Part shown: one piece after another, positions 1-35,393 of the stretch
Position numbering within the stretch: position 1 is the stretch's first letter
Layout of the letters: every line of letters begins with the position of its first letter
Assembly: GCA_011372875.1 (NCBI GenBank)
Contig: DSAD01000262.1
Coordinates: 1-35,393 of the forward strand
DNA: 35,393 bases
From: Deltaproteobacteria bacterium
Lineage (GTDB): Bacteria > Desulfobacterota > Desulfomonilia > UBA1062
Direction of reading: 5' to 3'
Translations under genes and position numbers: made by a program
Notes under the pieces: model-generated
Seen by the model: only the letters and a program-made list of their open reading frames with translations
What the model was told of the DNA's origin: nothing
Databases searched by the model: none

Positions 1-1
1 C

Positions 2-260
2 ATGGAGAACCCTTTTATAACCGCAGAGCACCTTACCTTCAGCTATGACGAGGGGAACCCGGTATTCGAAGACATATCGTTTTCACTCAAGACCGGGAAG
101 CTCTATGCCCTGATGGGAGGGAAGGGCTCCCTATGTGGACACCTTTGATTCCCCCGGTAAAAAAGACCGTGACGTTGCCAGGCAGGCCATGGAAGATGTC
201 GGCATCATGCAGCTTTCCGACAAACTCTACACCAGGATCAGCGGGGGAGAGAGGCAGCAG
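2..260 (+). pseudogene. Broken ABC transporter ATPase (FecE/BtuD type), two fragments
   Basis: An ATG at position 2 opens a frame that reads like the N-terminus of an iron/cobalamin ABC ATPase (ITAEHLTFSYDEG, then SLKTGKLYALMGG), but it leaves the family exactly where the Walker A P-loop should follow and stops at 146-148. From about position 120, in another frame, the family resumes with GRAPYVDTF and continues to the ABC signature ISGGERQ at about 240-260. The stretch between Walker A and the pre-signature region is missing, and the Walker B, D-loop and H-loop parts are missing after the signature. The ATPase therefore cannot bind or hydrolyse ATP. The first junction lies in a G/A-rich tract at 115-124, compatible with a short-homology deletion or an assembly collapse. 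The signature end is fused in frame to the substrate-binding protein that follows. Confidence 0.75.
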
Positions 261-1202
261 GCTTATTCTCCTTTAAGCACAGACACGCGCATCATCAAAG
301 ATATGGCAGGAAGGGAAGTGGTCCTTCCTGTGGAGGTAAAGCGGGTCGTGAGCGCCATGTATGCGATCGCCACTCAGCTCATGTTCCTTGTTCAGGCCCA
401 GGAATTGCTTGTCGGGATCTCGGACATGAATATCAACGGTGTCATGGAGAGGATCTATCCTCCAATTGTACATATCTACCGTCCTGGCAGGACCTATGGC
501 GGGGATATCACCAAAGAAGAGATTATCAAGATGCGCCCTGATCTGGTGTTCATCCATACTCACAATGCCCTGGTCAATAACTACAGCGATGCGGGCATTG
601 CATCGGTATGCCTCAGGCTCGAAACACCGGATGAACTCATCGCAGGCATCGAACTCGTGGGCGAGATCGTAAACAGGCAGCAGCGCGCAGCGCAGATTGC
701 TTCCTATTACCGTGAAAAGCTCGATTATATCAGGGAAAGGACATCGAACATAACAGAAAGAAAAAAGGTGTATTTTGCAGGACCTGCAATGCTCTCCACA
801 GCAGGGGGTGATTTCTACCAGAACTATGTAATCGAATATGCAGGCGGGATAAACGTCGCAAGTCAAGGCCGCGGGGGGTGGTGTTCAGTATCGCTGGAAC
901 ATCTGCTCGACTGGAACCCGGATTTTATCTTCATAGGCAATTACGGGACAGCGCGGGCAACTGATTTTACCGATGATCCCCGGCTGAGTGAAATCACGGC
1001 AGTAAAGAATTCCGACGTGTTCATGGCCCGTTACTATATCGGGTCATGGGATGTGCCTACACCGGAATCTCTCCTTGGAATCATGTGGCTTGCAAACACT
1101 CTCTACCCCGAACAGATAAGCTTTGATATGAATGCCGAGGCCAGGGGATTTTATACCCGTTTTCATGGAACATATCCCATAGAAATCGCGCTGGAGAAAT
1201 AG
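135..1202 (+). CDS. ABC substrate-binding protein (Fe-siderophore/B12 type) fused to an ATPase remnant; probably a pseudogene
   Basis: The frame opens at a GTG (135). The first 42 codons are the remnant of an ABC ATPase ending in the signature ISGGERQ. From residue 43 on the protein is a periplasmic-binding protein of the FecB/BtuF class (Peripla_BP_2 fold): the typical opening IIKDMAGREVVLPVEVKRVV, a mid-protein EEIIKMRPDLVFIH strand-helix unit, and a second lobe with LLDWNPDFIFIGN. Such proteins capture Fe-chelates, haem or cobalamin in the periplasm and pass them to a FecCD permease. No signal peptide or lipobox is present because the junction at about 258-265 lies just after where it should be, so the product would remain cytosolic. 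No permease gene is visible downstream. The binding domain itself looks intact, which suggests recent decay or an assembly error. Confidence 0.75.
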   Translation: MDTFDSPGKKDRDVARQAMEDVGIMQLSDKLYTRISGGERQQAYSPLSTDTRIIKDMAGREVVLPVEVKRVVSAMYAIATQLMFLVQAQELLVGISDMNINGVMERIYPPIVHIYRPGRTYGGDITKEEIIKMRPDLVFIHTHNALVNNYSDAGIASVCLRLETPDELIAGIELVGEIVNRQQRAAQIASYYREKLDYIRERTSNITERKKVYFAGPAMLSTAGGDFYQNYVIEYAGGINVASQGRGGWCSVSLEHLLDWNPDFIFIGNYGTARATDFTDDPRLSEITAVKNSDVFMARYYIGSWDVPTPESLLGIMWLANTLYPEQISFDMNAEARGFYTRFHGTYPIEIALEK

Positions 1203-1208
1203 GTTGAC

Positions 1209-1724
1209 ATGATGATGCTCATCTTTACCGGAAACAAGGGTTGCGGTAAAACGCTGTTTCTCAAAGGCCTGATTGCAGACCATAAAATCCATGCACAGGG
1301 TTTTCTAAGCGTCAAGAAATTCTCGGGCACTGACATCACCGGGATCGATCTTCTTCTGCTTCCGGAGCAGAAAAGCCTCCCCATGGCGACAACCACCCCG
1401 ATATCCACCGAATCAAGCACTTTCCGTTTTTACTTCTATCCCGATGTGTTTTCCCGCGTGAACATGCATTTTCACAAGATTTCACAAGATCTGCCCTTTG
1501 TATTCGACGAGTTCGGCCTGCTCGAAATGGACCACAGGGGACACTATCTAATCTTCGAACACCTGGAAAGATACGGGCATAAAAGCCTTATTGTAGTCCG
1601 CAGAGATCTCGTTGAAGGCTTTATTTCAACCTTTTGCAACGACATACAGCACTCGGTTGTGGACCTTGAAACCTGTGGCAGACTCGACGCATCTACAACC
1701 GTCCTGGATTTTCTCAATACATGA
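1209..1724 (+). CDS. THEP1-like P-loop nucleoside-triphosphatase
   Basis: This 171-residue protein has a Walker A motif GNKGCGKT at residues 8-15 and a Walker B-like strand FVFDEFGLLE around residues 97-106, where Asp100-Glu101 would place Mg2+ and the attacking water. Size and motif spacing match the THEP1/NTPase_1 family, small cytosolic enzymes that hydrolyse nucleoside triphosphates in vitro and whose cellular role is poorly known. It lacks the longer extensions of cobinamide kinase or adenylate kinases. The ATG lies 6 bases after the transporter remnant stop, preceded by GGAG in the end of that gene, so the two were probably co-transcribed. The first three codons are all ATG, so the exact start may shift by one or two residues. 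Family call moderately sure; substrate unknown. Confidence 0.6.
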   Translation: MMMLIFTGNKGCGKTLFLKGLIADHKIHAQGFLSVKKFSGTDITGIDLLLLPEQKSLPMATTTPISTESSTFRFYFYPDVFSRVNMHFHKISQDLPFVFDEFGLLEMDHRGHYLIFEHLERYGHKSLIVVRRDLVEGFISTFCNDIQHSVVDLETCGRLDASTTVLDFLNT

Positions 1725-1800
1725 CCAACAAAGAATCCTTGGTTGACAAACATCGTTATTTTATCTGAATATATAACCATTATGACATCGGAGGTATGAC

Positions 1801-2004
1801 ATGGAACAAAACGTCGGAGCCATCGACAGGCTAAGCAGGCTCGTGGTTGCCCTTGCAATACTCATTGTCCTGGTAAAAAGCGGTAAAGCCGGTCTCCTTA
1901 CTGCGCTCGCCCTGATAACAAGCGGCTCACTGCTCTCCAGTGCTGCATCGGGCTACTGTTCGCTCTATACGCATTTAGGGGTGAGCACGAGCGGAAAAAT
2001 TTAG
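1801..2004 (+). CDS. Small DUF2892-type inner-membrane protein
   Basis: This 67-residue protein begins MEQNVGAIDRLSRLVVA and contains two hydrophobic helices (about 14-27 and 32-49). The opening N-G-x-D-R pattern followed by two short membrane helices and a late Cys-containing GYCSLYTHLG segment is characteristic of the DUF2892 (YgaP-like transmembrane) family, found alone or fused to rhodanese domains. Function is unknown; links to sulfur or thiol chemistry are suggested only by fusions in other genomes. A good Shine-Dalgarno GGAGG lies 5 bases before the ATG. It is separated by 76 bases from the NTPase gene and could have its own promoter: a TTGACA lies at 1743-1748, but no convincing -10 follows it. 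Confidence 0.7.
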   Translation: MEQNVGAIDRLSRLVVALAILIVLVKSGKAGLLTALALITSGSLLSSAASGYCSLYTHLGVSTSGKI

Positions 2005-2277
2005 CATCACACAGTCATTACATGCATCTATCCGGCAAGGAGGTGTTGAAATTTCTTACACAGACACCCAGGGTAACCCATATACGGATCTCAATCCATA
2101 TATTCATGCAATCAATTGTTATTATTCGACTATCCTCGTATTCAAAAGATTTTTTCTCCAAAAAATGTCTGTGCTTTAAATAACTTGAATGTTTCTGGTG
2201 TTGATATTTTTAACAGCAGAAGACCTTATTTCCGACGATGATTTCCTTTTCTTTTTAAGATTATTGGATATTTCTAT
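2005..2277. other. AT-rich intergenic region upstream of the PEP-CTERM gene
   Basis: No credible gene was found here. A possible 46-codon frame from TTG 2046 has its GGAGG only two bases before the start and resembles nothing known. The stretch has a lower GC look than its neighbours. Its likely role is upstream control of the sigma-54-type promoter at 2278-2294. An 8-base inverted pair (CACAGACA at 2059-2066 and TGTCTGTG at 2166-2173) could be activator half-sites, but a match of that length is expected by chance in such a region. Confidence 0.5.
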
Positions 2278-2294
2278 CTGGCAACAATATTGCA
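2278..2294 (+). promoter_or_regulatory. Sigma-54 (RpoN) -24/-12 promoter for the PEP-CTERM gene
   Basis: The sequence CTGGCAACAATATTGCA matches the RpoN consensus YTGGCACG-N4-TTGCW at all core positions. GG (2280-2281) and GC (2292-2293) are separated by the exact -24/-12 distance, and TTGCA is complete; only the less conserved CG of the -24 box differs. Transcription would begin near 2305, leaving a leader of about 32 bases with GAGGAGG before the ATG at 2337. In bacteria with PEP-CTERM/exosortase systems, RpoN together with the PrsK/PrsR two-component pair is known to control PEP-CTERM genes, which fits this placement. Confidence 0.72.
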
Positions 2295-2336
2295 GTGTGC
2301 CTTAAACATTCAATTGAAATGTATGAGGAGGTTAGC

Positions 2337-2927
2337 ATGAAAAAGTTTGTTATGATCTCAGTTGTTACATGTATGTACATAATCTTAGCCGGTGCACAGT
2401 TTTCTGCCTCTGCGGCCCTTATTACCCTAGATTTTGAAGACTTGCCATCTTATGGGGCGTTGCCCTCGGGCTATGCGGGGTTGACCTGGGACAGCCACTG
2501 GAATTACTTCGGTTTCTCTCAGTCCCCGTACAATCCAAGCTCCGGCAACATGCGCATTTACTCTTTAAATTATGGCGGATGGATCGACTTCGGCCAGCAG
2601 GTAACCTTTTATGGCTCCTGGGTAGCTACTGCTGACGCTTCCCCTGATGACCCATATGGACAGGAGGTCTACTGGGAAGGCTACCTCAACAATGTGTTGA
2701 TGTATACTTCAGCCAGCCTTTATGGCGGTGACGCTGACTGGATAACCGTATCCTGGGAAAATGTTGACCGGGTCAGGTTTGTCTCCACCTCGTTCAATCA
2801 CTTCATCCTGGATGACATATCCTATGACCCAGATCCGGTAACCTCGCCCGTAGCCGAACCGGCAACCCTTATACTCTTAGGAACCGGGCTTCTTAGCCTC
2901 GCTGGTATCCGTAAAAAAACGCACTGA
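2337..2927 (+). CDS. PEP-CTERM sorting-domain protein, secreted
   Basis: This 196-residue protein has a signal peptide (residues 1-26, MKKFVMISVV..., cleavage near SASA), an all-beta-looking middle rich in Gly, Tyr and Trp, and a C-terminal sorting tail: AEPATLILLGTGLLSLAG followed by the basic IRKK. The tail is recognised and processed by an exosortase, and such proteins usually end up in extracellular polysaccharide or biofilm matrix. The first Pro of the usual PEP triplet is Ala here (VAEPAT). The middle region (LDFEDLPSYGALPSGYAGLTW) resembles other PEP-CTERM proteins of unknown function. The start at 2337 is chosen because GAGGAGG precedes it and the signal peptide begins there; the longer frame from 2295 would overlap the presumed transcription start. 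No exosortase gene is in the window. Confidence 0.85.
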   Translation: MKKFVMISVVTCMYIILAGAQFSASAALITLDFEDLPSYGALPSGYAGLTWDSHWNYFGFSQSPYNPSSGNMRIYSLNYGGWIDFGQQVTFYGSWVATADASPDDPYGQEVYWEGYLNNVLMYTSASLYGGDADWITVSWENVDRVRFVSTSFNHFILDDISYDPDPVTSPVAEPATLILLGTGLLSLAGIRKKTH

Positions 2928-3118
2928 CGATAAATACGGATCCCAAAGACAAAGAAAATCGCATTAAAGAACAACCATTGCCGGATCTGTTCAGACCGAG
3001 TGACTTCAAACAAGACACCGCGAGAAGACAAACCGGCGATGACGATATCTACAAAAACACCCAAGAGAGCAGCACCTTAAAAACCGTATGATACACGATG
3101 CAAGATCATATGTCTTTA

Positions 3119-3655
3119 TCACGTAATCGTCTGCCTGGCGTAGCTGTAAATATAGTCAAAGCCTGACCAGAGGCTGAAAAACAAGGCGATCCACAGAAAA
3201 TATTCTCCGGCCAGCTGAAACTGGATACCATAGATGGGATAATGGATGAGCAGGGGAATGATCGCGGTGCATTCAAATGCTGTTTTGTATTTTCCAAGCC
3301 AGTTGGCCTGGATGATGATATGTTTTTCCGATGCAATGCTTCTCAGCCCCGTCACAGCAAGTTCCCTGCCGATGATGATGACTGCGATCCAAGCCGGCAC
3401 CCTTCCAAGAGGGATCAGCATGATCAGGACCGAAACGATAAGCAGCTTGTCTGCCAGCGGGTCGAGGAGTTTCCCCAGGTCTGACTCCATCTGATATTTC
3501 CTGGCAAAATAACCGTCCAGAAAATCCGTGATCGTCGCTGCGAGAAAAAGCACCGCAGCAATGACTGATGTATTGATGCTGTCATGAAAGAGCAGTAAGA
3601 CAATGACCGGTACCGAAATGATGCGCGAGATGGTCAATGCATTTGCCAGATTCAT
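3119..3655 (-). CDS. pgsA: CDP-diacylglycerol--glycerol-3-phosphate 3-phosphatidyltransferase
   Basis: This enzyme makes phosphatidylglycerol phosphate from CDP-diacylglycerol and glycerol-3-phosphate in the inner membrane, the committed step to phosphatidylglycerol and cardiolipin. The 178-residue protein has the complete CDP-alcohol phosphotransferase signature D-x2-DG-x2-AR-x8-G-x3-D-x3-D at residues 44-69 (Asp44, Asp47, Gly48, Ala51, Arg52, Gly61, Asp65, Asp69), and several hydrophobic helices. It starts MNLANALTISRI, the usual opening of PgsA. It follows the lytic transglycosylase gene by 6 bases and is the last gene of the long minus-strand series; no clear hairpin terminator was seen after it in 2928-3118. 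PgsA rather than PssA is chosen because of length and the N-terminal NxLTxxRI motif. Confidence 0.9.
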   Translation of the reverse strand: MNLANALTISRIISVPVIVLLLFHDSINTSVIAAVLFLAATITDFLDGYFARKYQMESDLGKLLDPLADKLLIVSVLIMLIPLGRVPAWIAVIIIGRELAVTGLRSIASEKHIIIQANWLGKYKTAFECTAIIPLLIHYPIYGIQFQLAGEYFLWIALFFSLWSGFDYIYSYARQTIT

Positions 3656-3661
3656 TCCGGA

Positions 3662-4273
3662 TCATTTCCTCCCTCCATTGATAATTGCAAGAACACTTTT
3701 AACATACTCTTTTGTTTCTTGGTAGGGTGGAATTCCCTCGTATGCATCTACAACCGTCGGCCCGGCATTATATGCAGCCAGCGCCTTTGTCAGATCGCCC
3801 TGATACCGCGAGAGAAGGTGCGAAATATATTTTGTACCGCCAGTGATGTTTTCCACCGGGTCCCATGGGTCTCTGACTCCCAGAGAAGTCGCGGTTTGCG
3901 GCATGAGCTGCATAAGGCCGATTGCGCCTTTCGAAGACAGCGCCCTGGTATTGTATCCGGATTCAACCTGAACAATGCCTTTTATGATAACCGGGTCCAT
4001 ACCCTGGTCAAGAGCGATGTCGGTAATGATCCTGTCGAGCCTGTCTTTCTTAAAAACCGACCCTTTTCCATGCCTTTTCTCCTGATAATAGATATCCCAG
4101 TTTCCTCCTACAGGACAATCGCTGAAGGACAATGTCCCGTCCGGCTGACGCTTCATATAGATATCTGCATGAACAGGCAGCGCGAGAAAAACCGGCAGAG
4201 CCATAAGACACAGAACCCTTGCTATGTTTTGCCATGAAATACGATCATATTTTTCTATACGGACGCGAACCAT
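3662..4273 (-). CDS. Lytic transglycosylase, SLT/Slt70-type catalytic domain
   Basis: This 203-residue periplasmic enzyme cleaves peptidoglycan between MurNAc and GlcNAc, forming 1,6-anhydro ends. A signal segment occupies residues 18-36 (ending PVHA), followed by a short DUF4124-like piece (DIYMKRQPDGTLSFSD). The catalytic domain holds the SLT motifs: VQVESGYNTRALSSKGAIG, with the Glu of VESG as acid/base, then GLMQLMPQTA, and later LAAYNAGP. It lies 85 bases downstream of the histidine kinase gene, 6 bases before pgsA. AAGGGTG precedes the ATG. A perfect TATAAT sits on the minus strand at 4289-4294 but without a recognisable -35 box, so its own promoter is possible yet unproven. The hydrophobic start could alternatively serve as an uncleaved anchor. 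Confidence 0.85.
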   Translation of the reverse strand: MVRVRIEKYDRISWQNIARVLCLMALPVFLALPVHADIYMKRQPDGTLSFSDCPVGGNWDIYYQEKRHGKGSVFKKDRLDRIITDIALDQGMDPVIIKGIVQVESGYNTRALSSKGAIGLMQLMPQTATSLGVRDPWDPVENITGGTKYISHLLSRYQGDLTKALAAYNAGPTVVDAYEGIPPYQETKEYVKSVLAIINGGRK

Positions 4274-4358
4274 AACACCCTTATCGTCATTATACCGTTA
4301 TTATTCAAGTTTAAGAGTATATAATCCAATATCCGGATCAGGCAGCACCTGCAAGCTG

Positions 4359-5855
4359 TTAATTTCCCGCGGGAACCGTTTTGACAAAACGCTTGCGCGC
4401 AAGAAAGACCCGTATTCTCGTACCCTTTCCCACCGAGCTCTGTACTGTAATAAACCCCCCATGCTCTTCAATGATCATATAGACCTTTGAGAGACCGAGG
4501 CCGGCCCCGCGTACTTTGGAGGTATAAAAAGGGTTGAAAATATCCTTTATGTCTTCGTTTGGTATGCCTTTACCTGAATCATTGACATCAACGATAAGAT
4601 AATGGGGATGAAGGCTCACATTTATCTCTATACTTCCCTTGCCCTGCATGGATTCACAGGCATTGACGAACAGATGCCAGAACGCTTCCACAAGATAGTC
4701 GTGGTCGGCATCAATCTCTTCGAGCTCTTCCGGGATGTTCACTTCATAGGCAACGCCCGTGAACTTGCCGGAGCAGAAGGTCTTGATAAGGGCTTCATCT
4801 ATGATATCTTCAATCTTCGTTAAAGAGAAATTGGGCCTGTGAATCTTGGTGTAGTTGACATACTCTTCGATATCCATGATCATGGATTCCAGACGCTTTA
4901 CATCTTCGATAATGTAATCCACATATACCCTTTGCGTTGACTCCGGCCCTACTGATTTACTGAGCCTTCTGGAAAATCCGCCCAGAGATGTCAGGGAATT
5001 CCTGATCTCGTGTGCAACACCCTCTACAACCTTACCCAGCGATGCGAGTTTTTCTGCATTGATTATCTGTCTTCTCATCATCTCTATGTCTGTCAAGTCT
5101 CTTACGACAAGAACAATACCTCCGGCATATTTTTCACTTCTCAAGGCCGATGCTGTCAGCAGACCGGAAAAAATGCTTCCATCCTCTTTGCGGAATGCAT
5201 ATTCATTCTGAAAATTATCAATACCTTCTGAAAAGGCCTGCTTGATCTCGGCAAAGATGTCCAGCGAGGGATCCGGAATAACCACATCGACAGGCTTGTT
5301 TTTCATCTCTTCGAGATTGCCCCAGAATTTTCTTGCCATGGCATTCATGAACTGGATCAGGCCTTTATTGTCTATGGTGATCACTGCCTCACCCATGGTG
5401 TGGGTTATGGTTACAAGATAATCCTTATATGCATCGCCCCTGGTCTTCAGGCGGATATTCTCCATAAGTATCTCATGCTCATTTATGAGCTTGCCGGTTA
5501 TGTGGACCAGATCGGTCAGTGAAATAGGCTTTGTAATATAGTCATTGGCCCCGGCCTTCATGGCCTTTACCGCAACATCTTCGGATCCCTCGCCGGTAAT
5601 GAAGACCACCTCTGCATTATCATCTATCTTTTTTATCTCTACGAGGGCATCGATTCCGTCCATCTCAGGCATGCGGTAATCGAGAAAGGTGAGATCGGGC
5701 CTGTGTTTCAAAAAGGCATCGATGGCCTCCCTGCCATCATACGCCTGGATAACGGCATAACCGTACTCACACAAGGTACTCTTGACCACCTCGTTCACAT
5801 CACGGTTATCATCCGCAATCAGGATTGTCGCTTTTTTTGCTTCCGCCTTATCCAT
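4359..5855 (-). CDS. Hybrid sensor: receiver-PAS-histidine kinase
   Basis: This 498-residue cytosolic signalling protein has an unusual order, with receiver first. The receiver (about 9-124) has the acidic pair Asp15/Asp16, phosphoacceptor Asp59 (FLDYRMPEMDG), Thr87 and Lys109. A PAS domain (about 145-258) follows. Then come the HisKA helix with His282 (GVAHEIRNSL) and an HATPase_c domain with N-box (LFVNACESM), G1 (DSGKGIP), F-box (FNPFYTS) and G2 (GAGLGLSKV). No membrane helices are seen, so it presumably takes its input from another kinase through the receiver and from a cytosolic ligand through PAS. The start overlaps the end of folK by 8 bases. No partner response regulator or output domain is nearby, so its target is unknown. 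Confidence 0.88.
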   Translation of the reverse strand: MDKAEAKKATILIADDNRDVNEVVKSTLCEYGYAVIQAYDGREAIDAFLKHRPDLTFLDYRMPEMDGIDALVEIKKIDDNAEVVFITGEGSEDVAVKAMKAGANDYITKPISLTDLVHITGKLINEHEILMENIRLKTRGDAYKDYLVTITHTMGEAVITIDNKGLIQFMNAMARKFWGNLEEMKNKPVDVVIPDPSLDIFAEIKQAFSEGIDNFQNEYAFRKEDGSIFSGLLTASALRSEKYAGGIVLVVRDLTDIEMMRRQIINAEKLASLGKVVEGVAHEIRNSLTSLGGFSRRLSKSVGPESTQRVYVDYIIEDVKRLESMIMDIEEYVNYTKIHRPNFSLTKIEDIIDEALIKTFCSGKFTGVAYEVNIPEELEEIDADHDYLVEAFWHLFVNACESMQGKGSIEINVSLHPHYLIVDVNDSGKGIPNEDIKDIFNPFYTSKVRGAGLGLSKVYMIIEEHGGFITVQSSVGKGTRIRVFLARKRFVKTVPAGN

Positions 5856-6339
5856 AATTCAATTTCCACGTTTTCACTACCTCGTCATCACCCAAGGCTT
5901 TCTTTACATTTAATATAGGCCTGCCTGAAGGCAAAACAATATCCGGGGCAATCTCAGCAAGCGGTAAAATGACAAACGACCTGTTCTCCATACCCGGATG
6001 AGGCACCCTGAGTCTGTGCGTTGATATGGTTATCCCTTCAAGAAGTATGATGTCGATATCAATAGTTCGCGGAGAATGAACATAGGGCCTTTCCCTTTCG
6101 AGATCATTCTCCACGGCATTGCATAGACTGAGAAGATCATGAGGTGACAGATGGGTTTCCATACATACTGCCAGATTATAATAGTTCCTCTGGGTATCAA
6201 CAACCTCTACGGGCCGAGTCTCATACACACTTGATGTCTGTATGATCCGTACACCACCTGAAACTAATGCATCAAGCGCATGGATAAGATAAGCCGACCT
6301 GTCTCCGAGATTGGACCCGAGGGATAGGTAGCCTCTCAT
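5848..6339 (-). CDS. folK: 2-amino-4-hydroxy-6-hydroxymethyldihydropteridine pyrophosphokinase
   Basis: HPPK transfers pyrophosphate from ATP to 6-hydroxymethyl-dihydropterin in folate synthesis. The protein of about 163 residues opens with RGYLSLGSNLGDR, the family's nucleotide/pterin-binding opening, and has the signature PRTIDIDIILLEG, in which the two Asp hold Mg2+. The helix-strand PHPGMENRSFVILPL that follows is also typical. The ATG at 6339 overlaps the TGA of the FAH-family gene (TGATG), a classic coupling; a GTG three bases earlier is possible. No other folate gene (folP, folB, folE) is visible nearby. Confidence 0.92.
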   Translation of the reverse strand: MRGYLSLGSNLGDRSAYLIHALDALVSGGVRIIQTSSVYETRPVEVVDTQRNYYNLAVCMETHLSPHDLLSLCNAVENDLERERPYVHSPRTIDIDIILLEGITISTHRLRVPHPGMENRSFVILPLAEIAPDIVLPSGRPILNVKKALGDDEVVKTWKLNYG

Positions 6340-7082
6340 CACCTGACCTTGTTTTTCAACACGCCGATCTTTTCAACAGCGATCTCTATGGTATCGCCCG
6401 GATTCATTGGCCCTATCCCTGAGGGTGTCCCTGTTGCAATAACATCTCCGGCATTCAGGGTCATCACCCCTGATATGAACTCGATCAGTTCCAATACCGA
6501 AAAGATCAGATTTGCCGTGGAAGATGACTGTTTTTGTTCACCATTTAAGTATGCGGTTATACCAAGGCTGTGCGGATCATCAATATCCGTTGCTATCCAC
6601 GGACCGATCGGAGCAAAGGTATCGAATGACTTCGCCCGGGTCCACTGGCCGTCAGCCACCTGAAGGTCCCGTGCAGTTACATCGTTCAGACAGGTGTACC
6701 CGAGAATGAACTCTCTGGCGGTAGATGCCTTTACATCCTTGCATTCCTTTGAAATGACAACGGCAAGCTCGGCTTCATAATCCATCCTCGTTGACTGCCG
6801 GGGGTATATGATCTCATCCAGGGGCCCGATCACGCTTGTTGCAGGCTTCATGAACAGGATGGGTTCTTTCGGAAGATCAAGACCGAGTTCCTCGGCATGG
6901 TCACGATAGTTGAGCCCCACAGCGACGATCTTGCCTGGCAATGTTGGCGCCAGGAGCCTCTTTACTTTAATGGGCCTTATGGGTTCGAATGTCAGCGGCT
7001 CACATTGTATAAACGCCTCGCCGTCTTCACTTTTGTACCAGACAATGTTTCCCTCTTCACTCAGCGCTCTTCCGATCTTCAT
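6339..7082 (-). CDS. Fumarylacetoacetate hydrolase (FAH) family protein
   Basis: The protein of 247 residues has the FAH C-terminal fold: GLNYRDHAEE near residue 60, the metal-binding segment MDYEAELAVVI, the loop GYTCLNDVTARDLQ, and the closing TGTPSGIGPMNPGDTIEI. Members with this size include acylpyruvases, oxaloacetate decarboxylases and 2-hydroxyhepta-2,4-diene-1,7-dioate isomerases. They act on small 2-keto or enol acids with Mg2+ or Mn2+, so the exact substrate cannot be read from sequence. The start at 7082 (MKIGRA) is chosen because it begins one base after the dapB stop and matches the usual family opening; the ATG at 7100 would add six residues inside dapB. Its place between dapB and folK suggests clean-up of a reactive keto acid, which is only an inference. 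Confidence 0.85.
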   Translation of the reverse strand: MKIGRALSEEGNIVWYKSEDGEAFIQCEPLTFEPIRPIKVKRLLAPTLPGKIVAVGLNYRDHAEELGLDLPKEPILFMKPATSVIGPLDEIIYPRQSTRMDYEAELAVVISKECKDVKASTAREFILGYTCLNDVTARDLQVADGQWTRAKSFDTFAPIGPWIATDIDDPHSLGITAYLNGEQKQSSSTANLIFSVLELIEFISGVMTLNAGDVIATGTPSGIGPMNPGDTIEIAVEKIGVLKNKVR

Positions 7083-7083
7083 C

Positions 7084-7884
7084 CTACAACCCCAGAACAT
7101 CTATCATGGAATATAATCCCGGTTCCCTGCCCTTGAGCCAGCGTACAGCCCTCAGTGCCCCCCTGGCAAAATTCTGCCGGGAGTGGGCCTGGTGCTTCAA
7201 CTCGATGCGCTCGTTGTTTCCGGCATACAGCACAGTATGATCGCCCACTATATCTCCTGCCCGAAGCGTCTGTATGCCTATCTCGCCATCCGGACGTGCC
7301 CCGATTATTCCGTGGCGTTCATAGCAGGCATTCTTGGCAAGCTCAACCCCTTTGGCCTCGGCAATGGAGATGGCAAGCCCCAATGCAGTGCCGGACGGTG
7401 CATCCTTTTTGAGCCTGTGGTGTGCCTCAATGATCTCGACATCATAGTCTTTTCCCAGAAGTTCTGTAAGGATAGCGGCAACCTTGAACATCACGTTCAC
7501 GCCGATGCTCATGTTGGGGGCCATAACTACCGGAACTTTTCCGGCACAATCACGTATCATTAAGAGCTGTTCTTCATCAAAACCTGTCGTGCCGATTATG
7601 AGATGCTTTGACTCTTCCTGAGCATAACGCGCTGTTTCCACGGTTACCGCAGGCATGGTGAAATCAATTATGACGTCACAGGAGGCAAAAGCTTCTTCAA
7701 AGACACAGGATATTCCAACACCCTGCAGATCCCTCCCGACAATCGTGCCGGCATCCTTTCCAAGCACGGGGTGACCCTTTGCCTCAAGGGCACCTGCCAG
7801 CACCATATCTTCGGCATCTATGATCCCCTGAGCCAGAAGAGAGCCCATCCTACCCGCAATACCCACAACGCCTGCATGAATCAT
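7084..7884 (-). CDS. dapB: 4-hydroxy-tetrahydrodipicolinate reductase
   Basis: DapB reduces hydroxy-tetrahydrodipicolinate with NAD(P)H in the diaminopimelate/lysine pathway, in the cytosol. The 266-residue protein has the nucleotide-binding GVVGIAGRMG at residues 5-14, the strand FTMPAVTVE, and the DapB signature IIEAHHRLKKDAPSGTA (151-166), holding the catalytic His155/156 and Lys159/160. Length fits the family. The start at 7884 is preferred over an ATG at 7899, because the codons ATG-GAG-GTT at 7899 contain the Shine-Dalgarno GGAGG, 8 bases before 7884. It follows dapA at a short distance and is itself followed one base later by the FAH-family gene. Confidence 0.95.
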   Translation of the reverse strand: MIHAGVVGIAGRMGSLLAQGIIDAEDMVLAGALEAKGHPVLGKDAGTIVGRDLQGVGISCVFEEAFASCDVIIDFTMPAVTVETARYAQEESKHLIIGTTGFDEEQLLMIRDCAGKVPVVMAPNMSIGVNVMFKVAAILTELLGKDYDVEIIEAHHRLKKDAPSGTALGLAISIAEAKGVELAKNACYERHGIIGARPDGEIGIQTLRAGDIVGDHTVLYAGNNERIELKHQAHSRQNFARGALRAVRWLKGREPGLYSMIDVLGL

Positions 7885-7912
7885 CGTCTCAACCTCCATC
7901 CCTCAGCAACCC

Positions 7913-8788
7913 TTATATGCATCCGTACTTTTTCAGTACTGAAGAGAGCTTTTCCCTGTTTGCATCGCCCATTTCACACAGAGGAAGCTTGAACTCCTCT
8001 TTCATCTTTCCCATCATCGAAAGGGCCGTCTTTACCGGAATGGGGTTGGTCTCTATAAACATGACCTCGTTTACCTCAAGGAGTTCAAAATGGAGTTTCT
8101 GTGCAGTAGACACATCACCTTTGTTCCATGAGGCAATCATTGCAGAAACCTTGTCCGGCATGATATTTGCCGTTACGGAAATGGCACCCGATCCTCCCAC
8201 ACAGAGTATCGGCAGGTTCAGGGCATCCTCACCGGAGAGAAGGCAGAAGCTCTCATCGGTATCGCGTACTATATAGGAGCATTTTACAAGATCTCCGCTC
8301 GCCTCTTTTATCCCGACGATATTGTCGATCTTTGCCAGAGAGGTGACGGTGCTCTCACTCATGTTCACCCCTGTCCTTCCCGGAACATTATAAAGAATCT
8401 GGGGGATATCGCATGCAGAGGCAACAGCTGCATAATGCTCATACAGGCCTTTCTGGGTTGGTTTGTTATAATAAGGTGTGATGAGCAGTGCAGCATCCGC
8501 GCCGGCCTCCTTGGCGTGCCTGGTCAGCCTGATCGCCTCATCAGTAGAATTTGAGCCTGTGCCTGCTATGACTGGAACCCTTCCTCCTGCCTCGTCAACA
8601 CAGATATCGATCACCCGCTCATGCTCTTTGTGGGACAGCGTTGCGGATTCACCAGTTGTCCCGCATGGCACTATCCCGGAGATCCCGCCTTTGATCTGGA
8701 AATTAATAAGGTCACGAAAGGCCTTTTCATCAATATTCCCATCACGAAAAGGGGTTACTATTGCTGTAATTGCTCCTGAAAACATCAT
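7913..8788 (-). CDS. dapA: 4-hydroxy-tetrahydrodipicolinate synthase
   Basis: DapA condenses pyruvate with aspartate semialdehyde, the branch step into lysine and diaminopimelate. The 291-residue TIM-barrel protein shows the Schiff-base Lys161 in IVGIKEASGDL, Tyr133 in LYNVPGRTG, and GTTGES with Thr44/Thr45. A good ribosome site (GGAGG) precedes the two adjacent ATG codons. It is closely related in sequence style to other N-acetylneuraminate lyase/DHDPS family aldolases, but the position between lysA and dapB settles the role. It lies 12 bases after lysA and 28 bases before the dapB start. Confidence 0.95.
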   Translation of the reverse strand: MMFSGAITAIVTPFRDGNIDEKAFRDLINFQIKGGISGIVPCGTTGESATLSHKEHERVIDICVDEAGGRVPVIAGTGSNSTDEAIRLTRHAKEAGADAALLITPYYNKPTQKGLYEHYAAVASACDIPQILYNVPGRTGVNMSESTVTSLAKIDNIVGIKEASGDLVKCSYIVRDTDESFCLLSGEDALNLPILCVGGSGAISVTANIMPDKVSAMIASWNKGDVSTAQKLHFELLEVNEVMFIETNPIPVKTALSMMGKMKEEFKLPLCEMGDANREKLSSVLKKYGCI

Positions 8789-8800
8789 CTTCCTCCCGAT

Positions 8801-10057
8801 TTATCGAACAGTTTCCGGAATGTTCTCTGCGACTATCAGGTCTTCATATGTTTGTCTCTTGGATAACACATAATATTCTGCTCCATCCACAAGAACCTCC
8901 GGCGGCTTGGTTCGCGAATTGTAGTTTGAGGCCATGGTAAAGCCGTATGCCCCTGCACTCATCACCGCAATCATGTCTCCCCGGATCAGATTCGGCAGAT
9001 CTCTGTCTTTTGCAAGAAAATCGCTCGATTCACAGATGGGACCCACCACGTCGGCCTTTATCGTTTCACCGTTCTTTTCCTCCAGGGGTTTAATATCATG
9101 ATATGAACCATATAGAGCGGGTCTCAAGAGATCGTTCATGCCTGCATCCACTATGATAAAGGTCTTGGCAGCGGTTTCCTTGCGATACAAGACCTCGGTG
9201 ACCAGAACCCCAGCATTACCTACAATCACCCTGCCCGGTTCAAATATGAGCTTGAGCCCCAGATTCCCTACTGCATCAATGATGGCGGCGCAGTATTCCT
9301 TAGGGTTTGGAGGTTCTTCATCAAGATAGGTTATACCCAGGCCGCCACCGAGATCCAGGTACCGCAATTCCACCCCGAGACTTGCCAGATTCGCTATCAG
9401 GGCCTTTAGCCTGGCTGCAGCGTCAATGAACGGTCTCACCTCGGTAAGCTGACTCCCGATGTGACAGTCTATTCCGACGATCTCGATGTTTTCCATATTT
9501 TTTGCCCGCAGGTATTGTGCCATGGAGCCTTCGATATCGATCCCGAACTTGTTGTTCTTCATGCCGGTTGAGATGTACGGATGGGTCTTGGGGTCAACAT
9601 CGGGGTTAACCCTTATCGAAATCGGGGCCTTTTTCCCCAGTTTCCCTGCCCGTGCATTGATCACCTCCAGCTCCTGCTCACTCTCTATGTTGAACATCAT
9701 GATGCCTGCATGTATGGCCATATCGATCTCGTCAGTGGTCTTGCCCACCCCGGAATATACGATCTTGTTCCCGGGAATGCCCGCCTTGATTGCACGGTAG
9801 AGCTCCCCTCCGGACACAACGTCCGCACCAAGCCCCTGCCCCGCCATGAATGCAAGGATAGCAAGGCTCGAATTAGCCTTCATGGCAAAACATGTCTGAT
9901 GGTCGACGCCCGCAAGCGGATCTTCAAAGGCGCGCACGTGCCGCTTGAGTGTGGGCAGGCTGTAGCAGTAAAAAGGGGTCCCTAATTCATGGGCAATGCC
10001 CTTGAGGGATACATCCGCACAATGGAGTTTTCCATGTTTGTAATCAAAATCATGCAT
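8801..10057 (-). CDS. lysA: Diaminopimelate decarboxylase
   Basis: LysA decarboxylates meso-diaminopimelate to lysine with pyridoxal phosphate. The 418-residue protein is an alanine-racemase-like barrel followed by a beta domain. Lys60 in CFAMKANSSLAIL binds PLP. Later landmarks are HCH/IGSQ (GIDCHIGSQL), the glycine loop DLGGGLG, the phosphate site FEPGR, and the C-terminal CESSDFLAKDR, which supplies the active-site Cys across the dimer. AGGAGAG lies about ten bases before the ATG. Upstream lies a small lipoprotein gene, an order (argH-lipoprotein-lysA-dapA-dapB) also familiar in other Desulfobacterota; dapF, often found between lysA and dapA, is absent here. Confidence 0.95.
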   Translation of the reverse strand: MHDFDYKHGKLHCADVSLKGIAHELGTPFYCYSLPTLKRHVRAFEDPLAGVDHQTCFAMKANSSLAILAFMAGQGLGADVVSGGELYRAIKAGIPGNKIVYSGVGKTTDEIDMAIHAGIMMFNIESEQELEVINARAGKLGKKAPISIRVNPDVDPKTHPYISTGMKNNKFGIDIEGSMAQYLRAKNMENIEIVGIDCHIGSQLTEVRPFIDAAARLKALIANLASLGVELRYLDLGGGLGITYLDEEPPNPKEYCAAIIDAVGNLGLKLIFEPGRVIVGNAGVLVTEVLYRKETAAKTFIIVDAGMNDLLRPALYGSYHDIKPLEEKNGETIKADVVGPICESSDFLAKDRDLPNLIRGDMIAVMSAGAYGFTMASNYNSRTKPPEVLVDGAEYYVLSKRQTYEDLIVAENIPETVR

Positions 10058-10084
10058 AGTATCGTCTCTCCTGTGCCTTCGTGT

Positions 10085-10489
10085 TCACTGTAGCACTATT
10101 GCAAGAGGGGTCATCCATACCGTTGTTTCCTTTTTATAGGCCACACGGTAAACCATGTATGGAGCCTCCGGATTCTTGTCCCTCAGAAAAATCACCCCTG
10201 GTTCGGTTATCAACAGCTCGTCCTTTTCCTGCAGGTCATCCGTGCAAGCGGGACATATCCCCTTTGCCTTGCCCAGAAGAATCAAACTGCCGCTGCGCAT
10301 GCTGCACCTTGCCTTTACCGTAACATCTTCTCCCTCGAACCGGGCAGATACAATCTCCACAGGGTCGGACATGCCAGGGGGCATGGGCGGCAGTTTGTGC
10401 CCGCACCCAATGCAAAAAAACACCAATGCGCCGAGTGTTGCCAGGGTTTTAAATGTTCTTCTCAAGGCCCGCCAGCCTTTCCCTCGCAT
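10085..10489 (-). CDS. Small lipoprotein between argH and lysA
   Basis: This 134-residue protein has a basic N-terminus ([13 protein letters not shown]), a hydrophobic stretch (15-25) and a lipobox-like CIGC with the lipid-bearing Cys29, followed by GHKLPPMPP. The mature part contains a Cys pair (ICPACTD) that could bind metal or form a disulfide. The C-G-x-K-x-P start after the lipid Cys recalls the LptM/YifL lipoproteins that sit next to lysA/dapF in many proteobacteria, but here the protein is longer, so this link is only suggestive. It overlaps the argH end by 41 bases and lies 27 bases before lysA. No clear ribosome site precedes the ATG, so an internal start is possible. Confidence 0.65.
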   Translation of the reverse strand: MRGKGWRALRRTFKTLATLGALVFFCIGCGHKLPPMPPGMSDPVEIVSARFEGEDVTVKARCSMRSGSLILLGKAKGICPACTDDLQEKDELLITEPGVIFLRDKNPEAPYMVYRVAYKKETTVWMTPLAIVLQ

Positions 10490-11843
10490 CGGCCAGGGCT
10501 TTTCTCACATTCTCCCTTGCTGTTCCGCCGAAGCTCATACGCCGGTCAACAGACCGCTGCGGAGATATGACGGAAAGGATCCCTTCATCAAACCTGTCGG
10601 AGAAGGACCTGAACTCATCCAGGCAAAGGTCACTCAAGGCCCTGCCCTGCCTGATGAGCCACGAGACCAGTTCACCGGTAATACGATGAGCATCCCGAAA
10701 GGCAAGACCCTTTTCTGCAAGATAGTCTGCAACATCGGTTGCTGTTATGAATCCCCTGTTCAAAGAGGTATCCAGGGACTCCTTGTTCAATTCAAGGGCT
10801 CCGATCAGACCGTTCATGATCTCCAGGCACGCAAGGACCGTATCCATGCTTGAAATCACTGGATGTTTGTCTTCCTGCATATCGCGATTATACGCAAGGG
10901 GCAGAGATTTCATCATGGTCAGAAGGGCTATGAGATTCCCGTATACGCCGCCAACCTTGCCACGTACGAGCTCGGCAACATCCGGATTCTTCTTCTGGGG
11001 CATGATCGAACTGCCGGTGGTGAATGCGTCGCTCAGCTCTACAAAGGAGAACGGGCTCGAATTCCATATGATGATCTCTTCAGCCATCCTGCTCAGATGC
11101 ATCATGATGATTGAGGCATCAAATACGGCCTCGATGGCAAAATCCCGGTCACTTACAGCATCCATGGAATTTCTGCATGGCTCGTCAAAACCCAGGGCGG
11201 AAGATGTCATCTCCCGGTCAATAAGATGAGGCGTGCCTGCAAGAGCTGCACTTCCTAGAGGAGAGGTGTTGAGCCTTTTTAACGTATCGTCGATCCTGCT
11301 GTAATCCCTCAGGAACATCTCGTAATAGGCCAGCAGATGATGGGCAAAAGAAACAGGCTGTGCATGCTGAAGGTGCGTCATACCGGGCACTATGGTGTCC
11401 ACATGCCTGTCTGCCTGTTCGATCAATGTCTCCATGATCCCCTTGAGCTCCCGACGGACCTCTTTCAGGCAGCCCCGCACATACATCTTGAAATCGGTAG
11501 CCACCTGATCGTTTCGGCTGCGTGCCGTGTGAAGCTTTTTGCCCGCTTCCCCGATTTTACGGGTCAGCTCGGCCTCGATGTTCATGTGTACATCTTCAAG
11601 AGCCGGATCAAACGAGAAGACCCCCTCGTCTATATCCTTTCTGATATTGTTAAGGCCCGTGATTATGGCCTCGGCCTCTACTTCCGTGATGATTCCGGTA
11701 TTGCACAGCATCCGGGCATGGGCAACACTGCCTTCGATATCCTCCCGGTAGAGCCTCTTATCGAGAGAAACGGATTCGCTGAAGCGTTCTACACGCAAAT
11801 CCGTGTCCTGTTTGAACCTGCCTGACCATGGTTTGTCTTTCAT
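10449..11843 (-). CDS. argH: Argininosuccinate lyase
   Basis: ArgH splits argininosuccinate into arginine and fumarate, the last arginine step. The 464-residue protein belongs to the fumarase/aspartase superfamily and carries its three conserved regions: HTARSRNDQ near 105-113, TxLQxAQP at about 156-163 ([15 protein letters not shown]), and the signature [12 protein letters not shown] at 277-288 with the catalytic Ser. The opening KPWSGRF is diagnostic for ArgH. The ATG overlaps the argG stop by four bases, indicating translational coupling. Its own end overlaps the small lipoprotein gene. Confidence 0.96.
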
Positions 11844-13042
11844 GGTTCCATCTGTTTGCGCATCTTGAGCCGCAGCGCATTGAGCCGGATGAAGCCTGCA
11901 GCGTCTTTCTGGTCGTAGACCTCGTCATCTTCGAAGGTTGCAATCTGCGGATTGTAGAGCGAGGCCTGGGCCCTGCGCCCGGTGATGATACAGTTGCCCT
12001 TGTAGAGTTTCAACCTCACATCGCCTGTAACCCCTTTCTGGGACTCGTCGATGAGCTTCTGCAGGGCAATGCGTTCGGGGGCAAACCAGTATCCATTATA
12101 GATGAGCGTTGCATAACGAGGCATGAGTTCATCCCTCAAGTGCATAAGCTCCCGGTCCATGGTTATCTGCTCAATACCCCGGTGCGCCGTCCTCAGGATC
12201 GTTCCTCCGGGGGTTTCATATACACCTCTTGACTTCATCCCGACATAGCGGTTCTCCACTATATCTACCCTGCCGATGCCGTTTTTCCCGCCAAGATCGT
12301 TGAGCTTCGCCAGCAACTCGGCAGGCGACATCTCCTCGCCGTCGATGGCTGTCGCATCACCGTCTCTGAAGGAAACAACCACACTGGTCGGCTCAACAGG
12401 GGCATTTTCCGGTGAACAGGAAAGAACGAACATATCCTCTCTTGGTTCGTTCCAGAGATCCTCGAGGATCCCTCCCTCAAAACTGATATGCAGAAGGTTT
12501 CTGTCCATACTGTATGGCTTGGCCTTGGTGACCGGCACGGCAATACCATGGGCTGCTGCATAATCGATCATCTTTTCGCGCGAGGTAAGTTTCCACTCAT
12601 CCATCTTCCAAGGGGCGATCACCTCGATGGAAGGGTTCAGCGCCCAGAAGGTCAGCTCGAAGCGGACCTGATCGTTGCCTTTGCCGGTAGCACCGTGAGC
12701 GACCGCCCCGGCACCCTCACTGCGCGCTATCTCTATGAGTTTCTTCGCAATGAGCGGCCTCGCCAGCGAGGTGCCCAGAAGATATGTCCCTTCATATGCC
12801 ACATCTCCACGATATGCAGGAAACACATAATCGCGTACAAATTCCTCCCTGACATCATCGATATAAATCTTTGACGCACCGGTTTTCTTGGCCTTTTCCT
12901 CCAAACCGTCAAGCTCCTGTGCCTGACCGACATCAGCTGCATAGCAGATGACCTCGTAGCCGAATTCATCCTGCAGCCATTTAAGGATTACCGATGTATC
13001 CAGGCCACCTGAATAAGCCAACACTACCTTTTTTGCACTCAT
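11840..13042 (-). CDS. argG: Argininosuccinate synthase
   Basis: ArgG joins citrulline and aspartate using ATP. The 400-residue protein has the PP-loop YSGGLDTS at 10-17, typical of the N-type ATP pyrophosphatases, then [14 protein letters not shown], the aspartate/citrulline-binding segment, and the C-terminal block [14 protein letters not shown]. Length is normal for bacterial ArgG. GGTGAG lies before the ATG. It follows argF by 13 bases and overlaps argH by four bases. Confidence 0.97.
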
Positions 13043-13055
13043 GATCGTCTCACCT

Positions 13056-13961
13056 CTATTTTCTTAGTAAAAAGTCTAGAATGGCTTCCTGTACATAAAG
13101 TCTGTTCTGCGCCTGTTCCCATACTATGGACTGAGGCCCTTCGAGGACATCTTCGGTTACCTCTTCTCCCCTGTGAGCAGGCAAACAATGCATGAATACG
13201 GCTTCCGGTACGGCATGCTCCATGATCTTTCTTGTTACCTGGTATTCCGAAAACGCCTTTTTCCGTCCATCAGCCTCTTCTTCCTGCCCCATGCTCGCCC
13301 ATACATCTGTATTTACTGCGACGGCACCGGCCGATGCCTCCTGCGGATCTCTGCAGAGCTTGACCTTTGCCCCCTTTTGAAGAGCGCTGTTAAGTGTTTC
13401 CCTGTCAGGATCGAACCCTGAAGGGCATGCAAGCACCAGTTCGAAGCCGAACGCTGCTGATGCATTTATCCATGAGTTAGCCATGTTGTTGCCGTCACCT
13501 ATCCAGGCCACCTTCTTTCCTGCAAGATTACCGAAGCGCCGGCACAGGGTAAAGCAGTCTGCAAGCACCTGGCAGGGATGGAGAAGGTCTGTCAGGGCAT
13601 TGATCACAGGCACGCTTGCATAGTGAGCCATCTCCACGGCCCTTTCATGCCCGAAGGTCCTCATCACGATAACGTCGCAGTAGCCCGAAAAGATTCGGGC
13701 TGTATCCTTGAGCGGCTCTCCCCTTGCCATCTGTGTTCCTTCAGGCGTGAGCACGATGGGATGCCCCCCCATTCTTGTAATGCCGACCTCGAAGGATATG
13801 CGTGTCCTGGTCGAGGCCTTTTCGAAAACCAGAACCACGGATTTGCCGAAAAGGCTCTGTGACGGCAAGGCTTGTCTATTCTCTGTGGCCTTGTAAAATA
13901 TCTGCTCTATCTCATGAAAAGACAGATCTGCAATGGATAGGAAATCCCTGTTTTCCATCAT
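13056..13961 (-). CDS. argF: Ornithine carbamoyltransferase
   Basis: The enzyme transfers carbamoyl from carbamoyl phosphate to ornithine, giving citrulline. The 301-residue protein has the carbamoyl-phosphate site STRTR at 50-54 within [14 protein letters not shown], the segment [11 protein letters not shown] (the HPxQ motif), and the ornithine-loop HCLPAHRG at 258-265. These separate it from aspartate carbamoyltransferase, and from SOTCase/AOTCase variants by the ordinary HCLP loop. The ATG overlaps the argD stop by four bases; a second ATG follows at once, so the start may be one codon later. Confidence 0.95.
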
Positions 13962-15121
13962 AACCCCTTTTGTGTGAGTATGGCATCTATGGCGGCAATG
14001 GCCTCGTCGATCTCCTGCTTCGTGATCACCAGCGCAGGTGCAATCCTAAGGATGCGAGACTGTATTACGTTCAGGAGAATCCCCTTGTCCAGACCGGCAG
14101 TATTGAAAGATGAGATATCCATGTCGAATTCAATGCCGGCCATAAGCCCCCTGCCCCTGACATCCTTGATGGCCTTGTGAGCCGCCTTGAGCTGCACGAG
14201 GCAATCCATGAGGTACATCCCAATTTCCCAGGCCCTGGCAGCAATATTTTCCTCAACCATCACTTTCAACGTTGCAATACCGCAGGCCATGGCAAGCGGG
14301 TTTCCGCCAAAGGTTGACGCATGGGATCCGGGCACGAATGCCTCGGCCACATGGGGTTTCGCCACCATGGCACCCATGGGAAATCCGTTGCCGATGGCCT
14401 TTGCCAGGGTCATGATATCCGGCTCCACCATTTCGTGCATGTAGCAGAAAAGCTTACCGGTCCTTCCCATGCCTGTCTGCACCTCGTCGAGGATCATGAG
14501 GATACCGCGTTTATCGCAGAGATGGCGTACCTTTTCCAGATATCCCCTGTCAGGAATATTGATCCCGCCTTCACCCTGAATCGGCTCCAGCATAACCGCA
14601 CCTACACTGTCGTCAATGGATGCATCGATGGCCTCTATGTTTCCGTATGGGACCGCAAGAAATCCTTCAGGGATGGGATTGAACCCTTTCCTGAACTTGT
14701 CCTGGGCAGTGGCGGCAACCGTCGCCAGTGTCCTGCCATGAAAAGACCCTTCAAGCGTGATGATCCGTGAGCCCTTTTTCCCGTGATCATTCCAGTACCG
14801 TCTGGCAAGCTTGATTGCCGCCTCGTTGGCCTCTGCCCCCGAGTTGCAGAAAAATACACGGGAATCAAAGGAATGCCGCGCAATCATCCCGGCAAGCTCT
14901 TCCTGCAGGGGAATCTGGTAGAGATTTGAACAGTGAAACAGCTTTTTCGCCTGCTCTCTCAGGGCATCGACCACCTTGGGATGTGCATGGCCGAGATTGC
15001 ACACCGCAATACCGGAGACCATGTCCAGGTATTCGTGTCCATTCTCGTCCCAGACCCTGCAACCCTGACCCCTGACTATACTGATCGGCATACGGGAATA
15101 CGTTTCCATCAAGAAACTCAT
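13958..15121 (-). CDS. argD: Acetylornithine aminotransferase
   Basis: ArgD transaminates N-acetylglutamate semialdehyde with glutamate to N-acetylornithine, using pyridoxal phosphate. The 387-residue class-III aminotransferase shows NSGAEANEAAIKLAR (93-107), FHGRT, DEVQTGMGRTG (212-222) and the PLP Lys241 in TLAKAIGNGFP. Such enzymes often also serve the succinyl-diaminopimelate branch of lysine synthesis (DapC activity), which could matter here since the lysine genes follow. The ATG overlaps the argB stop by four bases. Confidence 0.94.
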   Translation of the reverse strand: MSFLMETYSRMPISIVRGQGCRVWDENGHEYLDMVSGIAVCNLGHAHPKVVDALREQAKKLFHCSNLYQIPLQEELAGMIARHSFDSRVFFCNSGAEANEAAIKLARRYWNDHGKKGSRIITLEGSFHGRTLATVAATAQDKFRKGFNPIPEGFLAVPYGNIEAIDASIDDSVGAVMLEPIQGEGGINIPDRGYLEKVRHLCDKRGILMILDEVQTGMGRTGKLFCYMHEMVEPDIMTLAKAIGNGFPMGAMVAKPHVAEAFVPGSHASTFGGNPLAMACGIATLKVMVEENIAARAWEIGMYLMDCLVQLKAAHKAIKDVRGRGLMAGIEFDMDISSFNTAGLDKGILLNVIQSRILRIAPALVITKQEIDEAIAAIDAILTQKGL

Positions 15122-16011
15122 GCCATGTTCTCCTTGACGATCTGCGTCCCGATACCTGAGTCGGTAAACAATTCCAGAAGGATCGAATACGGGGTCCGGC
15201 CGTCCAGTATGTGTGTCTTCGTTACACCGCCGTCAAGCGCCCTTATGCAGCAGTCAAGCTTCGGGATCATCCCTCCTGTGACGATACCCGAAGATATTAG
15301 GTTCGGAATATCCGCAGTATTCATGCTTGAAATGAGCTTTCCGTCATTGTCCAGGACACCTTTTTCGTCAGTAAGAATAATCAGCCGCTCCACCTTGAGC
15401 GACCTTGCGATCTCTGCTGCTACGGTATCCGCATTGATATTGTAGGTCAACCCGTCATCACCGACCCCCGAAGGTGCTATCACAGCGATAAATCCTCCCT
15501 TTTCCACCGCATCGATAATATCTGTGTTGATCTCGGTTACCTCACCGACATGACCCATATCCACATCGGTATATTTATTCCCCTGTTCATCCTTTCTTGA
15601 ATAATAGAGCTTTCGTGCCCTGATAAGTCCACCGTCTTTTCCGGACAGGCCCACAGCCCTGCCCCCATCGGTATTGATCAGGTTTACAATCTCCTTGTTG
15701 ACACCTCCTGCCAGAACCATCTCCACTACATCCATGGTCCGAGCATCCGTTACGCGCTTTCCGTCGATAAAGTTCGACTCGATCCCCATCTGATTCAGTA
15801 CAGTTGAAATCTGCGGACCACCGCCATGCACGACAACCACATGTATGCCGATATAATGAAACAGGATTACCTGTTGCGCGAAAAGCTTCTTAAGCTTAGG
15901 GTCCACCATGGCATGGCCGCCATATTTGATGACGATCTTCTTGCCTCTGAAATGCCGGATATAGGGAAGCGCCTCAACAAGGAGCTTTGCCCTGTTAATA
16001 GCATTTTCCAT
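15118..16011 (-). CDS. argB: N-acetylglutamate kinase
   Basis: ArgB phosphorylates N-acetylglutamate, the second step of arginine synthesis. From the ATG at 16011 it has 297 residues: an N-terminal helix (MENAINRAKLLVEALPYI), which in arginine-inhibited hexameric forms mediates ring assembly, then IVIKYGGHAM (26-35) with the catalytic Lys, VVVHGGGPQI, and the C-terminal GGMIPKLD. The presence of that helix suggests feedback inhibition by arginine, an inference from the family. The start at 16011 is preferred over an ATG at 16083 because AGAAGAAGG precedes it and the resulting length matches the family. It is the first gene of the 14-gene minus-strand series. Confidence 0.94.
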   Translation of the reverse strand: MENAINRAKLLVEALPYIRHFRGKKIVIKYGGHAMVDPKLKKLFAQQVILFHYIGIHVVVVHGGGPQISTVLNQMGIESNFIDGKRVTDARTMDVVEMVLAGGVNKEIVNLINTDGGRAVGLSGKDGGLIRARKLYYSRKDEQGNKYTDVDMGHVGEVTEINTDIIDAVEKGGFIAVIAPSGVGDDGLTYNINADTVAAEIARSLKVERLIILTDEKGVLDNDGKLISSMNTADIPNLISSGIVTGGMIPKLDCCIRALDGGVTKTHILDGRTPYSILLELFTDSGIGTQIVKENMA

Positions 16012-16047
16012 AACAACACCTTCTTCTTTTACTGTTTTTCCCTTTCT

Positions 16048-16078
16048 TAACACTGCATTTTCAAATATTCCAGTGTTA
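16048..16078. repeat. Inverted repeat in the argB leader
   Basis: TAACACTG (16048-16055) and CAGTGTTA (16071-16078) are perfect inverted copies, with 15 bases between them and centres 23 bases apart (about two helical turns). The element lies 37-67 bases upstream of the argB start, where an operator for the arginine operon would be expected. It could also form a weak RNA hairpin in the leader. The classical ArgR pattern (TGAAT...ATTCA) is not matched. Confidence 0.4.
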
Positions 16079-16270
16079 TTCAACCAACACGGAAAAGAGG
16101 TCTTTTACCTAAATCACACAAAAATGGAAAGGGGAATTTATGTGCCTTATGTATATAATCCTCTGCTGCTTCAGATCCACCTGTCAACATCCATTGTCCC
16201 TGAACGCAGCTTGTAAATATGAATTGTTCCGTAAAAACATGCGTCTTCTCAACAAGGAGTTATTAGATAG

Positions 16271-16299
16271 TTGACAGATATGCCCTGTCCGTGCAATAT
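16271..16299 (+). promoter_or_regulatory. Possible sigma-70 promoter of the LapA-like gene
   Basis: A perfect -35 box TTGACA (16271-16276) is followed after 17 bases by CAATAT (16294-16299), which matches the -10 consensus at only three positions. Transcription would start near 16306, about 26 bases before the ATG at 16332. Confidence 0.35.
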
Positions 16300-16331
16300 T
16301 TTGTCCAGCACAGAACTACGTGGAGATTATA

Positions 16332-16544
16332 ATGGGTTTGGAAGACCTTAAGGATAATTCAAAGATTATCATAATAGGCGTTGCCGTAGTCTTCGGGTTC
16401 ATTTTCATCCTTCAGAACTTCGAACAGACCTCATTCCAGTTCCTTATCTGGACCATCTTTTCCGGCCCGAAATGGATAGTGATCAGCTTCACCTTTCTTC
16501 TTGGGCTTGCCTTCGGGTATCTGATAGCCAAAAAAAAGGCCTGA
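16332..16544 (+). CDS. LapA-like (DUF1049) small inner-membrane protein
   Basis: This 70-residue protein has two membrane helices (about 11-27 and 46-64) with a short hydrophilic connection (LQNFEQTSFQFLIWTIFSGPK) and a basic tail (IAKKKA). The pattern hydrophobic-LQN-x5-6-F-x-F-hydrophobic-GxxxGYLI is the hallmark of the lipopolysaccharide-assembly-protein-A domain family (DUF1049), whose Escherichia coli member LapA works with LapB in envelope homeostasis. The start at 16332 follows GGAG by six bases; an ATG four codons earlier overlaps that site. It is the only plus-strand gene between 2928 and 29282, converging on icd and diverging from argB. No lapB is nearby. Confidence 0.7.
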   Translation: MGLEDLKDNSKIIIIGVAVVFGFIFILQNFEQTSFQFLIWTIFSGPKWIVISFTFLLGLAFGYLIAKKKA

Positions 16545-16693
16545 TACCGATCGGGGAATCCTTCATAAGTTATTGCACCGGCTTAACAACCGGATACTAT
16601 ACGGCCATTCCAAGCTTTTTCTAACAGTATACGCGCGGGTCAGAAAAGAGCTGTTCCTTGTCTGATACATAATATATGGTGTTTTCATATGAT

Positions 16694-16719
16694 GGGAGAG
16701 CAGCAAAGACCGCTCCCCC
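16694..16719 (-). terminator. Hairpin downstream of icd, weak terminator candidate
   Basis: GGGAGAGC (16694-16701) can pair with GCTCCCCC (16712-16719) with one mismatch around a ten-base loop. It lies 11 bases after the icd stop on the minus strand. No T-run follows on either strand, so it may protect the mRNA end rather than terminate by itself. Confidence 0.3.
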
Positions 16720-16730
16720 GTTGAATATGC

Positions 16731-17951
16731 CTAGCCCATCCTGTCTATAATGGCCTGGCCGAACTGTGAACACTTGAGCAGGGTGGCGCCATCCATCAGA
16801 CGTTCCAGATCATAGGTCACCTGTTTGTCTCTGATGGCCTGTTCAAGTCCCTTTCTCACGAGCCCGGCGGCATCACCCCACCCGAGATGATCGAGCATCA
16901 TGGCCCCGGAAAGGATCAGCGAACCCGGATTGACCTTGTCCTGGCCGGTATACTTGGGGGCAGTGCCGTGAGTCGCCTCAAACACGGCCACGGGAATACC
17001 GATATTAGCCCCCGGCGCGATACCAAGGCCGCCAACCTGCGCTGCCAGTGCATCGGAAATGAAATCGCCGATCAGATTCGGCACGGCAAGAACATCGTAT
17101 TCGGACGGACGCAGAAGAATCTGCTGGAACATGGAATCCGCAATGCGGTCATTGACAAGGATCTTGCCTTCGGGCAGCTTGCCGTCATAGTCTTTCCACA
17201 GTTCATCCTCGGTTATGGCCACATTGGCGAACTCGTCCTTTACCAGTTCATAGCCCCAGTCACGGAATGCCCCCTCGGTGAACTTCATGATATTGCCCTT
17301 GTGTACCAGTGTAACCACCTTTTTATCGTTTGTGATTGCATACTCCATGGCCATACGCACGAGGCGCTTTGTCCCGGTGACAGATATCGGTTTTATACCG
17401 ATACCGGAATCGGTGCGGATATTTGTTTTGAGCTGTTCATTGAGAAATGTTATTACCTTGAGGGCCTCGGTACTGCCTTCGGACCATTCAATCCCTGCAT
17501 AGACATCCTCGGTGTTCTCTCTGAATACCGTGATATCGACAAGCTCAGGCCTTTTTACAGGAGAGGGTGTCCCCTGATAATATCGAACCGGCCTAACGCA
17601 GGCAAAGAGGTCCATTATCTGCCTCATTGCCACATTGAGCGATCGGATCCCTCCTCCTACCGGAGTTGTCAGCGGCCCTTTGATCCCCACAATGTATGTT
17701 CGAAATGCATCGATGGTCTCATCGGGCAGATATGACCCGATCGTGTCATAGGCCTTCTGTCCTGCAAGGACCTCTTTCCATACGATCTTTTTCGCTCCGC
17801 CGGAGGCCTTTGCTACTGCCGCGTCAAGCACCTTCTGCGACGCGCTCCAGATATCAGGACCTACGCCGTCTCCTTCAATGAACGGGATGATCGGATCATC
17901 CGGAACAACCATCTTACCATCAATGAATTCTATCTTTGTACCTTGTGCCAT
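16731..17951 (-). CDS. icd: NADP-dependent isocitrate dehydrogenase
   Basis: Icd oxidises isocitrate to 2-oxoglutarate. The 406-residue protein matches the bacterial homodimeric type: [13 protein letters not shown] (23-35), the substrate loop RSLNVAMRQ (103-111) with Ser104 at the place of the phospho-regulated Ser of E. coli, [13 protein letters not shown], and [14 protein letters not shown]. Cofactor residues point to NADP: Lys333-Tyr334 in HGTAPKYTG and Tyr380/Arg384 in TYDLERLM, as in E. coli. No AceK kinase gene is seen. The gene follows the (Re)-citrate synthase-like gene by 14 bases, so synthase and dehydrogenase would be made together, supplying 2-oxoglutarate for glutamate. Confidence 0.95.
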
Positions 17952-17965
17952 CTCACCTTCCTTAA

Positions 17966-19891
17966 CTATATTTTATCCATTCCCGTATTTCTATGCAGTT
18001 CTTCCCAGAGCAGCCTCTGATATTTCTGCAGATCTTTCGGGCTCATACGCATACCTTTGGATTCATATACGCTCTGGATCGCCTTGACCACATCCTCGAA
18101 CCGGATATCCAGACCAAGAACACCGATCATCTCATCATTGTCATCAACAATGGGTGCAGATACAGTGATAATAAGTGCACGGGTGATACGGGAAGTACAG
18201 ATACCGCTTACATGGAGCTTTCCGTCTTCAATGGTCTTGATGAACCACTCCCTGTCAGCACAGTCTTCGTTCTCCTTCATCTTGTGCTTGAACTGTCCCT
18301 TATATTCAGGCTGGGTAATGTTCTGCGTGATCTTTATCCCGTTCATGTCTGTAACATATGCAAACTGGATAAAGGGAAATTCCTTGATAAACTCTTTGAT
18401 AACCGGTTCCTGCCTTGCAGGAACCATGCTCCGGATATCAACATTATCGAGAAGCCCGTCCATGAGCCGGCTGGCATATTCCTGGGCCTCGTACTTGATG
18501 AGGTCGAATCCGGACAGAAATATCTGCGGAATAAAGCGCATGGAAAGCTTTTCGAGTTCTTCATCCGACATGGATGTTGTCCTGCCCTCTTCATATAACT
18601 TTACGACATGCTGATAGATGCGAGATATCCCTGGGTGGCGTTTGTCGATCCCGTCAGGGCCTTCCATCTTGAAGTGTCTGTTTATCCAGTGGGCGATACC
18701 TGCCTTGCCGGATTTATCGGTTACAGCGATCTCTATCGGCCTGTTAAGGATGCTCTTGGTATCGAAAATATTGTAGATCTCCTCGTTCTTGAGCAGACCG
18801 TCTGCATGAATCCCCGCCCTGGTCACGTTGAAGTTTTCCCCTACAAAGGGATAGTTGGCAGGTATTGTAAAGTTAAACTCTGCATTTACAAACTCGGCCA
18901 TCTCGGTAATGGCTTTTGTATCGATGGTCTCATCATGCCCGCGCAGCGAGAGGTACTCGAATACCATCGCCTCGAGCGGTGTATTGCCGGTGCGCTCTCC
19001 GAACCCGAATATCGCGCTGTTCGCGCCGCTGCATCCGTACAGCCACGCCGTGGTCGCATTGGCGAGCACCTTGTGAAAATCATTGTGCCCGTGCCATTCC
19101 AGAAGACTGCTGGGCACGCCCGCATCATCGATCATGGCCCTGACCAGCTTGTCAACAGCCCTCGGCAGTGCGGCTCCGGGAAAGGACACGGCATATCCCA
19201 AGGTGTCGCACAACCGTATCTTGACCCCTGTACCGGCATCCTCGCCAAGCCTCATCAATTCCCGTGCAAATGGTACGCAGAAGCCGTAGATATCGGCACG
19301 GGTAACATCTTCGAAATGGCATCTGGGAACAATCCCCATACCAAGGGCCTCTTTGACTATCCCGAGATAGCCATCCATGACCTTTCTCCGGTTTGAGCCG
19401 AGTTTCAGGAAGATATGGTAGTCGGAGACCGAGGTGAGCATTCCGGTTTCGCCTATCCCCATGTCCTTGACAAGCTTCAGGTCTTCCTTGTTGGCCCTGA
19501 TCCATGAGGTGACCTGGGGAAAGGCATATCCCTTGCCCAAGCAGCACTCTACGGCAGCCCTGTCTTTCTTTGAATAGAGGAAAAATTCACTGGCCCTGAT
19601 CAGGCCGTTGCTTCCGCCGATTCTATGGAGGAAATCATACAGGGCTTCGATCTGTTTTACACTGAACGGGGCAAGTGACTGCTGACCATCTCTAAAGGTT
19701 GTATCGGTAATAAAGATATCATCGGCAGGCTGAATAGGGATAAGCCGCATATCGAAATCGATCTTGGGGACCTCCTGATAATTGAAGATTCCCCGGTAAA
19801 AATTGCCCTGATCAACATCCATTATACCGGTTTCATAGTTCTTCCCCGGGGTATAGTAAAAAAGCCTTTTCTCGTCATCCCACCTGGCCAT
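17966..19891 (-). CDS. (Re)-citrate synthase-like DRE-TIM enzyme with C-terminal Cache-like domain
   Basis: The first ~460 of 641 residues form an HMGL-like barrel: [11 protein letters not shown] (61-71) binds the metal and starts catalysis, WHGHND (266-271) supplies metal ligands, and GFGERTGN (296-303) and AGIHADG (359-365) are the acyl-CoA/keto-acid motifs shared with isopropylmalate and homocitrate synthases. The stretch [11 protein letters not shown] and the spacing resemble the anaerobe (Re)-citrate synthases known from Clostridium kluyveri and Syntrophus, and icd next door supports citrate formation from acetyl-CoA and oxaloacetate. Residues ~500-605 look like a PDC/Cache sensor domain ([42 protein letters not shown]) but lack membrane helices; this extension is absent from the ~450-residue clostridial enzymes. 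It may bind a metabolite and control activity. Homocitrate or methylcitrate synthase are alternatives. Confidence 0.72.
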
Positions 19892-19892
19892 G

Positions 19893-20702
19893 TCATTTCT
19901 TCCTTTTGGGAATATTCGCCTCTTTCGGTATCTTCAACGGGTCCGGCGCTCCTGCTTCCCTGCGAGCCTCGATAATCTCTTCAATGGTCATCTCCCGGGG
20001 GATCTTGAGGTCCTGCCCGACATATATTGTTTTGGGGTCCTTTATCTGATCCCTGTTGGCCTTGTATACCAGGGGCCACATGAAAGAATCGTTATAGATC
20101 TCATGCCTGGCCGCTATACCTGGCAGTGTATCTCCCTTCCTGACCACATAGATCGTCGGGTAAACCTCGAAGATATCCTCCTGTGCCTGCTTTTGTATCT
20201 CATCTCTTTTCTGTGTTACCTCCTGGCCCAGTTCTTCCAGACGTTTCTGCTTTTCATCCACTGTGGCCTGAAGAACATCCTGATAGAGGACATTGAATTG
20301 ACCTGCCAAGCTGGAAAGAGAATCCTTATCGCGGCATATGGAGGCATTCTGCATTTCGAGATACACAACAAAAAGCTCAAACGATTTCTTGGGCACATAT
20401 TCAAAACCCGACATGGTTATAATCTTCCTGAGCTTTTCCGTTTCGACTTCCATGATGGAACGGAACATCGCATCTTCCTCGTCGAAATGCCGGCATGCCT
20501 TGATGAATGCCTGTCTTGCCGCCTCGATATCGCCGTCTTGCTTTGAATCGATCCCCTGTTTTATATACTCGAAGCCCTTTTCAAAAGAATCTTCCTGTGT
20601 ATCCCGGCCCATTGAAGCATCCGTCTGTATCGGAGCAGTGTTTGCGGCACAGCCCAGAAGAAATAAAACCGGGACAACCCACAGGCATATTCTCTTCATC
20701 AT
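19893..20702 (-). CDS. LysM-domain lipoprotein
   Basis: This 269-residue protein begins with a lipoprotein signal: a hydrophobic core [10 protein letters not shown] and the lipid Cys18 in LLGC. A helical, charged middle (about 40-180, with [20 protein letters not shown]) looks like TPR or coiled-coil material. A LysM domain lies at about 188-240 ([19 protein letters not shown]... YVGQDLKIP), which binds GlcNAc-containing glycans such as peptidoglycan. The C-terminus is basic (IPKRKK). The product probably sits on the outer or inner membrane facing peptidoglycan. The start overlaps the aspS stop and the stop is one base before the next gene, so it is translated within the hisS-aspS operon, an unexpected place for an envelope protein. 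Confidence 0.85.
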
Positions 20703-22489
20703 TGAGCCTTCTCCTTTAACAATTTCATACCGACCTGCTCAAGCTGACCCTCGTCGACCAAAGAAGGTGCATCAGTCATGGTACAGTATGCCTTCTGTGT
20801 CTTGGGAAAGGCAATCACGTCCCTGATGCTCGATGTTCCTGCAAGGATCATAACAAGCCGGTCAAGACCGAAGGCTATCCCCCCATGAGGTGGTGCCCCG
20901 TACTGAAGCGCGTCCAGTAAAAACCCGAATTTGGATCTCGAGCCTTCATCACTCAATCCTATTGCCTTGAAGACCCTGCGCTGAATGTCGCCGGAATGAA
21001 TACGGATACTCCCGCCGCCTACTTCATAACCGTTTATCACCATATCATAGGCCTGAGACTTTACACAGCCCGGGGCTGTCTCCAATTTTGCAAGGTCCTG
21101 TGTACGAGGGGCGGTAAACGGGTGATGGACAGAGACGAGCCTGCCTGCCTCTTCATTCCATTCCAACAGGGGAAATTCGGTGATCCACAGCGCACCATAG
21201 GCGTCTTCTCTGATAAGCCCCAGCCTGTTTGCTATATAGAGCCTGAGGGCGGACAGGCTTGCATTTGCAGTCTCTCTGCTGTCGGCAATCATGAGCGCCA
21301 GGTCACCGGAGGCAAGATCGAGGCGTTCTTCAATGGCGGCTTTTTGTTCATCGCTCAAGAACTTTGTGAGTGTCGATTTCCAGCCATCATCTTCGATACG
21401 AGCCCACATAACCCCTTTTGCTCCATGGTCGGCAATAACCGCGTTCAGATTATCGAGATCTTTCCTGCTGAGGCCATGGGGGGCCTTCACAGCAAAGCCC
21501 TTGACCACGCCCCCGCCGGATATGACCGATGTGAATACCCGGAAATCGCACTGCGACGCTATGTCTGTCAGGTCTTTGAGCTGCATGTCAAAACGGATAT
21601 CCGGACGATCCGTGCCATAGAGATCCATGGCGCTATCATAGCTCATCCGTACAAACGGCCGAAGCAGTTCCACGCCGATGGTTTCTTTAAAGAGCCCTGC
21701 AATCATCGCCTCGGTAATATTCAGGATATCATCCATCTCGATAAAGGACATCTCGATATCTATCTGGGTGAATTCAGGCTGACGGTCGGCCCTTAAGTCC
21801 TCGTCACGGAAGCACTTGACAATCTGGTAGTACCGGTCAAAACCCGAAACCATGAGGAGCTGCTTGAAAAGCTGAGGTGATTGCGGAAGGGCATAGCACC
21901 TGCCTGGAAAAACCCTGCTGGGCACCAGATAATCCCTTGCACCTTCCGGGGTGCTCTTGGTCAGGACCGGTGTCTCTACATCTATGAAGCCGGTATTATC
22001 CAGGTATCTTCTTATACAGGAAGAAGCCTTGTGCCTCAGAAGTATATTCCTCTGAAGACTTGGCCTTCTAAGGTCCAGATATCGATACTTGAGCCTCAGG
22101 GTATCGTTCACATCCACCCCGTCTTCCACAACGAAAGGCGGCGTCTGAGATTCGTTAAGTATCTCAACCTCATCCACCAGTATTTCGAAGTCTCCTGTGG
22201 GCATGCTCGGATTGCGCATGTCGTCAGGTCTTTGACCGAGTTGTCCTGTGACAACGATGCAGTATTCCGGTTTAACGCTGCGTGCAAGGGCATGAGCCTG
22301 AGGATGAGTTTCCGGATTGAAAACCGCCTGGGCAATACCGGTACGGTCTCTTATGTCTATGAATATCAATCCGCCCAGATCTCTTGAGCGCTGAACCCAT
22401 CCGGCAATGGTTACCCGGGACCCTTTCTCCGCATGGTGTACTTCTCCACAGTAGTGTGTACGCTTACATCCCTGAATATTAGAACTCAC
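20699..22489 (-). CDS. aspS: Aspartyl-tRNA synthetase
   Basis: AspRS charges tRNA-Asp. The 596-residue protein has the bacterial layout: OB-fold anticodon domain ([20 protein letters not shown]), class-II motif 1, motif 2 ([18 protein letters not shown]), an inserted GAD domain (about 290-410), and motif 3 ([11 protein letters not shown]). The loop RDLGG carries Leu where tRNA-Asn-accepting (non-discriminating) enzymes such as that of Pseudomonas aeruginosa have His, and the later loop RPDDMRNP lacks their Gly; both features suggest a discriminating enzyme, so tRNA-Asn would be charged by another route. The ATG overlaps the hisS stop by four bases. Confidence 0.95.
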
Positions 22490-23751
22490 TTTTTTTCTCC
22501 TTGCTTATCCAGCATGGATCTGATTTTTTTGAGCGCTTCCGTCCTTGAAACCTGAATCTGTGATGAATCTCTCAGATCCTTGATGGTCACCATGGATTTC
22601 TCCAGTTCGGCCTGGCCAAGTATTATACACAGGGGATACCCGGATTTCCCGGCCTTACGCATCTGGGCCTTGAAGCTCTTTTTGAATGCCGCTTCGGCCG
22701 GAATATATGCTGTCCTCAGCATTGAAAGCACTTCCAGCGCCCATGCCTGCACTGCATCGTCCTCCTGCAAAACAACGAAGCATCCTTTCTTTTCCGGGGC
22801 ATGATGATCAAGAAGCATAATGATCCGCTCTATGCCGAAGGCAAAGCCTATCCCGGAAACATCCGGACCTCCGAGGGTCTTTACAAGATTGTCGTACCGT
22901 CCTCCTCCTGCGACGGCGTTTTGAGACCCAAGGCCTTCTGCCGTAAGCTCAAAGGTCGTTTTTGTATAATAATCAAGCCCGCGTACAAGCCGCGGATTCT
23001 TTTCAAAAGGGACGTCAAAAGATCTTAACGCATCTTGAACCTTGTTATAATGCACCCTGCATCCCTCACAGAGAAAATCCTCGATAGCAGGTGCACCCTC
23101 GACTGCCTGCCGACACGACACAACCTTGCAATCCAGAACCCGCAGAGGATTGGTCTTCATTCGCCGGGAACAGTCCGAACACAACGATTTCTCCTTGTCC
23201 TTGAGAAACGCAATGAGCGCTCTCTTGAATTCCTGTCTGCAATCATCGCACCCAAGGGAATTGACTTCCATTTTAAGACCCTTCAGGCCCAATGCCAGGG
23301 CCAGGGCATAGGCCATACTCAGTGTCTCGGCATCACTTGAAGGACTGTCTTCCCCGAGTCTTTCCACGTTTATCTGATGGAACTGTCGGTACCTTCCCTT
23401 CTGCGGCCTCTCATAGCGGAACATAGGGCCCATACTGTAGAGCTTCTGTATGGGGTCTGTGCCGAGAAGGCCGTGTTCTATGACAGAACGCAGAACCGAA
23501 GCAGTGGCCTCAGGCCGCAAAGCAACAGCCGTGCCCGATTTGTCGGTGAATGTATACATCTGTTTTTCAACAACATCTGTATCATCGCCGATTCCCCTGA
23601 AAAAGAGTTCTGTCCTTTCCAGCACCGGCGTTCTCAGTTCTGTAAACCCGTAGATATGGAAGATCCTTCTGGCGGTATTCTCAACAAAATGCCACTTTGC
23701 TATGTCGCCGGGGAGGATATCGTTCATCCCCTTTATCGCATTTATCTCCAA
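22486..23751 (-). CDS. hisS: Histidyl-tRNA synthetase
   Basis: HisRS charges tRNA-His. The 421-residue protein shows the family opening [14 protein letters not shown], class-II motif 2 ([20 protein letters not shown]), the histidine-specific [12 protein letters not shown], and motif 3 ([15 protein letters not shown]), then the anticodon-binding domain. A Cys-rich insert (CDDC, CSDC, CKVVSC, CEGC) in the middle resembles the insert of some anaerobe HisRS and might bind zinc. The start codon is TTG (23751): GGAGG lies six bases before it, and the family N-terminus begins right there. A good sigma-70 promoter ends about 25 bases upstream. Confidence 0.95.
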
Positions 23752-23775
23752 GATGCACCTCCGTAAAGACAGAGC

Positions 23776-23803
23776 AGTATATTATTATTGCGCAATCTGT
23801 CAA
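23776..23803 (-). promoter_or_regulatory. Sigma-70 promoter of the hisS operon
   Basis: On the minus strand TTGACA (23803-23798) is perfect and is followed after 16 bases by TATACT (23781-23776), five of six -10 positions. Transcription would start near 23769, giving an 18-base leader with GGAGG before the TTG start. The -35 box begins directly after the stop codon of the upstream radical SAM gene, so the synthetase operon can be read independently. Confidence 0.65.
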
Positions 23804-24682
23804 TCACAGACCTCGTGCCCACTCAGGCCTCGTCAGTCTTGAATGGTCATCCCCCAGGGCCTTGTCTATAAGCTTGAGTATCCGATCCTTATCGCCCGGA
23901 AGATCTCCGTTCAATGGGAGATAGTTTGATGCGTGTTCTGTACCGAACCTGCAGTTGCTCAGTTCCAGATCTTCGACAAACCATCTCAGCTCGATCATTG
24001 ACTGTTTCTTGTCAAGCAGCTTGAAATCCCCTCCCATAAGCTTTTTCTCATAGATTTCTTCATAAGGACCCAGCATCAGGGTGAGACATGCAAGGAAATG
24101 AGGGCCTATTGCATTGACCACTTTTGCAGAGTCCTTCGCATGGTCATAGCTGCCCTTTACGCCGCCAAGGCCCAGAAGAATGATCGTTGACATCCGAAGT
24201 CCGGCATCTATGGCCTTTTTGCATCCATTAATGATCTGGGAACCGGTTGCGCCTTTGCAGATCTTTTTCAGGACATCCTCGTTGCCCGATTCTATACCAA
24301 GATAGAGGATATCGAGTTTTCTTTTTTTAAACTCCCTTAGTTCACTGGCGCTCTTTTCCATCAGGTTTGTCGGGCCGGCATAAGAACTGATACGTTCAAG
24401 TCGGGGAAATTTTTCATTTATCAGATCAAGGACGTTTATGATAAACCCTGTGTCCGCAGCCAGGACATCACCGTCTGCAAGAAACACCTTCCTTGTATGA
24501 GGCTGAAGCCATGACATCTCGATAATGTCCTTTTGAACCTCTTCAAAGGGTCGTACTCTGAACCTCTTGCCTTTGTACATGGCACAGAACAGGCATTTGT
24601 TCCATGAACAGCCATGCGTGATCTGAAATATGAGAGACCTGGCCTCCGACGGCGGTCTGTACAGGGGCATATCGTATTCCAT
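23804..24682 (-). CDS. Radical SAM protein (B12-independent, CX4CX2C type)
   Basis: This 292-residue protein contains the [4Fe-4S]-SAM cluster motif C25-x4-C30-x2-C33 (ITHGCSWNKCLFCAMYK) after the opening MPLYRPPSEA. The CX4CX2C spacing differs by one from the common CX3CX2C and occurs in a small family of COG1032-type proteins with the same YRPPSEA...CAMYKGKRFRVR context. Downstream sites fit the SAM barrel: FLADGDVL (GGE-like), LGIESGNEDVLKKI, and TIILLGLGG. No B12 domain or SPASM tail is seen. The reaction is unknown. GGAGG precedes the ATG, 10 bases after the Na/Pi cotransporter gene, so both may be one unit. Confidence 0.8.
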   Translation of the reverse strand: MEYDMPLYRPPSEARSLIFQITHGCSWNKCLFCAMYKGKRFRVRPFEEVQKDIIEMSWLQPHTRKVFLADGDVLAADTGFIINVLDLINEKFPRLERISSYAGPTNLMEKSASELREFKKRKLDILYLGIESGNEDVLKKICKGATGSQIINGCKKAIDAGLRMSTIILLGLGGVKGSYDHAKDSAKVVNAIGPHFLACLTLMLGPYEEIYEKKLMGGDFKLLDKKQSMIELRWFVEDLELSNCRFGTEHASNYLPLNGDLPGDKDRILKLIDKALGDDHSRLTRPEWARGL

Positions 24683-24692
24683 GTTGTCCTCC

Positions 24693-26339
24693 TTACTTCA
24701 GCCCTGAGAGCGATTCCGCAATATTGTATGCGTGGTCGCCGATCTTCTCGAAACTGGTGAGAATATCGACATAAACGAGCCCGGCATCCGATGTACAGGC
24801 GGATGTCTTAAGGCGCTGCATATGGTTTACCCTCATCTCCCAACGCATGGCATTGAGCTTGGGCTCAAAACTTCTGACAACCTCCATGAGATTATTCGGG
24901 GTCTCTTTAATCGCTACAATAATAGTCCTCAAGTATTCAAGAGTGTGATGGTAGATGTGGGATATCTCTTTTTTTCCATCCTCGGAAAAATCCAGCCCGA
25001 ATTCGTTTCTCTTCTTGCAGAGCTTGGCAATGCTTTCGCAATGGTCCCCTATCCTCTCAAGGTTGCTGACGATGTTAAGCATGGAAAAGATCTCTTTTGA
25101 CTGCTTTTCGGTCACGGACTGCCTGGACAGCTCGGTCAGATAATCATTGATCTCCTTCTGAAGGGTATCCACAATGTCCTCTTTTTCCATGACATCCGTG
25201 TACATCCTTTCCGTGCCCTTATTTTCTATGAGGGAGGATTCCGAAAATTCGAGCATCTTGAAGACCTCGTGACCCATATAGTCGATCTCTTCCTTTGCCT
25301 CGTCAAGCGCAAAGGAAGGGGTTTCGAATATACCCTTTCCGAGAGACTCAAGCCTGTATTTCCTCGGACTTTCATCTCCTGGACAAAGATAGGTGCTCAG
25401 CCTGGTCAACCCACTCATGAGAGGAAGAAAGATCAGGCAATTCGTTACATTGAAGATAGTATGGAAATTGGCGATATGCCTTGCACTGCAGGCATTATAT
25501 CCCTCGACCACGAGAAAGGGATCTCCAGGGGTGACAAAATCGACAAACCGCACAAAAACAGGGAATATGAGCAGGATGATGCATACGCCGAAAACATTGA
25601 ACAGCAAATGTGCACGTGCAACCCTCTTGGCAGAGACATTCGTCCCGAGAGAAGCCAGCTGAGCCGTTATCGTGGTTCCGATGTTATCTCCAAGTATCAA
25701 AGCTGCGGCCCCGTAAAAATCCACAACCCCGGTGGATGCCAAGGCAATTACAAGACCCACGGTGGCCGAACTGCTCTGAAAAAGTATAGTTATAATCGTC
25801 CCCACAGCGACACCGAGGATCGGGCTTCTTGAAAAATGAATAAAGAACTCACTAACCCATGGTGCTGATCTGAGCGGCATGACCCCGTTTGTCATGACCA
25901 GCAGACCGTAGAAGAGCATACCGAAACCGAGGAAGAAATCTCCCCAGAACTTGACGGACTCCTTCTTGCTCAAAAGCTTCATGAACATGCCGATGCCGAT
26001 TAGAGGCAGTGCGATATCGGTAAGTTTGAATGCGATGATCTGAGCTGTAATGGTGGTACCGATATTAGCCCCGATGACCACGCCTACTGCCTGTTTTAAT
26101 GTCATGAGCCCGGCATTGACCAGTCCTACGGTCATAACCGTTGTAGCGCTTGAGCTCTGAATAATGGCGGTTATTGCCGTACCTGCGAGCACAGCCACTA
26201 CCCTGTTCGTGGTGAGCGTCTGAAGAATGCGTCTCAACCTCGCCCCAGCAATCTTCTGGAGAGAGTTCGACATGGTATGCATGCCGAACAGAAACAGACC
26301 CAGCCCACCGAATGTTGTGAGCAGCATATTATAGATCAA
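24693..26339 (-). CDS. Na/Pi cotransporter family protein with PhoU-like C-terminus
   Basis: The protein has about 548 residues. The membrane half (about 1-330) contains two inverted-repeat NptA units, each with the QSSSAT signature (AIIQSSSATTVMTVGLVNAG and TILFQSSSATVGLVIA), plus GANIGTTITAQ and GDNIGTTITAQ, the Na+/phosphate-binding segments. The C-terminal half is a soluble helical PhoU-like domain (E-rich, with LERIGDHCESIAKL and FEKIGDHAYNIAE). Such proteins move phosphate with Na+, or export it, at the inner membrane. The start is uncertain: TTG at 26339 fits GGAGG best (five bases), GTG at 26345 lies on that site, and ATG 26327 is rather far from it. The TrmO-like gene lies 92 bases upstream. 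Confidence 0.88.
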   Translation of the reverse strand: MIYNMLLTTFGGLGLFLFGMHTMSNSLQKIAGARLRRILQTLTTNRVVAVLAGTAITAIIQSSSATTVMTVGLVNAGLMTLKQAVGVVIGANIGTTITAQIIAFKLTDIALPLIGIGMFMKLLSKKESVKFWGDFFLGFGMLFYGLLVMTNGVMPLRSAPWVSEFFIHFSRSPILGVAVGTIITILFQSSSATVGLVIALASTGVVDFYGAAALILGDNIGTTITAQLASLGTNVSAKRVARAHLLFNVFGVCIILLIFPVFVRFVDFVTPGDPFLVVEGYNACSARHIANFHTIFNVTNCLIFLPLMSGLTRLSTYLCPGDESPRKYRLESLGKGIFETPSFALDEAKEEIDYMGHEVFKMLEFSESSLIENKGTERMYTDVMEKEDIVDTLQKEINDYLTELSRQSVTEKQSKEIFSMLNIVSNLERIGDHCESIAKLCKKRNEFGLDFSEDGKKEISHIYHHTLEYLRTIIVAIKETPNNLMEVVRSFEPKLNAMRWEMRVNHMQRLKTSACTSDAGLVYVDILTSFEKIGDHAYNIAESLSGLK

Positions 26340-26431
26340 GCACACCTCCGATTGCGTGTTTTAACAACTGATGTAAAACCATATCGAAGAAGAAAATTCA
26401 ATCCATTATTGATCTCTTAAAAAGGGCATGA

Positions 26432-26836
26432 TCATCCGGAAGGGCTCTCTTGAAGGGGTTTATAGGGCTTTATATCCAGAATCGGCGTTTTGTCGAGCAT
26501 ATCCACATGTTCCACAAAAACAAGCGGTGGTTGAACCTCTTTCAACCTCAGGATGGACATCCCGATGGGGTTTGGCCGCATTGGAGAGCACAGACTGAAT
26601 ACCCCCTTACGTTTTCCTGCAGGACTTGTCTGTTTCAGCGTAAAGCCTTTGGAGAGATGAAAGTGAAAGAGCACCACGATAAACTCGTTCTCGTCCAAGC
26701 CTTCAAGGCCTTCCACATAAGGCTCGAAAACCTCGATAGTCCCTTTTATCTTGGAACAGTTGTAAAAGCGGGGGGCATCATGCGCATGATGCAGTTCGCA
26801 GTGCATCACCCCGATGGGTTTATAACAGATTCTCAT
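26432..26836 (-). CDS. TrmO-like tRNA methyltransferase (TsaA/UPF0066 family)
   Basis: This 134-residue protein has the core of the TsaA/YaeB family: RICYKPIGVMH at the start, LDENEFIVVLFHFHLS, the signature SPMRPNPIGMSILRL (about 96-110), and DMLDKTPILDIKPYKP near the end. Family members such as E. coli TrmO methylate N6-threonylcarbamoyladenosine at tRNA position 37 with S-adenosylmethionine. This copy lacks the C-terminal domain of TrmO and resembles short forms found in archaea and anaerobes, so the substrate may differ. It stands alone; the next gene on the same strand is the phosphate transporter, 92 bases on. Confidence 0.8.
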   Translation of the reverse strand: MRICYKPIGVMHCELHHAHDAPRFYNCSKIKGTIEVFEPYVEGLEGLDENEFIVVLFHFHLSKGFTLKQTSPAGKRKGVFSLCSPMRPNPIGMSILRLKEVQPPLVFVEHVDMLDKTPILDIKPYKPLQESPSG

Positions 26837-27180
26837 CTCGTCTTCTTATTACACGAGTTGTACCAAAAAGTTAATGGATTTGTTATGAATACTGCAACAC
26901 AGACCTTGCGAACGATAAGACCAGCCCTCTATGGCGGATTACGTTCGATATGAAACATATCATAAACCCTACATTGTTCATGAGAGAAGCAATAAACCCC
27001 GCAGGAGCGTCTTTATGCGAATTTTATGCTCTATGAATGTGTCCAACCGCACAATGTGGGCTAAAGCATGTACTCTCATCATGTTGCTGAATATATGCAA
27101 ACGAAAAGGGCCTTTGTTCCCGGCAAATATCCGTATGTACGGGACAAAGGCCCGAGGGTTTATTTTTTACCCTGATAGTA
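26837..27180. other. Intergenic region with terminator
   Basis: In these 344 bases the only firm element is the terminator hairpin at 27104-27153. A plus-strand open frame from 26931 runs through that hairpin and has no ribosome site, so it is not accepted as a gene. The start of the TrmO-like gene lies at the left edge with GACGAG before it; no clear promoter for it was seen. Confidence 0.6.
27104..27153 (-). terminator. Rho-independent terminator of the 5'-nucleotidase-family gene
   Basis: On the minus strand a GC-rich arm (27153-27140, GGGCCTTTGTCCCG) pairs with CGGGAACAAAGGCCC (27122-27108) with one bulged base around a 17-base loop, and is followed at once by TTTT. It lies 28 bases after the gene's stop. 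Reading the plus strand, an A/T-rich stretch follows after GAGGG, so it may also work weakly in the other direction. Confidence 0.75.
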
Positions 27181-28980
27181 TCAGTTTGTTACATAATTTA
27201 CCCTGTCCATAGCCATGCCCCCCGGACCATAGATTGATGAAGGGATGCTGCCACCTAATAGAGGCATGAAATTCAGCGGGGCCATCCATTCCTTTATCTC
27301 CTGAACACCCTCATCAATACCCCTGTCGATAAATGAGACATCCATGGGATTGATGGCAAACCCATAGGAGTTGACGACATTAAGCATCTGCAGGGCATAC
27401 AGATCTACCACGATATGGTAACGTGCATCGGGATCATAAGGATTTACCAGTGTCGGTTCGGTAACGCAGAACGTATCATCGCTCGGATAGAGATATACAG
27501 CCTGTACACCGGAGAACGTGGCTGCCTGGGACAGATCGTAATCGATCCTGATGCCTGAAAAATTCAGATAGTAATCCGATCCCATCATCCTTGAAAGAGA
27601 AAGGCCGACTTCGCATATGGTATAGAGATCCATGCCCGTTGTATAGACCGACATGAGCGGGTAACCCGGCACGGACTGGTCATTGGGAGAAATACCCAGA
27701 GGAAGCATGTTGTACACATCTGAAAACGTGATAATCCCGGTATTGCCCGGGTAAATATCGTCTCTGATAACCCCGCTGGCAACGATACCCACATCATAGG
27801 GATTTCCGTCATTTAAAGGAGCCAGGGCGCTTGCAACACCACGCAGAGAATCAGCCGCGAGACTGCCTATGCCTGTTACCGTCAGCGGGGCCTTTTCCAG
27901 GGCAAACGTGGTGGACGATATCGGACTGTCGACCTGCAGTCCCAGGTTTTCTGCAAGGGTTGCATTCATTGCCGCATGATACATTTCAACCATGCCCTGG
28001 ATAAAAGGATCACCATCTATGCTGTCATCCATTGCAATGAGCGAGAAGTCAACTTTCGTTATCCTGCGCAGAAAAACATTATATGTTACATCCAGCCTGC
28101 TGAGATATTCCCCGTACTCGCCGGGAGAGAAGATGATCGTGTCGGACACCCCGGAAACCACCGCTTCTTGCGTGGCTGTGTGATAATGGCCTGAAGCGAT
28201 GATATCAATCCCGTGGACGTTTGCTGCAAGGTCTGCATCATCTCCGGTACCGTTTGAGTTGATACCTCCATGAGACAGGACAATTACCAGCTTTACTTTA
28301 TCTTTGTTTCTCAACTCATCGACCTGCTGCTGAATGAAGGCATAATCATGGTTGAACGTCACCGGATACGCTACCGGCGCCTTTGAATCGGAATCAGGTC
28401 CCATGAGCCCTAAAATACCCACCTTTACCCCGCAGGACAGGTCTATGATCTTCTTGTTCACGATAGCTCCTGCATCTACCAGAAGCTGAAGATCGTTATC
28501 TTCGGGGATAACCGTATTGGTTGCCACTACAGGGATGCTGAAACCTCCTGCCATTGAATTGGAAAGAAGCAGGGCCAGACCCGAAGGAGACCAGTCTAAC
28601 TCATGATTGCCCAGGGTAATGGCATCATATTCCATCATGGAGAAAAACTTCAATCCAACAGGGTCGGCCGCAGTGAGGTCATACACTGTACCCATCAGGA
28701 AATCTCCGGAATCGAACAGGAGAACAGGGATGTTCTTCGATGCCTGCTCCTGCCTTATGGCGTTGATCTGTGCCGCAAGCCTTGCATAGCCGCCTCTTAC
28801 CGAGTCGGCATCCGATGTATCAAGAGGCGTGTAGTCAAGAAACGGACCGTACCCGCTTGCATGATGATGGATATCTGATGTCTGCACAATGGTCATGCCG
28901 ACATTGCCTAACCTACAAGCCCCAAGCATCAATATCATCGATATGATACCGAGCCACAAACACCATTTTCTCGCTTTCAT
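27181..28980 (-). CDS. 5'-nucleotidase/2',3'-cyclic phosphodiesterase-family lipoprotein
   Basis: The protein has 599 residues. An N-terminal signal ends in the lipobox LGAC with lipid Cys22. The metallophosphatase domain follows: TSDIHHH (Asp36, His38, metal ligands), FDSGDFLMGT, LGNHELDW (the catalytic Asn-His), LSHGGIN, and ASGHYHT, each a metal site of UshA-type enzymes. The C-terminal half is the 5'-nucleotidase substrate domain (about 320-560, GVIRDDIYPGNTGIITFSDVYNMLPLG). It would remove phosphate from nucleotides at the cell surface. The start at 28980 is chosen because GAGGAGG precedes it and the lipoprotein signal begins there; the frame is open to 29229 without meaning. The terminator follows. 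The first metal motif is DIHHH instead of the common NDxHG. Confidence 0.88.
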   Translation of the reverse strand: MKARKWCLWLGIISMILMLGACRLGNVGMTIVQTSDIHHHASGYGPFLDYTPLDTSDADSVRGGYARLAAQINAIRQEQASKNIPVLLFDSGDFLMGTVYDLTAADPVGLKFFSMMEYDAITLGNHELDWSPSGLALLLSNSMAGGFSIPVVATNTVIPEDNDLQLLVDAGAIVNKKIIDLSCGVKVGILGLMGPDSDSKAPVAYPVTFNHDYAFIQQQVDELRNKDKVKLVIVLSHGGINSNGTGDDADLAANVHGIDIIASGHYHTATQEAVVSGVSDTIIFSPGEYGEYLSRLDVTYNVFLRRITKVDFSLIAMDDSIDGDPFIQGMVEMYHAAMNATLAENLGLQVDSPISSTTFALEKAPLTVTGIGSLAADSLRGVASALAPLNDGNPYDVGIVASGVIRDDIYPGNTGIITFSDVYNMLPLGISPNDQSVPGYPLMSVYTTGMDLYTICEVGLSLSRMMGSDYYLNFSGIRIDYDLSQAATFSGVQAVYLYPSDDTFCVTEPTLVNPYDPDARYHIVVDLYALQMLNVVNSYGFAINPMDVSFIDRGIDEGVQEIKEWMAPLNFMPLLGGSIPSSIYGPGGMAMDRVNYVTN

Positions 28981-29020
28981 AAGTATCCTCCTCATATATT
29001 CCGTTCTTTTGCAGTATATG

Positions 29021-29072
29021 TTGACAACTATACCAGTATGGCAATATAAATGCCATATCAACATGCTATAAT
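29021..29072 (+). promoter_or_regulatory. Promoter region of the crotonase gene
   Basis: TTGACA (29021-29026, perfect) is followed after 18 bases by TATAAA (29045-29050). Further on, TGCTATAAT (29064-29072) is a perfect extended -10 element, offering a second start. Both read towards the enoyl-CoA hydratase-like gene at 29283. The palindrome at 29037-29057 covers the first -10 box. Confidence 0.55.
29037..29057. repeat. Palindrome TATGGCA-N7-TGCCATA, putative operator
   Basis: TATGGCA (29037-29043) and TGCCATA (29051-29057) are perfect inverted copies separated by ATATAAA. The spacer is the -10 region of the plus-strand promoter, so a dimeric regulator binding here would block RNA polymerase. 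It also lies 57-77 bases upstream of the 5'-nucleotidase-family start on the minus strand. Confidence 0.5.
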
Positions 29073-29282
29073 ATCTATATACCTGCCTGAACAGCAAGGA
29101 AATAGCGCAGGCAAAGCGGTAAGGATTGCAAGGAACCCCCTTTCCATGATATCCTTTCATGTTATGAAAAAAGGGTTCGACTCTGGCTTTTCGCCCAGAT
29201 TTATCGATCGTTTCAGAAAAAAGGATCATTTCATAAAACCGAAAACTGGTTTTTTGATTTCCTGGAAAAAAGGAGTTCTGCT

Positions 29283-29999
29283 GTGGAGAAAACCGTATTG
29301 TTTGACGTAACCGATGGTATTGCCCTTATCACCCTGAACCGGCCCGACAGGCATAACTCGATCTGCCAGGACCTGCTTGTACATCTTTATGATAACCTCG
29401 ATGAAGTCTCCCGGAATCCTGAAATCCGGGTTGCCGTGATTACCGGAAACGGCAAATCATTCTGTTCCGGAATCGACCTCAATGTTATCGGCAAGGACAA
29501 CCTCCTTGATCCCCGTGGCGATGGAAAGGACATGCCGGATGTCTTCAGTGCATGCAGCAAGCCCATTATCGGCGCAATAAACGGCAACGCCATAACCGGC
29601 GGTTTTGAGCTCGCTCTCAACTGCGATTTTCTCATTGCATCGGAAAATGCCCGGTTTATCGATTCCCATGCCAAAGTCGGCATCCACCCCGGGTGGGGGA
29701 TGACGCAACTGCTTCAGCAAGCAGTGGGTCAGAAAAAGGCAAAACAGATGTCTTTTACCTGCAGACCGGTCTGTGCAGAGGAGGCCCTTGCATGCGGACT
29801 GGTTAACGAGGTCGTGCCTCATGCACAGCTGGTTGAGCGGGCCCTTGAAATCGCCCGGGACATATGCTCGGTAAACCAGGACATTCTCATGCAGATAAAA
29901 AAGCTTATCGAGAAGAGAGATCAGGTCTCTCTCAAAGACGCACTTCAATGTGAGAGAGAGGGCTTTCTGGAATTTGTTCGCATGGCAAAACTTTTCTGA
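29283..29999 (+). CDS. Enoyl-CoA hydratase/isomerase (crotonase) family protein
   Basis: The protein of 238 residues has the crotonase fold: ALITLNRPDRHNS, the oxyanion segment GNGKSFCSGIDL (55-66), and GAINGNAITGGFELALNCD (97-115) with Glu109 at the first catalytic Glu of rat enoyl-CoA hydratase. The second catalytic Glu is replaced by His129 (FIDSHAKVGIHPGWG), a change found in a group of crotonases whose reaction is not settled, so hydration of enoyl-CoA is uncertain; isomerase, dehalogenase or hydrolase activity is possible. The start is GTG at 29283 with GGAG seven bases before. It stands alone on the plus strand behind its own promoter region. Confidence 0.85.
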   Translation: MEKTVLFDVTDGIALITLNRPDRHNSICQDLLVHLYDNLDEVSRNPEIRVAVITGNGKSFCSGIDLNVIGKDNLLDPRGDGKDMPDVFSACSKPIIGAINGNAITGGFELALNCDFLIASENARFIDSHAKVGIHPGWGMTQLLQQAVGQKKAKQMSFTCRPVCAEEALACGLVNEVVPHAQLVERALEIARDICSVNQDILMQIKKLIEKRDQVSLKDALQCEREGFLEFVRMAKLF

Positions 30000-30050
30000 A
30001 AGGCACCGGGTTGAATAGCCCCTCGTCGGTCAATTCCACCGTGGATTCTT

Positions 30051-31394
30051 CTATGGTTTTGCCCGCGCTGCATTTTTGATCCGCCGGTAGTCTTCCAGGG
30101 TCAGACCCTCCCATCGGCAGGAGAGGAAGGAATTGTTCTGGTACAACGGCTCTTGTGAAATGTTATACGGGCTCGTCCGAAGGGCATCCTCATAGTCTTT
30201 TGTATGAGGTATGGGGGAATATTCCGTTATCATCGGGCGGGCTTGTACGCTTTTAACGAGATTCACGGCATCAAGAACCTCCTGGGCCCTCTGTCCTGGA
30301 AGACCGCACAGGATGTATACACCGATATCCGTTGATGAAAATCCTGCCTCGCAGAGGTTTTCCATGCAGCGCAGGAAATCCTCGTTCACAACCTTTCCCC
30401 CCGACATCTCCTGGCGAAGAGGGTCGCTCGTCTCCAGCCCAAGCCGGATCGTGCTGAATCCGCACTCTTTCATGAATGAAGCTGCCTCTTTTGTAATCGA
30501 ACGTATATGAAGCCCGTTGGGACAATGAAACCGTATATCAAGCCGTCTTTTTACAATCTCTTTCATCATGGGCAGGGCAAAGGTATCGCTCTGGCAAAGC
30601 AGGGCATCGTCATAAAAGGCAAAATCCACAACCTCCCTTGTCCGGTTCCACCATGCGATCTCATCGACCACCTTAAAAGGATCCCTCCTGCGCAAGCAGG
30701 GCGAGAGAAACCGTGAGGCACAGTAGGTACAGTTAAACGGACATCCTCTGGAAGTCTGTATGCAGACGTATTTCAGATCGTCGATAAGATCATAGCAGGG
30801 GTAGTCAAGGTTATCGAGATTTGCCAGATCAGGGACCCATGTTGCCGGATTACCCCAGAGTTCTTCAAAAAGAGACAGTATCTGCTGTTCACCTTCACCT
30901 GCTACAACATAATCAGCCCCCGAATATCTTCGTGCATGGTCTGTGCATAAAGTGGCATAGATACCGCCCAGTATGACCGGAATGCCAGCAAAGACCTCTT
31001 TTATGCAGGAGATGGCCTCAAAAACACCTGGATACCAGTAGGTCATCAGTGAGGTTACCAGAACGGCATCCGGCCTGACAGCGCTCAAAAGGTCATGTTC
31101 AAAGGCCTCGATGCTGATACCATACCTGCTGTAGTTCCTTTTGATATCTCGCAGCCGGTCCGGCTTTTTGATAATCTGCCTGTAATATTTTCCATGTCCC
31201 TGATCGGTTATCTTCGGTGCCTTTGTCTCCATATGCGGATGGGGAGCCCTCAGGCAGTCCATATACGATACCTCACAGCCGTTTCTTCTCAGAACAGACC
31301 CGATATACAAAAGACCCAGGGGTTTGGCCCACAGGTCATACGCGGCAAAGTCATGAATCCAGGGATTAACGAGGAGGATCTTTCTTCCCTTCAT
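30051..31394 (-). CDS. B12-binding-type radical SAM protein
   Basis: The protein of 447 residues has an N-terminal Rossmann-like domain of the cobalamin-binding class (KILLVNPWIHDFAAYDLWAKPLGLLYIGSVLRRNG, then ILGGIYATLC and VVAGEGEQ) and a radical SAM barrel with C218-x3-C222-x2-C225 (TSRGCPFNCTYC). The B12-ligating DxHxxG is not evident, so cobalamin may be held base-off/His-off or not at all. Later segments RLGLETSD and LCGLPGQRAQE are typical for this class, many members of which methylate or rearrange unactivated carbons. Substrate unknown. It lies 63 bases after glpD on the same strand and ends 51 bases after the crotonase stop (convergent). Confidence 0.82.
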   Translation of the reverse strand: MKGRKILLVNPWIHDFAAYDLWAKPLGLLYIGSVLRRNGCEVSYMDCLRAPHPHMETKAPKITDQGHGKYYRQIIKKPDRLRDIKRNYSRYGISIEAFEHDLLSAVRPDAVLVTSLMTYWYPGVFEAISCIKEVFAGIPVILGGIYATLCTDHARRYSGADYVVAGEGEQQILSLFEELWGNPATWVPDLANLDNLDYPCYDLIDDLKYVCIQTSRGCPFNCTYCASRFLSPCLRRRDPFKVVDEIAWWNRTREVVDFAFYDDALLCQSDTFALPMMKEIVKRRLDIRFHCPNGLHIRSITKEAASFMKECGFSTIRLGLETSDPLRQEMSGGKVVNEDFLRCMENLCEAGFSSTDIGVYILCGLPGQRAQEVLDAVNLVKSVQARPMITEYSPIPHTKDYEDALRTSPYNISQEPLYQNNSFLSCRWEGLTLEDYRRIKNAARAKP

Positions 31395-31457
31395 GGTGTG
31401 CGTTCTCTTTTTCTTTTCTGTAATCTAAGCAGTGTACAGATACTATCGCAAGGGTAT

Positions 31458-33092
31458 TTACACAAGGGTAAAGACATCGAGGGCCTTATCTATCTCCCTG
31501 TTTTTTATCGACCTCTTCCATTTCAGTTCCCGTCCCATAATATCCGCCACCCTTTCTATAACATTCTGTCCCGGATTGCCCAGCGTGCAAAGCCCGGTAC
31601 GCCGGAAAAGCACGTCGCACAGAGAGAGAGCCATTTCTTTATGGATCGCATAGGGGACCTCTGCCATGATATCCGGAAACTGCTCACAGATCCTTTCCAG
31701 ATATTTTTTATTTACCGTTTCAATGACATCAAGGTATCTTGAACCATAGTTCCGGCACAGATTCTCAATGATATCGTCGCTCAGTCCTCGGACCTTCCTC
31801 TTCCTGGAACGATCCACAAAACTAGCAAACCTCCCGATCTCTCCGCCGTACAGAGGGGTTGTATGGGTGAAGCATTTGAGCGTTTCGCAGCCGAGTTTCT
31901 TACAGATAATATCCACCAGTTGACGCGCCATATTTCTCGATGTTGTATACTTGCCGCCGATAGCGGTTACAAACCCTTTTATGCCTTCATCTCTTTCGTG
32001 GTCATAGAGTTCATACTTTCTAGAGGCATCATATACCTCCACCTCCACACTCGTCTCCTTTTCCACGATCGGCCTGAGCCCTCCATAGTGAAAAAGCACA
32101 TCACTTTCATTGAGCCGTGCCGCAGGAACGGTCTTGTTGATCTCATCCAGAAAATCCGTTATGTCCCTGCGCTTCACCCTGAAATCATCAGGGGACCCTT
32201 TATACGCCGTGTCTGTCGTGCCGATAAGGCTGTGGCCTCTCCACGGCAGGATAAAAAAGTGCCGTCCGCCAAGCGTCTGTAAAACTATGGCATGGTCTTT
32301 ATGCAAAGATCTGGTAATGATATGAATCCCCTTTGAACGTACCAGCCGATGGTGTTTTTTTCCCCTTATCCTCCCAAGCAAAAGGTCTGCCCAGGGCCCT
32401 GAAGCATTTACCGTCACTCTAGCCTTGATTTCATACATGCTGTCGTTCAGGAGATCCCGTACACGAGCACCTTCTATGGTATCACCGCTAACTATGAGGT
32501 CTTCCACCAGGGCATAGTTGGCTACATTCGCACCATATTCTGCAGCTGAAAGAATCGGCTCCAGGGTTAGCCTTTCCGGATTATACATCTGGCAGTCATA
32601 ATAGATAACGCCGCCCTTGAGAGCTTCAGGGGCAAGAATCGGTTCCATCTCAAGGATCTCTTCTGCTGAAAACTTCTCATGTCCGGGGATTTTTTTGTCG
32701 TCGTCATTGATCCATCGTCTGTCATATGAAAGCGTGTCATAAAACACCATCGCGGATAAGGCGGCAGGCAGTCCTCTCTTTCCCCATCCATATGCAGGAA
32801 ACACAAAGGGAACAGGATACACGAGATGCGGGGCAATAATCTCCATAATCCGTCTTTCCTGAAGAGATTCCCTGACAAGACCGACCTCAAGAGTTTTCAG
32901 ATAACGCAGTCCGCCGTGTATTAGTTTGGATGTCGCAGCAGATGTAGCAGCACCAAAATCGCCTTTGTCGACCAGGGCTGTCCTGAGACCTCTCAGTGCC
33001 GCGTCCCAGGCAATAAAGGCACCGGTGATTCCCCCGCCGATAATCAGGACATCATACTCTTTCAAAGACATTTTTTGAATATCTCGTATCAT
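31458..33092 (-). CDS. glpD: Glycerol-3-phosphate dehydrogenase, FAD-dependent
   Basis: GlpD oxidises glycerol-3-phosphate to dihydroxyacetone phosphate and passes electrons to quinone at the inner membrane. The 544-residue protein has the FAD-binding VLIIGGGITGAFIAWDAALRG (15-35), the signature ATSKLIHGGLRYL, HFFILPWRGHSLIGTTD, and IGGKYTTSRNMA. The C-terminal helical domain (about 400-510) is present. The start at 33092 is chosen because GAGGAGG lies 7 bases before it; the upstream ATG at 33119 would put that site inside the coding region. glpK and glpF are not nearby. In this setting it could link to phospholipid glycerol or to reverse electron flow. Confidence 0.92.
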   Translation of the reverse strand: MIRDIQKMSLKEYDVLIIGGGITGAFIAWDAALRGLRTALVDKGDFGAATSAATSKLIHGGLRYLKTLEVGLVRESLQERRIMEIIAPHLVYPVPFVFPAYGWGKRGLPAALSAMVFYDTLSYDRRWINDDDKKIPGHEKFSAEEILEMEPILAPEALKGGVIYYDCQMYNPERLTLEPILSAAEYGANVANYALVEDLIVSGDTIEGARVRDLLNDSMYEIKARVTVNASGPWADLLLGRIRGKKHHRLVRSKGIHIITRSLHKDHAIVLQTLGGRHFFILPWRGHSLIGTTDTAYKGSPDDFRVKRRDITDFLDEINKTVPAARLNESDVLFHYGGLRPIVEKETSVEVEVYDASRKYELYDHERDEGIKGFVTAIGGKYTTSRNMARQLVDIICKKLGCETLKCFTHTTPLYGGEIGRFASFVDRSRKRKVRGLSDDIIENLCRNYGSRYLDVIETVNKKYLERICEQFPDIMAEVPYAIHKEMALSLCDVLFRRTGLCTLGNPGQNVIERVADIMGRELKWKRSIKNREIDKALDVFTLV

Positions 33093-33158
33093 GAACCACC
33101 TCCTCTTTTTTCCTGCCAAGCCCTCCTGGTACAGTACATGTGCCTTGTCTTTCTATGA

Positions 33159-33186
33159 ATAATACTGCGTGAACACACATTTGCAA
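33159..33186 (-). promoter_or_regulatory. Possible sigma-70 promoter of glpD
   Basis: On the minus strand TTGCAA (33186-33181) and TATTAT (33164-33159), with a 16-base spacer, match the -35 and -10 consensus at four and five of six positions. Transcription would start near 33152, about 60 bases before the glpD ATG at 33092. Confidence 0.4.
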
Positions 33187-33196
33187 ATCTGCATAT

Positions 33197-33237
33197 ACTG
33201 TTTCAGCTCTACTGTTTCACTCTACTGTTTCAGCTCT
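33197..33237. repeat. Three tandem 13-14-base repeats, ACTGTTTCAGCTCT type
   Basis: Three adjacent copies read ACTGTTTCAGCTCT (33197-33210), ACTGTTTCACTCT (33211-33223) and ACTGTTTCAGCTCT (33224-33237). The outer two are identical and the middle one has lost one base. The array ends where the -35 TTGACA of the PilZ gene begins and starts 11 bases from the glpD -35 box, so it fills the space between two divergent promoters. Confidence 0.9.
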
Positions 33238-33266
33238 TGACATACACTGTCTTTTCAAGATATCGT
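33237..33266 (+). promoter_or_regulatory. Possible promoter of the PilZ gene
   Basis: TTGACA (33237-33242, perfect) with an 18-base spacer to TATCGT (33261-33266, four of six). The start site would fall near 33273, the ATG of the PilZ gene, suggesting a leaderless or nearly leaderless message. Confidence 0.4.
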
Positions 33267-33272
33267 ACGTGC

Positions 33273-33629
33273 ATGCACAGCGAGAAAGATAAACGTACCC
33301 TGGAAAGAATACATCTGAAGGATATGATCGGATCCGTAGAACACCAGGAGAAAATGAACTCCATCTCCATTATCAATGCAAGCGAAGATGGCGTATGTAT
33401 TGAGGGGGCCAATCTAGAACTGGACTCGGTTGTTCGTCTTGCTATCAATCAACCCCAGGATACACCCGGTATATCTTTGTATTGCAAGGTGGTATGGGTG
33501 TCTCCCGACGAGGTTCCTGGTAAGAAGTCAGGGCTGCTGTTTCTGAATACCAACAGGGTCCTCTTCAAGAACGATCTTATTTCCTTCAACAGACTGATCG
33601 ATTCTGCAAGGAAACAGGCTAACCAGTAA
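33273..33629 (+). CDS. PilZ-domain c-di-GMP-binding protein
   Basis: From the ATG at 33273 this is a 118-residue single-domain protein. Near the start is an R-x3-R motif (KRTLERI), followed by the N-x-S-x2-G motif (INASEDGVCIEG), the two c-di-GMP contact sites of PilZ domains. The strands LDSVVRLAINQP and LYCKVVWVSPDE and the closing GLLFLN complete the barrel. Single-domain PilZ proteins adjust motility, adhesion or export by binding partners. A TTG at 33237 would extend the frame by 12 codons but coincides with a TTGACA promoter box, so ATG 33273 is preferred, although no ribosome site is visible before it. It ends four bases from moaA (convergent). Confidence 0.75.
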   Translation: MHSEKDKRTLERIHLKDMIGSVEHQEKMNSISIINASEDGVCIEGANLELDSVVRLAINQPQDTPGISLYCKVVWVSPDEVPGKKSGLLFLNTNRVLFKNDLISFNRLIDSARKQANQ

Positions 33630-33633
33630 TCCT

Positions 33634-34635
33634 TCAGCCGCCGATGGTATTCATTAACGCACTACAACCTTGATTAGGAATAATGTGTTGTCCTATGCAC
33701 ATGCCATGTGACCTCTGTTTGAGCATCACACCTTCTTCAATCAATTTTTCTAGTTCAGCTTCTGATATACCCTGCCTCATCGGTGTGAGAAGATCAATGT
33801 GATCATCACAAAACAGGCATGGCCGCAGAGACCCCTCAGCGGTAATGCGAATGCGGTTGCAGGTACTGCAGAAGGAATGTTCACTCATAGCACCAATGAT
33901 GCCGATTTTCCCACGAGAACCCTCGATCCTGAATACCCTCGCAGGTCCTTGGGTATATTCCACGGGGATCATCGTTCCATGCCGGTCTTCTATTATCCGC
34001 ATGATCTCGTTAGAGGAGATAATCTCTCGATCTGCATACCGTGAGGCGCAACCCATGGGCATGAGCTCGATAAAACGGACCTCAACAGGGCTGTTCACCG
34101 TCAACGCGGCAAACGCATTGATTTCATCATCATTAAAACCTCTGATGGCAACAACATTTATCTTGACCGGGGAGAATTCATATTCCAGAGCCGTCATAAT
34201 CCCTTCCATAACCTGGTCAAAGGCATTTACCCTGGTTATATACGAGAACTTGTCCCTGTCCAAGGTATCGAGGCTGATATTTACCCGGTCAAGCCCGGCA
34301 CGTTTCAGGTCGGCAGCATGTAAGGGTAATAAAAACCCGTTTGTTGTCAGAGAAAGCTCTTTTAAGCCGTCAATACCTTTGACGGCTTCTATGAATTCAG
34401 CCAGGCCTTTACGAACAAGGGGCTCTCCTCCGGTAATGCGAACCTTTTCCACTCCTCGGGGTATAGAGATCTTGAGGATCCGGAGGTATTCCTCGTATCT
34501 CATTATTTCTTCATGAGGCAACCACTCTATACCTCCCGATGGCATGCAATACCTGCACCGAAAATTACATCGGTCAGTTATGGATATCCTCATATATCTG
34601 ATCTGTCGCTTGTGGGTATCGATAAGGGGTGTCAT
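33634..34635 (-). CDS. moaA: GTP 3',8-cyclase (molybdenum cofactor synthesis)
   Basis: MoaA converts GTP to 3',8-cyclo-7,8-dihydro-GTP, the first step of molybdopterin synthesis. The 333-residue protein has the SAM-cluster C23-x3-C27-x2-C30 (DRCNFRCRYCMPSGG), ITGGEPLVRKG, SLDTLDRDKF, and a second [4Fe-4S] site at the C-terminus (CSTCNRIR... CLFC). It ends in the conserved Gly-Gly required for catalysis. The ATG overlaps the stop of the DUF364-like gene by four bases, so the two are translated together. MoaC, MoaE and other cofactor genes are not in the window. Confidence 0.95.
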   Translation of the reverse strand: MTPLIDTHKRQIRYMRISITDRCNFRCRYCMPSGGIEWLPHEEIMRYEEYLRILKISIPRGVEKVRITGGEPLVRKGLAEFIEAVKGIDGLKELSLTTNGFLLPLHAADLKRAGLDRVNISLDTLDRDKFSYITRVNAFDQVMEGIMTALEYEFSPVKINVVAIRGFNDDEINAFAALTVNSPVEVRFIELMPMGCASRYADREIISSNEIMRIIEDRHGTMIPVEYTQGPARVFRIEGSRGKIGIIGAMSEHSFCSTCNRIRITAEGSLRPCLFCDDHIDLLTPMRQGISEAELEKLIEEGVMLKQRSHGMCIGQHIIPNQGCSALMNTIGG

Positions 34636-35378
34636 CGATGAACCTCCAGGTGTATCTTTTTCATGGCACCGGCTCTATACAATGCCTGAGTGCCCCCTCC
34701 TTCCATAACAATCTGTATGGCCTTTTTGCCGTCGGTCACCGCCGAACCTGCCAGGTAGGTGATGGTCGTTGCAGCGAAGGCATCGGGAATCATAGGCGTT
34801 GAAGGTCCCATCAGGATCACATCGCGTGCCGTGTTCGGCAGAGAAAGAAGCTCACCGATAGTGTTGTTCATGATCGTTGTTGCGCTCAATATAATAATAT
34901 CTGCCTCTGCAAAAGCCGTGGGCATTTCCTGCACCGGTCTGATAAAGCCCGTGTCGAGTTCTCTTTTTTCAAAGACGCTTACCTCAGCTCCCGCCTTTTT
35001 CAGCATCTGTGCAACCGGGGCTATAAAACCGACCATGACTATCATCTCACCTCTTTGCACAGCCATGCGCTCAAACACATCTACTCCGGTGGAGAGATCC
35101 ACGGTATTTCTGATTGCATTTATCGCTGCAAGGGCGATTGCCCCTGAAAAGAGGTGTTCCTTGGCACCCAGCTCTACTATTTCGGCAACAGTTGATCCCT
35201 TAAGGGTTCCTGCACGGCTGTAAACCGAACATCCCATGATCGACGTATCTGCGATATTCGCGCTGAGACCAACCCTGTTTCCCTCAAGCTCGACCGCAAT
35301 ATATCCAAGCCCCAGCACTACCTTATCTATTCTGAGGTTTTTCTCGGCATCTGATACTGTCTTGACAAGCTCTTTCAT
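34632..35378 (-). CDS. DUF364-like protein (putative heavy-metal chelation domain)
   Basis: The protein of 248 residues has an N-terminal alpha/beta part (LRIDKVVLGLGYIAVELEG) and a C-terminal Rossmann-like part (IVMVGFIAPVAQMLKKAGAEVSVFEKREL, then ADIIILSATTIMNNTIGELL and DVILMGPSTPMIP). This architecture matches the DUF4213/DUF364 family, which is often found near metal ABC transporters and molybdenum/tungsten or radical SAM genes and is suspected of metal or ligand handling; the reaction is unknown. Four-base overlap with moaA suggests a role tied to molybdenum cofactor, possibly binding Mo/W oxyanions or a pterin. No Cys cluster is visible. The ATG lies 15 bases from the window end, so its promoter is outside. 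Confidence 0.65.
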   Translation of the reverse strand: MKELVKTVSDAEKNLRIDKVVLGLGYIAVELEGNRVGLSANIADTSIMGCSVYSRAGTLKGSTVAEIVELGAKEHLFSGAIALAAINAIRNTVDLSTGVDVFERMAVQRGEMIVMVGFIAPVAQMLKKAGAEVSVFEKRELDTGFIRPVQEMPTAFAEADIIILSATTIMNNTIGELLSLPNTARDVILMGPSTPMIPDAFAATTITYLAGSAVTDGKKAIQIVMEGGGTQALYRAGAMKKIHLEVHR

Positions 35379-35393
35379 CGAACATTTCTAATA

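What the first reader, a model, noticed from the sequence alone, without database searches (positions are those of the whole stretch)
17966..19891. (Re)-citrate synthase-like enzyme carrying a Cache-type sensor domain
The N-terminal ~460 residues fit anaerobe (Re)-citrate synthase, and icd follows 14 bases later. The C-terminal ~170 residues contain a PDC/Cache-like fold (FAYVTDMNG..., [25 protein letters not shown]) without any membrane helix. Cache domains normally sense ligands outside the cell as parts of receptors; here one would sit in the cytosol on a biosynthetic enzyme, perhaps as an allosteric site for glutamate, arginine, 2-oxoglutarate or acetate-like ligands.
Basis: partly seen in the sequence, partly recalled or inferred. 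Interest (0 to 1): 0.7.

Follow-up and report, generated by a model that had tools for sequence, protein, structure and literature searches.

The report
Citrate synthase with built-in sensor domain
This gene makes a Re-type citrate synthase of anaerobic bacteria that carries, fused to its end and inside the cell, a small-molecule sensor domain usually found on the outside of receptors; the fusion is old and shared by hundreds of relatives, so these bacteria probably use it to tune citrate and glutamate production directly on the enzyme.

Summary
ORF 17966-19891(-), 641 aa, is an HMGL-family acyltransferase core (residues ~1-458) followed by a Cache/PDC domain. Pfam scores the domain above its cut-off, an AlphaFold model of it has pLDDT 92.6, and its best structural match is KinD (TM 0.75). 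There is no membrane helix. This is a conserved architecture, not an oddity: all 65 aligned full-length relatives have it, as do 137 of 141 resolvable homologues in 297 Desulfobacterota genomes and members of at least four other phyla. A Cache-less form ends right after the core, so the module is separable. Citrate synthesis is supported by operons with malate dehydrogenase, aconitase and icd, by near mutual exclusion with Si-citrate synthase, and by characterised Re-enzymes in the same lineages; activity was not tested. The ligand-pocket residues (R547, W549, F550, D595) are the best conserved of the domain. Eleven Desulfovibrionales-type homologues match the published amino-acid-sensor motif in full; the window protein does not (E542, C565). 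The nearest relatives found for the domain are C-terminal Caches of soluble chemoreceptors. Best reading: an allosteric ligand-binding module, ligand unknown, amino acid (glutamate or arginine) or small carboxylate most likely. New variant of a known kind.

The parts
17966..19891 (-). 641-aa Re-citrate-synthase-type enzyme with C-terminal Cache domain (whole gene)
18518..19891 (-). catalytic core, residues 1-458, ending where Cache-less homologues stop
18887..19714 (-). HMGL-like TIM barrel, residues 60-335 (FRDGQQ at 66-71, HGHND at 267-271 invariant)
18407..18517 (-). helical linker, residues 459-495
   Evidence: AlphaFold helices 461-481 and 491-504; poorly conserved stretch
18074..18472 (-). 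Cache/PDC module as modelled, residues 474-606
18092..18406 (-). Pfam MCP-like_PDC_1 match, residues 496-600; the only PF22673 match in the whole genome
18107..18253 (-). ligand-pocket residues R547, W549, F550, (C565), S567, D595
   Evidence: mapping to PctA R126/W128/Y129/Y144/D173; counts
17969..18082 (-). variable C-terminal tail, residues 604-641
   Evidence: 68% gaps in alignment
16731..17951 (-). icd, NADP-dependent isocitrate dehydrogenase, 14 bases downstream

Best explanation
The protein is a (Re)-citrate synthase whose activity is tuned by a small molecule bound in a cytosolic C-terminal Cache domain. Oxaloacetate and acetyl-CoA are condensed in the TIM-barrel core; the product feeds aconitase and the adjacent isocitrate dehydrogenase to give 2-oxoglutarate and glutamate. 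The Cache module, joined by a helical linker, binds a carboxylate-bearing metabolite through R547/W549 with D595 opposite, and changes the conformation or the dimer of the core, as the unrelated C-terminal domain of isopropylmalate synthase does for leucine. The most likely ligand class is an amino acid of the pathway (glutamate or arginine) or a small (oxo)carboxylate. Shown: the architecture, predicted fold, absence of a membrane helix, modularity, pocket conservation and genomic context. Inferred: enzymatic activity, ligand binding, ligand identity and the direction of regulation.
For: Fold. Family-wide: all 65 aligned full-length relatives; 137 of 141 resolvable genes in 297 Desulfobacterota genomes; Spirochaetota 11 of 30, Armatimonadota 10 of 21, Nitrospirota 27 of 27, Lentisphaerae's phylum 2 of 10. 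Strict bimodality: what follows the core is either 0-17 residues or at least 143 residues matching the Cache profile. Pocket: motif positions 547/549/550/565/595 average 94% identity against 60% for the domain, 3 of 20,000 random sets as high; R/K547, W549, aromatic 550 and D595 all present in 150 of 160. Catalytic role: operons with mdh, aconitase and icd; Re and Si enzymes avoid each other (116 Re only, 120 Si only, 26 both, 35 neither; Fisher p 2e-25, not corrected for phylogeny); Re-citrate synthase reported in Thermodesulfobacteriota, S. aciditrophicus among them (PMC12016533). Core and Cache diverge together (Mantel r 0.69).
Against: No ligand or activity data exist for this protein. The window's own pocket departs at two motif positions (E542, C565). 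NCBIfam has no model above cut-off for the core. Cache-less forms exist in related bacteria, so the module is not indispensable for the reaction. I could not read the two original papers on Re-citrate synthase, so any reported inhibitors of Cache-bearing enzymes were not checked.
Confidence: 0.62

Rival explanations
1. The Cache senses a small (oxo)carboxylate such as pyruvate, 2-oxoglutarate, citrate or acetate rather than an amino acid, reporting carbon or energy state.
For: Best fold match is KinD, crystallised with pyruvate, TM 0.75; the conserved Y-x-S-x-x-T-G stretch resembles KinD's YSSRITG in the alignment; PctA's residue two after Y144 is Asp while this family has nearly invariant Ser567; citrate- and succinate-binding Caches CitA and DctB are also among the hits; the window lacks Y121 and Y144 equivalents.
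Against: D595, which contacts the amino group in amino-acid sensors (PMC9796306, PMC11237719), is present in 159 of 160, while KinD lacks it and the malate receptor SO_1056 has Asn there.
Confidence: 0.25
2. The Cache is a structural or oligomerisation module that no longer binds a ligand.
For: Cache and PAS-like folds often dimerise (established knowledge); the linker is helical; related enzymes exist without the module.
Against: The residues mapped to the pocket are among the most conserved of the domain, which a pure scaffold would not need.
Confidence: 0.12
3. The core is not a citrate synthase but another HMGL acyltransferase (homocitrate, citramalate, methylcitrate or isopropylmalate synthase).
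For: No NCBIfam equivalog passes its cut-off; the best hit is NifV homocitrate synthase at 140 bits against a cut-off of 463; the own genome also holds a Si-type citrate synthase.
Against: Operons with mdh, aconitase and icd; exclusion with Si-citrate synthase; two other HMGL genes in the genome, one beside an aconitase-family gene as expected of leuA-leuC; lineages with characterised Re-citrate synthase.
Confidence: 0.07

Closest known systems
(Re)-citrate synthase of Clostridium kluyveri and Syntrophus aciditrophicus (EC 2.3.3.3)
   Same: HMGL-type core, lineages (Syntrophaceae, Desulfovibrionaceae), coupling to aconitase and icd
   Different: The named sequences could not be fetched here; whether the characterised S. 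aciditrophicus enzyme carries the Cache is inferred from Syntrophaceae homologues L021 and L029, which do
2-isopropylmalate synthase (LeuA) and homocitrate synthase with C-terminal regulatory domains
   Same: Same catalytic superfamily and same layout: barrel, linker, C-terminal regulatory module
   Different: Their modules (LeuA dimer domain, RAM domain) are unrelated to Cache; no LeuA-dimer match in this protein
dCache_1AA amino-acid sensors (PctA, Tlp3)
   Same: Fold of the distal PDC subdomain; R, W, aromatic and D of the motif
   Different: Single domain, cytosolic, no membrane helices, on an enzyme; Y121 equivalent missing in most, Y144 equivalent missing in the window
KinD sensor domain (Bacillus subtilis)
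   Same: Closest solved fold (TM 0.75) and the YxSxxTG stretch
   Different: Double Cache outside the cell on a histidine kinase; no Asp at the D595 position
Soluble methyl-accepting chemotaxis proteins with C-terminal Cache (L218-L221, L223)
   Same: Closest non-enzyme relatives of the domain found; also C-terminal and without a membrane helix
   Different: Output is an MCP signalling domain, not an enzyme
YkuI (cytosolic EAL protein with C-terminal Cache-like domain)
   Same: Intracellular C-terminal Cache-like domain; structural hit 2bas
   Different: Signalling protein with an EAL domain

Membership tests
(Re)-citrate synthase | HMGL-like TIM barrel with conserved FRDGQQ and HxH catalytic/metal motifs | tested here: met
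   PF00682 99.7 bits; FRDGQQ 66-71, H267 and H269 invariant
(Re)-citrate synthase | genomic link to the citrate-to-2-oxoglutarate pathway | tested here: met
   icd 14 bases away; mdh, aconitase and icd in relatives
(Re)-citrate synthase | replaces Si-citrate synthase in its genome | tested here: inconclusive
   strong exclusion across the phylum, but the own genome has both
(Re)-citrate synthase | direct sequence match to a biochemically proven Re-citrate synthase | not testable with these tools
(Re)-citrate synthase | Re-face citrate formation in assay | not testable with these tools
   needs enzyme assay
Cache/PDC superfamily | profile match above curated cut-off | tested here: met
   PF22673 44.1 against 27 bits
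Cache/PDC superfamily | Cache fold including the N-terminal helix | tested here: met
   AlphaFold pLDDT 92.6, helix then strands; Foldseek hits
Cache/PDC superfamily | extracytoplasmic, between two membrane helices, on a signalling protein (typical, not fold-defining) | tested here: not met
   no membrane helix; enzyme core instead of signalling output
dCache_1AA amino-acid sensor | full motif [YFWL]x4[RK]xW[WYF]x13-17[YFW]x27-34D | tested here: not met
   window has E542 and C565; 11 of 160 relatives meet it in full, 144 meet all positions other than the first
dCache_1AA amino-acid sensor | double Cache domain | tested here: not met
   single PDC module
LeuA-type regulatory domain | LeuA dimer domain at the C-terminus | tested here: not met
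   no such Pfam match

The most novel reading that the evidence does not exclude
An intracellular branch of Cache domains, shared by soluble chemoreceptors and Re-citrate synthase, senses a cytosolic amino acid such as glutamate or arginine, and in the enzyme gates entry of carbon into 2-oxoglutarate by direct feedback: a receptor-type amino-acid sensor used as the allosteric site of a central metabolic enzyme.
Probability: 0.35. Interest if true: 0.78.

Novelty: new variant of a known kind. Interest (0 to 1): 0.6.

Why it matters
Cache domains are described as the main extracellular sensors of bacteria and as found only in signalling proteins (PMC4822843). Here the same domain sits on a citrate synthase across at least five phyla. 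It offers a simple, testable link between metabolite sensing and the first step of 2-oxoglutarate synthesis in anaerobes, and natural Cache-less versions, in one genome beside a Cache-bearing copy, serve as controls.

Tried and rejected
A fold unrelated to Cache: rejected. Chance fusion or assembly error: rejected by relatives. Membrane-anchored receptor: no helix. Regulatory domain of LeuA type: no match. In-frame TGA flagged in two Lentisphaerae-type homologues (L208, L209): only the natural stop at the match end. Two rows first counted as Cache-less (L080, L083) are cut or masked and were removed before counting label changes, as was L059, which is cut by its contig end (4 changes on the tree); the root is unreliable because the outgroup is very distant, so gain and loss cannot be told apart. 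Survey of Firmicutes and Chloroflexota was not possible because no genome handle led there. The papers of Li 2007 and Kim 2013 are not held. Literature searches joining Cache or PDC sensor with citrate or homocitrate synthase gave nothing relevant; this covers only open-licence papers.

Full report
Observation. The ORF at 17966-19891 on the minus strand encodes 641 residues. Pfam gives HMGL-like at 60-335 and MCP-like_PDC_1 at 496-600, both above their cut-offs; dCache_1 is below its own. icd begins 14 bases downstream and is a clear NADP isocitrate dehydrogenase. Hydropathy shows no membrane helix.

Fold. An alignment of 65 homologues gave a full-length AlphaFold model with mean pLDDT 87.6. 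The module alone (474-606) reached 92.6. Foldseek places the core with homocitrate and isopropylmalate synthases and the module with KinD (TM 0.75, E 3e-8), Tlp3, YkuI, CitA, DctB and PctA. A profile of the module alone also finds Tlp3, KinD, PctA and YkuI by sequence.

Distribution. Of the relatives found in GTDB species genomes, all 65 full-length ones aligned carry the module. In 297 genomes of the same phylum 142 have the core; 135 have frames long enough for the module and G142 also has it. A separate search with the module profile confirmed it directly after the core. G278 has the core at one contig end and the module on another contig; four genes truly end after the core (G016, G034, G212, G294) and one is unresolved (G170): 137 of 141. 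In other phyla both forms occur: Spirochaetota 11 with and 19 without among genes fetched, Armatimonadota 10 and 11, Nitrospirota 27 and 0, the phylum of Lentisphaerae 2 and 8. Phylum names of these samples come from the titles of the loci used as centres; that of the window's own phylum is inferred from the named relatives. Two spirochaete genomes have two copies: in G319 one with and one without the module (L128, L151); in G355 one with (L122) and a second with a frame of only 485 residues, not fetched. What follows the core is either at most 17 residues or at least 143 residues containing the module; nothing lies between, apart from genes cut by contig ends. On a core tree the label changes 4 times, with an unreliable root. 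Core and module distances correlate (Mantel r 0.69, 0 of 2000 permutations), as expected of long joint inheritance.

Function of the core. Neighbours in relatives include mdh-aconitase-icd in an elusimicrobial contig (L074), aconitase then icd in Syntrophorhabdus (L031), icd alone in Desulfovibrio, and mdh or icd next to Cache-less forms L115 and L116. aspS lies upstream in 60 of 208 loci. Within the phylum, Re-type and Si-type enzymes avoid each other: 116 genomes Re only, 120 Si only, 26 both, 35 neither (Fisher p 1.8e-25, uncorrected for relatedness; Si counted at E below 1e-50). The own genome has both; its Si-type gene falls in NCBIfam PRK14032, citrate synthase. Re-citrate synthase is reported for Thermodesulfobacteriota, including S. 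aciditrophicus (PMC12016533). No NCBIfam equivalog claims the core, so the assignment rests on context and lineage, not on a curated model.

Pocket. The PctA alignment maps Y121, R126, W128, Y129, Y144 and D173 to positions 542, 547, 549, 550, 565 and 595. These residues form the published amino-acid motif (PMC9796306; PMC11237719; see also PMC10104139). Across 160 module sequences W549 is present in all, D595 and S567 in 159, F550 in 159, R547 in 149, Y565 in 137. Eleven, all from Desulfovibrionales or an unplaced deltaproteobacterium, match the whole published motif; 144 match every position other than the first. The window has E542 and C565 and therefore fails it. Five of the six positions average 94% identity, reached by 3 of 20,000 random sets from the domain. 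An Asp at the end favours amino acids over plain carboxylates, because KinD lacks it and the malate receptor SO_1056 has Asn there; but it is also common in Cache domains generally (own knowledge), and the KinD-like YxSxxTG stretch argues the other way.

Origin of the module. In the whole own genome this is the only PF22673 match. Across the phylum the next best matches of the module profile, with far higher bit scores than any PDB receptor, are proteins with an MCP signalling domain followed by a C-terminal Cache; five of the six examined have no membrane helix. Modules from citrate synthases form one side of a branch against them (SH-aLRT 100, few columns). This points to an intracellular Cache branch, one use of which is on the enzyme. 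The scan scores a limited number of candidates per genome, so closer relatives could exist.

Mechanism. I infer that ligand binding in the module changes the core through the helical linker, as in isopropylmalate synthase (established knowledge), and that the signal is a metabolite of glutamate or central carbon metabolism. An arginine cluster (argB, D, F, G, H) lies further downstream but is separated from icd by about 650 bases, so it is only weak support for arginine.

Novelty. A citrate synthase of this type is known, Cache domains are known, and Pfam already labels the domain. No paper in the held library links them, and a 2016 survey states that Cache domains occur only with signalling outputs and are mainly extracellular, with two small intracellular families (PMC4822843). 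I rate it a new variant of a known kind: an HMGL enzyme with a receptor-type sensor in the place of a regulatory domain.

Noticed in passing
L218 1953-3269, L219 2060-3475, L220 1955-3577, L221 1080-2474, L223 1335-2618: Chemotaxis proteins without a membrane helix, with the MCP signalling domain first and a Cache domain at the very C-terminus; closest found relatives of the citrate synthase module.
   Followed up: partly
window 10449-16083: argB-argD-argF-argG-argH cluster on the same strand, followed by lysA, dapA and dapB; separated from icd by about 650 bases.
   Followed up: partly
G000:C34:9321-10406 (L084 1294-2664): The own genome also encodes a Si-type citrate synthase of the PRK14032 subfamily; 26 of 142 phylum members with the Re-type have both.
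   Followed up: partly
G319 (L128, L151) and G355 (L122 and C117:47358-48710): Genomes with two Re-type copies: G319 has one with and one without the Cache module; the second G355 copy (485-residue frame) was not fetched.
   Followed up: no
window 19893-20702: LysM-domain protein with a likely lipoprotein signal between aspS and the citrate synthase, same transcription direction; also present in the same-family locus L121.
   Followed up: no
L213 1492-2790 (Deinococcus wulumuqiensis plasmid): A Cache-less homologue (37% identity to the core) lies divergently next to a gene annotated citrate/2-methylcitrate synthase.
   Followed up: no
G000:C142:5618-6808 (L215, L216): Only short aconitase-family genes were found in the genome, one beside the leuA-like gene on C2; which one is the aconitase is open.
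   Followed up: no
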